From contig NZ_JACIBY010000009.1 in assembly GCF_014195535.1 (NCBI RefSeq), positions 86,633 to 150,632 on the forward strand: DNA of 64,000 nucleotides, read 5' to 3'. The stretch's first letter is position 1. Every line of letters begins with the position of its first letter. The translations under genes were made by a program, and so were the position numbers. The notes under the pieces were generated by a model. That model was not told the DNA's origin. It saw only the letters and a list, made by a program, of their open reading frames with translations, and ran no database searches. Positions 1 to 64,000 of the stretch are shown piece by piece. The DNA is from Runella defluvii (lineage in GTDB: Bacteria; Bacteroidota; Bacteroidia; Cytophagales; Spirosomataceae).

Positions 1-336
1 GTTTTAGGACTTATCGTATCTTATTTCATTCAATACTACTTTGTAGAAGAATTTGGGCTTGTAAAAGGCGGTTCGTATTCTGCTTTTCTGCAAAATTTAG
101 CCATGTCTATTTTATTTATTGCGATGTTTGTGCAAAGACGTGGCAACGAAGGGCAAAGCCTAACCCTTGCTATCAATAAATTTATTGGAACCCTTACCCC
201 TACGATTTTAGTGGGCATAGTTGGATTGCCCGCTTTTGGGAAGCCGAATCTATTCATATTGGTTTTAGGTATTTGTATTGCTGTTTTTGATATTATTTAT
301 ATTGGGTTATTGCTTGGTAAGCAGAAAGAATCATAA
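1..336 (+). CDS. Small multi-pass membrane protein, 5' end outside the window
   Basis: The frame is open from base 1 to a TAA at 334-336, so only the last 111 codons are visible. An internal ATG at 103 could act as a start, but the upstream codons are also hydrophobic and in frame. About four membrane segments can be seen (around residues 1-15, 35-50, 60-80 and 85-107), ending in a short basic tail (GKQKES). I recognise no family. A long inverted repeat begins only about 7 bases after the stop, as in a gene cassette. That link is an inference. Confidence 0.6.
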   Translation, partial: VLGLIVSYFIQYYFVEEFGLVKGGSYSAFLQNLAMSILFIAMFVQRRGNEGQSLTLAINKFIGTLTPTILVGIVGLPAFGKPNLFILVLGICIAVFDIIYIGLLLGKQKES

Positions 337-342
337 AAAACC

Positions 343-437
343 ACTAACAAAGCATGGTCGCACATGGCGGCGAAAGCCCAAGCCACAAAGCCAATGCTCG
401 CCGCCACATCGCCCATGCTGCCGTTAGCGGGTATTTT
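343..437. repeat. Palindromic attC-like element
   Basis: The left arm starts ccactaac and continues through gcatgg to atggcggcga. The right arm is tcgccgccacat, cccatgc, gttagcgg. The reverse complement of the right arm matches the left in three blocks (ctaac, gcatgg, tggcggcga) with small bulges, giving a long imperfect hairpin just downstream of a stop codon. Size and block layout resemble integron attC sites, but the ends do not fit the strict RYYYAAC/GTTRRRY cores and no integrase is visible. Confidence 0.45.
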
Positions 438-488
438 AAAGCGACGCATCAAGAAAGACAACAATGCTATTAAATTTTAGAAATGGCC

Positions 489-612
489 CCCCCGACGGCG
501 CGAGCGTCCCCGCTTGTGACAACGATTACAAGGCTTCCAGCCTTTTTTCGCAACTTGGGCTAAAAGCCTAAAAATAATCAGCACAAGGCAGAACCTCGCG
601 CTATCACGCAAA
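489..612. repeat. Dispersed palindromic repeat, copy A
   Basis: This is the longest of five related copies. In order it holds a small hairpin (cgagcg-tccc-cgcttg), the block gacaacgattac, an inner inverted pair (aaggcttccagcc and ggctaaaagcct), aaaaataatcagcac, and the right end cctcgcgctatcacgc. No open frame is present. It lies between the membrane gene and araC, and the same unit recurs at 3865, 5877, 8762 and 9132. Confidence 0.8.
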
Positions 613-871
613 ATGGTAACTGTTGGCTTTATCGAATAAAAATTTCGTTCAACTACTTGTATATTTGTACTTAGGTCTTTTTATTTGAGAACGCTTATAG
701 GCAATGTAGCCCGCAAAGACTAAACGGGCGCTTGTATGTGTTGACTGTCTTGAGGACTCAACTCATTGCGCAAAAATGAAAAATGGACGCCATTCTAACC
801 GATAACAATTATACGCGTTTGAAAACGATGGAGTGGCGTCTATCCAATCGATTGGCAATTTTTGACAGACC
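613..871. other. Non-coding leader upstream of the AraC gene
   Basis: No convincing gene lies here. The 8-mer TATATTTG at 660-667 fits the Bacteroidota -7 consensus TAnnTTTG but has no clear upstream partner and is far from the araC start. A wide inverted repeat (GACGCCA at 786-792, TGGCGTC at 834-840) sits just before the gene and could be an operator or leader hairpin. Confidence 0.3.
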
Positions 872-1717
872 ATGCAGATAGCACCGACAAAAGAATTATC
901 GCCATATATTAAACACTATCTTTTTTTAGAGGGTGCGGGGGACGGTATCAAAAAACTTCGTTTATTTTCTGATGGTAATACTGGTATGGTTTTGCTTTTT
1001 AAGGGCAATCTTATCTCAAATTATCATGACCACAAAGTTTTAAACTACCCAAATTCGTTTTTGTATGGGCAGATAAGCGAGTTTAAAGACTTGTATTTGG
1101 AGGGAAAAGCATCAATCATAATTGTAGTTTTTCAACCTTTTGGGATAAATCACCTGTTGGGAATACCTGCAAATGAATTAAGAGACAGCATCATTGATAC
1201 AGAGGTATTTTTTGGTAATCAGAGCGCTTTATTTTATGAAAAATTATCTAAACAATCGTTGATAGAAACGAAATTACAAATTTTGAACTCTTTCTTCATT
1301 GAACTCATAACCAAAATATCAGTTTCAAATCAAACCATTATTCATTCCACTTTAAATTTTATTTTGAAAAATAAAGGGTCTGTTACTGTAAATCATTTAG
1401 TAAAATATACAGGCTATACGGAACGGCACATCGAACGAATTTTTAACGAGAGCATCGGATTAAGTCCAAAAAAGTTTGGAAACATTGTGAAGTTGCATTT
1501 CTTTTTGCACCTACTCAAATACAAATCCGACCAAAGTAATATTACCGATTTATGTTACGAAGCTGGCTATGCTGACCAATCGCATTTAATCAAAGAATTC
1601 AAAAAATATACAGGAATAACACCAAGCCAGTATCTGAACCATACAAGTAGGTTGGCAATCAATTTCATGGAAATTAAAGCAGATACAATACGAATGTCGG
1701 GTTTGTACAATTTATAG
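872..1717 (+). CDS. AraC-family transcriptional regulator
   Basis: This is a 281-residue transcription activator or repressor. The N-terminal ~150 residues look like the beta-rich sensing domain common in Bacteroidota AraC proteins (block FLYGQISEFKDLYLEG). The C-terminal ~100 residues carry two helix-turn-helix units. The first is near VTVNHLVKYTGYTERHIERI; the second is near ITDLCYEAGYADQSHLIKEF and ends in the family signature KYTGITPSQY. The nitrilase gene begins 47 bases downstream on the same strand, so regulation of that enzyme is a reasonable inference. The coding sequence is AT-rich compared with the core genes further right, and it sits between attC-like elements, so it may be acquired. 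Confidence 0.9.
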   Translation: MQIAPTKELSPYIKHYLFLEGAGDGIKKLRLFSDGNTGMVLLFKGNLISNYHDHKVLNYPNSFLYGQISEFKDLYLEGKASIIIVVFQPFGINHLLGIPANELRDSIIDTEVFFGNQSALFYEKLSKQSLIETKLQILNSFFIELITKISVSNQTIIHSTLNFILKNKGSVTVNHLVKYTGYTERHIERIFNESIGLSPKKFGNIVKLHFFLHLLKYKSDQSNITDLCYEAGYADQSHLIKEFKKYTGITPSQYLNHTSRLAINFMEIKADTIRMSGLYNL

Positions 1718-1731
1718 GAAAACTCATAATT

Positions 1732-1739
1732 TATTTTTG
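1732..1739 (+). promoter_or_regulatory. Putative -7 promoter element of the nitrilase gene
   Basis: The 8-mer TATTTTTG fits the Bacteroidota -7 consensus TAnnTTTG and lies 25 bases before the nitrilase ATG, a sensible leader length. A TTTG at 1702-1705 is 26 bases upstream, longer than the usual spacing, so the -33 half is doubtful. Confidence 0.4.
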
Positions 1740-1764
1740 TCCCAAATTTGTAAACTATCAAAAA

Positions 1765-2724
1765 ATGGACAAAATAAAAATTTCAACAGCCCAATTCGAG
1801 GCTAAAAATGCCGACAAAGCCTACAATTTATCAGTCATTGAAAAATTGACAAAAAAAGCAGCCGAAGAAGGTTCTGACGTAATAGCATTTCATGAATGCT
1901 CTATTACAGGGTACACATTTGCAAGACATCTAAGCAAAGATCAAATGCTTGATTTGGCAGAATTTGTACCAGATGGCGAAAGCACAAAGAAATTAATAGA
2001 AATAGCTACTAAATATAACATGGTAGTTTTAGCAGGATTGTTTGAAAAAGATGAATATGATAATTTATACAAGCCTTACATCTGTGTAGATAAAAATGGT
2101 TTGATTGCAAAACATCATAAAATACATCCTTTCATAAATCCACATTTAACTGCTGGACAAGACTATACCATTTTTGAAATTCATGGCTGGAAATGTGGTA
2201 TTTTAATTTGTTACGACAACAACATCATTGAAAACGTTAGGGCTACAAGACTTTTGGGAGCAGACATCATTTTTATGCCCCACGTAACCATGTGTACGCC
2301 ATCAACCAGACCAGGTGCGGGTTTTGTTGACCCAAAACTTTGGAAAAACCGTGAAACTGACCCAACGTCTTTGCGTTTGGAGTTTGATGGAATGAAAGGC
2401 AGGGCTTGGTTAATGAAGTGGCTACCAGCAAGAGCGTATGACAACGGCATATATGTGGTATTTTCAAACCCAATTGGCATGGACGACGACCAGCTAAAAA
2501 ATGGTTGTTCAATGATTCTTGACCCATTTGGAGATATTATTGCCGAGTGTCGCAGTTTTGATGATAGTTTTGTAACAGCCACGATTACACCTGAAAAACT
2601 TGAGAATGCAGGTGGAAATCGTTATATCCAAGCAAGAAGACCAAACTTGTACCGTGACATAATTGGGCACAATCATGTCCCAGAGCAAAAAATTATTTGG
2701 CTGAACACAGACGAAAGCGATTAA
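1765..2724 (+). CDS. Nitrilase/carbon-nitrogen hydrolase family enzyme
   Basis: This 319-residue enzyme should hydrolyse a nitrile or amide C-N bond. The family's catalytic triad is visible: Glu44 in FHECSITGY, Lys119 in HHKIHP and Cys149 in ILICYDN. The length fits a stand-alone nitrilase-fold protein of the cytoplasm, with no signal peptide. The substrate cannot be read from the sequence; nitrilase, aliphatic amidase and N-carbamoyl hydrolase activities are all possible. It follows an AraC regulator and has its own possible -7 element. An inverted-repeat element begins 7 bases after the stop codon. Confidence 0.9.
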   Translation: MDKIKISTAQFEAKNADKAYNLSVIEKLTKKAAEEGSDVIAFHECSITGYTFARHLSKDQMLDLAEFVPDGESTKKLIEIATKYNMVVLAGLFEKDEYDNLYKPYICVDKNGLIAKHHKIHPFINPHLTAGQDYTIFEIHGWKCGILICYDNNIIENVRATRLLGADIIFMPHVTMCTPSTRPGAGFVDPKLWKNRETDPTSLRLEFDGMKGRAWLMKWLPARAYDNGIYVVFSNPIGMDDDQLKNGCSMILDPFGDIIAECRSFDDSFVTATITPEKLENAGGNRYIQARRPNLYRDIIGHNHVPEQKIIWLNTDESD

Positions 2725-2731
2725 AAACTGG

Positions 2732-2865
2732 CTATAATAACCAAGCTCTCGTGGTGGCCGAAGGCCAAGCCATAAAGCTCCCGAAAGCGTTCGGGATTGA
2801 ACGAAACTCGGGCGGGCTGCCAGCCTGGTGGCGAGTGCTCACCAAACCCTTTTCTTTTGTTATAG
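2732..2865. repeat. Second attC-like inverted repeat after the nitrilase gene
   Basis: The ends are CTATAA (2732-2737) and TTATAG (2860-2865). Inside them, agctctcg near the left pairs imperfectly with cgagtgct near the right. The middle holds a smaller hairpin (cccgaaagcgttcggg). The element starts immediately after a stop codon, like the one at 343-437, but its arms match less well. Confidence 0.3.
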
Positions 2866-3006
2866 AGTTATTGTTGATCTAGCAACTACCCGCGTTGTTC
2901 GTTGTCTTCCGTAGAGAGACTGGGAACACAAAATAAATAGAGTATTTGTAACACATTGATTGTCAAAGTAGTTACTCATTTATACTTTTAAATTGCTGCT
3001 TTTATA

Positions 3007-3014
3007 TAACTTTG
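3007..3014 (+). promoter_or_regulatory. -7 promoter element very close to the Rpn nuclease start
   Basis: TAACTTTG is a perfect TAnnTTTG match, but its last base is only 4 bases before the ATG at 3019. Transcription would start at or just after the ATG, which suggests a leaderless or nearly leaderless message if the element is used. Confidence 0.4.
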
Positions 3015-3018
3015 CTTC

Positions 3019-3849
3019 ATGGAGGCAAAAAAGAAAAAACGCCAATCAAGTGGGCGGCAACCCGCACAATACGACAAGATTTTCAAAGAGAATCTTGAAG
3101 CTGTGATTTCGAGTATCATGCAAAATGTACTTGAAATTACGGCTGTTTCTGTGGAAGAACTGCCCGATGACATTCAACACACCAAAGAACGTAAACCTGA
3201 TGTACTCAAAAAAGTAACCGATACAAAAGGAGACACTTTTGTGCTTCAAATTGAGTTCCAAGTGAGAGACGAACCTGAAATGGTGTATCGGATGCTTGAA
3301 TATTACGGAATGCTTGAACGAAAGTATAGAACCCCCATAAGGCAATTCGTCATTTTTCTTGGGTCAGGCAATCCTAAAATGCCAACCGAACTTGATAGAG
3401 AACGGTTAAAATTCAGTTATCCACTTGTTTCTCTTTCGACCCTTGACTATCATATTTTCTTGAACTCGGACAAACCCGAAGAAATTATCTTGGGTATTTT
3501 GGCAAACTTCAAAGGCGAAAACCCCGAAAATGCTCTAAAACAGATACTTGTGCGTATCAAAGAAACTACCAAAGGAGATTTTTCGTTAAATAGATACTTT
3601 AATCAGTTGCGAGTTTTAGCGCAACTCCGTAACTTAGAGTTAAATTTAAAAAACGCTATGGATAGCATCGCAGAATACATCAAAGAAGAAAGAGATGTAC
3701 TTTATCTTCGTGGACAAGAGAAGGAAAAAGCAAAGTTTGTTACATACCTCATTAGAGAAGGCAACAAAACTTTTGAGCAAATCGCAGATATTGCCGATAC
3801 TACGGTGGACTTTGTTAAAGCCGTTTATCAGAAGCTCACTAGCAAATAG
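3019..3849 (+). CDS. Rpn-family recombination-promoting nuclease / putative transposase (PD-(D/E)XK)
   Basis: This 276-residue protein belongs to the Rpn/PDDEXK group often annotated as a putative transposase. The nuclease core is visible as KPDVL around residue 60, followed by FVLQIEFQV, which supplies the PD...(D/E)xQ metal site. The block YRMLEYYGMLERKY follows, as is common in this family. The C-terminus has a charged helix (KEERDVLYLRGQEKEK) and a small helix-turn-helix-like end (TFEQIADIADTTVDFVKAVY). E. coli Rpn proteins are DNases that stimulate RecA-independent recombination. Copy B of the dispersed repeat starts 16 bases after the stop, and a broken Rpn gene at 8909 is also flanked by repeat copies. 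A functional link to the repeat is inferred. Confidence 0.85.
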   Translation: MEAKKKKRQSSGRQPAQYDKIFKENLEAVISSIMQNVLEITAVSVEELPDDIQHTKERKPDVLKKVTDTKGDTFVLQIEFQVRDEPEMVYRMLEYYGMLERKYRTPIRQFVIFLGSGNPKMPTELDRERLKFSYPLVSLSTLDYHIFLNSDKPEEIILGILANFKGENPENALKQILVRIKETTKGDFSLNRYFNQLRVLAQLRNLELNLKNAMDSIAEYIKEERDVLYLRGQEKEKAKFVTYLIREGNKTFEQIADIADTTVDFVKAVYQKLTSK

Positions 3850-3864
3850 ACATTCGGAGGGCTT

Positions 3865-3978
3865 TTGCGTCCCCGCTTGTGACAACGATTACAAGGCTTC
3901 CAGCCTTTTTCCGCAACTTAGGCTAGAAGCCTGAAAATAATCAGCACGGGGCAGAACCTCGCGTTATCACGCGCTATC
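3865..3978. repeat. Dispersed palindromic repeat, copy B
   Basis: This copy lacks the outermost gcgcgag end but keeps gcgtccccgcttgtgac, the inner inverted pair aaggcttccagcc / ggctagaagcct, and the right end cctcgcgttatcacgcgctat. It begins 16 bases after the stop codon of the Rpn nuclease gene. Confidence 0.8.
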
Positions 3979-4279
3979 GTCCCCAACCCCAAAATCCCCA
4001 TCGTAAACACCTTCGATTTGGCAAATGCCCGTAGCTGCGTGGGCTTTAGGTGCGTTTGTGGAGTACACTCAAGCTTAGATTGGCGTTAGAATTTGGCGCT
4101 TCTGAGGCAAATCAACTTCCTAATACATTATCTAACAGCAACTTGCCTCGATGAGGTGGAAAGTTGCAGATTGAACGTCCGTGCATCTGTTAAACTTTTG
4201 TGCTAAATTTACCACTACAACACCAAGTGGCAAACCGCTACCTGCCACCCTACCCACCACAAACTGATAGACCTAATCG
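3979..4279. other. Non-coding gap before nhaA
   Basis: No gene is apparent in this 300-base stretch. It contains a hairpin with arms GCAACTT (4138-4144) and AAGTTGC (4160-4166). A chance pair of strict integron core words, ATCTAAC (4130-4136) and GTTAAAC (4189-4195), frames this hairpin off-centre. TAAATTTA near 4204 is a poor -7 candidate for nhaA. Confidence 0.3.
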
Positions 4280-5422
4280 ATGATAGCAACTAAATTGTTT
4301 AAAGAGTTTTTTGAGAGCGAAAAAGCAGGGGGACTTGTTTTAATTGCTTGCACCATTGTGTCGTTGGTACTTACCAATTCACCCTTTGGCACAGATTATC
4401 AGCTTTTTTTCCATAGCAAATTTGCAGGATTATCCGTTGAACATTGGATAAATGACGGCCTTATGGCTATTTTCTTTTTACTCATCGGCTTGGAGTTAGA
4501 AAGGGAAATTTACATTGGCGAACTTTCAAAAATAAAAGACGCGCTGTTGCCATTATTAGGAGCAATTGGCGGGATAGTATTACCCGCAGGAATATTTTTA
4601 ATGTTTAATTATGGCACTGAAACACAGTCGGGTGCAGGCATTCCAATGGCAACAGACATTGCTTTTGCACTAGGGATTCTATCATTATTAGGCAATAAAG
4701 TGCCAACTTCTTTAAAAGTATTTTTAACAGCATTAGCAGTTATTGACGACTTATGTGCTATTATCATAATCGCAATCTTTTACACTAAAACGCTACTTTG
4801 GATTAACTTATTTATTGCGTTATTTATTTTTGGTTTACTTTTGGTGCTCAACAGGCTAAAAGTGAGAAACCTAATTCCTTACCTCCTTGGCGGGATTGCA
4901 ATGTGGTATTTTATGCTTCATTCAGGCGTTCATGCCACTATAACGGGGGTTTTATTGGCCTTTGCCATTCCCTTTGGCAACGGAGACGAAAAATCAACTT
5001 CATACATTTTACAACACTTTTTACACAAGCCCGTTGCATTTATTATTTTACCCATTTTTGCGTTAGCCAACACCGCCATCGTTGTTAGTGGTGACATAAC
5101 TCACACTCTAGCCGAAAACAACAGTTTAGGCATCGCGCTTGGACTAATCGTAGGTAAGCCGCTGGGTATTTTTGTAGTAACATTTTTAGCCGTGACTTTG
5201 GGACTTTGCAAACTACCAACCGACCTCCATTGGAAATCAATTTTTGGCGTTGGTCTTTTGGCTGGAATTGGTTTTACGATGTCCATTTTCATTACGCTAC
5301 TCGCTTTTGACGATGAAACAATCATAAACAACTCAAAATTAGTAATCTTGCTTTCCTCTTTGGCAGCAGGGCTTTTAGGCTTTATCAGTTTGCGACAAAC
5401 ACTAAAACAAACGGCAGACTAA
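4280..5422 (+). CDS. nhaA: Na+/H+ antiporter NhaA
   Basis: This 380-residue inner-membrane protein exchanges sodium or lithium for protons and so sets internal pH and salt tolerance. Family hallmarks are present: LEREIYIGEL near residue 73, GIPMATDIAFALGIL with the conserved Asp126, and the ion-binding Asp pair D156-D157 in ALAVIDDLCAIII. The C-terminal half has GVLLAFAIPFG and GKPLGIF, and the protein ends in the usual hydrophobic helices. The length matches E. coli NhaA (388). Three bases separate its stop from the next gene, so the two probably form an operon. Its base composition is AT-rich, in keeping with an accessory region. Confidence 0.95.
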   Translation: MIATKLFKEFFESEKAGGLVLIACTIVSLVLTNSPFGTDYQLFFHSKFAGLSVEHWINDGLMAIFFLLIGLELEREIYIGELSKIKDALLPLLGAIGGIVLPAGIFLMFNYGTETQSGAGIPMATDIAFALGILSLLGNKVPTSLKVFLTALAVIDDLCAIIIIAIFYTKTLLWINLFIALFIFGLLLVLNRLKVRNLIPYLLGGIAMWYFMLHSGVHATITGVLLAFAIPFGNGDEKSTSYILQHFLHKPVAFIILPIFALANTAIVVSGDITHTLAENNSLGIALGLIVGKPLGIFVVTFLAVTLGLCKLPTDLHWKSIFGVGLLAGIGFTMSIFITLLAFDDETIINNSKLVILLSSLAAGLLGFISLRQTLKQTAD

Positions 5423-5425
5423 ATA

Positions 5426-5869
5426 ATGAAATTGTCCGAATACGTAAAAAAGAGAAATGGAGTTCCAATTGGGAATTCAAGCTCACTTCAAAATAATTTA
5501 CAAAGGTCGCTTGGAGCCAAAAATTTTTCTACCTTTTGGAATTTTTGGAACCCTATTTTTGGCTATTATTTAGGTTTAAAAATTTTCAAACCACTCAAAA
5601 AAGTACTTCCAGCTGGGTTGTCATTAGTTTTAACATTTGCCTTCTGCGGTTTTATTCACGATTTAGTCACGACTTTGGTACGAGGAAGACTTTCATTATT
5701 TTTTTCTGTTTGGTTTCTTTTAATGGGAACAGCCGTCACGATTTCAAAACTGATAGATTACGATTTTTCAAATAAAAAATGGACTTTTAGAGCGTTTATA
5801 AACCTATCAATAATTGGCTTATGTTTGTACTTAACAAACTATCTAAACCAATTATTTAAGTATTATTAG
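5426..5869 (+). CDS. Small membrane protein with an MBOAT-like signature
   Basis: This 147-residue protein has about four hydrophobic segments. The block FSTFWNFWNPIFGYYL, followed by LSLVLTFAFCGFIHDLV, resembles the FWRRWH ... TFLxxGxWHG arrangement of membrane-bound O-acyltransferases, where the second block holds the catalytic histidine (IHD here). It is far shorter than a full MBOAT enzyme (about 400-500 residues). It could be a minimal wax-synthase/MBOAT-like protein or an unrelated membrane protein. It follows nhaA by 3 bases and is probably co-transcribed. Any joint role is unknown. Confidence 0.5.
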   Translation: MKLSEYVKKRNGVPIGNSSSLQNNLQRSLGAKNFSTFWNFWNPIFGYYLGLKIFKPLKKVLPAGLSLVLTFAFCGFIHDLVTTLVRGRLSLFFSVWFLLMGTAVTISKLIDYDFSNKKWTFRAFINLSIIGLCLYLTNYLNQLFKYY

Positions 5870-5876
5870 TCTAGTT

Positions 5877-5923
5877 GGCGCGAGCGTCCCCGCTCGTGCC
5901 AACTATTACAAGGCTTCCAGCCT
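5877..5923. repeat. Dispersed palindromic repeat, copy C (left end only)
   Basis: This truncated copy keeps ggcgcgagcg-tccc-cgctcgtg, caactattac and the first inner arm aaggcttccagcc. It then breaks off into unrelated sequence next to the end of the beta-helix gene. It starts 8 bases after the stop of the MBOAT-like gene. Confidence 0.75.
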
Positions 5924-5925
5924 GA

Positions 5926-8625
5926 TTACTTTTGAGATGAAGCGGGCAGAGGGGGTGCTTCAAAAGTGATACAACCCTGCAAGTTTGTTCGGAAAACAGC
6001 GCCCGATTGCGTCTCAAAACCTGGCAATAACGTCACACTCTTGCTGGCATCAAAAACCACATTCGTCCCCGTAGCGACCGTTCCTAATGCTGTAATGTTC
6101 CCATCTCCAATCAAAAACCCAAACCTATCCTTCCTGCCTGCGTAGTGAGTTCCAGCCTCAATCGGCGCATCTGTAATGTAACGGTTGTCGGGACAGGCTT
6201 CTTTGGGCTGAAATTCATACGCACCAATGTCAAAAACCAAGTAACGGAGATTATTCAGGATGTCAAAAGAGGGAGCCAAAGCATACGTTCCCGCATCGAC
6301 GGCAGGGCTGGCTCGTTGCAGTCGCAGGCCGTCGTCGGTAGTACCGCCAATCAAATCGGGACCGAGCAAATTAGCTTCATTCACAAAAAGTGGATTGACC
6401 GCAAAAAGATTGTTGGAAGCCGTAGCCCCAATGCCATTGGGCGTTTTGTCTAAGGGGTATTGTGACGCGGCAAACTGCAAAATATTGTTTTTAAAATCTC
6501 GGCCATTTCGTTCAATAAAGAAATCGGCATAGATGGTCGTCGTGTTTGTTCCAATCGCGTTTTTGTAAAAAATATTGTTGTACGTTTTATTGATGTCGAT
6601 AGGAGCACCAGCAATGCCCGGGTCGTAGGTGTAAAACGCCCCTCCCGCAGTTTGTGCCGAATTATTATAAAAAGTATTGTTAAAAAACTCTCCAGTATAA
6701 AGGTCATTGCGCACCGCACCACCTACCCCCGCAGCCGCCCTATTCCCTGCAAAAACGTTGTTATTGGCTTTCAACGTAGTTTCCGAAATGTAAAAGCCAC
6801 CTCCATCAGTTGACGCTAAATTTTTATCAAAATAATTGTTGTTCAACACCAAAGGAGAACTCAAACGAAAATAAAAACCCGCGCCAGTAGCGGCACTGTT
6901 GTGCTTTATGATACAATCGGTTATTTCAAAAGAAAAACTGCTGTAGGCATAAATCCCCCCGCCATATTGGTTGGAAGACCCTAACGCATTGCCTCCTTTG
7001 ATGGTAAAACCTTTGAGTAGCACCTGTCTTGCCCCATCATAGGTTGTCAACACATGGTGGGCATTTTCGGCGTTGTTTGAAATCGCCAATGTACCACCCT
7101 CCCCCGTCACGATGTCATTGTCAGAAAAGTCACCCGAAAGAATGGTTTCATTTTGACGGGCTTTTTGAGTCGAATAGTCCGCAACTAATTCCGTACCCAT
7201 AAATCCGCCATAAATTTTTAACCCGCCTTTGAGAGCAAACGTATAGGTACGATTTGATCCGCTCGTGACCCCAAACGCCCGTCGATGCGGTTTGTAAGTG
7301 CCTTTGGCTACTAAAATGGTGTTGTTATCGCAGTTGTTGGCATACAGCAGTGCCGTTCCAAAAGCAGTAGCTCCTCTGAACGCATTGGCCCAACTGCTCC
7401 CATCGTTTAGCCCCGTTGAAAGGTTGACATTGACGTATAATGTTTGATTGGATGGCGCGGTATTTTGATATTCATACGCCCCCATGTCCAATGAGATACT
7501 TGCAATGTTATTGGGAATAGAAGGGACATCAACCTCTCTGGTCTGATTGGCCATGTCCACCCCTTCGGTAGAACCATTCGTGCCTTGGTCTTTGCCAGGT
7601 GTGCATGACGTAATCCGCAAACCGTCATCGCGGCTGCCCCATTTTCCATCAATACCTGCGGGAAAATCTGGATTCATAAATTGAGGCTCGGAGCTCGTAC
7701 AATCGCTACACCAAGTAGAATACCCACCTTGAACATTGGAAGAATAGCCAGTAACTATACTACCATTGTTGGCAATACCTGGCAAGCTCGGGCTATTATT
7801 GTCCCAAATGATGTTATTGATAATGAACGGTCCTGAGTTATAGTTGTACATCGCCCCTCCCGCTACATTGGCGGTATTTTGGACAATGGTACAATTTCTC
7901 ATATCGGCTGCCGAGCCTTCGTGGTTATAGACGCCACCACCACCTGCTGTTGCTGTATTTTCGGCAATGACCGAGTTGGTGATGTACGTATTAGAACTGT
8001 TGTTGAGTACACCCCCGCCATCAGTAGCTTGGTTTTCGACGATTGCACACAGCGCTATTCTCATTTGCGAAAATACACAAAGCACCCCTCCCCCCCAGCT
8101 TCGATAGTAAGTGCGTCCTGCGACTGTCACACTCGTTGTGCCATTGGCGTTTCCGTTTTTGATGGTAAAACGCTCTAAAATGGTATTATTTGCACAGTCG
8201 ATGGCCGTTATTACATGGTAGGCATTGTCGTTGGTTTCGTATTTGGTACCAAGGTCGCCGCTCAAGATTGTCTCGTTGAGGTGGGAATTTCGGGTGGCGC
8301 GATTGGTTTCATTTCCTGCAAAGCCGCCATAAATTCTAAGCCCCGATTTCAACAGAAATGTATTGTTGCGGTTGGTTATGCTGGCCGTACCGCACGTAGC
8401 GCAGCCACTCGGATAAGCTGTGGGGAAATACGTACCTGCCGCTACCCAAAGTTCATCCATGATGGGAGAAGCAATGTTAATCATAGCCTGCAAGTTGCCC
8501 GAAGCATTGACCCATGAGCTACCATCTCCCGTACCAGAGGCAATAGGTTTTACGTAGCGAATCACCGCCAACGCCTGACTAGATACAAACAAGATAAAGA
8601 CGATGAAGGAATATAGTTTTGGCAT
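5926..8625 (-). CDS. Secreted right-handed beta-helix protein with internal duplication and C-terminal coathanger module
   Basis: This 899-residue protein has a signal peptide (residues 1-20, ending SQALA). Two copies of a parallel beta-helix module follow, roughly residues 22-390 and 395-815. Each copy has DGSSWxNA, IYGGF, NETILSGD, a HVxT block, GFTIKxGNA and runs of short Asn-rich turns, and each closes with DxGAYE. This is the 'choice-of-anchor Q' pectate-lyase-like architecture. After the second module comes a ~60-residue C-terminal domain containing SVTLLPGFETQ and ending in QGC, the 3-coathanger stack motif also seen in two other proteins here. It is probably exported to the cell surface and may bind or cleave polysaccharide; no catalytic residues are evident. 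Confidence 0.8.
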   Translation of the reverse strand: MPKLYSFIVFILFVSSQALAVIRYVKPIASGTGDGSSWVNASGNLQAMINIASPIMDELWVAAGTYFPTAYPSGCATCGTASITNRNNTFLLKSGLRIYGGFAGNETNRATRNSHLNETILSGDLGTKYETNDNAYHVITAIDCANNTILERFTIKNGNANGTTSVTVAGRTYYRSWGGGVLCVFSQMRIALCAIVENQATDGGGVLNNSSNTYITNSVIAENTATAGGGGVYNHEGSAADMRNCTIVQNTANVAGGAMYNYNSGPFIINNIIWDNNSPSLPGIANNGSIVTGYSSNVQGGYSTWCSDCTSSEPQFMNPDFPAGIDGKWGSRDDGLRITSCTPGKDQGTNGSTEGVDMANQTREVDVPSIPNNIASISLDMGAYEYQNTAPSNQTLYVNVNLSTGLNDGSSWANAFRGATAFGTALLYANNCDNNTILVAKGTYKPHRRAFGVTSGSNRTYTFALKGGLKIYGGFMGTELVADYSTQKARQNETILSGDFSDNDIVTGEGGTLAISNNAENAHHVLTTYDGARQVLLKGFTIKGGNALGSSNQYGGGIYAYSSFSFEITDCIIKHNSAATGAGFYFRLSSPLVLNNNYFDKNLASTDGGGFYISETTLKANNNVFAGNRAAAGVGGAVRNDLYTGEFFNNTFYNNSAQTAGGAFYTYDPGIAGAPIDINKTYNNIFYKNAIGTNTTTIYADFFIERNGRDFKNNILQFAASQYPLDKTPNGIGATASNNLFAVNPLFVNEANLLGPDLIGGTTDDGLRLQRASPAVDAGTYALAPSFDILNNLRYLVFDIGAYEFQPKEACPDNRYITDAPIEAGTHYAGRKDRFGFLIGDGNITALGTVATGTNVVFDASKSVTLLPGFETQSGAVFRTNLQGCITFEAPPLPASSQK

Positions 8626-8761
8626 GGTTTAGCTAAAGTAAGAAGGTTATCTCACAAATGACGAAATAAACAACTACCTAACCAATAACCACTTAGGTTA
8701 TTTCAGCAAGATTTTATTAAACGGTAATTGGTAAACTAAATGAGTGATGTAACATATGTCT

Positions 8762-8868
8762 CCCGATGGCGCGAGCGTCCCCGCTCGTGACAACTATTAC
8801 AAGGCTTCCAGCCTTTTTCCATAATTTAGGCTAGAAGCCTAAAAATAGTCAGTACGAGGTAGAACCTT
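8762..8868. repeat. Dispersed palindromic repeat, copy D
   Basis: The copy runs from cccgatggcgcgagcgtcc through gctcgtgacaac, the inner pair aaggcttccagcc / ggctagaagcct, and aaaaatagtcagtacgagg. Its right end has decayed (tagaacctttgataacg). It lies directly upstream of the broken Rpn gene. Confidence 0.8.
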
Positions 8869-8883
8869 TGATAACGTTTCTTT

Positions 8884-8891
8884 TATTTTTG
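8884..8891 (+). promoter_or_regulatory. -7 element ahead of the Rpn gene fragment
   Basis: TATTTTTG fits TAnnTTTG and sits 17 bases before the ATG at 8909, a reasonable distance. A TTTG at 8867-8870 is only 13 bases upstream, too close for a normal -33. Confidence 0.35.
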
Positions 8892-8908
8892 CCCTAAAGT
8901 TCATTGCC

Positions 8909-9190
8909 ATGATAAAAAAATTAGTCCGTTTCGATTGGGCGATGAAGAAAATACTTCGCCAAAAAGCCAATTTTGATGTGCTTGAAGGGTTTCTATCAGA
9001 GCTGCTTGGTGAAGATGTGAAAATCAAACAGGTCTTGGACAGTGAAAGCAATAAGGAAACCGTGGACGATAAGTTTAATAGGGTAGGTATTCTCGTAGAA
9101 AACGAGAAAGGCGAGCTTGTTATCATCGAAGTCCCGATGGCGCGAGCGGGGACGCTCGCGCTATCACGCGCTATTGTGCTTCACCATTAA
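8909..9190 (+). pseudogene. Truncated Rpn-family PD-(D/E)XK nuclease gene
   Basis: The first ~75 codons match the start of Rpn/PD-(D/E)XK nuclease-family transposases: FDWAMKKILRQKANFDVLEG, FLSELLGEDVKI and ESNKETVDDKFNRVGILV. The nuclease strand ELVIIEV follows. Right at that point, where the (D/E)xQ residues belong, the frame enters repeat copy E (9132-9175) and ends after 18 unrelated codons. Full-length relatives have about 280 residues, so roughly two thirds of the protein and part of the active site are missing. The fragment lies exactly between repeat copies D and E, which suggests that insertion or recombination at the repeat destroyed the gene. Confidence 0.75.
9132..9175. repeat. 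Dispersed palindromic repeat, copy E (both ends, no centre)
   Basis: The sequence joins the left end tcccgatggcgcgagcg directly to gggacgctcgcg and the right end ctatcacgcgctat. The core cgagcg-ggga-cgctcg is the reverse complement of the cgagcg-tccc-cgctcg hairpin in the other copies. This suggests that complete elements carry that hairpin at both ends in inverted orientation. Confidence 0.65.
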
Positions 9191-9242
9191 ATCGCATCCG
9201 TTTTTTGCTTTTCTGGTCATTGAGACTCTAAACCTATCAACC

Positions 9243-10256
9243 ATGACTTTCTTTCAACGATGGGCGGTGGCGGCCTTGGTTTTTGCCAGCCCCCAACTTC
9301 TAGCGCAGTCGAGCTACCCTACCCTTGGCAAAATCGTCCGCAACGACCCTCGGCTCGATGCGTTGGTCGCCCCTGAAGCCAAAATCGAAGTACTTGCTTC
9401 TGGCTTCATCTGGGCAGAAGGCCCCGTGTGGGTTAAGTCCCAAAACTGTTTGCTGTTTTCGGACGTGCCCGCTAACACCATCTTCAAATGGAGCGCCAAA
9501 GAAGGACTTACTCCCTTTTTGAAACCTTCGGGCTTTACGGGGGCAGGCACCTATGGCGATGAACCTGGCAGCAACGGCCTCACCCTCGACCAACAAGGTC
9601 GCCTCATCATAGCCGAACACGGCGACCGTCGGATTTCGGCCATGCCGTTGTCCAATGCAGGCAAACGAACCATTGCTGATAATTTTCAAGGAAAACGTTT
9701 CAACAGTCCCAACGACGTGGTGCAGCATTCGAGCGGAGCTTATTATTTTACCGATCCACCTTACGGAATGCCCCTCAAACACAACGACCCTACTCGCGAA
9801 ATCGACTGGTTTGGGGTATATCGCGTGGGCAACGACGGCAAGGTGAGTTTAATCACCAAAGAAATGACCCGCCCCAACGGCTTGGCTTTCTCGCCCGACG
9901 AAAAAACGCTCTACGTTGCTCAGTCGGATCCCGAAAAAGCCATCGTTATGGCCTTTCCTGTGCTTGCTGATGGTTCGGTGGGCGCAGGGAAAGTGCTTTT
10001 TGATGCCACGCCGATGGTCAAACAAGGATTAGCAGGGCTACCCGATGGACTCAAAACCGACCAACAAGGCAATCTCTGGTGTACGGGGCCAGGAGGTGTC
10101 TTAATCCTCACGCCAACGGGGCAGTTGTTGGGGCGAATCGACACGGGTGAAGCCACCGCCAACTGCGGCTGGGGAGACGACGGCAGCACCTTGTACATCA
10201 CCGCCGATATGTACCTGTGCCGCATCAAAACCAAGGTAAAAGGAGCGGGTTGGTAA
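9243..10256 (+). CDS. SMP-30/gluconolactonase-family secreted lactonase
   Basis: The ATG at 9243 gives a 337-residue protein with a clean signal peptide (MTFFQRWAVAALVFASPQLLAQ). Upstream codons in this frame lie in repeat copy E and are not coding. The mature part is a six-bladed beta-propeller of the SMP-30/LRE family. Metal-site residues typical of the family can be seen: Glu in GFIWAEGPVW, Asn in FNSPNDVV, and Asn/Asp in RPNGLAFSPDEKTLYV. Members hydrolyse sugar lactones such as gluconolactone in the periplasm. It is followed by a strong terminator, so it is transcribed separately from mrdA. Confidence 0.88.
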   Translation: MTFFQRWAVAALVFASPQLLAQSSYPTLGKIVRNDPRLDALVAPEAKIEVLASGFIWAEGPVWVKSQNCLLFSDVPANTIFKWSAKEGLTPFLKPSGFTGAGTYGDEPGSNGLTLDQQGRLIIAEHGDRRISAMPLSNAGKRTIADNFQGKRFNSPNDVVQHSSGAYYFTDPPYGMPLKHNDPTREIDWFGVYRVGNDGKVSLITKEMTRPNGLAFSPDEKTLYVAQSDPEKAIVMAFPVLADGSVGAGKVLFDATPMVKQGLAGLPDGLKTDQQGNLWCTGPGGVLILTPTGQLLGRIDTGEATANCGWGDDGSTLYITADMYLCRIKTKVKGAGW

Positions 10257-10281
10257 GCCACAAAACTTTAAAAATCGCAAT

Positions 10282-10312
10282 AAAAAAAGAAGGCCAAAAG
10301 CCTTCTTTTTTT
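10282..10312. terminator. Intrinsic terminator after the lactonase gene
   Basis: A 13-base perfect stem (AAAAAAAGAAGGC / GCCTTCTTTTTTT) closes a 5-base loop and ends in a T run. The A run on the other side would make it work in both directions. Confidence 0.85.
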
Positions 10313-10432
10313 ATTGAATATCTTCTCAAAATTTCTTGTAAATCGCTTAAAACCTACGAACTTTGTAAAGTAATTACTTGTCTATATAGTAAGAAGTAAG
10401 CGAGGGAATAATACGTTAAAACCATTAGTTAG

Positions 10433-12352
10433 ATGTCTGAGAGTAGAAAATTTTATGTTTATGGGTTGTTTGTGGTGGTAGGAATAATTTTTCTATTTCG
10501 ACTATTGTACCTCCAAGTTCTTGACAATACGTACGAAACCGCGAGCAACTCCATCCGCGCCATTCCCGATGTGCCGATGCGGGGACAAGTCTATGACCGC
10601 AACGGAAAACTGATTGTTTTCAACACCCTCGTGTATGACTTATACGTGACGCCAAGCAAAGTGAGAGTAGCCGATACGTTGGCGCTTTGCAATTTATTTA
10701 AAATAACACGTCCCAAGTTTGATAGCCTAATGCAAGCGGCCAGAACATTTTCTTACCGCAAGCCTTCCCTTTTTCTTCGTCAGCTTTCGAAGCAAGAGTT
10801 TGCCCGCATTCAGGATGCTCTGGTGGACTACCCTGGGTTCGACTATCAAAAAAGCTCCATTCGGACCTATTCCGCCCCTACCCTTGCGCACGCATTGGGC
10901 TACGTGAGCGAGATTTCAAAAAAACAACTTGATGACCAAGACTACCCTTACTATCGTCAAGGAGACTTGGTAGGGCAAAGTGGATTAGAAAAATTTTATG
11001 AAGAGCAACTTCGCGGTCGCCGAGGGGTGCGCTACGTCATGCAAGATGTGAACGGTGTAGCCAAGGGCGCTTGGAAAGATGGAGAAATGGATACCGTGGC
11101 CATGGCAGGACAAAACCTCTATACAAGTATCGACTTAGATTTACAGCAGTATGTCGATAGTTTGATGCTACATAAAGCAGGTGCTGTGGTGGCCATTGAG
11201 CCTTCCTCTGGCGAAGTGATTGCGATTACTTCTGCACCTAGTTACGACCCTGCGCTGTTTGCAACCCGCGATTTTTCAAAAAACTACACTGCACTTCAAA
11301 AAAACCCTTATCGCCCGCTCTATAACCGCGCTGTAATGGGAAGCTACCGCCCTGGTTCTACGTTTAAGACTGTGCAGGCGTTGGTAGCCATGCAAGAGGG
11401 CGTCATTGGTCCAGGAAGTGTGTTTAGCCACGCAGGAGCACCCATGAAATGCCACGGTCACGGAGCACTTTCAGGTGTAAACAGCGCCATTCAGTGGTCG
11501 TGTAACCCTTACTTTTACCACGTTTTCCGTCGGATGATTTATGCCAATGCCGAGAAAAATGCGTTTAAGGCTTCCTCTATTGGCCTCAAAAAATGGCACG
11601 AATACACCGAAAAATTCGGGTTCGGACAAAAACTTGGCGTGGACTTACCCAGCGAAGCCAAAGGGGTACTCCCTAGCGTTGAGTATTATGACAAACGCAT
11701 TGGCAAAAACCAATGGCGTTTTGGGCAAATTTACTCCCTCAGCATCGGGGAAGGTGAATTGCTCATTACTCCGCTAAAATTGGCCAACTTAGCCGCCACC
11801 ATTGCCAACCGTGGCTGGTTTAAAGTTCCGCACTTGGTGAAAGGAGTTGGAAAAAACAACAATCCACTTCCCGAGTACAACGAAAAGCACGAAACGGGGG
11901 TTGCCCGTTATTACTATGAACCCGTCGTGAATGGCATGGAAATGGCCGTCGTCCGTGGTACAGTGGCGCGTGGGGCAATGATTCCAGGCATTCAGATGTG
12001 CGGTAAGACAGGAACTTCACAGAACAAAAAAGGAAAAGACCACTCCATTTTTATTGCATTTGCGCCCAAAGACAACCCCAAAATTGCGATTGCCGTATTT
12101 GTTGAAAACGCAGGGTTTGGAGGGTTTGCAGCCGCTCCTGTGGCTTCTTTGGCCATCGAACGCTACCTCAATGGGCACGTTCAACGGAAAGCCTACGAAC
12201 AAGAATGGAAAAACAAAAACTTCCTTCAAAACGTAATTCTTCCCCGTTCGCAACAACCAAAACCCAAAAATGTTGCTCCCACGCCCCTCAAACCAGAGGC
12301 CACGATTGTCCACCAAACAGCTCCCAAAAGCACAGCGGTACCTGCGCCTTAG
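10433..12352 (+). CDS. mrdA: Penicillin-binding protein 2 (elongation transpeptidase)
   Basis: This 639-residue peptidoglycan transpeptidase belongs to the elongasome. It has one N-terminal membrane anchor (residues 9-27) and a dimerisation part starting at MRGQVYDRNGKLI. The transpeptidase domain has active-site Ser309 in RPGSTFK, SxN in WSCNPYF and the KTG motif in MCGKTGTSQN. The C-terminus has a Pro/Lys-rich tail (QQPKPKNVAPTPLKPEATI). rodA begins 55 bases downstream, giving the usual PBP2-RodA pair that builds the side wall. The mreBCD genes that often precede them are not here; a lactonase gene and a terminator come first. Confidence 0.95.
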   Translation: MSESRKFYVYGLFVVVGIIFLFRLLYLQVLDNTYETASNSIRAIPDVPMRGQVYDRNGKLIVFNTLVYDLYVTPSKVRVADTLALCNLFKITRPKFDSLMQAARTFSYRKPSLFLRQLSKQEFARIQDALVDYPGFDYQKSSIRTYSAPTLAHALGYVSEISKKQLDDQDYPYYRQGDLVGQSGLEKFYEEQLRGRRGVRYVMQDVNGVAKGAWKDGEMDTVAMAGQNLYTSIDLDLQQYVDSLMLHKAGAVVAIEPSSGEVIAITSAPSYDPALFATRDFSKNYTALQKNPYRPLYNRAVMGSYRPGSTFKTVQALVAMQEGVIGPGSVFSHAGAPMKCHGHGALSGVNSAIQWSCNPYFYHVFRRMIYANAEKNAFKASSIGLKKWHEYTEKFGFGQKLGVDLPSEAKGVLPSVEYYDKRIGKNQWRFGQIYSLSIGEGELLITPLKLANLAATIANRGWFKVPHLVKGVGKNNNPLPEYNEKHETGVARYYYEPVVNGMEMAVVRGTVARGAMIPGIQMCGKTGTSQNKKGKDHSIFIAFAPKDNPKIAIAVFVENAGFGGFAAAPVASLAIERYLNGHVQRKAYEQEWKNKNFLQNVILPRSQQPKPKNVAPTPLKPEATIVHQTAPKSTAVPAP

Positions 12353-12407
12353 GCTGCTCTGGATTCTCCCAATTGGTTATTTTTTATTGACTTTTTGAAA
12401 CGACATT

Positions 12408-13694
12408 ATGGCTCGTAACGAACAAAATATTATTCAGAATTTGGATTGGCTGTCGGTCTTGATTTACGCAGCTTGTGTTTCAATGGGTTTGTTCAACGTC
12501 TATGCCTCCGTGTATGACCCTGAAGAACAAACCAAGCTTTTTGACCTTTCCAACAACGCAGGGCGCCAATTTATGTTTATTGGTACGTCAGCGCTTATTG
12601 TCATTGCGATTTTGGTCATCGACCACAAATTTTGGGAGGTCTTCGCACCTTTCATTTATGGCGCCTGTATTTTGCTTCTTTTGGTCGTATTGGTCGTAGC
12701 AACCGACATCAAAGGCTCCAAATCATGGATTAAATTTGGCTCATTTTCGCTCCAACCCGCCGAATTTGCCAAAACAGGAACGGCACTACTTCTGTCCCAA
12801 TTCATCACCCAACCCCACATTAACCTATCGCGTTGGAAAGACATTGCTTGGACGGCAGGCATCATTTTATTGCCAATGGTGCTCATTGTGGCCTCCAAAG
12901 AGGTGGGATGTGCCCTCGTGTTTGTCTCGTTCCTGATTGTACTTTACCGTGAAGGACTGCCTGGCATTTACCCTTCCATTGTCTTGGTTGCCATTGTGCT
13001 GTTCATTTTGTCGCTGTTTTTCTCCCCTTTATACATTTCTCTCGGGTTGACGTTGTTTGGATTTTTGGTCTATTACTTCATCATTCCTCGGTACGACCGC
13101 ACTAAAAAAACGGCCATCAACCTCGTCGTCATTTTTGGATTAATGATGTTTTTTACGACCAGTGTGGAATTTTTGGTCAACAACGTCCTCCAAACCCACC
13201 ACCGCAACCGTATCAAAGTATTGGTCGATCCAAAACTAGACCCTACTGGTATCGGTTGGAACGTAACACAATCCAAGATTGCCATCGGTTCAGGACGGCT
13301 TTGGGGAAAAGGGTTCTTAGATGGAACACAAACCAAATTTAACTTTGTCCCCGAACAACACTCCGATTTTATCTTTTGTACCATCGGCGAAGAACACGGT
13401 TTTATCGGCAGCGCAGCCGTAGTTTTATTACTGCTTGGGCTCATGTGTCGGGTCGTATTTTTGGCCGAACGACAGCGAACGCGCTTCGCAAGGGCTTATG
13501 GCTATTGCGTGGCAGGCATTTTGTTTTTCCACTTTTTGGTCAATATTGGCATGACAATCGGACTCATGGTCGTCATCGGAATCCCGCTGCCGTTTTTTAG
13601 CTACGGGGGTTCTTCGATGTGGTCCTTTACGATTCTGTTGTTTATTTTTCTTAAATTAGACGCGCAGCGACCTTATACGCTGTCGCGAACCTAA
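12408..13694 (+). CDS. rodA: Rod-shape-determining glycosyltransferase RodA
   Basis: This 428-residue SEDS protein has about ten membrane segments and polymerises lipid II glycans with PBP2. Family motifs include GSKSWIKFGSFSLQPAEFAK in the N-terminal half, then IAIGSGRLWGKGFLDGTQTK, FVPEQHSDFIF and the C-terminal PLPFFSYGGSSM. FtsW is excluded mainly by the adjacent PBP2 gene. The next gene starts 15 bases after the stop, so the three genes are probably one operon. Confidence 0.95.
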   Translation: MARNEQNIIQNLDWLSVLIYAACVSMGLFNVYASVYDPEEQTKLFDLSNNAGRQFMFIGTSALIVIAILVIDHKFWEVFAPFIYGACILLLLVVLVVATDIKGSKSWIKFGSFSLQPAEFAKTGTALLLSQFITQPHINLSRWKDIAWTAGIILLPMVLIVASKEVGCALVFVSFLIVLYREGLPGIYPSIVLVAIVLFILSLFFSPLYISLGLTLFGFLVYYFIIPRYDRTKKTAINLVVIFGLMMFFTTSVEFLVNNVLQTHHRNRIKVLVDPKLDPTGIGWNVTQSKIAIGSGRLWGKGFLDGTQTKFNFVPEQHSDFIFCTIGEEHGFIGSAAVVLLLLGLMCRVVFLAERQRTRFARAYGYCVAGILFFHFLVNIGMTIGLMVVIGIPLPFFSYGGSSMWSFTILLFIFLKLDAQRPYTLSRT

Positions 13695-13708
13695 TTTCCT
13701 CCATAGAT

Positions 13709-14731
13709 ATGGCCTTTATTGCCAACAAAAAAAAACCGTTTAAAATCAATAAAGAGCTACGCAGCTACCTCGAAAGCTACAACCGAGAGGTAGCATTGCC
13801 TATTGATTACAGCTATTTATTACGATACGAAAACGCCATTCCGCTTTACGACAAAAAAGGAACTGATACGCTTTGGGAGACGGTTTTTTATTCGTACAGC
13901 GAGATTGATGAAATTTACGATGCCCTCAAAACCATTTACGCCGACCTTCGTGCCGACGGTGATTTGTCGGTAATGAAGCACTTGTACGTGGACCGCGTGG
14001 ACGTTTGTTCGTACGGTAATTCTCGTCCTTTTCGGGTGCGGATTGTCAATAAAGTGAACGATAACTTCGATTATTTTTACATCAAAAATGCCGATTCGTC
14101 GCGGATTTATGGCCTTGAATTAGAGCACATTCTTTCGCCTAACCGAATCAGTTACATGACCAGCGGCGACACACTGGTCGAAGAACACATTGCGGGGATT
14201 CCTGGAGATATGTTTATCAAAAACTACCTCAACGAGCCCAACCTCAACGCCATTCGTTTTTGTAAAGAGTTTGTCAAATTCAACGAACGCTGCTTCGTAA
14301 GGCTATTGGGCGATATGCACTCCAGTAATTTTGTGGTGGACATTACCCCCGACTTTGAAGAAATTTACTACCGTATCCGATCGATTGATTTTGACCAACA
14401 GTCGTACGAGGGTAAAAAAGCGGTGTATTTGCCCCAATATTTTAAGCAAAACAATGCCATCATTGAGTTGGGAATGAAGTGCCTGACCAACGAAAGTGTG
14501 CTCCAATACCAGCGAGAAGAGCGTTCGCTGATTGCGGGGAGGATTCGGGTGGAGCGTTCGCGGATTCAGGATTTGATGAACGTGATGATGGAAGACCAAA
14601 TCTGCCTTCCTGATAACTTAAACCAGTTAAAAAAAGAACTCGCCCAACACTATCGAAACAACAGCTTTTTGCAGTGTCGAAGCATGGGCGAGGTCGTGAT
14701 GAAGAGCTTAGAGCTGGTTTTGGCACATTAG
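13709..14731 (+). CDS. Unknown protein with kinase/phosphotransferase-like motifs
   Basis: This soluble 340-residue protein is not in a family I can name. Several blocks resemble aminoglycoside-phosphotransferase/protein-kinase folds. A hinge-like LVEEHIAGIPGDMF lies near residues 157-169. A catalytic-loop-like LLGDMHSSNFV holds Asp202, His204 and Asn207, like HGDxHxxN. A metal-binding-like SIDFDQ holds Asp227 and Asp229, like the DFG/IDF block. A candidate Lys is in YFYIKNAD near residue 126. The C-terminal ~100 residues are helical and charged. It follows rodA by 14 bases, so it is probably co-transcribed with the cell-wall elongation genes. A small-molecule or protein kinase role is inferred only; no glycine-rich loop is obvious. 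Confidence 0.5.
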   Translation: MAFIANKKKPFKINKELRSYLESYNREVALPIDYSYLLRYENAIPLYDKKGTDTLWETVFYSYSEIDEIYDALKTIYADLRADGDLSVMKHLYVDRVDVCSYGNSRPFRVRIVNKVNDNFDYFYIKNADSSRIYGLELEHILSPNRISYMTSGDTLVEEHIAGIPGDMFIKNYLNEPNLNAIRFCKEFVKFNERCFVRLLGDMHSSNFVVDITPDFEEIYYRIRSIDFDQQSYEGKKAVYLPQYFKQNNAIIELGMKCLTNESVLQYQREERSLIAGRIRVERSRIQDLMNVMMEDQICLPDNLNQLKKELAQHYRNNSFLQCRSMGEVVMKSLELVLAH

Positions 14732-14770
14732 GCAAGGGGCAAATTTGCAAAGAGCAAATTTGCCCCTTGC
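14732..14770. repeat. Perfect 17-bp hairpin directly after the kinase-like gene
   Basis: The arms GCAAGGGGCAAATTTGC (14732-14748) and its exact complement (14754-14770) enclose AAAGA. The hairpin starts on the base after the TAG stop. There is no T run, so it is not a standard terminator, but it may still stop or stabilise transcripts. Its right arm forms the first unit of the tandem repeat that follows. Confidence 0.8.
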
Positions 14771-14820
14771 TTACTTGCCCCTTGCTTACTTGCCTTTTGC
14801 CAACTTGCCTTTTGAAACCC
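14761..14820. repeat. Tandem 15-bp repeats
   Basis: Two identical units TTGCCCCTTGCTTAC are followed by diverged units TTGCCTTTTGCCAAC and TTGCCTTTTGAAAC. The array fills the gap between two convergent genes and abuts the end of the DUF4197 gene. Confidence 0.8.
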
Positions 14821-14824
14821 TTCC

Positions 14825-15577
14825 CTACTGCTGTCCAAAAACTTTTTTCAACAATTCGGTAGCACGGGCAACGGGGTCTTTACGGATTTTGCGTTCTTCT
14901 TGGGCAATTAGTACATACAAACCATCGACGGCTTTTTGGGTAGCGTACTGTTTCAAATCAGGATTGATTTTTTGCACCAAAGGAATTTTATTATACGCAT
15001 TAATCAAATCGGCGTAGTACTTGGTAGTATTGTTGAGCTTCAAGGTACTGTCAACCACGGGATAAAACTGTTTATACAAATCAGCGTTCGTAGTACGTTT
15101 CAAATAACTTGTAGCGGCGGTCGAATCTCCCTTCAAAATCCCCAAAGCATCCTGAATACTCATCGACGTGATAGCCTTCACAAAAATAGGTTTAGATTTT
15201 TTGGCAGCGTCCTCAGCCGCGCGGTTAAGCGACAACAAAAACTTATCGACTTCATTTCCTAAGCCAGCTTTACGTAGCGTAGTTTCAACTTTCTGAATAT
15301 CAGAAGGAAATGGAATCCTTATGAGGGTGTTTTTGTAATAACCATCCACCGCCGAAGCTTGTGCCGAACCGTTTGAAATCCCTACTGTAAGGGCCTCTTT
15401 AAGTCCTTGGACAATTTCGTCGTTGGTCAGGCTGGTACCTCCCTTGGTTACGTCGGTGATGGCCGTTTCGGCTTTTTTTAACAAATCCCCAAACGTACTT
15501 TTTTTCTTTGGCTGATCTTGGGCATACACACTCGTTCCGAGTACAAAAGCCACACAAACACTAACAATAGATTTCAT
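14825..15577 (-). CDS. DUF4197 family exported protein
   Basis: The ATG at 15577 gives a 250-residue protein with a signal peptide (MKSIVSVCVAFVLGTSVYAQ). A TTG two codons earlier is less likely. The mature protein matches the DUF4197 family: GLKEALTVGISNGSAQAS, YYKNTLIRIPFP, KSKPIFVKAITSMSIQDALG and a C-terminal DGLYVLIAQEERKIRKDP. Function is unknown; the protein is probably periplasmic and all-helical. It converges with the rodA operon, with only tandem repeats between them. Confidence 0.85.
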   Translation of the reverse strand: MKSIVSVCVAFVLGTSVYAQDQPKKKSTFGDLLKKAETAITDVTKGGTSLTNDEIVQGLKEALTVGISNGSAQASAVDGYYKNTLIRIPFPSDIQKVETTLRKAGLGNEVDKFLLSLNRAAEDAAKKSKPIFVKAITSMSIQDALGILKGDSTAATSYLKRTTNADLYKQFYPVVDSTLKLNNTTKYYADLINAYNKIPLVQKINPDLKQYATQKAVDGLYVLIAQEERKIRKDPVARATELLKKVFGQQ

Positions 15578-15709
15578 GGACAAAAAATGTGGGTTTTAAT
15601 TGGTCTAACCTTTGGACAATAATGTTTATAGGTAGTAACATCATTGCTCCGTTTATATTTTCAAACCTAAAGCATTGGTACAACGTTCATACCAAAAGAG
15701 AATTTTGTC

Positions 15710-15717
15710 TAACTTTG
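15710..15717 (+). promoter_or_regulatory. -7 promoter element of cinA
   Basis: TAACTTTG fits TAnnTTTG exactly and ends 17 bases before the ATG at 15735. It also argues against the earlier in-frame ATG at 15675, which lies upstream of this element. Confidence 0.45.
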
Positions 15718-15734
15718 AAAAAAAATTAGAATAC

Positions 15735-16982
15735 ATGGTCAGAGCAGAAGTAATCACGATTGGCGACGAAATATTGTTTGGACAAATCACGGACACCAAC
15801 ACCCAATGGATAGGCACCGAACTTACCAATATTGGCATACGCCCCATCCGAAAGTCATCGGTGGGTGATACCGAGGCCGCTATTTTGGAGGTATTGGCCG
15901 AAGCCGAAGCCAGGGCAGATGTCATTCTAATTACGGGAGGTTTGGGGCCTACCAAAGACGACATTACCAAAACAACGATGTGCAAATACTTTGATACGGA
16001 GCTAGTTATCAATGAGCATGCGCTGGAAATCATCACGTCGTTTTTTGTAAAACGGGGCCGCCCCATGACGGAGCTCAATCGGCAACAAGCGGCGTTACCC
16101 AAAGCTTGCACCTACATTGCCAATTATTGGGGAACGGCGCCAGGCATGTGGTTTGAGCGTAATGGCAAGGTTTTTATTTCCATGCCAGGGGTTCCGTTTG
16201 AGATGAAAAACCTCATGACCAACGCCATTTTACCCAAGCTCAAGGAGTTTTTTGAAACACCCGTCATTCAGCATAAAATGATACGGACGGTGGGGATTGG
16301 TGAATCGTTTTTGGCCGAACGCATCGAAGCATGGGAAGACGCTTTGCCTCCACACATCCGTTTGGCTTACTTGCCAAGTTTCGGCCAAGTAAAGTTGCGC
16401 CTCACGGCTACAGGTACCGATGCCGAGCAACTCAAAGCTGAAAATCAAGCACAAGTGGACAAAGTACTTCCGTTGATTCAAGAATTCGTTTTTGGGTTTG
16501 ACGACGATGAAATGGAAACGGTCGTTGGGCGTTTATTAAAGGAACGCGGTGAAACGGTTGCCACTGCCGAGAGTTGCACGGGAGGATATGTATCTCACTT
16601 ACTTACTAAAATCCCTGGGTCTTCTCATTATTTTGTGGGAGGAATCGTGAGTTATAGTAACGAAGTTAAAATAAACCAATTGGGCGTAAAGCCAGAAACG
16701 CTGGCCGAGTTTGGTGCAGTAAGCGAGGCCACTGTTATTGAAATGTCGGAAGGAGTTCGTCAGCGGTTGGGAACAACCTACGGCATAGCCGCAAGTGGCA
16801 TTGCGGGGCCTAATGGTGGCTCGGAAGAAAAACCCGTTGGCACAATCTGGATTGCGTGCGCTGGGCCTTCAGGCACCGTAACCCAAAAATTACAACTTGG
16901 CAAATTCCGTGAGCAGAACATCCAATACACGGGAATTTACCTTTTGAATGTACTTAGAAAACAGATTTTGGCGAATCGATAA
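15735..16982 (+). CDS. cinA: CinA, competence/damage-inducible protein A
   Basis: Starting at ATG 15735 (MVRAEVITIGDEILFG), the protein has 415 residues. The N-terminal ~170 residues form the MoaB/MoCF-like domain (TGGLGPTKDDITK), which in other CinA proteins is an ADP-ribose pyrophosphatase. The C-terminal ~155 residues form the PncC-type domain (ATAESCTGGYVSHLLTKIPG, ASGIAGPNGGSEEKPVGTIW), which deamidates nicotinamide mononucleotide. The two activities together suggest pyridine-nucleotide recycling. The E2 gene follows after 12 bases, so the two are probably co-transcribed. Confidence 0.93.
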   Translation: MVRAEVITIGDEILFGQITDTNTQWIGTELTNIGIRPIRKSSVGDTEAAILEVLAEAEARADVILITGGLGPTKDDITKTTMCKYFDTELVINEHALEIITSFFVKRGRPMTELNRQQAALPKACTYIANYWGTAPGMWFERNGKVFISMPGVPFEMKNLMTNAILPKLKEFFETPVIQHKMIRTVGIGESFLAERIEAWEDALPPHIRLAYLPSFGQVKLRLTATGTDAEQLKAENQAQVDKVLPLIQEFVFGFDDDEMETVVGRLLKERGETVATAESCTGGYVSHLLTKIPGSSHYFVGGIVSYSNEVKINQLGVKPETLAEFGAVSEATVIEMSEGVRQRLGTTYGIAASGIAGPNGGSEEKPVGTIWIACAGPSGTVTQKLQLGKFREQNIQYTGIYLLNVLRKQILANR

Positions 16983-16994
16983 ACATCAACAAAA

Positions 16995-18320
16995 ATGGCA
17001 ATAGTAGAAATGGTGATGCCTCGCATGGGTGAGAGTGTCATGGAATGTACCGTCATTGGCATCTTAAAAAAAGTAGGCGACCGCGTCGAAGCCGACGATT
17101 CGGTGATGGAGGTGGCTACTGATAAAGTCGATACGGAAGTTCCTACTCCTTACGGTGGCGTCATTGCAGAAATTTTAGTAAAAGAGGGCGATGTCGTTCC
17201 CGTCGGAAATGCCATTATTCGGATTGAAACCAATGGTTCGGTGGCTGTTCCCGTGGCCGAGGAGTCGAAGGAAGTACAAACCCTTGAAAAAGAAATCGAA
17301 ACGGTTACGCAATCGTTGGTAGCCAATCTCCAGCCTTCCTCTCCAACGCATACAACCAGCGAGGCAGTTGGTACTCGATTTTATTCTCCTTTGGTCCAAA
17401 CCATCGCTAAAATGGAAGGTGTGTCCCTCCAAGAACTCGAAAAAATCGCAGGCACTGGAGCTGAAAATCGCGTTACCAAAAAGGATATTTTGGACTACCT
17501 GGCGAGTCGTAGTTCTAAGTCCATAGTCGATAGTCAACAGTCCATGGTTGATAGTCAACAGGCAAACCCGAAACAGGAAACAGCAAACCCAAAACACGAA
17601 ACTTCGAAAGGAATTGAAGTGGTGCCGATGGACCGAATGCGGAAGTTGATTGCGGAGCGAATGGTGGAATCGAAGCGTATTTCCCCGCACGTTTCGTCGT
17701 TTGTGGAAACCGACATGACCAATATCGTACTTTGGAGGAATCAAATCAAGGATGAATTTAAACGCCAAACGGGCGAAGGATTGACCTTTACCCCACTTTT
17801 GATTGAAGCGGTTGTAAAAGCCATCAAAGATTTTCCGTTGATCAATATTTCGGTAGAAGGCGATAGTATCCTCAAAAAGAGAGACATCAACGTCGGGATG
17901 GCCGTTGCTTTGCCAAGCGGCAACCTCATTGTTCCCGTTATTCACAACGCCGACCAATACAGTTTGATTGGGCTTGCCAAAAAAGTCAACGACTTGGCCA
18001 ACCGTGCTCGTCAAAACAAATTGACTGCCGACGACCTTGCAGGAGGCACTTATACGGTTTCAAACATTGGCACGTTTGGAAACATCATGGGAACGCCCAT
18101 CATTCTCCAACCCCAAGTAGCCATCATGGCGTTTGGAGCCATTCAGAAACGCCCCGTGGTCATCGAAACTCCCCAAGGCGATGTAATCGGTATTCGTAGC
18201 ATGATGTACATTTCTCACTCGTACGACCACCGCGTGGTAGATGGTGCGTTGGGAGGAATGTTTGTCAAACGCGTAAGCGACTACCTTTCGGAATTTGACT
18301 TGAATCGGAAATTGTTCTAA
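16995..18320 (+). CDS. Dihydrolipoamide acyltransferase (E2) of a 2-oxoacid dehydrogenase complex
   Basis: This 441-residue E2 component has three domains. The N-terminal lipoyl domain carries lipoyl-Lys44 in EVATDKVDTEVPTP. The peripheral-subunit-binding domain lies near residues 128-170 (FYSPLVQTIAKMEGVS, GTGAENRVTKKDIL). The catalytic domain has MDRMRKLIAERMVESKRISPH and the active-site block YDHRVVDGALGG. The flexible linker between the last two contains two back-to-back 7-residue tandem duplications (17520-17603). No E1 or E3 gene is nearby. The domain pattern fits a branched-chain or general 2-oxoacid E2 better than a PDH E2 with several lipoyl domains, but the substrate cannot be decided here. 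Confidence 0.92.
   Translation: MAIVEMVMPRMGESVMECTVIGILKKVGDRVEADDSVMEVATDKVDTEVPTPYGGVIAEILVKEGDVVPVGNAIIRIETNGSVAVPVAEESKEVQTLEKEIETVTQSLVANLQPSSPTHTTSEAVGTRFYSPLVQTIAKMEGVSLQELEKIAGTGAENRVTKKDILDYLASRSSKSIVDSQQSMVDSQQANPKQETANPKHETSKGIEVVPMDRMRKLIAERMVESKRISPHVSSFVETDMTNIVLWRNQIKDEFKRQTGEGLTFTPLLIEAVVKAIKDFPLINISVEGDSILKKRDINVGMAVALPSGNLIVPVIHNADQYSLIGLAKKVNDLANRARQNKLTADDLAGGTYTVSNIGTFGNIMGTPIILQPQVAIMAFGAIQKRPVVIETPQGDVIGIRSMMYISHSYDHRVVDGALGGMFVKRVSDYLSEFDLNRKLF
17520..17603 (+). repeat. Two adjacent 21-bp tandem duplications inside the E2 linker
   Basis: Four 21-base units encode SIVDSQQ / SMVDSQQ and then ANPKQET / ANPKHET. Each pair differs by a few bases. The reading frame is kept because the unit is seven codons long. 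Confidence 0.9.
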
Positions 18321-18374
18321 GCGTTTTACGCCAACTTCTTTTCCTAAATTGCGTCAGAGACGCTAGACCGTTTT

Positions 18375-18397
18375 CGCCCCGACATATTGTCGGGGCG
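18375..18397. repeat. Perfect 10-bp hairpin between convergent genes
   Basis: CGCCCCGACA and its complement TGTCGGGGCG flank TAT, between the converging E2 and acetyltransferase genes. It lacks a T tract. It could act as a transcription barrier, or be a small repetitive palindrome. Confidence 0.7.
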
Positions 18398-18403
18398 AGC
18401 CGT

Positions 18404-18919
18404 TTAAGATCGTTGAAAATTAGGATTTAACCAACCCATCGGCACATCCGCCACAATGCTCCCGTCGGGGTCAAGCACTCTCCCCTCTGCCCTACCTTCA
18501 ATTTTAAATCCTATTTTTTTATACAGTTCAATGGCCGTTGGGTTACTCTCGCGGGCATGAAGCTCCACCCGTAGTATGTCTTTTCTTTCCGTTTGAACGT
18601 ATTTCAACAAAGCCGTAAACAACCTCTTTCCCACGCCTTTGCCTTGGTAGTCAGGATGTACACAAATGGTTGTATCGCCAAATAAGTGCGTAAAACACTC
18701 AATTCCCAATGAATAGGTATGGACTTCGGCTACAATCTCACCTGCTTCTTCGGCCACCATTGAGCAACCATTCGCCAAGCTTTTACTCAAAAAATTATAA
18801 ATATAGCTTTCTAAAATCTCGTGTTCTTTGCGGGCAATTCCTCCCGAGCGCCGCGCGACAGTTTTGTACAATTGCTGGATTCGGCTCAAATCCTCTAGCG
18901 TTGATTTTCTAATCTCCAT
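18404..18919 (-). CDS. GNAT-family N-acetyltransferase
   Basis: The ATG at 18919 (MEIRKSTLEDLSRIQQLYKT) gives 171 residues; the longer in-frame extension upstream has no GNAT features. The acetyl-CoA-binding motif A is VHPDYQGKGVGKRLFTALL, followed by VELHARESNPTAIELYKKIGF. Substrate is unknown. The C-terminus (RVLDPDGSIVADVPMGW) points to a RimI/PhnO-like stand-alone enzyme. It lies downstream of a LysR gene on the same strand with a 122-base gap. Confidence 0.85.
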   Translation of the reverse strand: MEIRKSTLEDLSRIQQLYKTVARRSGGIARKEHEILESYIYNFLSKSLANGCSMVAEEAGEIVAEVHTYSLGIECFTHLFGDTTICVHPDYQGKGVGKRLFTALLKYVQTERKDILRVELHARESNPTAIELYKKIGFKIEGRAEGRVLDPDGSIVADVPMGWLNPNFQRS

Positions 18920-19041
18920 CCTATTAAACAACTTTATTAAGTAGCAGAGCAAAAATTTCAGGCCATTTGTTATCAATATAATTCGTTGATTATGAACGAA
19001 TAACAAATAACGGTTAACACCCTTAAAAACGGTTAACACCC

Positions 19042-19938
19042 TTAAAACTGGTCAAATGATAAATGCCCCACTGCTTCGTGCGCAATTTCGCGAATGTGTG
19101 GCAGCACGGGGTTGGTGTCTTCAGAGCGCCAAATTAAGTATAATTGGGTAAGATTTGGTAATTTAATGAAGCGTACCCCCAACGCCGACGAACCCTGACG
19201 ATACGAAATAGGAAGCACCGACAAACCGAGTTTCTTCTCCACCAACCGCAAAATCGTAGCGCCATAATTGGAATGATAGACTACTTTTGGTCGAAAACCA
19301 CCTTGTTCAAACACATTGTTCAGCAACTTTCCATAGTTGACATCCATTTCGATTTTGGGCAAAATAAAGCCCGATTCCAAACACTGCTCAATGCCCGTAA
19401 ACGTATGTTCATTGAGCCAATAATCGGTAGGAACAACCAAGGCAAAATGTTCTTCAAACAATAATTGTGTCGTAAACTGCGCATCTGTAGAAATTTCACG
19501 GGTAAAGCCCACGTCAATTTCGTGGCTCGACAAAGCTGCAATAAGCTCTACCTCAGCAATTTCTGTAAGTTGTACCTTCACATCGGGAAATCGTTGGTAC
19601 ATCATCGACAACACTTCGGGAAGAATAGAATAAAGTGCCGAACCAGGGTGTCCCATTCGTATCGTACCAATCGAACCACCGTGAATTCGTTGGGTTTGCT
19701 CAATGATATTCCTCAACTGAAGCTGCATTCGACTGATTTCATCTCGAAAATAGCTTCCCGCTGGTGTCAATTTTACGTTACGCTTGTCACGCTCAAACAA
19801 AACAACCCCCAACTCCTCTTCCAATTGCTGAATATGACGGCTGAGTGCAGGCTGAACAATAAATAGTTTCTCGGCAGCCCGCGAAAAATGCAACTCCTCT
19901 GCAACCCCCAAAAAATAATTCAGTTGACGGAAATCCAT
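19042..19938 (-). CDS. LysR-family transcriptional regulator
   Basis: The ATG at 19938 (MDFRQLNYFLGVAEELHFSR) gives 298-299 residues, the normal LysR size. The first ~60 residues are the winged helix-turn-helix (FSRAAEKLFIVQPALSRHIQQLEEELGV). The rest is a periplasmic-binding-protein-like effector domain (TIRMGHPGSALYSILPEVL, EHFALVVPTDYWL). It is transcribed away from two acetyltransferase genes that start at 20063. The ~120 bases between are AT-rich and are the likely operator region. The effector is unknown; the family resembles AlsR/BenM-type activators. Confidence 0.92.
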   Translation of the reverse strand: MDFRQLNYFLGVAEELHFSRAAEKLFIVQPALSRHIQQLEEELGVVLFERDKRNVKLTPAGSYFRDEISRMQLQLRNIIEQTQRIHGGSIGTIRMGHPGSALYSILPEVLSMMYQRFPDVKVQLTEIAEVELIAALSSHEIDVGFTREISTDAQFTTQLLFEEHFALVVPTDYWLNEHTFTGIEQCLESGFILPKIEMDVNYGKLLNNVFEQGGFRPKVVYHSNYGATILRLVEKKLGLSVLPISYRQGSSALGVRFIKLPNLTQLYLIWRSEDTNPVLPHIREIAHEAVGHLSFDQF

Positions 19939-20062
19939 TTTATAAAAAGAAAACACTTATACGTTTTCAGCATAAATCTATCAAAAAATAACATTTCTAA
20001 TTATTAAAACCACGTATTTAATTTGCACCATTACTTTAAAACTCACCACCACCTATACTGCC

Positions 20063-20551
20063 ATGATACAAATTTTGGAGTACCAATCCGTCTATGAAGA
20101 ACCAATTATTGACTTAATTTTAGACATTCAACAGCTTGAATTTAAAGTCCCCATCACCCTCGAAGACCAACCCGATTTGTTGATTATCCCTGAGTTTTAT
20201 TGCAAAAATGCGGGTAATTTTTGGGTAGCAACTACCCTTGATGGTACGTTGGTAGGCACAATTGCCCTCATCGACATTGGCAACAACATGGGCGCTATCC
20301 GTAAAATGTTCGTTCACCATGATTTTCGTGGAAAAGCATTTGGGGTGGCGTCTCGATTACTTTCTACGCTTACAAAGCACTGTGAATTACACCACATCGA
20401 CCGATTATATTTGGGGACTAACCCACGCCTCCAAGCAGCAATGCGCTTTTACGAAAAAAATGGTTTTGCTCAAGTACCCGTTGAAGAATTACCCATTGAG
20501 TTTCCACGTATGGCCGTTGACAGTGTCTTTTACCAGAAAACGCTTCATTGA
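20063..20551 (+). CDS. GNAT-family N-acetyltransferase
   Basis: A 162-residue acetyltransferase with motif A at VHHDFRGKAFGVASRLLSTL and motif B around YLGTNPRLQAAMRFYEKNGF. The N-terminus (EPIIDLILDIQQLEFKVPI) resembles family members annotated as acting on amino acids or amines, but the substrate is not predictable. It is divergent from the LysR gene. Its TGA stop overlaps the next ATG by one base (TGATG), so the two acetyltransferases are translationally coupled. Confidence 0.85.
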   Translation: MIQILEYQSVYEEPIIDLILDIQQLEFKVPITLEDQPDLLIIPEFYCKNAGNFWVATTLDGTLVGTIALIDIGNNMGAIRKMFVHHDFRGKAFGVASRLLSTLTKHCELHHIDRLYLGTNPRLQAAMRFYEKNGFAQVPVEELPIEFPRMAVDSVFYQKTLH

Positions 20552-21066
20552 TGTCTGTTTCAATCCAACCAGCAACCTTCCACGATGCACAAGCATTGCG
20601 AGATTTAAGCGAGCAAACGTTTATTGATACCTACGCCGTTTATAACACGCCCGAAAACATGGAAAAGCACATTTCCACGAAGTTTACCCTGAAACAAATT
20701 CAGGCTGAACTCGAAGACACTTCCGTTCAATACTTACTTCTGAAAAAAGCAGAACAACTCATTGGCTTCACCAAATTGGTTAAAAACCATGCTCCGAAAG
20801 AACTATCGTCTGAAAACGCCATTGAAATAGAACGATTTTACGTGGACAAAGCCTTTCACGGGCAAAATTTGGGAAAGCACTTAATGAATGAAAGTCTGGA
20901 TTGGTGCAAAAATTCGGGCTTTAAAACCGTTTGGCTAGGTGTTTGGGAAGAAAACACCCGCGCGTTACAGTTTTACACCAAAATGGGTTTTGAGAAAGTA
21001 GGCGAGCACGTTTTTGTACTTGGCACCGAAGTGCAGAATGATTATGTAATGGCTAAGAGCATATAA
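20551..21066 (+). CDS. GNAT-family N-acetyltransferase
   Basis: The ATG at 20551 overlaps the stop of the previous gene by one base and gives 171 residues. A TTG one codon earlier is possible but unneeded. Motif A is YVDKAFHGQNLGKHLMNESL, and the C-terminal part (TVWLGVWEENTRALQFYTKM) is typical of GNAT enzymes related to spermidine or protein acetyltransferases. It resembles the preceding gene only at fold level. It ends 8 bases from the convergent repeat-protein gene. Confidence 0.87.
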   Translation: MSVSIQPATFHDAQALRDLSEQTFIDTYAVYNTPENMEKHISTKFTLKQIQAELEDTSVQYLLLKKAEQLIGFTKLVKNHAPKELSSENAIEIERFYVDKAFHGQNLGKHLMNESLDWCKNSGFKTVWLGVWEENTRALQFYTKMGFEKVGEHVFVLGTEVQNDYVMAKSI

Positions 21067-21074
21067 TAAACATC

Positions 21075-24000
21075 TCACTTGACATCTAATTTGCAACCTT
21101 TTATTTCTGCTTTAAACCTATTTCCCCCATCAGCCATAAAACCTGGTAATAGCTCAATGGATTGAGTTGCGGAATAAAGTGTATTACTTTTATCAACCTT
21201 TACTTCCGATCTAATTGTATTCTTTGAATACCAATCTTGAGAAATTCGTGAGTTAGGCCCATTTGACAAATAAGGGTTATCGAAGCATCGCTTTACTAAA
21301 ACACTGCCCAAGCCTATTCCGTAGCCACATGTACTTTCAATATTTTTTATAATATATTTTAAATCAGCACCAAAATATGACTCTTGAATCATACTCTGCT
21401 GATAAGCGTTCAACGAAGTTTCATAAAAAGAATTATCACTGCTATTTTCGCTGTTTATATTACCTATCCATTTTGGATTAAAAGAGTTCAAAGTAGAAAT
21501 ATAAAACGGCACAGTATTCATTTGTTCTGAAACCCAAACTGTATCTTTTTCATCTTTACTTGTTAATTTTACTATATATTTTTTTCCAAAATAACCATAA
21601 GGGGGATTTACTACAGATGCGTAATCAGAACTATCTTCTGCTGCTTCAAAATATACTGACACTTGGTTTTCATAAGGCATGTCTGGTATCACAACTGTAC
21701 AGCCCTGAAAGGATTTACTCACAATTTTTGCTTCATATTTCAAAGATTCAGGTATTGACCCCGAGAAACCGATAGAAGTGGGCTTAAAATAAATTTTATA
21801 ATTATCAAATTTACCTCCTTTTCCGTCAATCAAAAACGCTATGCTTAATAAATTACCTTGACATCTAAAGATTTCACTATTCAACACAGGTCAAATTCGA
21901 TTTTTTTTTACAAAAACACGAAGAGTGTCATTTATTTCTTGAATACCACAAGCATTTTTTAATTCTTTTAATATATACAAAGTATCAGTTTTTGGCTTAA
22001 AAAAAATCTCTATTTTCGAGTTAGTGCTGGCAGTTTCAGAAAGATTTTCGTACCAAGTGTCATTAACTTTTAATCCAAATGTCTGATAGGGGGAATTTGA
22101 AGAAATAAATACAGATTTTAATTCATCTCCTTTTAATATATCTACAGATTTATTTATCGGAAGTTCATGTAAATTCGAAGAAATAAAATAATTATTTCTT
22201 TCTATTTCTTGACCATTAATTATAAATATGTTTGATACTTTTGATTCAATAGAATTATTTTGACTATTTGCTGCTGAAGTCAAAAGTACTAAACTTGTTC
22301 GCCCTCTTGGAATAGAATCAGGAATTTGTATTGGTATTGGGCTTTTAAATCCTTTTCCTACCTCCACAGCAATATCTTTATTGTCCTTGATTGAATAATA
22401 TGTAAGTTTAGCTATTATTACTTCATTTTGTTCAAACGAGCCAGTAGTTACAAATGAGACACCATATATTTTTTTAGTACAGACTTGCCTAGGAAAATCT
22501 GTAACTTGGATAGTATTAGTTATTTTTTTAACTTCAATTGTAAACTCTAATTTTGGAGTAGGAACTAATACACCGCAGCTATTTTCAATAGACTGAATCG
22601 TATATGTTTTTGTTTTTAAGGCAAAGATTGGCAGAAAGATTGTCCTAAATTCACCTGATTCATCGAACGAAACACTAAATGTAGTATCCCCATCAGAAAA
22701 ACTCAATTTACCTTTAGTAGAACCCTCAAACTCTACAACAGTATTCGTGTAAAAACTTGGAGTCTCAATTATACTATTTTGAGGTATTGACCTAACAATA
22801 GGCCGAGTCGTTACTTTCAATTGTTCATCATACAAGGCACTTCTCGCCTCAGGGTTTGAGGATTTAATATAAAAACTAAAGAACTTAATAGTAGGTCGAA
22901 AAACACTATCATTGGGCAGAATAAACTCCAAAGTTCCATCTTCATTTTGTTTTACTGGAATATCAATATTCTTTATATTACTTCCTATAATTTTCAATTC
23001 AACAGTAAAAAAATTATCAAAGTTAAATACCTTATCTGTTTGTATTCTAAATTTGACCTTTTCACTTCCACAATATTTCTTATTTAATACATCTTTTATA
23101 ATAAAGTCATTTTTAACTTTAATTTCTTTTTCCCCCGTTACTGTAAAGTTTTTAGTAAAACCACATGCTTGAGTAATAACAGATTCAATTTTATAATATT
23201 GATTTTCTGTCGGTTTTATTTCTATCCCTGAGGTTGAACCATAAAAATCATTTGAAAAATTTACTAATTCCAAACCATTTGTAAATTTCACCGAATGAGT
23301 TGGATTATCACTATTAGAAGTTATATTTTTTAAATAAATATTCAATAGTGCTTTGTAGTCAATTGTATATTTTTCCATTTCATACGAAAAATAGTCTAAT
23401 TCAATTCTTGGAGGTTCCACTATGTTAATTTCGGTAAAATTAGAAGCAACATCTGGGCTATCACACCTTACTCTTAAATAATATTTACCAAATGTATAAA
23501 CCGTATCAATATTAAAGGTAAACCTTTTCAAATCAACATTTTTCAATTTATGACTCTTGAACGCCTTTTTATTCTCATCATACATTTCCACATAAAATTT
23601 ATCAGGGTCAATTATTCCTCCATCATAGTCTATTTCAATTTGAATATTTTTAATATCACATATTTTTTTGGGATAAACATCTACTACTTTTATATTAAAA
23701 TTATTTACTTTCAATGTAAATTCAGAAGGTGGTATTACTTTACCTAACCCACACGAGTTTGATATACTTTCCAGCTTATATTTCGTAGTTTTTTTGGGCA
23801 ATAGATTAATAATATTATCCTGAAAAAGCACAAAAGTGCTATCACTCCACATTCCCTTCTCGAATGTATCCATCGTTCCGCGAAATATTTTAACAGGAAT
23901 ATTGGCAACAGAATTTTTCATCACATAATAACTAGGTATTTTCACATTAGAATTAATAATTTCTACTGGAGTCCCCATTTCTATTACTGACAACATCTTC

Positions 24001-24362
24001 ATATTAAAATACGAAGAATTACTAATCACCTTGGGATTCGTTGATTCAATTGTTGCTAAAAATGAAAAATTGTATTGAATTTTTTCAGTAGCAAAAAATT
24101 CTGGAAGTTTAAACAACAAAGGTGAGGTGCTGTTTAAAGAAGTCACATAAATCGTTGTATCAACCTGAGCAAAATTTGATTTAAGCTTTAGAACAAAGAT
24201 ATTTGTTTTATCCCAACTTCCGCTAAGAACAACTGGGATTTTTAAAGTATCCCTTGAACATGTTGTTGGCAATGCCGTTTCAGCAATTGTGATTGACTGT
24301 GCATTTAAAACAGCATTAACAGCCATAAAAATCAGGAATAATAATATAAATTTGAGCTTCAT
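21075..24362 (-). pseudogene. Secreted beta-sandwich repeat protein interrupted by one in-frame TGA
   Basis: Two reading frames in the same phase are separated only by TGA (21891-21893) and one CCT codon. The upstream part (21891-24362, 823 residues) has a signal peptide (KFILLFLIFMAVNAVLNAQ). It then alternates two modules of about 80-110 residues: one opens with a Cys and ends in a SNF/ANSQ-like strand, the other holds SxSCGxxxP. The downstream part (21075-21887, 270 residues, apparent GTG start, no signal) opens with the next module of the series (EIFRCQGNLLSIAFLIDG) and ends with the LLPGF coathanger domain. The TGA replaces one residue of an ordinary inter-module linker, so this was one ~1095-residue surface protein. 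It is either a pseudogene, a coupled gene pair, or read through. It is more AT-rich than its neighbours. Confidence 0.7.
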
Positions 24363-24485
24363 TGGAAATACTTTAGATACAAATGGCTTTCAAATTAGAT
24401 TTCACTAAAATAACTATATATTTATAACTTAACAAATGAGTCAAGGAAATTAAAATTTTGTTATTTTATAAAGAGAAGCAGAAAT

Positions 24486-24527
24486 GGCACATTTGTACAT
24501 CACTCAAATATCTTTGACAAATGCGCC
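24486..24527. repeat. 11-bp inverted repeat between cytochrome and repeat-protein genes
   Basis: GGCACATTTGT (24486-24496) pairs with ACAAATGCGCC (24517-24527), 10 of 11 positions, over a 20-base loop. It may be an operator for the repeat-protein gene or a transcript-end hairpin of the cytochrome gene. There is no T tract. Confidence 0.5.
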
Positions 24528-24602
24528 TGTTTCCCATTTGACGTAGTTGAGAGTTCTAAAGGCCACCACGTTGCAAAAATGTGAAGAGAATTTAAGCCCC
24601 AA

Positions 24603-25799
24603 TTATTTCACCAAAACCTTATACTCTTTCTCAAACACCGTTATCGACAACGGATAGCTGCTGTCTAGTTTGTTGTAAGTAGCCGATTCTTGATTGAGGC
24701 GGTGTTTGGTCACTTTGGCGCGGAGTGTCAACGATTGAGAGCTTTTCAATGTCTGTTTCAACACAAAAGAGCGTTCTTCGCCAGGATTTAGGTTGTTGTC
24801 TGAAAGTTTTTTAGCAGCAGGCCACCACTCCCATTTCTCTCCGATTCGGTCGTATTTTGAAGCAATAACCTTGTTTTCAGCATTTACGAGTTCCAACAAA
24901 ATCGAGTAATAACGTTCGGGGTCACCCGTTGGAAGGCGGTGCCCTGCAAATTCATTTTTCAACGTCAATCGGTAATCAAGTTCCTCGCCGACCTTGTAAG
25001 TAGTAGCCAATTTTGAAGTCGTAAACGACAACCCCTTCAGCCCCTTGGTTTTAGCGCCTTTTTCTTTCGGTATGCCCGACCCTGCAAAGTAGTGTAAATG
25101 GCTTAGCCGCTTGCCATAGCCTGTTACAATTTCTCTTTCTACGGGCTCCATGTGACAGCTAATGCACGTCTTTTGACCGTAAAAAGGCCCTTTTTTCCAT
25201 TCATCGCCTGTCTCAAAGGTACAAACGAGCGTTGGCGTTACGACAGCACTGGCATTGTGGCACGAAATACAGAGCTTTTCTGATAAAAATTCGGGGTCTT
25301 TTTTAGTGGCGTGCGGGGCTTTGGCCGTCCCTGTTGTACCAATCACAACGTTGTCGCGCACGTGGCAACTCGCGCAATTGATTCCCTCCTGCTGAAGTTC
25401 GCGGTCAAAATGTGGATTTTTTTGTTTTACAGGCTGATAAATATCTCCGTCGAGCAACCCAGAAACAACGTATTCTTGTTGATTTTGAAGCGGAATGTGG
25501 CAGTTGATGCACAAATATGGGCTAGATTCTTTCTTTAACTCCGCCTGAAACTGCTTGTCTGTCCACGCGTGAGAGTGCGTTGAATGCTGCCATTCTTCGT
25601 AATGTGCCTGATGGCAAGCTCCGCACTGTTTGGCGCTCAAAGAAGCCAATCCCTTTGGAACTTGCTGATGTGGCACCGCCTTTTCCCAGCTTTTAGTGAG
25701 CGGTACTACTTTTTTTTCAGTGGCTTTCAGATAGACTTGATACGCCACAATTCCCACAAAAACAGCAAGAGAAAGGTAAAACAGTTTTTTTGAGGACAC
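24603..25799 (-). CDS. Membrane-anchored pentaheme c-type cytochrome (cytochrome c554-like)
   Basis: This 398-residue protein starts with GTG, whose first base is the last base of the upstream TAG stop. One N-terminal membrane helix (residues 6-24) anchors it. Five CxxCH heme sites follow: Cys59-His63, Cys97-His101, Cys142-His146, Cys177-His181 and Cys212-His216. The ~170-residue C-terminal part is beta-rich and heme-free. The first site sits in CGACHQAHYEEWQHSTHSHA, typical of the cytochrome c554/c' group. It probably transfers electrons in the periplasm to an unknown partner. Confidence 0.88.
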   Translation of the reverse strand: MSSKKLFYLSLAVFVGIVAYQVYLKATEKKVVPLTKSWEKAVPHQQVPKGLASLSAKQCGACHQAHYEEWQHSTHSHAWTDKQFQAELKKESSPYLCINCHIPLQNQQEYVVSGLLDGDIYQPVKQKNPHFDRELQQEGINCASCHVRDNVVIGTTGTAKAPHATKKDPEFLSEKLCISCHNASAVVTPTLVCTFETGDEWKKGPFYGQKTCISCHMEPVEREIVTGYGKRLSHLHYFAGSGIPKEKGAKTKGLKGLSFTTSKLATTYKVGEELDYRLTLKNEFAGHRLPTGDPERYYSILLELVNAENKVIASKYDRIGEKWEWWPAAKKLSDNNLNPGEERSFVLKQTLKSSQSLTLRAKVTKHRLNQESATYNKLDSSYPLSITVFEKEYKVLVK

Positions 25800-26902
25800 T
25801 ATTTTAAGTTTTTACGACGGTTACGTTGGAAATCTTCAAGCACAAAACCTCCCAAGCCTTTGAGGTTGCTGTAATACGCACGGCCGTTGTTGACCCGCGT
25901 AAATTCCTGTACAAATTGCTTCAAATAAGGATCTGACGCAATCATAAAGGTTGTAATCGGAATCTCCAATCGACGGCATTGCGCGGCCAACGTAAGCGTT
26001 TTGCTAACAATCTTGCGGTCGAGGCCAAAGCTATTTTTATAATACTTTATTCCTTCCTTCAAACAAGTCGGTTTTCCGTCGGTAATCATGAATATCTGCT
26101 TGTTTTTGGTCTTGCGACGACGCAACAAATCCATCGCCAATTCAAGCCCCGCAACCGTATTGGTATGGTAAGGCCCTACTTCCAAATACGGCAAGTCTTT
26201 GATTTGAATTTGCCAGGCGTCGTTTCCAAAAACGATGATATCGAGCATGTCTTTGGGATACTTGGTCTTTATGAGTTCGGCCATGGCCAACGCCACTTTC
26301 TTGGCGGGCGTGATACGGTCTTCCCCGTACAAAATCATGGAGTGACTAATATCAATCATCAGCACCGTAGCCGTGCTGGTTTTTTGCTCTTTATCAACGA
26401 CCTCTAAGTCGTTTTCTAACAAATAGAAATCTTCGGCTCCGTGGTTGATTTGCGCATTTTTGATGGATTCCGTCATCGAAATTTGTTCCAACGAATCCCC
26501 AAATTGAAAATTACGAACATCGCTACTCAGTTCGTCTCCCACGCCCGTGTAAGGTGTACGGTGATTGCCCCCCGACTTAGAACGTTTGAGCTTTCCAAAA
26601 ATCTCTTCAAGGGCACTTTTACGAATACTCCGCTCGCTTTTGGGCGTCATCATTACTTGCCCCTCTTCGTTTTCTTCGGTAATGTAGCCTTTACGTTTCA
26701 AATCGTCGAAAAAATCACCAATTCCGTATTGGTCATCCGTCAGTTTGTATTGACGGTCCAACTGATTCATCCACGACATCGCCTGCGACACATCGCCCGA
26801 AGTCATCAAAAGCAATTGTTGAAAGATATTCAACAACTCCTCAAACTTGTTTTTACCTGATTGCTCAGACGGTTTAAATTCAGAAAAGCGATGCCCTATC
26901 AT
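25799..26902 (-). CDS. VWA-domain protein
   Basis: This 367-residue protein has an N-terminal helical part of ~175 residues and a C-terminal von Willebrand A domain. The MIDAS metal site is visible as Asp184-Ser186-Ser188 in MIDISHSM, with the later TNTVAGLELAM and ITDGKPT blocks. No signal peptide or membrane segment is evident. Relatives often work with MoxR-type AAA ATPases in metal insertion or protein assembly, but no AAA gene is in the window. The stop codon overlaps the start of the multiheme cytochrome gene, so the two are coupled; a role in its assembly is an inference. Confidence 0.82.
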   Translation of the reverse strand: MIGHRFSEFKPSEQSGKNKFEELLNIFQQLLLMTSGDVSQAMSWMNQLDRQYKLTDDQYGIGDFFDDLKRKGYITEENEEGQVMMTPKSERSIRKSALEEIFGKLKRSKSGGNHRTPYTGVGDELSSDVRNFQFGDSLEQISMTESIKNAQINHGAEDFYLLENDLEVVDKEQKTSTATVLMIDISHSMILYGEDRITPAKKVALAMAELIKTKYPKDMLDIIVFGNDAWQIQIKDLPYLEVGPYHTNTVAGLELAMDLLRRRKTKNKQIFMITDGKPTCLKEGIKYYKNSFGLDRKIVSKTLTLAAQCRRLEIPITTFMIASDPYLKQFVQEFTRVNNGRAYYSNLKGLGGFVLEDFQRNRRKNLK

Positions 26903-27006
26903 TGAATTGATTTTTAAAGGTTATCGGTAAAAGCTTAGATTCCTTTTTGAATTCTAACAAATAAAAGGTCGTAGAAGTTTAATTTAGGCCAAATCATCTT
27001 TTCATT

Positions 27007-27040
27007 AAAAAGCCTCTCGTTTTTACTCGAGAGGCTTTTT
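27007..27040 (-). terminator. Strong hairpin terminator downstream of the bacilliredoxin pair
   Basis: A 13-base perfect stem (AAAAAGCCTCTCG / CGAGAGGCTTTTT) has flanking A and T runs. It closes the Suf-bacilliredoxin transcript before the VWA gene. Confidence 0.85.
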
Positions 27041-27063
27041 AAGAAAGATAACTTATCAATGTT

Positions 27064-27483
27064 CTACATCTCTAAATTCAAAATAGCTCCAAGGATTTTA
27101 GAACTTACCGATTGCTCTTCCAATTGTAGAATCTTTATAAATTCTATCAATTCTGAACCGTTAAAAATAGCAACGCCATTTAATCCTCTTGGAATAGAAG
27201 GAGCATAGTCGAAAACTTTATTTACGACAGCATTATTAACATCAGAAAATACTGCTACTGGTTTAATAATGATACCCTCACTTTTTTTAAGTGCATCTAC
27301 TACCCCATTTTGCCAAGTTGAATTCTTATAAGAACCTATCATTAGTAGTGTATAGCCATTTAAATTTGCTAACACATTCTCAGCTTCACCTTCCGTCCGA
27401 GGAATTATAAAGCCATTCATTTCAAGGAATCTACTTTGCTCTTTAACAAGTTCTTGATTATTCATAGGTACAATTAATGGCAA
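27064..27483 (-). CDS. Cysteine-free paralogue of bacilliredoxin (BrxA/BrxB fold)
   Basis: This 139-residue protein aligns along its length with the bacilliredoxin just upstream. GYTLLMIGS corresponds to GTTLVVVNS, VAIFNGSELIEFIK to IAIFKDDELVHFIE, and the N-terminus (PLIVPMNNQELV) to the family's YPPHLVAPM. The redox CGC motif is replaced by YKN/STW residues, and the protein contains no cysteine at all, so it cannot do thiol exchange. The start is TTG at 27483 if the homologous N-terminus is kept, or ATG at 27465. The gene is more AT-rich than its neighbour. It may be a scaffold or regulatory subunit, or be decaying. Confidence 0.7.
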   Translation of the reverse strand: MPLIVPMNNQELVKEQSRFLEMNGFIIPRTEGEAENVLANLNGYTLLMIGSYKNSTWQNGVVDALKKSEGIIIKPVAVFSDVNNAVVNKVFDYAPSIPRGLNGVAIFNGSELIEFIKILQLEEQSVSSKILGAILNLEM

Positions 27484-27541
27484 AAGGGTTGATTATTTTC
27501 AATTTTGATTTTAGAAATTGCGAATCTAGGTCAATACATCA

Positions 27542-27970
27542 TTAAGCTTTTTCGCCGCAGAACTCTTCAAAAGCCGTAATGAGGTGTTCGCCAATCATTT
27601 GGGCATTACGTCCTTCGATGTGGTGGCGCTCAATAAAGTGCACCAATTCATCGTCTTTGAAAATCGCAATCGCTGGCGATGATGGAGGATATGGCAAGCA
27701 ATACTCACGCATTTTGGCCGTTGCATCTTGGTCAGCACCCGCAAACACGGTTACCAAGTTATCAGGTTTCACGTCGCTGTAATGCAACGCTCCCAACACG
27801 CCTGGACGGGCTGCACCTGCTGCACAACCACACACCGAGTTTACAACGACCAAGGTCGTTCCTTTGGTATTGGCCATAAATTGATCCACTGCTTCAGCCG
27901 TTTCGAGGCTAGTAAAACCGTTATCGGTCAATTGAGCCCGCATAGGAGCTACTAAATGTGGAGGATACAT
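27542..27970 (-). CDS. Bacilliredoxin, BrxA/BrxB (YphP/YqiW) family
   Basis: This 142-residue thioredoxin-fold protein reverses bacillithiol- or low-molecular-weight-thiol-mixed disulfides on proteins. The family CxC motif is Cys47-Gly-Cys49 in VNSVCGCAAGAARPG. A third family cysteine lies in REYCLPYPPSSPAIAIF. It lies 54 bases downstream of the DUF59 Fe-S factor and is usually linked with suf genes in this phylum. A cysteine-free paralogue follows directly. Confidence 0.9.
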   Translation of the reverse strand: MYPPHLVAPMRAQLTDNGFTSLETAEAVDQFMANTKGTTLVVVNSVCGCAAGAARPGVLGALHYSDVKPDNLVTVFAGADQDATAKMREYCLPYPPSSPAIAIFKDDELVHFIERHHIEGRNAQMIGEHLITAFEEFCGEKA

Positions 27971-28024
27971 AATCTGTTTACAGTTTTTAAGTTGACAGTT
28001 TTAAATATAGTATTCGCCTTTGGA

Positions 28025-28336
28025 TTACATAAACCCAAGTTCGAGTCTGGCTTCGTCGCTCATCATATCTTGAGAGTACGGCGGATCCCAAGTCAGCTCA
28101 ACGCTAACATCGTTGATTCCCTCAATTTCGCGAATTTTTTGTTCTACCTCAACAGGAATTGTTCCTGCCGAAGGGCACGATGGCGACGTGAGGGTCATTT
28201 CAACATACACATTGTTGACAGGGAATATTTTTAGGTCATAAATCAAGCCAAGTTCCCACACGTCCACGGGGATTTCGGGGTCATATACTTGCTTGATGGC
28301 TTTGACGACTTCTTCTTTCAGTTCTGCTTCAGACAT
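28025..28336 (-). CDS. DUF59/MIP18-type Fe-S cluster assembly factor (SufT-like)
   Basis: A 103-residue protein with the metal-sulfur cluster biosynthesis fold. Conserved blocks are VYDPEIPVDVWELGLIYDL, the cysteine-bearing TLTSPSCPSAGTIP and VSVELTWDPPY. It probably helps deliver or mature Fe-S clusters in the cytoplasm. It lies 12 bases after sufE and in the same transcript as sufS. Other members of the family serve phenylacetate oxidation (PaaD), but the suf neighbours favour SufT. Confidence 0.9.
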   Translation of the reverse strand: MSEAELKEEVVKAIKQVYDPEIPVDVWELGLIYDLKIFPVNNVYVEMTLTSPSCPSAGTIPVEVEQKIREIEGINDVSVELTWDPPYSQDMMSDEARLELGFM

Positions 28337-28348
28337 AATACGTAAGTG

Positions 28349-28771
28349 TTAAGCAATAAGTTGTTTTTGGGCAAAGTCTTTCATACGTACAATCATTGAA
28401 GCCAACCCACCTGCGCGGCGCGAAGTGATGATGGTACTCATGCCAATTTTATCAATGAAGTACAAATCTGCATTGGCTACGTCCTCTGGTTTTTCGCCCG
28501 AAAGGATTTTAATCAGCAAACTCACCAATCCTTTACTAATTTGGGCAGTAGGTTCGCTATCGGCTTCAAAATACACCCGGTCGCCACGCATTTCGGTATG
28601 TAACCACACCCGCGACTGGCAACCTTTGATGAGGTTATCATCGGTTTTATATTCCTCCGCAATCGGAGACAGCTTTTTTCCCAAGTCAATGATATACTGG
28701 GTTTTTTCCAATTGGTCATCGAAGAGGTCAAAATCTTCGATAAGAGCGTCCTGTTTTTCGTTAATTGTCAT
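28349..28771 (-). CDS. sufE: SufE sulfur acceptor
   Basis: This 140-residue protein accepts persulfide sulfur from SufS on a conserved cysteine, Cys51 in NLIKGCQSRVW, and passes it to the scaffold. Other family blocks are YIIDLGKKLSPIAEEYK and a C-terminal region with ITSRRAGGLASMI. It lies 35 bases downstream of sufS, the standard pairing. Confidence 0.95.
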   Translation of the reverse strand: MTINEKQDALIEDFDLFDDQLEKTQYIIDLGKKLSPIAEEYKTDDNLIKGCQSRVWLHTEMRGDRVYFEADSEPTAQISKGLVSLLIKILSGEKPEDVANADLYFIDKIGMSTIITSRRAGGLASMIVRMKDFAQKQLIA

Positions 28772-28806
28772 TTATTTTTAACGAGCCATGCACTCGTTAT
28801 TTTTGT

Positions 28807-30030
28807 TTAGCTCAACATTTTTTTAACTCTCTCTAACCCCACTACTAATTTATCAATTTCTTCTTTTGTATTATAAACGGCAAAAGAAGCGCGGGAAGTT
28901 CCGACAATTCCAAGACGTTTCATCAACGGCTGTGTGCAGTGGTGCCCCGTCCGAACGGCAATGCCTTGTTGGTCCAAAATGACGCCAATATCTTGCGGGT
29001 GAATGCCTTCCATTACAAACGACAATACACTTACTTTCTCCTTAGCCGTACCCACAATTCGCAAGCCTTCAATGCTTTGCAAGGCATCGGTTCCATATAC
29101 CAAAAGCTCATGTTCATAATCAGCAATGGCCTGTTTTCCAAGCGCTTCTACGTACTCAACGGCCATTTTTGTCGCTACAACATCGGCAATGTTAGGCGTT
29201 CCTGCTTCAAATTTGTAGGGCAAATCGTTGTACGTCGTCTTTTCAAACGTTACTTCTTTTATCATTTCTCCACCACCACGATACGGCGGCATGGCGTTCA
29301 ATATGTCTGTTTTGCCGTACAACACCCCCATTCCCGTAGGGCCGTACAATTTATGCAACGAAAACACGTAAAAATCGCAATCCAACGCCTGAACGTCAAT
29401 GTCAATGTGTGACGTAGCTTGTGCGCCATCAATCAGCACTTTTGCTCCTACTTCGTGCGCTTTTTTGATGATTTCAGCCACGGGATTAATGGTTCCCAAC
29501 GCGTTTGAAACGTGCACAACCGACACCAATTTGGTTCGCTCTGAAAGCATTTTTTCAAACTCATCCATGAGCAATTCGCCTGCATCATTGATGGGAATGA
29601 CCCGAAGTACGCAGCCTTTTTCTTCACAAAGCATCTGCCAAGGCACGATGTTGGAGTGGTGTTCAAGGGTGCTTATGATGATTTCATCCCCTTCTTTTAA
29701 AAAAGTACGGCCATACGATTGAGCCACTAGGTTGATTCCGTCGGTCGTTCCGTAGGTAAAAATGATTTCTTCTACGCGGGATGCGTTAAGAAAGGTTTGG
29801 ATTTTATGGCGCGAAGCCTCGAAAGCAGAGGTTGCTTTTTCGGCTAAAAAGTGAATACCACGGTGAATATTGGCGTTGTAATGCCCGTAATAATTGGCCA
29901 ATGCCTCAAGAACAGGAAGGGGTTTTTGGGTAGTGGCGGCGTTGTCAAAGTAAACCAATGATTTACCATGAACTACCTCATTGAGAATGGGAAAGTCTTG
30001 GCGTATTTTTTGAATATCTAGCATAAACAC
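28807..30030 (-). CDS. sufS: Cysteine desulfurase SufS
   Basis: This 407-residue PLP enzyme takes sulfur from cysteine for Fe-S clusters. The PLP lysine is Lys227 in SLHKLYGPTG and the persulfide cysteine is Cys365 in RTGHHCTQPL. Also present are YFDNAATTQKP, ANIHRGIHFLAEKAT and EHHSNIVPWQ. The start could be 30030 or the ATG two codons later (30024). It leads a cluster of sufS, sufE, DUF59 and bacilliredoxin genes. SufB, SufC and SufD, which often sit next to it, are not in this window. Confidence 0.95.
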   Translation of the reverse strand: MFMLDIQKIRQDFPILNEVVHGKSLVYFDNAATTQKPLPVLEALANYYGHYNANIHRGIHFLAEKATSAFEASRHKIQTFLNASRVEEIIFTYGTTDGINLVAQSYGRTFLKEGDEIIISTLEHHSNIVPWQMLCEEKGCVLRVIPINDAGELLMDEFEKMLSERTKLVSVVHVSNALGTINPVAEIIKKAHEVGAKVLIDGAQATSHIDIDVQALDCDFYVFSLHKLYGPTGMGVLYGKTDILNAMPPYRGGGEMIKEVTFEKTTYNDLPYKFEAGTPNIADVVATKMAVEYVEALGKQAIADYEHELLVYGTDALQSIEGLRIVGTAKEKVSVLSFVMEGIHPQDIGVILDQQGIAVRTGHHCTQPLMKRLGIVGTSRASFAVYNTKEEIDKLVVGLERVKKMLS

Positions 30031-30173
30031 AGATAAGTGAGTTCCAAGTCAAAAATCAACCTACAATTGAGTATTCGGTTTGATTTATTGCTAATAGTTT
30101 TTGACTTTTGGTTAAGACAACAAAATAAAACAGAATTCAGTTTGGACATTTTCTAAATAAACTCAACTTCCCT

Positions 30174-31604
30174 ATGAAAAAGCTCACCCTTAATGACTAT
30201 GAAAGTGCCGTTGCGCCGATTTTAACGGATTTAAAAGCCCATTTTGAGAACAAAGAATTTGTGGTTTCGGATGTGATAGATGATGAATCCCATCAATACG
30301 TCAATCTCGTGCAAGAAGGTGGTGGCGTACTCGGAGTGGCGTTGGTAGGCTACACCTATGTGCTCGAAAAAATGGGCATTCGTTTTCTGAAACTGGCTGG
30401 GACTAGCGCAGGAGCCATTAATACCATGCTGTTGGCCAGTATCGGATACCGCAACGAAGAGAAATCGACTGAAGCCCTTAAAATTTTGTCCAGCACCAAC
30501 CTTTTCGACTTTGTGGATGCCTTTTGGGTGGTAAAGCGCATAATCGCTTGGGCTATGAAGTATAAGCCCAAGTTGACAATCAAAGCGTTGTTTTCGGCGA
30601 TTGGTCTTAGCCTAATTCTTGCCGTCGTATGTAGTATTTTTTACTGGATTTACCGAGACGCCCCCTCTACGCCTGCCCTCGTTAGCATTTTATATGCCAT
30701 TAGTGGGGTGTTACTTATTTGTTCGGCCGTGATTGTGAGCTACGTTTATTATTTGTATTACCGTTTCAAACGCAGCCGATTTGGCATAAGCAAGGGCAAT
30801 GCTTTTTTAAAATGGATGCAAGGCATTTTAGAAAACAATGGTATTTCTTCCTTGAAAGATTTTCGTGAAAAAATTGAAAAAACGGCGACCCACATTCAAC
30901 TCCGCCCAACGCGCGAAGACCACCTCAAAGTGACTGACCTCAATCAACCCAAACTAGAGGATTCTATTACCATCATTGCCTGCGACATTACAAAACAAGT
31001 GAAAGTGGAGTTTCCCAAAATGTGGCGATTGTACTGGGACGACGAAGCCCAAGTTCAGCCCTCTGCTTTTGTACGTTCTTCGATGTCGGTTCCAATTTTT
31101 TTTGAGGCATTCCAAATCAATAATATTCCCAAAAACAGCGTAAAAGAAGCTTGGAAAGAATTCTTTTTGGTAGAAAACCTCAGTGATATTCCTAGTGGTG
31201 TGCAATTTGTTGACGGCGGGATTGTCTCCAATTTCCCCATCAACGTTTTTTTCAACCCCAACCTTAAAACCCCTCGTTTGCCTACGTTTGGTATTAAGCT
31301 CGACGACGATGCCACTACCATTCATGAATACGAGACATTTGGCAGTTTTATCATGGGTATGTTTAACACCGTTAGGTTTAATTACGACCGTGAATTTTTG
31401 CTAAAAAACCGAGATTTTGAGAAAACCATTGGCCGAATTGACGTTCGAGGGTTTAATTGGCTCAATTTTAACATTTCGGACGAAGAAAAGTGCCAACTTT
31501 TTGTAAAAGGAGCGCAAACTGCCGCCGACTTTTTGAAAAAATTTGACTGGGAAGCCTACAAAAAAGGAAGAGAGCAAATGTACCATGACTTACACGCTGC
31601 ATGA
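30174..31604 (+). CDS. Patatin-like phospholipase with an internal membrane hairpin
   Basis: This 476-residue lipid acyl hydrolase has the glycine-rich oxyanion loop QEGGGVLGVALVG, the nucleophile Ser78 in GTSAGA and the catalytic Asp347 in VDGGIVSNFPI. Two strong membrane segments (about residues 139-160 and 172-197) are inserted between the serine and the aspartate, followed by a charged stretch. This would fix the enzyme in the membrane close to its lipid substrates. No signal peptide is present, so the active site should face the cytoplasm. It is divergent from sufS and apparently monocistronic. Confidence 0.88.
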   Translation: MKKLTLNDYESAVAPILTDLKAHFENKEFVVSDVIDDESHQYVNLVQEGGGVLGVALVGYTYVLEKMGIRFLKLAGTSAGAINTMLLASIGYRNEEKSTEALKILSSTNLFDFVDAFWVVKRIIAWAMKYKPKLTIKALFSAIGLSLILAVVCSIFYWIYRDAPSTPALVSILYAISGVLLICSAVIVSYVYYLYYRFKRSRFGISKGNAFLKWMQGILENNGISSLKDFREKIEKTATHIQLRPTREDHLKVTDLNQPKLEDSITIIACDITKQVKVEFPKMWRLYWDDEAQVQPSAFVRSSMSVPIFFEAFQINNIPKNSVKEAWKEFFLVENLSDIPSGVQFVDGGIVSNFPINVFFNPNLKTPRLPTFGIKLDDDATTIHEYETFGSFIMGMFNTVRFNYDREFLLKNRDFEKTIGRIDVRGFNWLNFNISDEEKCQLFVKGAQTAADFLKKFDWEAYKKGREQMYHDLHAA

Positions 31605-31722
31605 ATTCATACTGCATTTTACCCGACCGCCAAATAAGGTGCACCATTCCTGTAGAAAGTCATTGTATTAAGTTTGGGGATTCTTTACCTTTCTGCCAAC
31701 AACTTTAAAACTACCTATAGTC

Positions 31723-32040
31723 ATGGTCAATGCAAAACACTTAGCAACGTTCATTTTAGGCGCCGCCGCTGGCGTAGCTTTACACAAGTACCTACAAACC
31801 GAAGAAGGTGAAAAGACATTTGAGGATTTAAAAGCGAAGGCCAACGACCTCAAAGGAGAAGCCGAACAAGCACTGGATAAAATGCCTGAGTATTTTGAAC
31901 AACTCAAAACGGAAGGTTCTGAGGCTTTGAAGAAATATACGCCCGAGGCAGAACGTCTTTTGCAAGAGCTGCTAGACAGCATAAAAGGCAAAACGCCTAC
32001 CGCCGAAGCCGTTCCCAACGACCCACCGTCACAAGGATAG
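31723..32040 (+). CDS. YtxH-like small protein
   Basis: A 105-residue protein with a short hydrophobic N-terminal segment (LATFILGAAAGVALHKYL) followed by a long charged amphipathic helix (EEGEKTFEDLKAKANDLKGE) and a Pro-rich tail. This is the pattern of YtxH/gas-vesicle-like stress proteins, which are membrane-tethered coiled coils of unknown function. It sits alone between the patatin gene and the ribosomal protein operon, ending at a strong bidirectional hairpin. Confidence 0.7.
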   Translation: MVNAKHLATFILGAAAGVALHKYLQTEEGEKTFEDLKAKANDLKGEAEQALDKMPEYFEQLKTEGSEALKKYTPEAERLLQELLDSIKGKTPTAEAVPNDPPSQG

Positions 32041-32049
32041 GCACAAAAG

Positions 32050-32078
32050 CAAAAGGCGCGTTTGAAACGCGCCTTTTG
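32050..32078. terminator. Bidirectional terminator between ytxH-like gene and rplI
   Basis: CAAAAGGCGCGTTT and its exact complement AAACGCGCCTTTTG are separated by one base, giving a 14-base near-continuous palindrome with A and T runs on the two sides. It serves two convergent transcripts. Confidence 0.85.
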
Positions 32079-32102
32079 TATATCCACATCTGCTGAGACG
32101 GC

Positions 32103-32546
32103 TTATTCTTCGCCTGCTACGCTGATGCTTACTGTGTGTTTCACTTCTTTGTGAAGGTCAAGTTGTGCTTTGTAAGTACCTACAACTTTCACATCTTCGA
32201 TAGTGATTTTCTTACGGTCAACATCAAAACCTTTTGCTTTAAGTGCGTCAGAGATTTGGATGCTAGTAACGCGACCGAAGATTTTTCCGCTTTCACCCAC
32301 TTTTGCAGCGATGTTAAGCGTAATATCTCCAATAGCAGCCGCCAAGTCTTCGGCATCTTTCTTGAGTTTTTCTGCTTTGTGAGCAGCTTGCTTCAAGTTT
32401 TCAGCTAATTGTTTTTTGTTTGAATCGGTCGCCATTACCGCAAATCCTTGCGGAATGAGATAGTTACGACCATAGCCAGGTTTAACGTCAACGACGTCGT
32501 TCTTATAACCAAGCCCAGCAATATCAGTTCTTAAAATAACTTGCAT
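32103..32546 (-). CDS. rplI: 50S ribosomal protein L9
   Basis: A 147-residue large-subunit protein. The N-domain signature is complete (VILRTDIAGLGYKNDVVDVK, PGYGRNYLIPQGFA), followed by the long connecting helix and the C-domain (KIFGRVTSIQISDAL). An SD-like GGAAGGAG stands 10-15 bases before the ATG. It is the last gene of the rpsF-rpsR-rplI operon, with a terminator just beyond. Confidence 0.97.
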   Translation of the reverse strand: MQVILRTDIAGLGYKNDVVDVKPGYGRNYLIPQGFAVMATDSNKKQLAENLKQAAHKAEKLKKDAEDLAAAIGDITLNIAAKVGESGKIFGRVTSIQISDALKAKGFDVDRKKITIEDVKVVGTYKAQLDLHKEVKHTVSISVAGEE

Positions 32547-32568
32547 CGTCAGTTTCTCCTTCCGTTTT

Positions 32569-32820
32569 TTACTTTAATTGGTCAGCTACATACGGTAATA
32601 AAGCCAAGTGACGCGCACGCTTGATAGCTTGCGACACTTTGCGCTGATACTTCAAAGAAGTACCAGTAAGGCGGCGAGGTAAAATTCTACCTTGCTCATT
32701 TACCAATTTCAATAAGAAATTTGGGTCTTTGTAATCAATAAATTTGATACCCGCTTTCTTAAAACGGCAGTACTTTTTGCGATTTTGGTTACGCTCGATT
32801 GGTTCGTTTACAAGTGTCAT
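32569..32820 (-). CDS. rpsR: 30S ribosomal protein S18
   Basis: The ATG at 32820 ([20 protein letters not shown]) gives 83 residues. A longer in-frame start at 32862 would overlap rpsF by 29 bases and lacks a ribosome site, while AAGGAGGG stands 8 bases before 32820. S18 signatures are [19 protein letters not shown] and [20 protein letters not shown]. It is the middle gene of the operon. Confidence 0.96.
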
Positions 32821-32827
32821 GTCTTGG

Positions 32828-32837
32828 CCCTCCTTAG
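32828..32837 (-). promoter_or_regulatory. Strong Shine-Dalgarno site of rpsR
   Basis: On the minus strand TAAGGAGGG lies just upstream of ATG 32820. Clear SD sites are uncommon in this phylum, so this one decides the start codon. Confidence 0.7.
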
Positions 32838-33193
32838 TTGTTTTCAGTTTGTTTTTTTCCAACTAATCCACTGCGCTTACGCTCAGCATAAGTTACGTGG
32901 TGCTTTTCCATAGCAACTGTCAAATAACGCATAACGCGCTCATCGCGACGGAATTCAGTCTCAACCGTTTGGATAAGGCTAGGCTCCGACTTGAACTCAA
33001 TCAAGTGATAAAAACCAGTGTTTTTGTTTTGGATTGGGTAGGCCAATTTCTTGAGCCCCCAACTCTCTTCGTGTACGAGTTCCGCGCCGTTATCGGTAAG
33101 GAGTTTGCGGAACTTATCAACGGTGTCCTTCATCTGTTGATCAGATAAAACGGGAGTCATAATGAACACCATCTCATACTGTTTTGTGAACAT
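32834..33193 (-). CDS. rpsF: 30S ribosomal protein S6
   Basis: A 119-residue small-subunit protein and first gene of the operon. Family blocks are [40 protein letters not shown] and [20 protein letters not shown]. The C-terminal tail is charged ([16 protein letters not shown]). A well-formed Bacteroidota promoter precedes it. Confidence 0.97.
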
Positions 33194-33244
33194 ACTGAGA
33201 ATTGTTAAATGTGTATAAAAATAAACTCATTGAAAATGAGCCCG

Positions 33245-33276
33245 CAAAGGTAGTGTTTTAATTCTAAAATCTCAAA
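33245..33276 (-). promoter_or_regulatory. Promoter of the rpsF operon
   Basis: On the minus strand TTTG (33273-33276), 20 bases, then TACCTTTG (33245-33252) match both halves of the Bacteroidota housekeeping promoter (TTTG at -33, TAnnTTTG at -7). The start site would be near 33238, leaving a leader of about 45 bases that contains a small CTCATT/AATGAG hairpin. Confidence 0.75.
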
Positions 33277-33377
33277 TATTACGACCCATTTAGTTGGAAA
33301 ATAAAAAAAGAACTGTAGTTTTGATACTCAAACTACACGTTTTTATAGCTTAAAATGTCCACAAACGCCATTTTGCC

Positions 33378-35441
33378 ATGCCTACCCCTAACATTCAGCT
33401 AACAAGCGACTTCAAAAAGATGACGACCAAAGCCATTTTGGCGATTTCCTTCTTTGTTATAGTGTATCTAATTTTAATTGTGTTGGCTATTGGCCTCACA
33501 CTTTTAAGCAGTTACTTAGGTATCATGTTTATTACCCTCAAAGTACAATGGATCACCATTGCGGTAGGCATTGGACTTATCGTTATGGGATTGCTTGTTC
33601 TTTTGTTTTTGTTAAAGTTCATGTTCAAAAAACACATAGTGGACCGCTCTCACTTAGTCGAACTTACAGCAGAAAGCGACCCTCATCTATTTGCCTTCAT
33701 AGATTCCCTTGTTAAAGAAGTTGGTACTCAGTTCCCAAAGAAAATTTATCTTTCTGCCGACGTCAATGCCTGTGTTTTTTACGATTCTAGCTTCTGGAGT
33801 ATGTTTTTACCCATTCGCAAAAACCTCCAAATAGGATTGGCGCTTGTCAATTCTGTTTCGGTACATGAGTTTAAAGCCATACTTGCGCATGAGTTTGGGC
33901 ACTTTTCTCAACGGAGTATGAAGATTGGGAGTTACGTGTATAACGTTAACCAAATTATTTATAACATGCTTTATGAAAACAACTGGTACGGGACCCTAGC
34001 TCAGAAAATTGCGGATATACACGCGATTATTGGCTTTTTCGTCATGGTGGCGGTTAAAATCATCCAAGGTATTCAATTTATCCTCCGCAAAGTTTACGAG
34101 GTCGTCAACCTCAGTTACATGAGCCTTTCTCGTGAAATGGAATTTCACGCCGACGAAGTAGCGGCTCACATTGCAGGTTCTAAACCTTTAATTACTTCGC
34201 TTTTACGTTTTAGCCTCGCCGACGAGGCCTATAATAATGTACTCAGTTACTATGATGAAAGGTTTACCGAAGCCGTTACGACTAACAATATTTACCCACA
34301 ACACTATTTTGTGCTCAATTTTTTGGGCAAGGAAAATGGGCTCCCTGTTGTGAATCAATTACCCATGGTGGGACTAGAACAACTCAATCGTTACAATAAG
34401 TCAAAATTGGTAATTACTGATCAATGGGCCTCCCACCCAAGTACCGAAGATAGGATTAAACGGCTAGAACAGCTTGACCTTTTGCCAACTCACGAAGATT
34501 TGCGACCTGCATCAGCCGTATTCAGCCATATTGAAGCCCATCAGCAACTTCTTACACAAAAGATTTTCTCTACCGTAGTTTATTCAAAACCAACGACTGA
34601 GCTTCCAGCCCAGAAATTCGCAGCGGATTATACGGAGAACTATCATAAACGTCGGTTTAGCTCGTTTTTTAACGGGTACTTCGACAGCCAAAATTTACTT
34701 ACCCAACTTCCCAATGAACCTTCGAACTTCGCGCCAAACCGCAATTTAGATGAGTTATTTGGGGCAAAAATGCTAGAAACCCTCAACAACACCATGGCAC
34801 TAAGCTATGATTTAATCATCCTTAAACAAATTGCAGAAGATAACACAGGTATCAAAACCTTTGACTATGACGGGGTCAAATACACTGTCAATGACCTAGC
34901 CCAACTCCTGCCCTCATTGGAAAAAGAGTTAGATGAATTAAAAGTAAAAGTTGAAGAAAACGACCACGCGATTTACCATTATTTTCATCACTTGGCTACC
35001 CAAAAAGGAGAAATTGAGCAGTTTAACGTGGTATATCGTTCGTTTATCGAATTTGACAGATGGAGTGATGAAGCAATGGCGATTTCAGGCAAATTGTCTG
35101 ATTCACTTCAATTTATACAAGAAACCACGCCCTTCGAGACGATTAGAGAAAACTTAATAACGGTAGGCAAAATAGAAGGCGATTTTAAGCAACACATTGG
35201 AAAGCTTTTAGATTTTTCGCTCGTTGAGACGGAATTGTCCCCTCAAATGAAGGAAAGTTTCAAAAAATACCTCTCAAAGACGTGGGATTATTTTACCCAA
35301 CCTAGCTATGACGACGAAGCTATCAATGTCCTTTTTGATGCCATTCGTAACTTCAATACGGCCGTTACGAGGGGCTACTTTCTGTACAAAAAACAGGTAT
35401 TATATTTCTATGAAAGCCTAGTATCTGCCCCTCTCGACTAG
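33378..35441 (+). CDS. M48-family membrane metalloprotease
   Basis: This 687-residue protein has two strong N-terminal membrane segments (about residues 17-45 and 52-76) and an M48 zinc protease domain. The zinc site is His171-Glu172-x-x-His175 in AILAHEFGHFSQ, with the third ligand Glu in REMEFHADEVAA. The ~400-residue C-terminal part is helical and of unknown role, giving a protein about twice the size of HtpX. It probably takes part in membrane protein quality control. Its stop overlaps the stop of the convergent DUF1684 gene within the shared word CTAG. Confidence 0.88.
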   Translation: MPTPNIQLTSDFKKMTTKAILAISFFVIVYLILIVLAIGLTLLSSYLGIMFITLKVQWITIAVGIGLIVMGLLVLLFLLKFMFKKHIVDRSHLVELTAESDPHLFAFIDSLVKEVGTQFPKKIYLSADVNACVFYDSSFWSMFLPIRKNLQIGLALVNSVSVHEFKAILAHEFGHFSQRSMKIGSYVYNVNQIIYNMLYENNWYGTLAQKIADIHAIIGFFVMVAVKIIQGIQFILRKVYEVVNLSYMSLSREMEFHADEVAAHIAGSKPLITSLLRFSLADEAYNNVLSYYDERFTEAVTTNNIYPQHYFVLNFLGKENGLPVVNQLPMVGLEQLNRYNKSKLVITDQWASHPSTEDRIKRLEQLDLLPTHEDLRPASAVFSHIEAHQQLLTQKIFSTVVYSKPTTELPAQKFAADYTENYHKRRFSSFFNGYFDSQNLLTQLPNEPSNFAPNRNLDELFGAKMLETLNNTMALSYDLIILKQIAEDNTGIKTFDYDGVKYTVNDLAQLLPSLEKELDELKVKVEENDHAIYHYFHHLATQKGEIEQFNVVYRSFIEFDRWSDEAMAISGKLSDSLQFIQETTPFETIRENLITVGKIEGDFKQHIGKLLDFSLVETELSPQMKESFKKYLSKTWDYFTQPSYDDEAINVLFDAIRNFNTAVTRGYFLYKKQVLYFYESLVSAPLD

Positions 35442-36331
35442 TGCATCTTAGCATCTTTCTCTCCCGCTTCTACTCGTATTGCAAGGTTATTTTCGGCAGG
35501 AGGCAATGGACAAGTCGCGTAAGGACTAAACGCACAGGGTGGATTGATAGACTTGTTAAAGTCCAATACGACATTTCCTGCCTCGTCGGGCACATCTGTG
35601 TATAAAAAGCGCCCTGCACCGTAGGTTTCGTGGGAAGTAGTTTTGTCCTTGAAAATAATAAACAATCGTCCACCTCCTGCGTCTGTCGCAGCTAGGCGAT
35701 ACGTTTTTCCGTTATGTTGAAACACAGCATGACCCACCAACGATTGTTGGCTTACCAATCCCAATACATCAGTAATGGCAATGGTGCGTGGAGTAGCTGG
35801 TTTTTCAAGCTTTGCCTTTATTTTCCACGATTCATTGACCACAAACCGCTCAACACCTTTAAAATGCGCCAAAGCGGGATGTTCCAAATCCCGAAGTCGA
35901 ATGCCATATTTTGGTCCACGTTTGATGATAAACCACCGAAGAGCGCCTTGTTCCATGGTAGTTGTTTTGCCCTCCTCAAACACAAATTCGGGAGAAGTTT
36001 CTACCTCAATCAGTTTTACCTGTGCATCTGAATGCGCCTTGAAGCTCACTTTGCCATCACGGAGTACTAGCGTCCCTACTTGTTTTGATGCTTTTTTTGG
36101 AAAAACAATGTCATTTTTCTCGTCGCTTCCAAAGGTATTATCTCCTTCTTTCAGCCAAAATAAACCTGCGAGGTTCAACCAACCTTCTTCACTTTTCAGC
36201 CCATCCATGCGTTTTTGATGCCACTGATTTATTTCATTTTGGTACGTTCCTTCCTCGTTGTTTGGGATAAAACTTACCAATAAAACACTGAAGCCTAGCG
36301 CTAAAAAAAGAAGTACAGAATTGGTTTTCAT
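35438..36331 (-). CDS. DUF1684 family exported protein
   Basis: A 297-residue protein with a hydrophobic signal or anchor at residues 5-22 (VLLFLALGFSVLLVSFIP). DUF1684 hallmarks are GWLNLAGLFWLKEGDNTFGS, RWFIIKRGPKYGIRLRDLEH and the C-terminal NKSINPPCAFSPYATCPLPP. The last block, with its two cysteines, is the most conserved part of the family. Function is unknown. The next gene upstream (36335) abuts it, so the two are likely co-transcribed. Confidence 0.9.
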   Translation of the reverse strand: MKTNSVLLFLALGFSVLLVSFIPNNEEGTYQNEINQWHQKRMDGLKSEEGWLNLAGLFWLKEGDNTFGSDEKNDIVFPKKASKQVGTLVLRDGKVSFKAHSDAQVKLIEVETSPEFVFEEGKTTTMEQGALRWFIIKRGPKYGIRLRDLEHPALAHFKGVERFVVNESWKIKAKLEKPATPRTIAITDVLGLVSQQSLVGHAVFQHNGKTYRLAATDAGGGRLFIIFKDKTTSHETYGAGRFLYTDVPDEAGNVVLDFNKSINPPCAFSPYATCPLPPAENNLAIRVEAGEKDAKMH

Positions 36332-36334
36332 AAT

Positions 36335-36739
36335 TTAGTCTTCGGGGTATGGAATGAAAATAAAGCCAGCAAAATCGCCTTGAATGACAAATAAACAGCA
36401 GTATTCGTCGGGGTTTTTATAGTTTTCTTTGAACAATTCGATGGATTCAAGACCTACGAGATTGCGTTGGATAAATTCGTCTAACATGGAAGCGCGGTAC
36501 GACCATTCGTTTTCTAGCTCGGTTTTTCCAATCAGCAATACCCCAAGTTCTATCTCTTTTTGTACCGCCACAAAAATGGGGTGGGTGGAAAAGCCTCGCT
36601 TCCGAATTTGATAGGAAGCTTCTTTGAGCTGGTCAGAAACCTTGACAAAATCTTGTGATACTATCCCCAAAAGCTGTTTGTTTACTTCGGGTGAATTAGC
36701 ATCATCCATTAAGGTATTTTCGTTGCTGTGGTTAATCAT
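36335..36739 (-). CDS. Conserved protein of unknown function
   Basis: A 134-residue soluble protein; an ATG ten codons further in (36709) is an equally possible start. It is mixed alpha/beta with blocks SYQIRKRGFSTHPIFVAV, EIELGVLLIGKTELENEW and DEYCCLFVIQGDFAGFIFIP. I recognise no family. Its stop lies three bases before the DUF1684 start, which suggests an operon. Confidence 0.7.
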   Translation of the reverse strand: MINHSNENTLMDDANSPEVNKQLLGIVSQDFVKVSDQLKEASYQIRKRGFSTHPIFVAVQKEIELGVLLIGKTELENEWSYRASMLDEFIQRNLVGLESIELFKENYKNPDEYCCLFVIQGDFAGFIFIPYPED

Positions 36740-36788
36740 GTTTTTTGAATGTCGAATGTAAAAATTCAGATTATTGAATACAATCTGA

Positions 36789-38006
36789 CTAGAGCCGTGC
36801 TGCCAATAACAAGCTAAGGTCTTTGTGACGCATCGAAAACTTCTTGGCGATAAAAGGATTTGTCAACGTGCCACGGTGCGTATAAACTCCTTTACTAAAC
36901 CAACGACGCGCATACATCATTTCCTCAACGCCTCCTAACGAGCCCATTTTCAACAACATAGGCAAAAAGACGTTGCTCAACGTAACACTTGCCGTATGTG
37001 CCACCCGCGATGCAATGTTGGGCACACAATAATGAATGACGTCGTATTGTCGGTAAATTGGGTCTTTGTGGGTCGTAATTCGCGAGGTTTCGATGCAGCC
37101 TCCTTGGTCGATGGACACGTCGATAATCACCGAGTTGGGTTTCATTTTTGAGACCATTTCTTCGGTAACAACGTAAATATTTTGGCCGTCTTCGGGGCGC
37201 AGAGCACCAATAACGACATCGGCCCGCTGCACGGCTTCCGAAAGCGTATCTGACTCAATAATTGAGGTATAAATGTGCTGCCCAATGGCATATTTCAGCC
37301 GTTGGAGACGGTAAATGTGTTGGTCAAAAATTTTGATTTCAGCCCCTAGCCCCAGCGCTGTACGGGCGGCGTATTCTGCCACAGTTCCCGCGCCGATGAT
37401 GACTACTTTGGTGGGTGGAACTCCCGTAATTCCGCCCAAAATTATCCCTCTCCCCTTGTTGGCACTGCTCAAATACTCGGCGGCAATAAGCATGACGGTA
37501 CTTCCTGCAATTTCGCTCAATGAACGTATCACAGGCTGACCGCCAGCGGGGTCTTCAATGTACTCGTAGCCAAGTGCCGTAATATTTTTCTGATTGAGGT
37601 GTTCAAAATATGAACGGTCGCGGGTGGGAAGATTGAGCGCCGAAATAATGGTTTGGCCATTTTTCAGGATTCCAAACTCTTGCTCTACGAGGGGTTCAAT
37701 TTTAAGGATTAAATCACTCGTAAAAACTTCTTGGGGCGAAAACACAATCTGCGCTCCAGCTTCGCTGTACTCATTATCGGGAAACTGAGCCCCTTCTCCC
37801 GCTCCCTTTTCCACAACGACTCGGTGACCATTTCGAACCAAAATCGCCACGGCTTCGGGCGTCAGTGCAATGCGGTTTTCTTGCAGAGATATTTCTTTTG
37901 GAAGCCCAATCAACAAGCTTTGCTGGCTTGTTTTGAGCGGGGCAAGCGCTTCTTGCGGATACAAAGCTGTTTGTTGCGCCAATTCGCCAAAACCCATCAT
38001 GTCCAA
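36789..38006 (-). CDS. ald: Alanine dehydrogenase
   Basis: A 405-residue NAD-dependent enzyme interconverting alanine and pyruvate plus ammonia. The N-terminal catalytic part has GLPKEISLQENRIALTPEAV and the ALGYEYIED block. The Rossmann domain starts at VVIIGAGTVAEYAARTALGL. The substrate-side block VSIDQGGCIETS and HYCVPNIASRVAHTAS are family typical. The sequence begins with an extra ~30 residues before the usual start. Transhydrogenase alpha subunits share this fold but would carry PntB nearby. Confidence 0.87.
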   Translation of the reverse strand: MDMMGFGELAQQTALYPQEALAPLKTSQQSLLIGLPKEISLQENRIALTPEAVAILVRNGHRVVVEKGAGEGAQFPDNEYSEAGAQIVFSPQEVFTSDLILKIEPLVEQEFGILKNGQTIISALNLPTRDRSYFEHLNQKNITALGYEYIEDPAGGQPVIRSLSEIAGSTVMLIAAEYLSSANKGRGIILGGITGVPPTKVVIIGAGTVAEYAARTALGLGAEIKIFDQHIYRLQRLKYAIGQHIYTSIIESDTLSEAVQRADVVIGALRPEDGQNIYVVTEEMVSKMKPNSVIIDVSIDQGGCIETSRITTHKDPIYRQYDVIHYCVPNIASRVAHTASVTLSNVFLPMLLKMGSLGGVEEMMYARRWFSKGVYTHRGTLTNPFIAKKFSMRHKDLSLLLAARL

Positions 38007-38030
38007 ATTAGTCGATTTACGTTTGTTGAT

Positions 38031-38462
38031 TTATGCTTTTTTGAGAACCTCCAGTTTCCGAAACCCATCTGGCAGGCTCGAAATATGGATTTCTACGTAA
38101 CTTTCTGGTAAAAGTTCTTCGATTCGGTCGGGCCATTCAATCAAACAAATATAGCCAGAATCGAGGTATTCTTCAACCCCAATATCGTACGCCTCAGCCG
38201 TATTTTTTAGTCTATAACAATCAAAATGGTAAATCGTTTCCCCATCGGCGGTGATATATTCATTCACAATCGAAAACGTCGGACTTTGAACGTTATTCAT
38301 CACCCCCATGACCTTGCCTAGCGCCTTCACAAACGTTGTTTTTCCCGCTCCCATGGCTCCATTCAATAGCCAAATGGTTTCGTTCCCACAAGCTTGCAGG
38401 ACTTTGGCGGCCACCTCTTCGATGTCTTCTAACCCAAAACGTTCGATGCTTAACAATGTCAT
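38031..38462 (-). CDS. tsaE: tRNA threonylcarbamoyladenosine biosynthesis ATPase TsaE
   Basis: A 143-residue P-loop ATPase needed, with TsaB and TsaD, to make t6A37 in tRNAs that read ANN codons. The Walker A is GAMGAGKTTF (residues 35-44), followed by VQSPTFSIVNEY and YHFDCYRL, both diagnostic. It starts one base after the stop of the SGNH-protein gene and is 24 bases from ald, so the three genes may be co-transcribed. Confidence 0.95.
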   Translation of the reverse strand: MTLLSIERFGLEDIEEVAAKVLQACGNETIWLLNGAMGAGKTTFVKALGKVMGVMNNVQSPTFSIVNEYITADGETIYHFDCYRLKNTAEAYDIGVEEYLDSGYICLIEWPDRIEELLPESYVEIHISSLPDGFRKLEVLKKA

Positions 38463-38463
38463 T

Positions 38464-39708
38464 TTAAAGTACGCCTTGTTTTTTAAGATCTTTGGTCAAT
38501 TGCTCCATCAACAACCGATGTGCCTCAGGATTGGGGTGTCCATCGTACGTAAGCTGGTATTGTTTTGCTGGATAGGGAAAAAGCTGACGATAATCCAGCA
38601 CTTTCATGCCCCGTTCTTTCAATAGAGCAGGCATAGGTGAATCCTTTTTCAAGGCATCGGGGTACAAAATCACGTAGAACTTATCGTTTTTAAACTGCTT
38701 TTTGTACTCGTCTTCCGTTGCTTTAATCAAATTTGCCGTCAATTCGTAATCTTTCGGGCGATACACAAAAGGAAAATCCATCGCAAAATGCTGACGAACT
38801 TTGCTTTTAAACAACATCATTCCAAAACGGTATTTCAAAGGGTGTGCAAACCGATAGACCCCTTGCGTTTGCATGTTTTTTTCATCAATATCGGGAAAAT
38901 AGCCATCGTACATGCCAATCCAGCCTACCGACGGAATAGCTCGGTTGACGTGGTCTTCGATGTAGGTATAAATCCCAATACCGTCTTTTTGAGCCACTTG
39001 TTGCACAACATTTTGGTGCTGCAAACGAGCCAGTGCATGTCGCGGAGAATAACCAAAGAAGCCATAATTGTACGCCTGAACGTCAGCGTTGTCTTTTTGG
39101 AAATAATAAGGCATGGTTTCATTGTCGCGCACGGCATCTCCGTAGGTAAACGAGCACCCAAAAAACAGCGCATATTTATTTCGCACAGTGTGTGCAGAAT
39201 CGGCAAAAGGCGTAATCCGCCGCGAGAACGAATCGACCTTCATCGGAATTTGAATAAAAGGCTTTCCGTCCAGCGTTTTGGCCCAAACAAAAGTATGATT
39301 TGGAATGGGCTTACGTCCCAAAAATTCGTCAAAAGCATAGCTCGAATCATACGCAGGACCAGCGTACTGAGGCCCCGTTGGGGTGGTAGGTTGTTTTTGA
39401 CCCGCATCATGTATCCATCCAACGGCCGTTTCCACCCCCAAAATCACGAGTACAATCGTTACCACCGAAAGTAGGATATTTTGCAAAAGAGGTGATGAAT
39501 TTCTGATGAGTAGCGACAACGCCACCAACGACACCGCCCAAGCGGCTACGCGAAAGCCAATCAGGCGCAAATCGTAGTCAAACCAAACGCCATCACCGTT
39601 TCCCACAAAAAACTCAACCCCGATAAGCACCACTAACAACAGCGTCACTAGCGATATAAAAACGCCCAGTCGGGCAAGCAATGTCTTATTTTTTTCAAAA
39701 AATTGCAT
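38464..39708 (-). CDS. Membrane-anchored SGNH-hydrolase-like protein
   Basis: The ATG at 39708 gives 414 residues; an earlier in-frame ATG at 39747 lies upstream of a promoter element and is unlikely. Three N-terminal membrane segments (about residues 10-30, 42-60 and 68-88) precede an extracytoplasmic domain. SGNH-type catalytic blocks are visible: Ser186 in FFGCSFTYGD and the C-terminal Asp389/His391 in YDGHPNPEAH. Relatives act on O-acetyl groups of surface polysaccharides, but the substrate here is unknown. Confidence 0.75.
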   Translation of the reverse strand: MQFFEKNKTLLARLGVFISLVTLLLVVLIGVEFFVGNGDGVWFDYDLRLIGFRVAAWAVSLVALSLLIRNSSPLLQNILLSVVTIVLVILGVETAVGWIHDAGQKQPTTPTGPQYAGPAYDSSYAFDEFLGRKPIPNHTFVWAKTLDGKPFIQIPMKVDSFSRRITPFADSAHTVRNKYALFFGCSFTYGDAVRDNETMPYYFQKDNADVQAYNYGFFGYSPRHALARLQHQNVVQQVAQKDGIGIYTYIEDHVNRAIPSVGWIGMYDGYFPDIDEKNMQTQGVYRFAHPLKYRFGMMLFKSKVRQHFAMDFPFVYRPKDYELTANLIKATEDEYKKQFKNDKFYVILYPDALKKDSPMPALLKERGMKVLDYRQLFPYPAKQYQLTYDGHPNPEAHRLLMEQLTKDLKKQGVL

Positions 39709-39736
39709 TCGTAAAAAGCTGTTCAAAATGAGCCCA

Positions 39737-39744
39737 CAAAGGTA
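39737..39744 (-). promoter_or_regulatory. -7 promoter element of the SGNH-protein gene
   Basis: TACCTTTG on the minus strand fits TAnnTTTG and lies about 29 bases before ATG 39708. The 20 bases 39725-39744 match those at the rpsF promoter in 19 positions. Confidence 0.55.
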
Positions 39745-39801
39745 CAAATTAATCCTACGCCCGCAGTCCTGCTCGCACGTATTTTATCCCCAACTTTACA
39801 G

Positions 39802-39809
39802 TAACTTTG
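39802..39809 (+). promoter_or_regulatory. -7 promoter element of the oxidoreductase gene
   Basis: TAACTTTG fits TAnnTTTG and lies 45 bases before ATG 39855, divergent from the element at 39737. No good -33 word is seen. Confidence 0.45.
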
Positions 39810-39854
39810 TCGTAAAAAACGCTTCGGTAAGAAAGAAAACGCATTTTTAGTCGC

Positions 39855-40904
39855 ATGAACTCACCACTTGACCCCGTTGTAAATGTCGGATTAATTGGGT
39901 TTGGCCTTTCGGGACGGTACTTCCACGCCCCTTTTTTAGCCACAAATCCACATTTTAAACTTTCAAAAGTTGTTACCCGCAACACCACTTCTGTCCACGA
40001 TTTTGACCCAACTATTGCCGTTGTAGGCAGTGCAGAAGCGCTTTTGGCCGATTCAGAAATCGACTTGGTGTTTATTTGTACCCCCAACGACCTCCACTTC
40101 CCCTACGCAAAAGCGGCTTTGGAGGCTGGCAAACACGTTGTTATCGAAAAACCTTTTACCAATACCACTGCCGAAGCTGATATTTTAATTGCATTGGCGG
40201 CAGAGAAAGGACTTACGATTACGGCTTATCAAAACCGCCGTTGGGACTCCGACTTCCTGACCATACAGGCGTTATTACGAGAAAATAAATTGGGCGATAT
40301 TGTAGAATACGAAGCTCATTTTGACCGTTTTCGCCCCGAAGTAGCCAAAGGTACCTGGAAAGAAGTGGCGTCGGCGGGCGCGGGTAATCTCTATAATTTG
40401 GGACCACATTTGATTGACCAAGCACTCGTACTTTTCGGAACACCCAAAAGCGTAACGGCCACCATCAAAACCATTCGTCCTGACGGAGAGACGGACGATT
40501 ATTTTGACATTCAAATGAACTATGCAGATAAACGCGTCATTTTGAAAGCCAGTCTGATGGTGTTCCAAAACGACCTTCGCTACATTATTCATGGCAATAA
40601 AGGCAGCTTTTTTAAGTCAGGATTGGATGTTCAGGAAGAAACGCTTCGCAAAAATGCGCTACCCAACACTGATGACTGGGGAAGCGAACCAGAAAAGCTT
40701 TGGGGAACACTTTATACCGAGGCAGGTGCGGAAATAATCCCGAGCCAAGCTGGGCATTATGCCCCTTTTTACGAAAATGTGTATCAAGCGATTGTCAATA
40801 AAGTGCCATTAGAGGTGACACCTCAACAAGCTCGAAATACCACCCGAGTGATGGAATTAGCCCTCGAAAGTAGTCAGTCGGGAAAAACTATCTCTTTTGA
40901 ATAA
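39855..40904 (+). CDS. Gfo/Idh/MocA-family oxidoreductase
   Basis: A 349-residue NAD(P)-dependent dehydrogenase. The Rossmann start is VGLIGFGLSGRYFHAPFL. The catalytic block is VVIEKPFTNT and the second domain has NLYNLGPHLIDQALVLFG. This subgroup (YdgJ/scyllo-inositol dehydrogenase-like) usually acts on inositols or sugars; the exact substrate is not clear. No signal peptide is present. It is divergent from the SGNH gene and appears monocistronic. Confidence 0.9.
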   Translation: MNSPLDPVVNVGLIGFGLSGRYFHAPFLATNPHFKLSKVVTRNTTSVHDFDPTIAVVGSAEALLADSEIDLVFICTPNDLHFPYAKAALEAGKHVVIEKPFTNTTAEADILIALAAEKGLTITAYQNRRWDSDFLTIQALLRENKLGDIVEYEAHFDRFRPEVAKGTWKEVASAGAGNLYNLGPHLIDQALVLFGTPKSVTATIKTIRPDGETDDYFDIQMNYADKRVILKASLMVFQNDLRYIIHGNKGSFFKSGLDVQEETLRKNALPNTDDWGSEPEKLWGTLYTEAGAEIIPSQAGHYAPFYENVYQAIVNKVPLEVTPQQARNTTRVMELALESSQSGKTISFE

Positions 40905-40959
40905 CAACTAGCGCTGGGTAGTCAACCTATCCAGCGCTATGTTTAGTACAAGTTTGTTT

Positions 40960-42324
40960 TTATTTAAACTTCGCTGCCAGTGTCACACTGTTTGCAACAA
41001 GCCCCGTGCTTCTCATATAATGCCCCACTCGCAATTCCAGCGAATTGAAGTGGTTCCAATTCATGACTCCGTTCAACGGCATGAGCTTAAACCCAGCGCC
41101 CACAAAATGCGACTGCAAGGCCGAAACGTCATAATCGCTGGTATGAAATTCGCTCGACGCCGAATTTTGTTGGTAAGGAGCGAAATAGTCAATCGCCGTT
41201 TGGGTATTAAAACGATAAAAAGGAGTGATGACAACGAACGGCGACATTCGGACTGAAGTTTCGAGGCTGGCCGTATGGGCCGTCATCCCCCAGTCATCTT
41301 GGTAAAAACGATAGGAAGTACGGAAAATAAATTTATCGCCCATAAAGTAATTGGCTCGAAGCGCAATTGGTAGCTTTATACGCGTCCCTGGTAGTTTTTC
41401 AAGCCCTTCGGAGCCATTATTGAAATACACACGGTGATAAGGCGTACTCAATAATCCTTGTTGGTACGATGGTTCGGCAATCAATGCCACTTGTAAGCGA
41501 GCATTGATAACTTGAGCCCAAGAAAACGCCGCTGAAAAAGATTGTCGCGGTTTGTAGTCAATCGGATTTGGGTCACTTTTGGCCCCAGACCCATATCCTA
41601 CTGGACGCAATTCTACTGGTAAAATAACCGACCACGTATCAAAAAATGCGTTGATTTTAACGCCAAATTCACGGTTATTATCGCGGGAGTTTTTTACAAA
41701 ATTAAGGCTCCCCCCCAACGATTTGTAATCGTATTCTGTAGAGGCCGAACCCGAAATCCCAAAGGTTGTTCTCGATTTTTCATCTTTCATCGACCAACCA
41801 ATCGTTGGATACACGCGTGTATCACGATAAGAGGCCGAAGTGAGCGAAATAACCGCATTGGGGTCGCTTGTCGTTCGCGAAGGTTTAGAACGTCCTCCAC
41901 CTTTACCCGAAGCCGACGTGACGGTCTGAGTTACAGGCTGTATGTTGGTTGAAGAACCACTTGAAGAAGCGCCCGTCAAGGTACCTTGCGTTACTGGATT
42001 TGGATTTATTTTATCCGACGAAGCCGACGTGTAGGTATCCACCCCCATGTCCACGGTCAATGAGTGTTTGCGCTTTTTAGCATCCGTTTTCACCCATTTA
42101 AGATCCAGCGTATTTCCAAAATCAGTTAGTTTTTCGGTACCAATACCGCCAGTAACAGCAGAGTTATTACCATTTTGGTGATAATAACTTGAGACCAAAT
42201 TTACTTCTTCTAATTTTAGTTTTTTCACTTGGTAGTTTGAGTTCGTCGCGAGGCTTTTTTGTTGGGCATTAGCCCCGCACAAAAAACTCAAATAAAGTCC
42301 AACGGCAATGGTTAATTTTTTCAC
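40960..42324 (-). CDS. DUF3570 outer-membrane protein
   Basis: A GTG at 42324 gives 454 residues beginning with a signal peptide (MKKLTIAVGLYLSFLCGANA). The only nearby ATG is out of frame, and the open frame upstream adds 12 residues without purpose. DUF3570 blocks are LEEVNLVSSYYHQNGNNSAV, DMGVDTYTSASSDKI and many alternating hydrophobic strands, pointing to a beta-barrel. A Gly/Ser-rich loop (residues ~115-150) and the C-terminal strand SVTLAAKFK fit an outer-membrane porin. It usually travels with a DUF4266 lipoprotein gene, which is not found here. Confidence 0.85.
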   Translation of the reverse strand: MKKLTIAVGLYLSFLCGANAQQKSLATNSNYQVKKLKLEEVNLVSSYYHQNGNNSAVTGGIGTEKLTDFGNTLDLKWVKTDAKKRKHSLTVDMGVDTYTSASSDKINPNPVTQGTLTGASSSGSSTNIQPVTQTVTSASGKGGGRSKPSRTTSDPNAVISLTSASYRDTRVYPTIGWSMKDEKSRTTFGISGSASTEYDYKSLGGSLNFVKNSRDNNREFGVKINAFFDTWSVILPVELRPVGYGSGAKSDPNPIDYKPRQSFSAAFSWAQVINARLQVALIAEPSYQQGLLSTPYHRVYFNNGSEGLEKLPGTRIKLPIALRANYFMGDKFIFRTSYRFYQDDWGMTAHTASLETSVRMSPFVVITPFYRFNTQTAIDYFAPYQQNSASSEFHTSDYDVSALQSHFVGAGFKLMPLNGVMNWNHFNSLELRVGHYMRSTGLVANSVTLAAKFK

Positions 42325-42440
42325 TTGAAATTCATAGGTTAAAAAAGAGTTTAGCCTCACAAGAAGCTTTCAGATAGACTATACGATGCCTACAATGTAA
42401 ACGTTGCGAAAACTGCTCTATTTTTTCTTTTAAAAAACAT

Positions 42441-42480
42441 AAAAACGGGGAAGCAAAGTCGCCTTTACTTCCCCGTTTTT
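42441..42480 (-). terminator. Terminator downstream of the hydroxyacid oxidase gene
   Basis: AAAAACGGGGAAG pairs with CTTCCCCGTTTTT, with a further four-base inner stem and a tetraloop TCGC. It separates the oxidase transcript from the DUF3570 gene on the same strand. Confidence 0.85.
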
Positions 42481-42496
42481 GAATTACAGCAAAAAT

Positions 42497-43762
42497 TTAT
42501 TGGTGTCTCAACGACTCTCGCCCAATTTCTTTTATTGAACGGCAGCCCGCCAAAGCCATGGTAAGATCAAAATCGGCTAAATAATTCGATAAAACTTCTT
42601 TTACCCCTGCACTTCCACCCAATGTAAGCCCATATACGTACGGACGCCCTAAGCACACAGCCGTTGCGCCCAAGGCCAGCGCTTTGAATATATCAGCGCC
42701 ACCACGTACACCGCTGTCGATAAGAATAGGCATACGGCCTTGCAGTGCCTCGGCAATCAGCGGCAGCATGTCCATCGTCGCAACGGCACCATCGACTTGC
42801 CGACCACCGTGGTTGGATACCACAATCCCATCTAGGCCATAATCAAGGGCTTTCAGTGCATCATCGGGATGAAGAATGCCTTTCAACAAAATGGGCAGTT
42901 TTGTGCGTTTTCGTAAATAACCCAAGTTTTCCCACGTCAACGATGGCCGTGTATAAATATCTATAAATTTTTTGACGGCTTTGCGGGGATAACCCGAGGT
43001 AGCGTTTTGCCAAAAACTACCTGGATAATGGCTAATCGCGCTAAAAAGCGTACGAATGGCATCAAAAGTGATGGTTGGTTTTGGCGCAGGTGCGGCATCT
43101 GGCTCGTCTAACAACTTTCTAAATACGGGGTCAGAAGTATATTGCGCAATGCCGAGACCGTGTATAAAAGGCAAATACGCCAATTCTAAATCTTGGGTTC
43201 TCCAGCCCAAAAGAGTCGTGTCGAGGGTAACAACAATGGCTTCGCAGCCTGATTTTTCGGCCCGCTCTACAAAACTCGCCACGAGCTCATCCGACTTACT
43301 CCAATACAATTGAAACCAGCGTGGTTGCGAACCCATCGCCTCCGCGCATTGTTCCATCGGCACCGACGCTTGATTGGAAAAAATATAAGGAATTCCTAGC
43401 TCCGCTGCCGCCTTAGCTACCCCCAAATCGGCCTCAGGATGAACCATTTCCAATACGCCAATCGGCGACAGTAAAAGTGGGTAAGGTAGTTTTCGGCCAA
43501 ACAAGTTAATACTGGTATCTCGCACCGACACATCGCGAAGCATTCGGGGCAATACCCGCCATCGTTCAAAAGCCGCGCGGTTTTGAGCCATGGTGCTACC
43601 GTGACCAGCTCCTCCTCCAATATACGCAGCCGCTTTGGGCGACATAGCCCCCAGAGCTTTTTTTTCTAAAAGGGCATTATCAACAGGAATCGAAGAAACC
43701 AGACCCGATGCACCGTCGAGGTATATCTTTTTTTGACGCTCAAATCCATTCATTTTCACCAA
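42497..43762 (-). CDS. FMN-dependent 2-hydroxyacid oxidase (lactate 2-monooxygenase-like)
   Basis: A 421-residue enzyme of the glycolate oxidase/lactate oxidase family, with a start at 43762 or the ATG three codons later. FMN- and substrate-site blocks are LLLSPIGVLEMVHPEAD, SNQASVPMEQ, RWFQLYWSKS, VVTLDTTLLGWRTQDL, the lysine strand KLPILLKGIL, and the catalytic histidine in SNHGGRQVDGAV. The length and the WRTQDL block fit lactate 2-monooxygenase and relatives better than lactate dehydrogenase. The product would be a 2-oxo acid, or the one-carbon-shorter acid. An Mpo1-like gene is just upstream. Confidence 0.9.
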   Translation of the reverse strand: MVKMNGFERQKKIYLDGASGLVSSIPVDNALLEKKALGAMSPKAAAYIGGGAGHGSTMAQNRAAFERWRVLPRMLRDVSVRDTSINLFGRKLPYPLLLSPIGVLEMVHPEADLGVAKAAAELGIPYIFSNQASVPMEQCAEAMGSQPRWFQLYWSKSDELVASFVERAEKSGCEAIVVTLDTTLLGWRTQDLELAYLPFIHGLGIAQYTSDPVFRKLLDEPDAAPAPKPTITFDAIRTLFSAISHYPGSFWQNATSGYPRKAVKKFIDIYTRPSLTWENLGYLRKRTKLPILLKGILHPDDALKALDYGLDGIVVSNHGGRQVDGAVATMDMLPLIAEALQGRMPILIDSGVRGGADIFKALALGATAVCLGRPYVYGLTLGGSAGVKEVLSNYLADFDLTMALAGCRSIKEIGRESLRHQ

Positions 43763-43794
43763 ATGATTTACTTACCAACAAGTCAGACGATTGC

Positions 43795-44259
43795 TCAGTA
43801 CGGAATGCCTATTTTTTTATAGATGAAGTGCATCAGCCACGCGGGGCCAATCATTAAAAATTGTAAATCTTTAAAAAAAGAAGGTTTCTTCCCTTCTACT
43901 TTATGCCCCCAAAATTGCCCTATCCACGCTATCACAAAAATAGCAACTGATACTTTCCAAAGCGTAAAACCTTGATTTTCTATCTGTTGTGCCAAATACA
44001 AACAAAACCCTGAGAAGAACAAAAGCCCAATTGCGAGAGTTACCGACAGACGGAAATAGTAAATACTTACAAAAGCTAAAATCAAAATGGCCAGGTTTAG
44101 CTGGAGCATTTCGGTAATGGCAAAAGGTAGCTTTACTCCGTACAATAAACCCACGATGCTAAAAAAGATGGCAGGAACACATATCCAATGTACAAGCTTG
44201 TTGGTAGGGTTTTGGTGGCTTTCTCCGTATTCATTCAGCCAAGAATCAATTGTTCTCAT
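43795..44259 (-). CDS. Mpo1-like (DUF962) membrane protein
   Basis: A 154-residue integral membrane protein with about four helices. The DUF962/Mpo1 signature is at the N-terminus (WLNEYGESHQNPTNKLVHWI), with the later GQFWGHKVEGKKPSFFKDL. Yeast Mpo1 is an Fe(II)-dependent dioxygenase that shortens 2-hydroxy fatty acids by one carbon. The next gene on the same strand, 33 bases away, encodes a 2-hydroxyacid oxidase, so a common substrate class is an inference. Confidence 0.85.
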   Translation of the reverse strand: MRTIDSWLNEYGESHQNPTNKLVHWICVPAIFFSIVGLLYGVKLPFAITEMLQLNLAILILAFVSIYYFRLSVTLAIGLLFFSGFCLYLAQQIENQGFTLWKVSVAIFVIAWIGQFWGHKVEGKKPSFFKDLQFLMIGPAWLMHFIYKKIGIPY

Positions 44260-44287
44260 AAATCAAAAAGGTTGGTTTTAGTCTTCT

Positions 44288-44295
44288 CAAATGTA
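44288..44295 (-). promoter_or_regulatory. -7 promoter element of the Mpo1-like gene
   Basis: TACATTTG on the minus strand fits TAnnTTTG and lies 29 bases before the ATG at 44259. A TTTC 14 bases upstream is too close to be a clear -33. Confidence 0.4.
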
Positions 44296-44473
44296 TCACT
44301 TTTTATTGAAAATTTTAGACATTTCCACTTGTCTTAAAAAATCAGCAACACCTTATTTTCATGCCTTTTTGTGTCATTCTTTGTTTCTATTATTCTTATT
44401 TTTTCAAAAATTCTAAAACCATCTTCCTGTAAAAAACGTAGTTAGGAAAGAATAAACCATTTTTCATGTACGT

Positions 44474-45271
44474 ATGAATCCTTCCATTGAACAAATCAAC
44501 TTACGAATTCAGCCACTACGCCAACAAATTATTAACCACCCAATTTATGCTGCTATCGACAGCATCGACGACCTAAAAATCTTCATGCAGTATCATGTCT
44601 ATGCCGTTTGGGATTTTATGTCGCTCCTAAAATCATTACAACAATCACTGACTTGCACAACTGTCCCGTGGTATCCGAAAGGTTCGGCAGATACCCGCTT
44701 TCTTATCAATGAAATTGTGGTAGGAGAAGAATCTGATGTTGACCTTGAAGGGAATCGAAAAAGCCACTTTGAGCTCTACTTGGATGCCATGCACCAAGCC
44801 AAAGCAGACACCCAACCTGTTTTAGATTTTATCCAACACTTTTTGACTTCGGGGCAACTTTCAAATGCGTTTCAGCTTGCAGGTACACCTGCCGCTGCCG
44901 CAAATTTTGTGACGCATACGTTTGATGTCATTAATAGCAAAAAAGACCACCTTCAAGCAGCGGTCTTTACGTTTGGGCGAGAAGATTTGATACCGAATAT
45001 GTTTGTTTCGATGGTCAATGATTTAAACCAAACCTCTCCCGACAACATCTCAATTTTTAAGTATTACCTCGAACGTCACATTGAAGTAGATGGCGACCAC
45101 CATAGTCATTTAGCGATTCAAATGACCGAAAATTTGTGTGGCACAAACGCCGCTTTTTGGCAAGAAGCCGAAGAAGCCGTGGTAGCCTCTTTAGAACAAA
45201 GACTCGCGCTTTGGGAAGGAGCCTACCACGACATTTTGGCTAAAAAAAGTGAGTTAACAATCAATGTTTAG
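44474..45271 (+). CDS. DUF3050 family protein (heme-oxygenase-like fold)
   Basis: A 265-residue soluble protein that matches DUF3050: [56 protein letters not shown] and EIVVGEESD. His and Glu residues in [18 protein letters not shown] and [11 protein letters not shown] are spaced like the ligands of heme-oxygenase-like diiron oxidases, a family to which DUF3050 has been related; metal binding here is inferred. Its last 11 bases overlap a small convergent gene. Confidence 0.85.
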
Positions 45272-45470
45272 GGCAATCGCAGGCATTGCGTTTACGAAAT
45301 AGCCCCCACATAAAGCCTTTACGTTGGCGGTTTCGTCTCTTCTTACGCAGCGTTTTCGCATCAGAAGCAGCTTCAATGGTCGTCGTTTCGGCCATCGAAG
45401 CTGTTTTTGCTTGGGCGGTTGGCAATTCAAGCATTAACCCCAAAAGCATCAATAAAAATATCTTTTTCAT
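45261..45470 (-). CDS. Small secreted basic peptide
   Basis: A 69-residue open frame with a good signal peptide ([21 protein letters not shown]). The mature part of about 48 residues is rich in Arg and Lys ([12 protein letters not shown]) and ends in CDCPKH. I recognise no family. Its stop overlaps the end of the DUF3050 gene by 11 bases. The frame and signal peptide make it a plausible gene; no function can be given. Confidence 0.55.
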
Positions 45471-45497
45471 GTCAAAAATTTATAATCGGTCTTTTAT

Positions 45498-45752
45498 TTA
45501 CCAACGTCTGCGATTCCCTCGATGGTATTGATAACGTCCGCGACTTTCGTACCGATGTGGAGGGCGGTATCGTGGTGGGGCTACGTAAACCCGAGGGCGA
45601 TACGCGGGCGGCGGTGGCACTACCCGAACGTAAGGGCGGGGGGCATAATAAGGGTCATAATACCGCGAACGATATCCTCCTGAATAAAAACAGCTACTTA
45701 AAACGGTAGCAAGCACCAAAAAGGTGGCTAAAAGTGTGAATCGGGTTTTCAT
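45498..45752 (-). CDS. Small Tyr/Arg/Pro-rich lipoprotein
   Basis: An 84-residue protein with a lipoprotein signal (TRFTLLATFLVLATVLSSC, lipobox LSSC, Cys21). The mature part is low-complexity and rich in Tyr, Arg and Pro (YRSRYYDPYYAPRPYVRVVP, RYRPPHRYESRGRYQYHRG). Similar short proteins are common in this order and their role is unknown. The next small secreted gene starts 28 bases after its stop; the two may be one transcript. Confidence 0.65.
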   Translation of the reverse strand: MKTRFTLLATFLVLATVLSSCFYSGGYRSRYYDPYYAPRPYVRVVPPPPAYRPRVYVAPPRYRPPHRYESRGRYQYHRGNRRRW

Positions 45753-45905
45753 AGCTAATTAGATTAATTTGTTACCACTAAATTAACGTTTTCCAACGAA
45801 TTTTAATGCAAAGACAATTCAAAAAGTATTTACCCCCATTTCATATAAGTAGTTAGCAGTCAGCTTTCAGCAGGCAGTACTGTGAACTTTTACGCCAAAT
45901 GAAAA

Positions 45906-46568
45906 CTATTTAGACGCAAAAACGGCCTCAAAAAAGGTGGCCAACTTTTGTTCATCTAATTGACCGTTGGAACGAACACTACTGCACAAATCCAAACCAA
46001 AAGGTTCGACGGTTTCAATCGCTTCACGCACATTCTCCGCCCGAATCCCTCCTGCCAAAAACAAAGGGATTGAAATACTTTCGCGAATTTTTCGACTTAG
46101 CTCCCAATTGTGTACCCGCCCAGTTCCCCCAAGTTCTTTTACTTGAAGGTTGGGATTACCGCTGTCCAACAACAAAGCATCAACGTGCTGGGCAATTTCA
46201 ATGGCCTCCTCGACAGTTCGTTCGTCAATCACGTGAATGACTTGAACGAGTTTGACCGCAGGCAATTGTGCCCGAATTTGTCGGTAAGTACCTTCTGATA
46301 AGGCATCAACCATCTGAATAGTCGTTGTATTCACTTTTTGGTGGTGTTCAATAATGGAAGCAGCCGACGTCTCACTCGTTAGTAAGAACGTTGAAATTGG
46401 TGGTGGCACTTGCTGAGCAATTTCAGCAATAAGATCATCTGTAATAACGCCAGGCCCGCTAGGCATTTTTCCCACCAATCCTAACGCTGACGCTCCATGC
46501 GCAACCGCAAGGCGTGCTTCGGCTACGCTACTGATACAACAAATTTTTACTCGTGGTATTTGTCTCAT
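45906..46568 (-). CDS. Orphan phosphoribosylanthranilate-isomerase-like (TrpF-like) protein
   Basis: A 220-residue TIM-barrel protein. The catalytic cysteine of TrpF is kept in VKICCISS, where canonical enzymes have KICG, and the acid in LLLDSGNPN. The phosphate-binding blocks GGTGRVHNW (usually HDW or FDW) and PLFLAGGIRAENV are present. No other trp gene is nearby, and it has its own promoter. Whether it still makes tryptophan or acts on another phosphosugar is open. Confidence 0.75.
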   Translation of the reverse strand: MRQIPRVKICCISSVAEARLAVAHGASALGLVGKMPSGPGVITDDLIAEIAQQVPPPISTFLLTSETSAASIIEHHQKVNTTTIQMVDALSEGTYRQIRAQLPAVKLVQVIHVIDERTVEEAIEIAQHVDALLLDSGNPNLQVKELGGTGRVHNWELSRKIRESISIPLFLAGGIRAENVREAIETVEPFGLDLCSSVRSNGQLDEQKLATFFEAVFASK

Positions 46569-46592
46569 TGTAAACTATACTTCAAAACGCTT

Positions 46593-46600
46593 CAAAGTTA
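46593..46600 (-). promoter_or_regulatory. -7 promoter element of the TrpF-like gene
   Basis: TAACTTTG on the minus strand fits TAnnTTTG and is 25 bases before the ATG at 46568. No TTTG is found at the usual distance. Confidence 0.45.
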
Positions 46601-46774
46601 CACTACTAATGGGCTCTTTTGCTAACGTAAGCCCCATGTTTTATACAGTACAGAAATTTACGGCATTAGTCCAAAGATGACCTGCATCATACCATCATGA
46701 TTTACTTTCTCTTAGTTTAGACTCTCTTACAAAACGTAGGGGGTATCACGCCGTTTCACAAACATGATGGATTT

Positions 46775-49582
46775 ATGAAAAAGTATTGGGCGCCTAGAAT
46801 AGTCATTTGGTTTATAGTTCTGCTTACTCTTTACAATACAACTGTAATCATGGCGCAACTCCCCCTGCTGAGAGATTCAGTAAGGCACGAATCGGTTACA
46901 ATTCCCGCCAGAACCGTTGTTACAGAACAGCCATTGTCGATGGATAAAACCTTCGGGACTGGAGTACCAGCCCTACCACCTGCGAAAGTCAGAATAGGGT
47001 ATGTCGTTCCTTCCAATCGCACACCTCAACCCCACTATAAGGAAAACCTTCAATTCGCAGTTGAAATGGCGCAAATGTGGTACCGCAACAACATGCTCCA
47101 AAATGGTTTCGGGCCCAAAACATTTATTTATGAAACCGAAGAAGAATCTCCAAGGCCCAAAATTCACCTAGTCAATGTCCCCGAAACCGATGATTATTTG
47201 TGGGGAGGAAATGGAAATGTACTTTTTGAACGAACAAAGATCGCTGCCAAAAATGTAGGATTAACCGTAGATTTTGAGGGAGAGTTATGGATATTGATTC
47301 CCGAAACGCACGTACAAAATCCAGATGGCAGTTTTTACGGCGGTTTGGCTTTGGGAGGAGGAGGAGGAAGCGGAAAAAATTCGGGGTTAATGCAGTTAGG
47401 AAGTACCGTTATACAATTATTTAACCCTCAACGACTACTGGATAACACCCCTTATGCTGGTCAGACGGTACCCGAATGGGGGCCTTATCCCTTGGTGCAA
47501 AATACCTCTTTTATGTGGTTTGAAGGAGAGACCTTCAGCTCCGTAGCATCGTCCTATTTAGGGGCCTTGTGCCACGAGATGGGACATGCTTTCGGGCTCA
47601 GTCACGATGCTCGCCACGACAATAATGCCTTTGGAGGATTAATGTATAACGGATTAAGGGGAATACGTGGGAGTTTTTTCCCAACACTTTACCCTAAAGA
47701 ATACACTAGATTGGAATATGGTTCATCGGTTCAACTGAACGAAAGCCATTATTTCAACCGAATCAAAACCGTAAATTCTGCCCCAAGCCTCACTATACTA
47801 ACTTCCAATATCCTCTCTCCTGTGGATGGGCTACTCCATATAAGTTTTAATGCAGCTGATGCTGACAGTATTTCTTACGCACAACTATTCGACTACCAAG
47901 GAAATGCTATTGATGAATTGATATTTGAAAAATCCACCTCGAATCCTACCTCAGTAATAGCCACGTTTAAAACCCCTTATTATACGGCAGGGCAAAACAA
48001 TACTTTTTCTATTTCAGTGTGTGATCGGCAAGGAAATCGGAAAGTTTCTTCTGCCTTTACCCTCAATGTGACTGGGGGAAATCAGGCGCCTAAGCCCTTT
48101 TTAAAACTTCTGTACCCTACCACTGCATACACGGGGCCATTTACTCGATTTGACGCAACGACAACCACAGACCCCGACGGCGACTCCTTCACAGTTGAAT
48201 TCGACGTCAACAATGATGGTATTTTTGATACACCTCCGCTGAACACTCACTATTTCGACTATCAAATCCCTCAATCAGGGCCTTACATGTCGCGCATTCG
48301 GGTAACTGATGCGCACGGTGCGTCGGCCATTTCGAGTCCGATTAGCGGAAATTATGGAAATACCTGCGGCGTAGATGCCCCGACAATCAGTGGCGTCCCT
48401 GAGGTCTGTCCAGGTGCATCGGTTACATTGACGGCCTATGGTTGTTATGGTACCAACTTATGGACTACGGGTGAGACTAGCTCTTCCATTATAGTCACTC
48501 CAAATGCTACCACCAACTACTCCGTCACATGTACCTATGGTTGTAACAGTCTGACAAGTACGCCTTTTACCGTGTCAATCATTGCCGATACTATTTCACT
48601 TACAGGCACCAACATATCAGGGATTGAGCGGACAGCGGGTACGCTTATTTCCACGCAAAATATACCTGATAAAACAAATGGATTGTACATAGCCAACAAT
48701 AGCGTTACGTTGTTGCCAGGCTTTCAGGCACAAAGAGGAAGTACATTTACAGCCCTTTTAAAAGGGTGCAGTGAGCCAATCGCCCACATTGACAATAGTT
48801 ATGCGGGGGGCGGGGTAGCTCAAACTATTTCTATTTTGACTAACGATCAAAACCCCGATGGCACAGCAGTAACGAATCTAACTCAAATCTCCTTACCAAC
48901 CCTTGTAACTAGCCCTACCAAAGGTACAGTAACGGTCAATCCGAATGGCAGCCTCAATTACTTTTCCAACGAAAAAAGCGGAACCGATCGCTTTGTTTAT
49001 GCCATTTGCAATCGAAGCAATCCCTCCTCCTGCTCACAAGCGCAAGTAACAGTCAATTTACAACCCTACTTTTCTCCACTTTCCAATAATAGCTTTGAAG
49101 ACTCCGTAAGTTTTGTGAGTAGCATTTTAACCTTGCCTTGGTTAAAAGCAGGCTGGAAGATTGACCAAGGCGTATTTTCATGGCTCAGGGGGCAAGGGAG
49201 GAATGGCTCAAATTGCATCAAAATATATTCAGGTCCCGCCTATGGGTCAGTACAAAGTAATGACCTACAAGTGTATCAAACCATTCGGGTGATACCCTAT
49301 ACTAATTATATTTTAAAAGGTTGGATCAAAACTCAGGACATCACTACACAAACCAATTCAAATGGCGTGGGAGCTAATTTGAGTGTAGTAACAAGCACAA
49401 GCAATCCTAGTTTTCCTCCTCGTAGTAAAGATTTAAAAGGCACCAACGACTGGACATTGATACAGCTTCCTTTCAACTCAGGAGATGGGTACGTGAAAAT
49501 CACTTGTCGTTTGGGTTTCACTTCTGGTGATTGTGAAGGAACCGCTTATTTTGATGATTTAACGTTAGAAATGTTAAAATAA
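46775..49582 (+). CDS. Large secreted zinc metalloprotease with Ig-like, coathanger and carbohydrate-binding-like modules
   Basis: A 935-residue exported protein. The signal peptide is near residues 8-28. A metzincin domain has the zinc motif His267-Glu268-x-x-His271-x-x-Gly-x-x-His277 in CHEMGHAFGLSHD. PKD/Ig-like modules follow (DPDGDSFTVEFDVNNDGIFD; VCPGASVTLTA), then a coathanger domain (NSVTLLPGFQAQ ... KGC, around residues 640-670). Next comes a cadherin-like NDQNPDG block, and the C-terminus is a jelly-roll similar to carbohydrate-binding modules (NNSFEDSVSF, AYFDDLTLEML). It probably degrades protein outside the cell. No standard type IX sorting tail is visible at the end. Confidence 0.82.
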   Translation: MKKYWAPRIVIWFIVLLTLYNTTVIMAQLPLLRDSVRHESVTIPARTVVTEQPLSMDKTFGTGVPALPPAKVRIGYVVPSNRTPQPHYKENLQFAVEMAQMWYRNNMLQNGFGPKTFIYETEEESPRPKIHLVNVPETDDYLWGGNGNVLFERTKIAAKNVGLTVDFEGELWILIPETHVQNPDGSFYGGLALGGGGGSGKNSGLMQLGSTVIQLFNPQRLLDNTPYAGQTVPEWGPYPLVQNTSFMWFEGETFSSVASSYLGALCHEMGHAFGLSHDARHDNNAFGGLMYNGLRGIRGSFFPTLYPKEYTRLEYGSSVQLNESHYFNRIKTVNSAPSLTILTSNILSPVDGLLHISFNAADADSISYAQLFDYQGNAIDELIFEKSTSNPTSVIATFKTPYYTAGQNNTFSISVCDRQGNRKVSSAFTLNVTGGNQAPKPFLKLLYPTTAYTGPFTRFDATTTTDPDGDSFTVEFDVNNDGIFDTPPLNTHYFDYQIPQSGPYMSRIRVTDAHGASAISSPISGNYGNTCGVDAPTISGVPEVCPGASVTLTAYGCYGTNLWTTGETSSSIIVTPNATTNYSVTCTYGCNSLTSTPFTVSIIADTISLTGTNISGIERTAGTLISTQNIPDKTNGLYIANNSVTLLPGFQAQRGSTFTALLKGCSEPIAHIDNSYAGGGVAQTISILTNDQNPDGTAVTNLTQISLPTLVTSPTKGTVTVNPNGSLNYFSNEKSGTDRFVYAICNRSNPSSCSQAQVTVNLQPYFSPLSNNSFEDSVSFVSSILTLPWLKAGWKIDQGVFSWLRGQGRNGSNCIKIYSGPAYGSVQSNDLQVYQTIRVIPYTNYILKGWIKTQDITTQTNSNGVGANLSVVTSTSNPSFPPRSKDLKGTNDWTLIQLPFNSGDGYVKITCRLGFTSGDCEGTAYFDDLTLEMLK

Positions 49583-49692
49583 TTGAAAAAATTTGACTCC
49601 GTTGCACTCACTTTTAGCATTTAAATAAATTTATTCTGAGTAAAATTTGTACAAATTGGAATCAGACGATGTTGTAATTATGTCACACTAAC
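49583..49692. other. Non-coding gap between the protease gene and the tRNA terminator
   Basis: This is AT-rich sequence without an evident gene. I see no terminator for the protease gene other than the hairpin at 49693-49726, which has its T run on the tRNA side. Confidence 0.3.
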
Positions 49693-49726
49693 AAAAAAAG
49701 CCGCTACGAATTTTCATCGTAACGGC
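49693..49726 (-). terminator. Terminator of the tRNA-Met transcript
   Basis: On the minus strand GCCGTTACGA pairs with TCGTAGCGGC (one mismatch) over a short loop and is followed by a run of seven T. It begins 14 bases after the tRNA end. Confidence 0.75.
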
Positions 49727-49739
49727 CTGACAATCAGTG

Positions 49740-49813
49740 TAGCGGGGAGCAGGATCGAACTGCCGACCTTAGGGTTATGAATCCTACGCTCTAACCATCT
49801 GAGCTACCCCGCC
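49740..49813 (-). tRNA. tRNA-Met (anticodon CAT)
   Basis: The 74-base gene folds into a full cloverleaf without an encoded CCA. It has a seven-base acceptor stem (GGCGGGG / CCCCGCT), a D-arm GCTC...GAGC, and an anticodon stem TAGGA/CCCTA with loop TTCATAA. The T-arm is GGCAG TTCGATC CTGCT. The GGC start and the D-arm fit elongator Met, not an initiator, which would lack a paired first base. A lysidine-modified Ile tRNA also uses CAT and cannot be fully excluded. Confidence 0.9.
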
Positions 49814-49828
49814 ATCGTTTTGGTGGTG

Positions 49829-49860
49829 CAAAAGTAGAATAAATATTTTAATTACGCAAA
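49829..49860 (-). promoter_or_regulatory. Promoter of the tRNA-Met gene
   Basis: On the minus strand TTTG (49857-49860), 20 bases, then TACTTTTG (49829-49836) match both halves of the Bacteroidota consensus, with the same spacing as the rpsF promoter. It lies 15 bases upstream of the tRNA 5' end. Confidence 0.7.
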
Positions 49861-49969
49861 CACATTTTGAATAATTGTGAGAAGTTTCTATTTTGCCTCT
49901 TTGTTGGGGAAGGTAATTACCTAAGTAAAAGACTTTTCTTACCTTTAAGACCGAACAAAAAAAAAAGCT

Positions 49970-50362
49970 ATGCAAAAATTCAAATACTCAAACGAATACG
50001 AGCTCCGCGCCTCGCCTAAAATGTTGTTCCCGTACTTGAGTACAGCATCGGGACTTTCTGAATGGTTTTGTGAAAAAGTAAATGTAAAACCTAACCATAG
50101 CTTCGATTTTATTTGGGATAAAGAAAGCCACATCGCCGAACAAACCTCACTTCGGCTCAATAAAAGTGCCAAATTTGAGTTCTTAAACACAAGCGATAAT
50201 AACCGCGATAACAATTATATCGAATTTAAAGTAGAGGTAAGCGACCTGACGGGTTCAACCTATTTGCGCATTACCGACTACTCTACAAACACCGACAGCG
50301 AAGAACTAAAAGACCTTTGGGATGGTTTAATCGATAGTCTCAAAGAAATTGTAGGAAGCTAG
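49970..50362 (+). CDS. START-like domain protein
   Basis: A 130-residue soluble protein of the START/SRPBCC-like class common in this phylum: YSNEYELRASPKMLFPYLST, LSEWFCEKVNVKPNHSFDFI and a C-terminal helix LKDLWDGLIDSLKEIVG. These proteins have a helix-grip cavity for a hydrophobic ligand; the ligand is unknown. It precedes the LptF/G gene by 31 bases on the same strand and may be co-transcribed with it. Confidence 0.8.
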   Translation: MQKFKYSNEYELRASPKMLFPYLSTASGLSEWFCEKVNVKPNHSFDFIWDKESHIAEQTSLRLNKSAKFEFLNTSDNNRDNNYIEFKVEVSDLTGSTYLRITDYSTNTDSEELKDLWDGLIDSLKEIVGS

Positions 50363-50393
50363 GTATCTGTAGCCGAGGTTCAGTTAAAAGTGC

Positions 50394-51893
50394 ATGAAAA
50401 AGATTGATAAGCTAGTTTTACGGTCATTTCTAGGGCCGTTTGCGTTGACGTTGTGCATTGTGGTCTTCATTTTTTTGATGCGCCTCATTTCCCAATACCT
50501 CAATGAACTCGTCGGCAAAGACATTGATTTGTTAAACTATGTTAAACTCATCGTCTTTTTTAGCCTCATAACCATCCCTATCGCGCTTCCTTTGGCAGTG
50601 CTCCTTTCTTCGCTCATGACTTTCGGCAACTTGGGTGAGTTTTTTGAGCTAACCGCCATTAAAAGTGCGGGCATTTCTACTTGGCGTGCCATGCGCTCAG
50701 TCATGGTCATGGTGATTGCCATCACCCTTTTTTCATTTTGGTACAACAATAAGGTAGCACCTTGGGCCAATTTGAAAGGATACAGTCTGCTCTATGATAT
50801 TAAAACAGCCAAAGCTACGCTTAATATTAAAGAAGGTATTTTCTACAATGACCTTCCAGGACATAATATTAAGGTGGACAAAAAATTCCCCGCGCCCAAC
50901 GAACGAAGCCTCAAAGGATTGGTCGTGTATCGTCACAACGTCAATGATTACAACGCAGGTAACCGTGAAGTGATTTTAGCCGATTCGGGCTTGATGTACA
51001 CCATCAACGACAAAAGTTATTTGGTATTTGAGCTTTTCAACGGCACCCAATATTCTGAGGCTGCCCAAACTGCCAACTCTTTTTCATCACCCAATAGTGG
51101 AGGCCAGTTTACCCGTTCCCATTTTGGGCACTACAAAATGGTCGTAAGCCTAGAATCGTTTGGTCTCAAACGAACCGACGAGAATCAATTTCAGTACCAC
51201 GAGTACATGAAAGACGCGAAGGAACTTCGCAAAGTAGCCGATTCGCTCAAAAAAGAATACCGCAAAAGTAGGGATGGCCTCCTGCCTCAGTCAAAACAAT
51301 ATTTTAGCTACGCTTTCCGTGCTGAAACCATGGCGAAAAATACCACGCCAAAATTTGGCAAATGGGTGGACTCTTTGTTAAAGAAAAAAGCCATTGTACT
51401 TCCTGCGGAGAAAGAACAAGTAGTAGCGACTGCCCTGAGTCAAGCCCAAAACATCCGCTCTTACGCCGAAAGTAACAAAACCTACATCACCGAAAAAGGG
51501 AAAGCATGGTACCGCTATGACCTAGAAATGCACCACAAATACACCCAAGCCGTGTCGTGTTTCATCATGTTTTTGCTCGGTGCTCCGCTTGGTGCTATCA
51601 TCAAAAAAGGAGGCTTTGGTATTCCCGTTTTAGTGTCGGTTTTGTTATTTATTTTATCCTACGTACTTACCCTTCAGGGCGACAAATGGGCCAAAGATGG
51701 TCTAGTTTGGGTACCTGTGGGGGCTTGGTTTTCAAACACCATCCTATTTTTTGTAGGCATGTATTTTGCCGACCGCGCCCTCAAAGATTCTCGATTGTTT
51801 GATAAAGACATTTACATCATTTGGGTAGAACGGATAAAAAAGAAGTGGAAAAATCGTAAATCAACTGCCAATAAGGTGGCTGTTGAAGCCTAA
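50394..51893 (+). CDS. LptF/LptG-family permease
   Basis: A 499-residue inner-membrane subunit of the ABC transporter that extracts lipopolysaccharide. It has six membrane helices: three at the N-terminus (start MKKIDKLVLRSFLGPFALT) and three at the C-terminus. Between them lies a large periplasmic beta-jellyroll region (residues ~110-390). The block FMLFLLGAPLGAIIKKGGFG, with the coupling loop, is diagnostic. LptF and LptG are hard to tell apart by eye. The last 33 bases overlap the convergent YdcF gene. Confidence 0.92.
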   Translation: MKKIDKLVLRSFLGPFALTLCIVVFIFLMRLISQYLNELVGKDIDLLNYVKLIVFFSLITIPIALPLAVLLSSLMTFGNLGEFFELTAIKSAGISTWRAMRSVMVMVIAITLFSFWYNNKVAPWANLKGYSLLYDIKTAKATLNIKEGIFYNDLPGHNIKVDKKFPAPNERSLKGLVVYRHNVNDYNAGNREVILADSGLMYTINDKSYLVFELFNGTQYSEAAQTANSFSSPNSGGQFTRSHFGHYKMVVSLESFGLKRTDENQFQYHEYMKDAKELRKVADSLKKEYRKSRDGLLPQSKQYFSYAFRAETMAKNTTPKFGKWVDSLLKKKAIVLPAEKEQVVATALSQAQNIRSYAESNKTYITEKGKAWYRYDLEMHHKYTQAVSCFIMFLLGAPLGAIIKKGGFGIPVLVSVLLFILSYVLTLQGDKWAKDGLVWVPVGAWFSNTILFFVGMYFADRALKDSRLFDKDIYIIWVERIKKKWKNRKSTANKVAVEA

Positions 51894-52529
51894 CGAAACG
51901 AGTTTCTCAAACGCCTCCCACACCTCTTTGGGAATTTCTTGTTCAATCTGAAATCCTTTTTCTGGGTAAACTTTGATGCGTTGAAGATCTCCTACCATGA
52001 TATGTATCACTTCTTCCAACGTAATTTCGGCAGTGGGATATGCTTGCATCGAAAGTTGGGGGGAAGTCACAATCAACTCTTTTTCTGGCCAATGTTTCTT
52101 AAACGTAGCAAAACTTCGGCGCTCCATGTAGGGCTTTTGGACGACAATAAACCGCTCTGGAGCAAGGTTTTCTTTTTGTAGTAATTGCTGGGTAAATAAA
52201 ATATTCTCTCCCGTGTTGGTTGACTTGTTTTCAATCAAAATCGCTTCCGCAGGAACACCCATTTCGAGGGCAATTTTTGCAAATTTATCGGCTTCTGGCT
52301 CCGACCACATTTCTTGGGTAAGCCTCCCAAGACCTCCTGACATGATAAGCAAAGGTGCCCAACCTTGCAAATACAATTCGGCTCCCCGCTCAGCCACGCG
52401 CAAATCGTGACTTCCTAATACCAAAATACAGTCTGATTTTTGTAGATGCTGATTAACATGGTGATAGTCCCAAAGTTGCTGGGCAAGTGCTAGGGTTGTT
52501 TCTGGAATCATTGGATTGATTTTTTCCAA
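51861..52529 (-). CDS. YdcF family protein (DUF218)
   Basis: A 222-residue protein of the DUF218/YdcF group, a Rossmann-like fold that in E. coli binds S-adenosylmethionine. Family blocks are DCILVLGSHDLRVAERGAEL, LLIMSGGLGRLTQ and ENKSTNTGENILFT. A -7-like word TATTTTTG at 52527-52534 overlaps the first in-frame ATG, so the next ATG (52511) may be the true start. The gene ends inside the last 11 codons of the LptF/G gene. Confidence 0.88.
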   Translation of the reverse strand: MEKINPMIPETTLALAQQLWDYHHVNQHLQKSDCILVLGSHDLRVAERGAELYLQGWAPLLIMSGGLGRLTQEMWSEPEADKFAKIALEMGVPAEAILIENKSTNTGENILFTQQLLQKENLAPERFIVVQKPYMERRSFATFKKHWPEKELIVTSPQLSMQAYPTAEITLEEVIHIMVGDLQRIKVYPEKGFQIEQEIPKEVWEAFEKLVSLGFNSHLIGS

Positions 52530-52583
52530 AAATAGTGCAAAGATTTCGCTGGCGGCGTACTTTCATTGGTAAAGTTTTCGCGC

Positions 52584-53480
52584 ATGAAATACCTAGTCTC
52601 CTTTTGGCTCATCACGAGCCCTCTTTTTGCCCAACATTCCCTTGTCGAAAAAATCAAACAATTGCGCCCAGCCACCGAATGGTCGCAAACCGCCGCGATT
52701 CGGCTTCAATTTCCTAGTTTTCACCCCCAAGGAATGGTTAAAATTGGGGAGTTTTTTTACATGAGCTCGGTCGAAGTAACCCGAAAACGCCGCGATTCAA
52801 GTGATGGTGGCGAAGGTGTTGGACACCTTTTTAAGTTTGACGCTACGGGTAAATTATTGGGCAAAATCACCCTCGGCGAAGGCGCTATGTATCACCCTGG
52901 TGGTATTGATTTTGACGGAAAGTACCTCTGGGTGCCCGTGGCCGAATACCGCCCCAACAGCCGCTCCATCATTTATAAAGTAGAGCCCGAGTCACTAACC
53001 GCCCAAGAAGTAATGCGGTTTGATGACCACATTGGCGCTATTGTACATCCGCCCTCCTCCCAAACGCTGTCGGGTGCAAGTTGGGGTTCTCGCCATTTTT
53101 ACCACTGGAATTTAGACAAAGCTGGGGCAGTGACCACAACCACAAATATCCCTGAAAAACAACGCATTAGCAACCCTTCTTTTTACATTGATTACCAAGA
53201 TTGCCATTCAATAAGCCCCAACCTTATGCTCTGCGGCGGTTTGCAAAAATTCAAAAAAAACGACGGGACAACGCTTAGTTTGGGAGGACTAGAGATTGTC
53301 AACTTGACCGATAATCGACCCGTTTTTCAGGTTCCGCTTTTACTTTGGTCGCCTACGGGTGCCCCCATGACCAACAACCCATTTTTCATCGAATCAACGG
53401 CAAAGGGTCTGCGTGCCTATTTTGTCCCTGACGACGATGCCGCCTCTACCCTGTTTGTCTATGAGGCTACTTTGAAGTAG
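52584..53480 (+). CDS. DUF6454 family exported protein
   Basis: The ATG at 52584 gives 298 residues with a signal peptide (MKYLVSFWLITSPLFAQ). The rest looks like a beta-propeller: blocks HPQGMVKIGEFFYMSSVEV, MYHPGGIDFDGKYLWVPVAE and ASWGSRHFYHW recur with propeller-like spacing. This fits DUF6454, which has no known function. Asp and His residues are plentiful (HIGAIVHPP, YQDCHS), but no catalytic site can be assigned. A DUF1080 gene follows after 46 bases. Confidence 0.8.
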   Translation: MKYLVSFWLITSPLFAQHSLVEKIKQLRPATEWSQTAAIRLQFPSFHPQGMVKIGEFFYMSSVEVTRKRRDSSDGGEGVGHLFKFDATGKLLGKITLGEGAMYHPGGIDFDGKYLWVPVAEYRPNSRSIIYKVEPESLTAQEVMRFDDHIGAIVHPPSSQTLSGASWGSRHFYHWNLDKAGAVTTTTNIPEKQRISNPSFYIDYQDCHSISPNLMLCGGLQKFKKNDGTTLSLGGLEIVNLTDNRPVFQVPLLLWSPTGAPMTNNPFFIESTAKGLRAYFVPDDDAASTLFVYEATLK

Positions 53481-53526
53481 AAAGCGTGATTTGGCGCTTT
53501 TGAAAGTAATTCAACTACCTCTCAAC

Positions 53527-54300
53527 ATGAATTTTAAATTTTCTAAACCTATCGTCATCGCAGCACTGACTGCTTTTATTTCTTACCAATCGGCGGCCCA
53601 AGTAGGGGTTGGCGTTAAAGCTCCCAAAAAAGCGGAGGTTTATTTTGATGGTTCTCGCCAAATGTTGGATGAGAAATGGACGTATTGGGATGGCCCACGC
53701 CTAGCCGCTACCCTGCCCATCAAATGGTTTATCGTCAATGACCCTGTCAATAAAGGAACGGCCTTAAACACCAATGACCCCGCAGCGGCTGGTGGGAAAT
53801 ATGGCTCGGCCGACATTGTGACGAAGGAAAAGTTCCGCGATTTTCGTTTACACATTGAGTTTTTGATTCAAAAACCTGGAGGAAACAGCGGGGTTTACCT
53901 GCAAAACCGCTACGAAATTCAGGTGCTTGACGGTGACACTACTTCGCACGGAATGGCGGCGGTCATCAACGAAACGCCTTCCCCTTATTATGCCTACAAT
54001 GGCGTTGGAAAATGGAATGCGTACGACATTGTGTTTAGAGCAGCTCGTTTTAAAGACGGAAAACTCGTTGAAAAAGCTCTCGTAACAATGTATTTCAACG
54101 GCAAGAAAGTCCATAAAAATCAGCGCATTAACCAAGTGTGGGGCGGGGCTAACTCAGGAATTGACGGAGGAAACGACGGCGGAAAAGGCATTACCGATAC
54201 GCCTGGTGGCCTCAAGCTACAAGCCGAAGGCCACGACGTGCTATATCGAAATATTTGGATTCAAAAAATGGACATCAGCCAGTCATCCACCGACTTCTAG
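53527..54300 (+). CDS. DUF1080 (3-keto-disaccharide hydrolase) family protein
   Basis: The ATG at 53527 gives 257 residues with a signal peptide ending QSAAQ. The concanavalin-like DUF1080 domain shows EFLIQKPGGNSGVYLQNRYE, QVLDGDTTSHGMAAVI and GGLKLQAEGHDVLYRNIWIQ. Family members hydrolyse 3-keto-glycosides or act in extracellular polysaccharide breakdown. Its TAG shares the word CTAG with the stop of the convergent acyltransferase gene. Confidence 0.9.
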   Translation: MNFKFSKPIVIAALTAFISYQSAAQVGVGVKAPKKAEVYFDGSRQMLDEKWTYWDGPRLAATLPIKWFIVNDPVNKGTALNTNDPAAAGGKYGSADIVTKEKFRDFRLHIEFLIQKPGGNSGVYLQNRYEIQVLDGDTTSHGMAAVINETPSPYYAYNGVGKWNAYDIVFRAARFKDGKLVEKALVTMYFNGKKVHKNQRINQVWGGANSGIDGGNDGGKGITDTPGGLKLQAEGHDVLYRNIWIQKMDISQSSTDF

Positions 54301-55520
54301 CGAAGTTTCCACTGCTGCATCGTTTCGCTCCACCAACGCGCCCAACGGTGCGCAAAATATCCTGTAGGTGCCAGCAAAAGGGCATAAACGGCGGCGGTTT
54401 TAAAATCAGTTACTGCCCACACAATACCTGTTTGGAGTAACCATATCAAAGGGAATGTAACAAGGGCAAAAAGTACAATTCGGAATGCGCTCGAAAACTG
54501 CGGGTCTTTTAGTTTTTTTGTCATCAAAAAAGGAATCCCGTAAGCAATACCGCTGTTGATAGTACCATAAAGCCAAATTGGCAACGTGCCAATCATCCCC
54601 AAGGTTTTCAACAGCAAAGCAATAAACGAAGGCTGAGGTTGCCCCGCAATCTCAGCCTCAATTCCTTGGCTCGAAAGCCGCTTTCTCTCCGCCGATGCTT
54701 CTTCTATTTTTTGGGCATATACCTCTGGTTCATTGGTTTTTAGACTCGACAGTTCTTCCGATTTTTGTAAAATATGGGTCAACATATCCCCCGCTTTACG
54801 GCTTTCTTTGTCGGTTAGCCACTTGATCGTATCGTGGTGGGGCAAATCATCAATGTGTAACATCAATGCTTTGATTTCGTCCGACATTCGACGGGTAATT
54901 TGGGTCAATGTGCGTGGCTGATTTTGCTCATAATCAGCCCGATAGTCGCTTACTTTAAAGGGCTCACCAAAATTTAGCACTAGCCTCTCTCCCATTTTTT
55001 GACAATGCGAATAGTACAATCCGCAGGGAAGGATTTGCAAATTCACCTTCCAATCGTGCTCTGTTTCTGCCCGAAAAGCGATACGCGCCAGTCCTTTCTT
55101 AAACGGCCGAAGGTGATATTGAACGCCATGGTTTCCTTCAGGAAATGCCGCCAATGTACCTCCAGTGCTCAAAATAGTAACGCAGGTTTGAAAAATCTCG
55201 TCGTTTTGCTGCATTTCATCTACCCCATCCCGCAAACGATACACGGGTAGCATTTTTAGCGACATCAATAATTTCCGAACGGTATCTTTTTTAAACAAAT
55301 CGGCTCGGGTCAAAAAGTAAGGTTGGCGTTTGCCCACGTTGAGCACAATCGCCAAGGCATCCATCAAAGTATTTTGGTGGTTAGAAATAATCAACAACGG
55401 CGCATCTGGCGATAAATGCGACGGAAAATTCTTAATTTCTACTTGACGATAAAAAATAGTATTGTGCCAAAAACGAACGTAAGCCCTCAAAAGGCTGTAA
55501 GAAAAAGTGCGGTGCGACAT
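54297..55520 (-). CDS. PlsC-domain acyltransferase with a C-terminal membrane part
   Basis: A 407-residue protein. The N-terminal ~220 residues form the glycerol-3-phosphate/lysophosphatidate acyltransferase domain (SNHQNTLMDALAIV, LPVYRLRDGVDEM, AAFPEGNHG). Residues 225-300 are a coiled, charged section, and the last ~100 residues carry two or three membrane segments (LGMIGTLPIWLYGTI, IVLFALVTFPLIWLLQTGIV). It likely acylates a membrane lipid. It lies 12 bases downstream of the hybrid kinase gene on the same strand. Confidence 0.88.
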   Translation of the reverse strand: MSHRTFSYSLLRAYVRFWHNTIFYRQVEIKNFPSHLSPDAPLLIISNHQNTLMDALAIVLNVGKRQPYFLTRADLFKKDTVRKLLMSLKMLPVYRLRDGVDEMQQNDEIFQTCVTILSTGGTLAAFPEGNHGVQYHLRPFKKGLARIAFRAETEHDWKVNLQILPCGLYYSHCQKMGERLVLNFGEPFKVSDYRADYEQNQPRTLTQITRRMSDEIKALMLHIDDLPHHDTIKWLTDKESRKAGDMLTHILQKSEELSSLKTNEPEVYAQKIEEASAERKRLSSQGIEAEIAGQPQPSFIALLLKTLGMIGTLPIWLYGTINSGIAYGIPFLMTKKLKDPQFSSAFRIVLFALVTFPLIWLLQTGIVWAVTDFKTAAVYALLLAPTGYFAHRWARWWSETMQQWKLR

Positions 55521-55532
55521 GGTATCTAAATG

Positions 55533-58500
55533 CTAACTTTGAGCAAATTCTTCTAAAATCTGTTGATATTCTTTTAAAAACACGTTAAACTCTCGTTCGA
55601 GGTTGGCCAAATCCACTGCCAATGTACTGGTATCGTTTGTTTTAAGTTTGCCCTCTCCTATTCTGGCAATTTCGGCCACCCGCGACACCCCAATCGTGCC
55701 CGCACTTCCTTTGAGCGTGTGCATGTTGCTTTTGACAACTGGTATATCGTTTTCAGCAAAAGCCGCCACCGCTTCGCTTACCAACTCCGAGGACTCGATG
55801 ACGAAATCTTCAAAAATAGAACTAATTAGCTCCATTCCTCCCAAATCACGCAATTGCGCCACAATGTCTAAATCAATGATAGGAAGCTTGATTTCTTGGG
55901 CTATTTCCTTTTGCTTTTGGCTAAGGGCAATGGTATCTTTTAGGGATTTTCCTGCGTCAACAATCTCTTTTACTTTTTGAATAAGCACCTGAGCACGAAT
56001 AGGTTTGGGCACATAATCGTCCATTCCTTGACTCAAAAAGCGCTCCCGATCTTCTTTCATTGAGTAGGCCGTCATGGCCACTACGGTTGGCAGGGTTTTC
56101 CCAAATTGATTTCTCAAATTTTGGGTGGTTTCGATGCCATCCATGTCTGGCATTTGGATGTCCATAAAAATGACATCATAATGTTGTTTTTCGGGTGAAA
56201 ATGTAGCGGCAACGAGTTCAATCGCTTTTTTACCACTATCAGCCGTATCGACAATACAACCCGCTTTTTTCAAAATTTCACTGGCTACTTTTCGGTTCAC
56301 AAAATTGTCATCAACCAGCAAAATAGTGGGGCGATACTCGTTAAAATAATTCTCAAGTTTAATTTCTTCCGACGACGATTTTTGTTGCTGAATCGGACTG
56401 ATAACCGTCTCTTTGGTCTCAAACGTAAACCAAAACATACTTCCATGGCCAAGCTCAGACTCCACCCCTATTTCGCCCTTCATCAAACGAGTTAACTCCT
56501 TGGAAATCACTAAACCAAGCCCCGTTCCTCCAAAGGTTTTGCGTGACGAATTATCGACTTGTGTAAAGGCATTGAACAACAATTTGAGGTTTTCGGGCGT
56601 GATTCCAATTCCAGAATCCCGCACTTCGACCTTGATTTTGTGAAACTTTCCTTTTGACCAAACCAGCGACACGTCCACTTTTACCTCCCCATTCTCGGTA
56701 AACTTGAGGGCGTTAGAAGTGAGGTTTGACAAAATTTGAAGCAGGCGCGTTTGGTCCGCAATGATGTACTGAGGCAGCCCTTCGTCAAACTTACAAACAA
56801 GTGTATTATTCTTATTTTTAGCAACTTGCGAGAAAAGCGCCGTTAATTTCTCAAAAATTTCTTCCAACGAAACAGGGGCTTCGTTGAGCGCCATTTTTCC
56901 TGCTTCAATTTTAGAAAGGTCCAGAATATCGTTCAAAATATTCAATAACGTTTCCGACGAACGTCGCATCGTTTGGACATAGTCTTTTTGCTCCACATCC
57001 AGTTGCGTTCCGTTCAACAGATCCAACATTCCAATCACGCCGTTCATAGGCGTACGAATCTCGTGACTCATGTTGGCCAAGAACCGTTCTTTAACCTTCA
57101 ACGACCGTTCGGCTTCTTCTTTGGCCTTGACCAATTCGGCTTGGTTACGTTTAAGTTCCGTAATATCGCGTGCCAACGCCGCAAAAATTGGCGCACCGTC
57201 CTCGTCATTTAACAAAAGCATGTTAAACATAAACTGACGCGCCGTCCCGTCTTTTATTCGCAGTTCGGCCTCAAAATTTCGTAAGCTTTTATCCCGTGAC
57301 AAGCGAACCAAGGCTTTATGAACATCCTTTTTGTTTACAAAATAATCGGCAACTTTGGTATTGAGGGCTTCTTCAATGGTATATCCAGTACGTTTAAGCA
57401 CCGACGGACTTATCATGGTAATTCTTCCCGAACGGTCGGCTCGCACGTAAATATCTTGCAGGTTGATAAAAATACCCCTAAATTTCTCCTCGCTTTGCTG
57501 CATCGAAAGCTCGGCAAGTTTTCTTGGCGTAATGTCGCGTGCAATACCCGATACTTCTTCGATGGCGCTGCCGTTGGTACGGATGGGGCTCAAACTAAAC
57601 TCAAGCCACATGTCCATGTCCCCATTTCTGGATTCAATTTTCATTTCAAAACCCTGCGGCGTCCCTCTAAATGCCTGACGATAACGCTCTTCCATCAAAC
57701 GACGGTTATCAATCGTCATCAGCTGCCATCCCAATCGCTCGGTTGTGGTATTAATGGCGGGCGTTGTCCTAAGGTGTTGCTGCAAAAACGACACGTAGTT
57801 TTTATTGAATGAAGTCAACTGCAACGCTTTGTTGACCGACCAAATTAAGTACGAACTACTGTCAAAGATGGCGTTCAATCGGGCCGTTTGGCGGTTGAGT
57901 TCGGCTTCGTTTTGCTTCCTCGCGATGGCTAATGCAACTTGCCCCGAAATAAACTCCAACATTTCGAGGTTACGATGACGGTACTGGTTGGGGTTTGTGT
58001 ATGATTTTACGCCAATGATGCCCGTCACCCGATCACCAATGCGGAGCGGGACGCACAGCAGCACTTTTGGTATTTTTCCATACATATAAAGCCCCTGCTT
58101 TTCAGCGAGTTCTTCAATGTCTTTTTCGTATAAAAACAGTGATTTATTGGCGCGAATGGCATATTCCGTCAGGCCATTGCCAATTTTTCGTTTTGTAAAC
58201 CGCACATTGCCTTTGAAGTATTCATCGACATAATACGGAAAATACATATAGCTCTTTGTGGGGTCGTAGAGCGCAATAAAAAAGTTTTTGGCATCAATTA
58301 CCTTTCCCAATTCTTCGTGTACGCGTTCATAAAACTCATCCAAGTCTTGCGTTTTAATCATCCAATTGGCGATGCTGTAATACAAACTCTGGGAGCGTTC
58401 GGCCCGTACTCGGCTGGTAGCATCGTGAAGAATACAACGAAAAGCAGTCGGTTTTCCATTGTCATACCGACAAGTTACACTGCCCGTCAAGTATATTTTT

Positions 58501-59153
58501 TTGTGTTGTTTATCCCAAAAAACAGTCTCAAAATCAGGCACTTGCTCACCTTCCTGGATGCGTTTCAGGAGTTGAAGCGTTGCATCGGCGGCTTCAGGCC
58601 ACAAAATATCTTTCAATTGAAGCGTTGCCAAATCCTCCAAATCGTAGCCAAGGCGTTCGCGCCAGACCCGATTGACAAACAAAAATTTACCTTCCAACGA
58701 CACCAACTGAATCAAATCACTGGTATTGTCCACCAAATCTTGCAACTGGGCATTCGATTTATCGAGGGCATTGGCGACGCGAAGCTTATTTGTCACATCG
58801 TCTCCAATCAAGGTAAAATCAACAAGACCTGCCTCATCTTTATTCAAAATCAAGGAGTTAAGCAAAATCGTTCGGAGGTGCTTGTTTTTTGAAACCAGTG
58901 GTATTTCTCGAAATTCGGCCACCCGTCCCCGTTCGATAGATTCATTGATAAACGTTTGGATTGCGTTACGGTGGTCGGCGGTTAGCAAATCTTCAAAAAA
59001 ATTGAAGCGTTGCAACTCCTCCACACTCCAGCCCAGCATACGGGTGGTGTAGGCATTGGCAAAACGAATTCTACCCGTGGGCAGGACCGTCAGTCCAAAC
59101 AAATTAAGTTGGTCAATAAAGGAGCTAGGTTCGATTTTCAAGGTGATTTCCAC
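55533..59153 (-). CDS. Hybrid sensor histidine kinase (PAS-PAS-GAF-PAS-PAS-HisKA-HATPase-REC-HPt)
   Basis: A 1206-residue signalling protein without membrane segments. Four PAS-like domains and one GAF domain (residues ~265-415, FYERVHEELGKVIDAKNFFI) precede the kinase core. The phosphorylated His697 is in NMSHEIRTPMNGVIGM. The ATPase lobe has LTSNALKFTENG, DSGIGITPENL and GGTGLGLVISK. The receiver has Asp998 in VIFMDIQMPDMDG, and the terminal HPt has His1145 in NMHTLKGSAG. It ends without an output domain, so it must relay phosphate to another protein. The neighbouring propeller/HTH regulator has no receiver. Confidence 0.93.
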   Translation of the reverse strand: MEITLKIEPSSFIDQLNLFGLTVLPTGRIRFANAYTTRMLGWSVEELQRFNFFEDLLTADHRNAIQTFINESIERGRVAEFREIPLVSKNKHLRTILLNSLILNKDEAGLVDFTLIGDDVTNKLRVANALDKSNAQLQDLVDNTSDLIQLVSLEGKFLFVNRVWRERLGYDLEDLATLQLKDILWPEAADATLQLLKRIQEGEQVPDFETVFWDKQHKKIYLTGSVTCRYDNGKPTAFRCILHDATSRVRAERSQSLYYSIANWMIKTQDLDEFYERVHEELGKVIDAKNFFIALYDPTKSYMYFPYYVDEYFKGNVRFTKRKIGNGLTEYAIRANKSLFLYEKDIEELAEKQGLYMYGKIPKVLLCVPLRIGDRVTGIIGVKSYTNPNQYRHRNLEMLEFISGQVALAIARKQNEAELNRQTARLNAIFDSSSYLIWSVNKALQLTSFNKNYVSFLQQHLRTTPAINTTTERLGWQLMTIDNRRLMEERYRQAFRGTPQGFEMKIESRNGDMDMWLEFSLSPIRTNGSAIEEVSGIARDITPRKLAELSMQQSEEKFRGIFINLQDIYVRADRSGRITMISPSVLKRTGYTIEEALNTKVADYFVNKKDVHKALVRLSRDKSLRNFEAELRIKDGTARQFMFNMLLLNDEDGAPIFAALARDITELKRNQAELVKAKEEAERSLKVKERFLANMSHEIRTPMNGVIGMLDLLNGTQLDVEQKDYVQTMRRSSETLLNILNDILDLSKIEAGKMALNEAPVSLEEIFEKLTALFSQVAKNKNNTLVCKFDEGLPQYIIADQTRLLQILSNLTSNALKFTENGEVKVDVSLVWSKGKFHKIKVEVRDSGIGITPENLKLLFNAFTQVDNSSRKTFGGTGLGLVISKELTRLMKGEIGVESELGHGSMFWFTFETKETVISPIQQQKSSSEEIKLENYFNEYRPTILLVDDNFVNRKVASEILKKAGCIVDTADSGKKAIELVAATFSPEKQHYDVIFMDIQMPDMDGIETTQNLRNQFGKTLPTVVAMTAYSMKEDRERFLSQGMDDYVPKPIRAQVLIQKVKEIVDAGKSLKDTIALSQKQKEIAQEIKLPIIDLDIVAQLRDLGGMELISSIFEDFVIESSELVSEAVAAFAENDIPVVKSNMHTLKGSAGTIGVSRVAEIARIGEGKLKTNDTSTLAVDLANLEREFNVFLKEYQQILEEFAQS

Positions 59154-59173
59154 AAAAAAAGTAATTAAAGGCT

Positions 59174-61966
59174 CTAAAAACTCATCATAAATTCGGCAAG
59201 GTTCTCGTCTTGCCCAAGGTTCATTTTTTTCCGCAGTCGATAGCGTTTAAGCTCAACACTTCGATAGGTGATATTCAACAACTGAGAAATTTCTTTTGAT
59301 GAAAGATTCATGCGCAAATAAGCCGCAAGTTTCAAATCACCTTTGGACAAATCTGGATAGTTTTCCATCAATTTTTTAAAAAACTGTTCGTGTACTTGGT
59401 TGAAATTTTGTTCAAAAACCTGCCAATCTTTTCCAGTTGAAATGTGGGTTTCAATCCATTTGGAAAGTTGCTGAAAATCATTGGGTTTAGAATGAACCTG
59501 CATCTCACTTACCTTGGCCTGAATTTCTTGAAAAAGCTCATTTTTCTTAATCAATTCCATGGTAGAATTGGCCAACTCCTCCGACTTTCTCACCAAGTCT
59601 TGCTCCAATTGTTCATTCCTAATTCTAATAATTTCTTGTCGATTTTTTTCCTTCTGTTCTTTCAACTCAAGGGCTTTTTGCTGCTGCAAACGTTCATTTT
59701 CAGCCGCTAAACGTCTCTTGTGCCATTGGTACAAGAAAAAACAAATCAAGCAGAAAAATAGACAATAAACCAATTTACTCCACAAATTCCAGTACCAAGG
59801 TGGCAAAATACTAAAATTCAGGGTTGCTTCTTGCAAACCTGTGTTCGTTTTGAGGTGCAGTGTATAACTCCCTGGCATCAAATTATTGAACTCTTTCACC
59901 GAATTATCAGAAAAGTCTGACCAATCTTTCGACGCATTTTCTAACCAATAACTGTATTTGACACTAGAAGCAAAATCGGTAGAGCTAAACTTAAACCTAA
60001 GATTATTTTGGTTGTATTTCAGCGCTATTTCGCCCGAGCGGCCATTTTTGGAGTAATACTGCGTTAGTTCTGGAAACTGTTCTACTTCCAAACCTCGAAT
60101 CAACGGGCGGACGTTATTTTGGGTCAACAAGTCGGTGGAAGCCAAAAAAGCGAATCCGTTTTCTCTACCAAAAATTCTTGCAACCGAATCATGCGAGACA
60201 ATGGTCTCATAATCATCCACCAAAAAATTGTTTTGCAGCGGTACCACTTGCCATTGGTTGGGTTCTTTCAATAAACGTAGCCCCCCCGAAATCGTCAACT
60301 CCCACCAACTTTTATCCGAAAAGGCAAAGAGTTTTTGTGCTTTACTTTCCTCAAACCGAGCTGATGGTATAAATTTTGATTGCTTTTGGTCAAACTCCTG
60401 CACACCTTTCTCTGACGTAACGTAGATTTTGTCCTGTTTCAGTAAGTTGATTGCCCTCAGCCCCAGATTGGTTACCTTTTTCGCCGTTTTATAATCACTT
60501 GCAGGTTGAAGCAACACCAAACCCGCATTTTTAGTGTTAAGAATCAATCGACCGTCGGGCAACTCCTCCCATTGCGCCGTTGGATTTGAGAAACCCTCCA
60601 TCGTATGTTTGAACACCCACTTCCCCTGCGCATCTTTTTCGTACAAACAGAGCTTGGTGTAAGTACTTTGAATCAGCATCGACGGTTTATTGAGCGCGCG
60701 TTTTAGTTGCCACCCACCCGTTATATTAGACAATTGAACGGCCTTATCTCCCTCAATCCGATACGTTCCGTTGTTGTGACCACACAAAAGCTGGTCGTCA
60801 AACACCTCCAAATCCCAGGCTTGTCCCTGTAGCCCCCGAATGAGCTGAAATTCGGCCTTTGACGTCAATGATTTGGCAAAAACTCCGTGATTCGTAGCCA
60901 GATAAAGCGTGTTCTGAAACGTCATGATGTCATATACGGTACCGATTTTGCCTTCTAGGTCTTCAAAATATTTAAAGGGCGAACTCAGCGCAAGCATCGA
61001 AATACCATTGTCTAACCCAACCCACACATTGCCCTTTTCATCCTCAAAAAGCGAAAGAACCGTGTTGTTCTGAAGGCCATTTTTTTGGTTAATCTTGTAC
61101 AAAATCTCCCCGCGCTGGTTGGTCAAGACCAAGCCTTGTCGGATGGTTCCAAACACATAATTGCCATTACGAAGTCGGGTAGCTGCATTTAACTGGTTGG
61201 TTCGGATAAAATCATGCAATTCTTGATTAAACACCGAAAATTGTTTGCCATCAAAACGATACAGGCCCTTGTTTGTCCCAATCAGCAGTTCGTTAGGAAT
61301 AGCAGTAGTAGCGACGGTATAAATCGCTTCCTTTCCCAAAAACTCACTGGCCGCTATTTTTTGAAAGCGCTCCCCTTTTAATTCAAACAAGCCTTTGTCG
61401 ATGACTTCAAGGTAGAATGCCTTTCCTGCCTGAAACGTAAACAAGATATTGCCAGGGGTTGTGAGTTTTTTTACTTTTCCCCCTTGGTACAAGTACATAA
61501 AAGCAAACGATTGGAAAAGAATGCCCGCGGGAGTTTCCAAGATGTGCCAAATTTCTTCGTTTTGAAACGCTTGGTCGTGCACCAATTTCTTCAAGGAATG
61601 ATACTGCAAAACACCCTTTGCGTTTTCTTTCCAATAACCAAATTCGCCGAGTGCTCCCGTATAAATTAGCCCATCTGTATCGGCCCAAACCGAGCGTACA
61701 ATTTGCTTATTTGGCAGCTCATATACCCGCCACCGTGCGCCATCAAACTCCAAAAGCCCCTTTGAATTGGCAAAGTACATAAACTGCGTTACGGGGCTTT
61801 GGGTAATCTTCCAGTTTTGTCTATCGGCCTTATAAGTCAGGTGGCTATGGTTATACAGCGCAGGCAAACAGAGCGATTCTAGCGTTTGAGAAAGGGCTGT
61901 TTTAGTCAAAAAAAAGCATCCCCAAAACCCAAGCCAGCACATACTACGCAAAAACCTTTTACTCAT
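59174..61966 (-). CDS. Membrane-spanning propeller regulator (Y_Y_Y, coiled coil, LuxR-type HTH)
   Basis: A 930-residue protein. A signal-type N-terminus precedes a two-component-regulator propeller domain of ~600 residues with repeats such as GLLEFDGARWRVYEL. A triple-tyrosine domain follows (~residues 640-720, KYSYWLENASKDWSDF). One membrane helix lies at about 727-745 (LVYCLFFCLICFFL), then a coiled coil (ERLQQQKALELKEQKEKNRQ). The C-terminal helix-turn-helix is of LuxR type (LAAYLRMNLSSKEISQLLNI, YRSVELKRYRLRKKM). There is no kinase or receiver domain. It would sense a sugar-derived or surface signal in the periplasm and bind DNA directly. It diverges from the SusC gene, its likely target. 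Confidence 0.9.
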   Translation of the reverse strand: MSKRFLRSMCWLGFWGCFFLTKTALSQTLESLCLPALYNHSHLTYKADRQNWKITQSPVTQFMYFANSKGLLEFDGARWRVYELPNKQIVRSVWADTDGLIYTGALGEFGYWKENAKGVLQYHSLKKLVHDQAFQNEEIWHILETPAGILFQSFAFMYLYQGGKVKKLTTPGNILFTFQAGKAFYLEVIDKGLFELKGERFQKIAASEFLGKEAIYTVATTAIPNELLIGTNKGLYRFDGKQFSVFNQELHDFIRTNQLNAATRLRNGNYVFGTIRQGLVLTNQRGEILYKINQKNGLQNNTVLSLFEDEKGNVWVGLDNGISMLALSSPFKYFEDLEGKIGTVYDIMTFQNTLYLATNHGVFAKSLTSKAEFQLIRGLQGQAWDLEVFDDQLLCGHNNGTYRIEGDKAVQLSNITGGWQLKRALNKPSMLIQSTYTKLCLYEKDAQGKWVFKHTMEGFSNPTAQWEELPDGRLILNTKNAGLVLLQPASDYKTAKKVTNLGLRAINLLKQDKIYVTSEKGVQEFDQKQSKFIPSARFEESKAQKLFAFSDKSWWELTISGGLRLLKEPNQWQVVPLQNNFLVDDYETIVSHDSVARIFGRENGFAFLASTDLLTQNNVRPLIRGLEVEQFPELTQYYSKNGRSGEIALKYNQNNLRFKFSSTDFASSVKYSYWLENASKDWSDFSDNSVKEFNNLMPGSYTLHLKTNTGLQEATLNFSILPPWYWNLWSKLVYCLFFCLICFFLYQWHKRRLAAENERLQQQKALELKEQKEKNRQEIIRIRNEQLEQDLVRKSEELANSTMELIKKNELFQEIQAKVSEMQVHSKPNDFQQLSKWIETHISTGKDWQVFEQNFNQVHEQFFKKLMENYPDLSKGDLKLAAYLRMNLSSKEISQLLNITYRSVELKRYRLRKKMNLGQDENLAEFMMSF

Positions 61967-62169
61967 AAAAAAGAGGGTGATTCACATCAAAAAATCGACA
62001 ATGATGTGGCAAAATACGCATTTATTTGAAAATTTCTAAGATATGATGTGGTATTGATGTATCTAATAATTAGGATTCGATTCGCAAACAGCCTTACCTT
62101 TGCCTTCATATTACACCATTATATCTTACTTTATTACAATTAACGATTTTATTTAGCCTATACTAAACT
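61967..62169. other. Divergent control region between the propeller regulator and the SusC gene
   Basis: 203 AT-rich bases with no gene. A -7 word for the SusC gene lies at 62095-62102. Imperfect near-repeats (atgatgtgg) occur near 62000 and 62042 and could be part of an operator. Confidence 0.4.
62095..62102 (+). promoter_or_regulatory. -7 promoter element of the SusC gene
   Basis: TACCTTTG fits TAnnTTTG exactly, 67 bases before the first ATG of the SusC gene. No TTTG is found at the usual distance, as would be expected of an activated promoter. Confidence 0.5.
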
Positions 62170-64000
62170 ATGATGATGACATTACAACAGCTAACGATGA
62201 AAACACTTACGAATACGCTTTTCCTGCTGTTCGTAGGATTTGCGACCTTAGCCCAAAACAAACTTACTGGTAAGGTTTCTGACGAAAAAACCAAAGAAGG
62301 AATCCCAGGCGTGTCGATAGCCATCAAAGGAACCAACCTAGGCGCAACCACCGACATGAACGGTCAATTTTCGTTGGCCGTTGCTTCTACTGCCACGTTG
62401 GTCATTTCGAGTGTAGGATACGAAACCAAGGAAGTTGCTTATACTGGACAAGCAACGCTCAACATCAGCCTTTCGGAAGCCGCCAACGAGCTTGCGCAAG
62501 TGGTCGTGGTTGGTTATGGCACCCAACGCAAAGTTGATATTACGGGAGCAACATCGAGTATCAAAGGAGAAGACCTCGCCAAGCAGCCTGTGATGACGCC
62601 TACCCAAGCCATTCAAGGAAAAGTGGCGGGAGTTCAAATCATCAGTAGTGGCCGCCCAGGAAGCTCTCCCAACATCCGTATCCGTGGAACAGGCACAGCT
62701 TTGGCAGGAACCGCCACGCTGTTTGTGGTTGATGGAGTTTTGACCGACGACATTAGTAACATAAACACGGCCGACATCACCAATGTCGATATTTTGAAAG
62801 ATGCCTCTTCCACCGCTATTTACGGCTCGCGTGGTGCCAACGGGGTGGTTATCATTACCACTAAAAAAGGAACATCGGGCAAATTATCGGTCAATTATAA
62901 CAACCAAATTGGGGCGCGTCAAGCGGCAAACTTGGTCAAAATGGCCAATGCAAACGAATATGCCAACTATTTGAGCGCCGCCAGCGGACGGCCAATTCAG
63001 GCAGGAAATGTATCAACCGACTGGTATGGGCAAATTTTGCGAACGGCCATGATGCAAAATCATAACCTGTCGATTTCGGGTGGTTCCGAAAAAGCAACCC
63101 ATTATTTGAGCTTGGGGTATTTGACCGACGAAGGGATTGTGATTAACAACATTTTTAAGCGCTTTACTGCCCGCCTCAACAACGACTTTACACTTCATCC
63201 CAAACTAAAAATCGGCTTGATGACCTCGTACGCCAACAGTCGAGATCAGAATGTCAACTTAGGAGCGGCCTACAACAATGCCTATCGGGCTGCTCCTATC
63301 ATTCCTGCGGTTGAAAATGGTTTGTATGGAAATACGTCGCTCTATCAAAACGTAGGGAATGCCGTTTTAGACATCAAAAATAACGATGATTTAACCCTCA
63401 ACAACCGTTTGCAAGGTGCGGGATATGTCGAGTTTAAACCCCTTACTTTTCTGACATTTCGCAGCAGCATGGGAGGCGATTTGATTTTCGCTAACCAGCG
63501 TGTTTACAACTATCAATTCAACAACGACGGCACGACCTTTATTCAGCCTGGTGGAAATCAACGAAATCCCAACAGTAACCTAACCAGTCGCCAAACAACC
63601 CTATTTCGTTGGGTTTGGGACAATACGGTGTCGTATAATAAGCAATGGAACGACCACACCTTTGGCGTAATGGTAGGTACAACTGCCGAAGCGTATTCGA
63701 TGAATACCTTCAGTGCCTACCGAAGAGACGTCCCTGCGGCTTCTAACCTTTGGTATATCAACACGGGAAATGCCAACACCTCCACCAACTCAGGCGACGG
63801 TGACAAATGGTCGCGCAACTCTTACATCAGCCGTGCTAATTACAATTTTAAAGACAAATACCTATTAACAGCTACCTTACGTGCCGACGGAAGTTCTCGT
63901 TTTCCTATTCAAAACCGTTGGGGATATTTCCCCTCGGTGGGGCTTGGCTGGGTTCTTTCAGAAGAATCATTTATGAAAGGTCAACACTTGTTTGAAACCC
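62170..64000 (+). CDS. SusC/RagA TonB-linked outer-membrane protein, 3' end outside the window
   Basis: The frame opens with three consecutive ATG codons (62170, 62173 and 62176), then another at 62197 before the hydrophobic signal part (LFLLFVGFATLAQ). About 610 codons are visible and the gene continues past 64000. A carboxypeptidase-D-like N-domain (KLTGKVSDEKTKEGIPGVSI) is followed by the plug (VVVVGYGTQRKVDITGAT, RIRGTGTALAGTATLFVVDG, STAIYGSRGANGVVIITTKK) and barrel strands. It imports an oligosaccharide or other polymer fragment through TonB. A SusD partner should follow outside the window. The adjacent propeller regulator is the likely controller. Confidence 0.93.
   Translation, partial: MMMTLQQLTMKTLTNTLFLLFVGFATLAQNKLTGKVSDEKTKEGIPGVSIAIKGTNLGATTDMNGQFSLAVASTATLVISSVGYETKEVAYTGQATLNISLSEAANELAQVVVVGYGTQRKVDITGATSSIKGEDLAKQPVMTPTQAIQGKVAGVQIISSGRPGSSPNIRIRGTGTALAGTATLFVVDGVLTDDISNINTADITNVDILKDASSTAIYGSRGANGVVIITTKKGTSGKLSVNYNNQIGARQAANLVKMANANEYANYLSAASGRPIQAGNVSTDWYGQILRTAMMQNHNLSISGGSEKATHYLSLGYLTDEGIVINNIFKRFTARLNNDFTLHPKLKIGLMTSYANSRDQNVNLGAAYNNAYRAAPIIPAVENGLYGNTSLYQNVGNAVLDIKNNDDLTLNNRLQGAGYVEFKPLTFLTFRSSMGGDLIFANQRVYNYQFNNDGTTFIQPGGNQRNPNSNLTSRQTTLFRWVWDNTVSYNKQWNDHTFGVMVGTTAEAYSMNTFSAYRRDVPAASNLWYINTGNANTSTNSGDGDKWSRNSYISRANYNFKDKYLLTATLRADGSSRFPIQNRWGYFPSVGLGWVLSEESFMKGQHLFET

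Follow-up and report, generated by a model that had tools for sequence, protein, structure and literature searches.

The locus examined here raises the question of which enzyme a palindromic repeat belongs to when its copies lie among nuclease genes. Within a 64-kb stretch of Runella defluvii DNA (hereafter the window), the repeat recurs near genes for Rpn-like PD-(D/E)XK proteins, and an earlier note on this DNA had proposed that it is the substrate of these proteins. We consider a different answer likely, namely that the repeat is a REPIN served by a RAYT, that recombination between its copies shuffles the genes enclosed by them, that the Rpn genes are cargo, and that the shortest copy, E, results from a central loss.

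Copies and anatomy of the repeat

A covariance model run over the whole 64-kb window with filters off recovered five copies, all in the first 9.2 kb, in agreement with the earlier note, and no sixth copy elsewhere in the window (the next-best matches had E = 0.08 and 0.4). While the repeat is thus real, the extents first given for it have been corrected: a full copy is a REPIN of about 112 bp, with two inverted REP hairpins and the foot GATR, copy C is a left half only, and copy E is a 30-bp double foot (Table 1). Copy C is flanked by a 147-aa ORF and, on the opposite strand, by one of 899 aa.

Table 1. Features discussed in the text; positions refer to the window, except for the RAYT gene, which lies on another contig.
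Feature	Position	Strand	Description	Evidence or remark
Copy A	494..605	+	full-length REPIN, foot GACGG, two inverted REP hairpins and inner palindrome	model, 101 bits
Copy B	3857..3968	+	REPIN, left foot degenerate	right border of segment missing in G010
Copy C	5876..5932	+	left half of REPIN	covariance model, match 5874-5976
Copy D	8765..8875	+	almost full REPIN, right end degraded	model, 95 bits
Copy E	9136..9165	+	30-bp double foot GATGGCGCGAGCG/CGCTCGCGCTATC, left foot joined to right foot	sequence, alignment, weak model match
Rpn-like PD-(D/E)XK gene	3019..3849	+	intact, 276 aa	TIGR01784 22 bits (cut-off 52); no Pfam match
Rpn-like ORF	8909..9190	+	truncated, 93 aa, running into copy E	PDDEXK_2 35.8 bits (cut-off 27.4)
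RAYT gene	C2:562135-562662		175 aa	inside array of the repeat

The genome-wide search called for by the earlier note was carried out and gave about 55 copies in 19 clusters, two of them (C9:84726 and C9:84968) a short way upstream of the window and about 48, partial ones counted, on other contigs; a 25-nt match at C8:34653 was left out of the copy set. Counted on both strands, the model matched 100 times in the R. defluvii genome, and 16 of the 28 other genomes gave no match. Furthermore, the hairpin pattern of the earlier note, with at most two mismatches, found 22 genome matches, compared with 0 for a reversed control pattern. Chance is therefore excluded as the origin of the repeat. Almost all of the copies lie between ORFs, and they are fewer than the hundreds in Pseudomonas.

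In an alignment of 22 full copies picked from 53, 27 pairs are formed in 94% of cells, and 10 pairs show changes on both sides, where shuffles gave 4.7 ± 1.3. The left hairpin holds a G·T mispair in 22 of 22 copies, mirrored by an A·C mispair in 21 of 21 right hairpins, and both ends of the aligned copies carry GATR or a near variant instead of the canonical GT[AG]G. An inverted doublet, a tetranucleotide foot, many extragenic copies and a cognate RAYT flanked by the repeat, by which a REPIN or BIME is recognized, were all found, and the proposed likeness to REP elements is upheld. In window positions 1-12000, no Rfam family scored above its gathering score; a microRNA-family match on copy D fell below it and was read as a chance hairpin likeness. 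BLAST of copy D against plasmid records gave no match.

Copy E had been read as suggesting inverted ends like those of a MITE. A DDE-type MITE was rejected, as no constant-length target-site duplication was seen (the three sites read gave 30 bp, 5 bp and none). In the sister genome G010, the full copy C1:341406 is represented at the orthologous site by a double foot of the same kind, which points to a central deletion; copy E is therefore better read as a REPIN that would have lost its centre.

The candidate enzyme and the Rpn genes

The RAYT gene is flanked by five full copies of the repeat and one and a half more. Its product matches NF047646 at 100 bits (cut-off 80) and possesses the motifs HLH and Y..NP, and H59, H61 and Y143 are invariant across 12 relatives; a phmmer search of it against the PDB gave no match at E 0.1. 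The genome has only one close match to this gene, the other match being 29% identical. An IS200/IS605 insertion sequence, whose transposase gene would lie inside a multi-copy unit, was rejected on this single close match. The repeat adjoins the RAYT gene at all seven examined loci with at least 58% RAYT identity, weakly in one: it was found beside the gene at 4 of 4 fetched loci with 58-100% identity (in G003 only at E = 0.002), against 1 of 26 other loci, and, in named genomes, at 3 of 3 loci with 68-87% identity, against 1 of 5 others. These close relatives include Dyadobacter. From this association, the enzyme of the repeat is most likely the RAYT (REP-associated tyrosine transposase), not Rpn. 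Two observations count against this explanation: five relatives bear copies without a close RAYT (G010, G016, G011, G012 and G007, with 58, 18, 7, 6 and 4 two-strand matches), and G005 and G009 have a RAYT 46-51% identical without any repeat match.

The earlier note placed four of the five copies beside or close to Rpn genes. This holds for B, D and E, which touch Rpn-like genes, but A and C lie 2.4 kb and 2 kb from one. Copy B does follow an intact gene as described, although the Rpn assignment of that gene is weak, its TIGR01784 score falling below the cut-off. The broken Rpn gene at copies D and E stands, both touching Rpn-like genes and the truncated ORF matching PDDEXK_2 above its cut-off; at the corresponding site, G010 carries a different, intact Rpn (67% amino-acid identity over 72 residues).

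The enrichment beside Rpn genes, which the earlier note had proposed to check, is genuine in the R. defluvii genome. Copies occur within 300 bp of 6 of the 25 Rpn loci (copy E, a partial copy at C11:165290 and C1:693317 having been added by hand), compared with a random mean of 0.18, and 0 of 2000 random placements reached as high a count. Likewise, PDDEXK_2 is the commonest Pfam family in the 68 ORFs neighbouring copies, with three members, others having at most two. Both results speak for Rpn nucleases moving the repeat as TnpA-REP enzymes move REPs. Yet 19 of the 25 loci have no copy within that distance, as do all but 2 of 56 Rpn loci examined in five repeat-bearing relatives, both exceptions being orthologous to R. 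defluvii ones. In G016, which bears copies, searches for both kinds of Rpn found none, and a RAYT surrounded by the repeat exists; a study of rpn genes reported no evidence that they transpose autonomously (PMC10327210). An Rpn-driven element was accordingly rejected on co-occurrence, and the Rpn-substrate reading is very improbable. G026 and G023, distant genomes from other families of the order, have 21 and 15 PF12784 matches and no copy. Of the earlier interpretation, the likeness to REPs and the Rpn excess thus survive, but not Rpn as the partner enzyme.

Copies as probable joints between sister genomes

Empty orthologous sites, also sought at the earlier note's suggestion, were found for copy C5:413776, which is missing in G010 and G003, and for the RAYT with its array, which is missing both in G010 and in G007, a more distant genome, the two having the same short junction. 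Copy C2:490434 is missing in G010 and represented by two copies in G003, but G007, without a copy, has other differences, so this site is not polarised. A seemingly empty G003 site at the right-hand edge of the cluster in the window was not counted, because its junction holds a leftover right foot and is a deletion scar.

Several differences between the genomes end at copies. The 5.7-kb segment bordered on its right by copy B, which holds the intact Rpn-like gene, is missing in G010. Flank matching revealed three cases in which two copies and their enclosed genes correspond to one copy in the sister. The outer flanks match in all three, though at C9 the left one does so weakly (82% over 219 bp), and a second, 77% match lies inside the segment. 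One of the three involves a hybrid: the lone G010 copy, at 826728, has its left half from one R. defluvii copy and its right half from a different one. Three further candidate two-to-one events, at C8:67816/68932, C3:197724/200192 and C2:108359/112246, did not pass the flank test. The first of these looks like a duplicated flank plus copy.

With copy E and the partial C11:165290 added by hand, 17 of 50 breakpoints lie within 20 bp of a R. defluvii copy, where uniform placement predicts 3%. Restricted to intergenic DNA, the count is 14 of 39 at copies, compared with 12.7% expected (P = 2e-4). Together with the flank comparisons, these counts indicate that the copies probably act as recombination joints, and suggest that copy pairs mark sites of gene gain, loss or flips among sisters, some Rpn genes included. 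The excess of Rpn genes near copies would follow, Rpn being among the variable cargo at such joints; they are probably over-represented cargo between copies, not the enzyme.

The mechanism envisaged has two parts. By analogy with its family, the HUH/Tyr enzyme would bind folded single-stranded REPs via foot, stem and conserved mispair, and then move them, the REPIN itself being a non-autonomous mobile element of two inverted REP hairpins that depends on this RAYT (TnpA-REP). Homologous recombination between nearby, similar copies may then add, remove or invert the enclosed genes.

Alternative explanations and known systems

The identification as a REPIN could be right and the copies nonetheless not causal, if copies and Rpn genes gather in tolerant variable regions and copies fill much of the intergenic DNA. 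The breakpoint excess indeed drops from about 11-fold to about 3-fold in intergenic DNA, in 13 of 25 large differences between R. defluvii and G010 both R. defluvii ends are more than 35 bp from any copy, and the compared stretches had been picked for their copies. However, the hybrid copy and the three events with matching outer flanks around one copy are as crossover predicts, and an intergenic excess remains. We therefore regard this explanation as possible but rather unlikely. It is more doubtful still that REPIN-bounded modules are swapped at REPIN sites between related bacteria with anti-phage Rpn genes favoured, the RAYT itself moving units of repeat, gene and repeat, and its own REPtron, en bloc; if true, such cassette-like exchange would give rpn gene mobility the ends that it lacks.

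A role in RNA, through transcription ends or mRNA stability, could be the chief reason for which the repeats are kept: of 52 copies, 40 occupy gaps between tandem genes (7 of these in the RAYT array) and 8 convergent ones, often soon after a stop codon, as raw counts with no gap-type background. The lack of an Rfam family above its gathering score in window positions 1-12000 argues against this, as do the mispairs, since the change from G·T in the left hairpin to A·C in the right would mark the polarity of a DNA strand rather than one transcript. Such a role is improbable as the main one, and it could coexist with mobility. The core sites of integron attC elements are RYYYAAC and GTTRRRY. That the repeats are attC sites and the enclosed genes integron cassettes is hardly credible: several clusters do show copy-gene-copy spacing of about 1 kb, and the folded palindromes are of attC-like length, but the ends read GATR...YATC, no core sites were seen in the repeat by eye, head-to-tail copies without genes surround the RAYT, and copy-bearing gaps occur in more than one gene direction.

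The REPIN and RAYT explanation can be set beside described systems. By motifs and description, the enzyme resembles the Bacteroidetes TnpA-REP subclass 2.6, or RAYT group 5, for which about 179 aa, "atypical secondary structures", no GT[AG]G, and the motifs WQ, YIH[QN]NP and NH[LIV]H are given (PMC6006769). The two share phylum (judged here from named relatives), length (175 aa here), the WQ motif, atypical flanking palindromes without GT[AG]G and copies elsewhere in the genome. While YIHQNP is present in the G003 and G006 relatives, the R. defluvii protein reads YIWNNP and SHLH; in the passages considered, that paper does not give the anatomy of the R. defluvii repeat. Pseudomonas fluorescens REPINs are similarly inverted REP doublets of about 110 bp, intergenic, RAYT-linked and with a less conserved spacer (PMC3116915). 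Those are reported as random over extragenic space, whereas the R. defluvii copies are clustered and locally alike, have the foot GATR, number about 55 and lie at gene-content breakpoints (PMC3116915); the clustering and the GATR foot, on this comparison, would count against the REPIN explanation. In E. coli group 2 REPs, conserved hairpin mispairs are required for activity and distinguish a REP from its complement (PMC8266576). The imperfect hairpin with conserved mispairs is alike here, but E. coli has an AA-GC bulge and GTAG, in contrast to one G·T mispair and no GTAG in the R. defluvii repeat. The rpn genes are described as mobile toxin-antitoxin genes against phages that probably do not encode transposases and are gained or lost singly between relatives, as here; that study found no defined ends (PMC10327210), whereas a minority of R. 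defluvii rpn loci have REPIN copies at their borders. Among the matches listed from openly licensed papers, nothing on point was found on gene exchange or recombination at REPs or RAYTs, or on Rpn with RAYT, which leaves absence unproven.

A thinly described Bacteroidota REP type thus gains a candidate enzyme and a defined anatomy (GATR foot, obligatory G·T mispair, doublet), which makes the recognition rules from E. coli and Pseudomonas testable on a distant branch. Crossover between REPIN copies is proposed as a testable route for the gain and loss of rpn genes, whose ends are reported as variable. Should this prove general, REPINs would be more than hitchhikers, serving as joints where accessory and defence genes change.

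Structure and distribution of the repeat

The repeat forms a REPIN family, most likely that of a Bacteroidota RAYT (REP-associated tyrosine transposase). The comparison with REP elements made in the earlier note was apt, as the repeat is a REPIN and a RAYT gene lies inside an array of that same repeat. A full copy is ~112 bp long and consists, in order, of a GATR foot, the hairpin GCGCGAGCG-tccc-CGCTCGTG, an inner palindrome (AAGGCTTCYAGCC/GGCTRGAAGCCT), and a second, inverted hairpin and foot terminating in YATC. In an alignment of 22 full copies, picked from 53, pairing is intact in 94% of the cells of a 27-pair structure, and two-sided changes occur at ten pairs, as against 4.7 ± 1.3 in shuffles; this covariation signal is lost once the pairing partners are slid as a control. 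The left hairpins share an invariant G·T mispair (22/22), mirrored by an A·C mispair in all 21 right hairpins having letters at that position. The polarity mark is therefore identical in both hairpins when each is read from its own foot. Conserved mispairs are required for the activity of E. coli REPs, according to PMC8266576.

A covariance model, run with filters off over the entire window (C9:86633-150632 of the 7.99-Mb, 50-contig genome), recovered the same five sites as had been reported. No sixth convincing copy was found in the window, the next matches having E = 0.08 and 0.4. As described previously, copy B stands beside an intact Rpn-like gene, which stops just ahead of it (3019-3849), and copies D and E bracket a broken Rpn gene (8909-9190), which extends into E.

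Repeat copies in the window, with positions and state from the covariance model
Copy	Position	State
A	494-605	nearly complete
B	3857-3968	left foot degenerate
C	5874-5976	left half
D	8765-8875	nearly complete
E	remnant ending 9165	30-bp double foot

The end of an 899-aa ORF without a Pfam match (5926-8625, strand -) overlaps truncated copy C. The same ~140-bp tail follows copy A (606-760) and the copy at C9:84726 (C9:84825-84967), where it is split by copy C9:84968; both copy and tail have been duplicated locally. Further long imperfect palindromes, unrelated to the REPIN repeat, occur in intergenic DNA at 343-432 (CACTAAC...GTTAGCGG) and ~2731-2850 (AACCAAGC...GGTTTGG-like), and are attC-like by eye only.

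Across the genome, BLAST gave 50 repeat matches and the covariance model 100, both strands counted. In 40 fetched stretches, 53 copies were counted (52 without one 25-nt match), and none in 20 stretches around other Rpn and Y1 genes. With copy E, another partial copy and one model-only copy added to the 52, the total is 55 copies in 19 clusters. By gap type, the 52 copies comprise 40 tandem, eight convergent and four divergent, as raw counts. Among the 39 fuller copies, median identity is 92.9% for the 62 pairs no more than 12 kb apart, and 81.1% for the remaining 679.

Rpn proteins and RAYTs as candidate enzymes

The earlier note proposed Rpn proteins, of the PD-(D/E)XK nuclease family, as the enzyme acting on the repeat, and the enrichment that it suggested looking for beside Rpn genes is indeed found. 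Pooling 17 PF12784 matches with 12 matches of the window gene yields 25 Rpn loci, six of which have a copy within 300 bp; when the 19 clusters are placed independently at random, 0.18 loci are expected on average, and six were reached in none of 2000 placements. Four of the 19 clusters hold an Rpn locus, and PDDEXK_2 is the most frequent Pfam family in 68 neighbour ORFs (three members; all others at most two). The other 19 Rpn loci, however, have no copy within 300 bp, nor do 54 of 56 in the relatives G010, G003, G018, G006 and G002 (one further G006 locus was left out of the 57), and the two copy-adjacent loci of these relatives are both orthologues of own-genome loci. A search for Rpn in G016, which has repeat copies, found none, and the repeat is absent from the distant genomes G026 and G023 despite their 21 and 15 PF12784 matches. 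It is therefore unlikely that Rpn is the enzyme of the repeat.

The cluster at C2:561423-562836 contains a RAYT: five full tandem copies are followed by a 175-aa gene, and then by one and a half copies. Its protein matches NF047646 (REP-associated tyrosine transposase) with 100 bits (cut-off 80), and its nearest named carriers are Dyadobacter, which probably places this genome in the Cytophagia. A similarity search gave 30 loci in this genome and its relatives, leaving out a short fragment at a G018 contig end. Counted at E ≤ 0.01, the repeat adjoins the RAYT at one of 26 more distant loci and at all four whose identity is 58-100%, although the match in G003 is weak (E = 0.002); in named genomes, it does so in 3/3 at 68-87% identity and 1/5 at 45-52%. 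The family probably fits TnpA-REP subclass 2.6 (RAYT group 5), which PMC6006769 describes as Bacteroidetes proteins of ~179 aa with WQ and YIH[QN]NP, whose genes are flanked by 'atypical secondary structures' lacking GT[AG]G, with copies elsewhere too. While the G003 and G006 relatives read YIHQNP, the RAYT of this genome differs (YIWNNP).

The mismatch between repeat and RAYT across genomes counts against a simple enzyme story. The repeat occurs without a close RAYT in G010, G016, G011, G012 and G007 (58, 18, 7, 6 and 4 two-strand matches), and G005 and G009 have a RAYT at 46-51% identity but no repeat match. The enzyme may have been lost or exchanged in some relatives, which would leave copies without a close RAYT.

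A second RAYT above the cut-off (C4:567330-567776; fetched stretch L059, ~9546-11600) is embedded in tandemly arrayed palindromes of a quite different type, around TTTCGGTTTTGAGAAACCGAAA. In G010, a distantly related RAYT (stretch L183, 5500-9000) lies in an array of what is, by eye, seemingly the same palindrome type. These arrays are another REPIN-like family. A diverged RAYT-like gene in G016 (stretch L184, 6258-7153) has on either side a 126-nt repeat unlike the GATR repeat; both repeats are present in G016.

Empty sites and rearrangements at copies

Around the clusters, G010 and this genome are syntenic, and their identity is mostly 90-95%. The RAYT and its array are missing from both G010 and G007, in which the short junction is identical. 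Since G007 is more distant (86-88% to this genome and 88% to G010, which are 92-93% identical to each other), the RAYT and array look like a gain in this genome; G003 is without the entire neighbourhood. Copy C5:413776 is missing from G010 and G003, so that the empty orthologous sites sought by the earlier note exist for both the array and this copy. Within C2:490394-490598, copy C2:490434 is flanked on both sides by a 30-bp direct repeat, single in G010; such a duplication is unusually long for an element of this kind. At C1:341406, a full copy corresponds to a double foot in G010, apparently the type of change that produced copy E. This fits a remark in PMC6006769, that a double foot can be what remains once an inverted REP dimer loses its centre.

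In a flank test, the outer flanks of a copy pair had to match both flanks of one sister copy, and the inner flanks had not to match. Three cases passed, with inner flanks unmatched except for a 13-bp hit, and three other pairs failed. C1:1084031 to 1086168, holding two genes including one Rpn, corresponds to a single copy at G010:826728, which is a hybrid of the two own copies. This Rpn was most likely lost by G010, because G003 has it too (78% DNA identity). A G003 copy pair enclosing a 351-aa ORF corresponds to the single own copy C2:490434. The third case, C9:84726 to 90499 versus G010:1796022 (5.7 kb; six ORFs, including AraC-type, carbon-nitrogen hydrolase and Rpn-like genes), is weaker, as its left flank matches at 82% over 219 bp only and a second match, at 77%, lies inside the segment. 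In addition, a ~26-kb block (C1:951-978 kb) is inverted in G010, with three of four ends within 21 bp of a copy and the fourth 2 kb off. The right end of the cluster in the window holds D, the broken Rpn and E here, a full copy and a different, intact Rpn in G010, and nothing but a leftover foot in G003.

The 256 kb compared around clusters contain 25 differences of 200 bp or more, giving 50 breakpoints. An own copy is no more than 20 bp away from 17 of these, as against 3% under uniform placement; in intergenic DNA alone the figure is 14 of 39, against 12.7% predicted (P = 2e-4), an excess whose reach is limited by the selection of these stretches for holding copies rather than genome-wide. 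Own event ends fall within 35 bp of a copy at both ends in seven events, at one in five and at neither in 13.

Together, the two clear events, the weaker one and the moderate breakpoint excess support the view that copies serve as joints at which genes are gained, lost or inverted, a role that is likely but not proven. While REPIN/RAYT systems are an already known, though thinly described, kind, to which one more REPIN family is added here, the interest lies in these copies as probable joints, with Rpn genes over-represented among the cargo.
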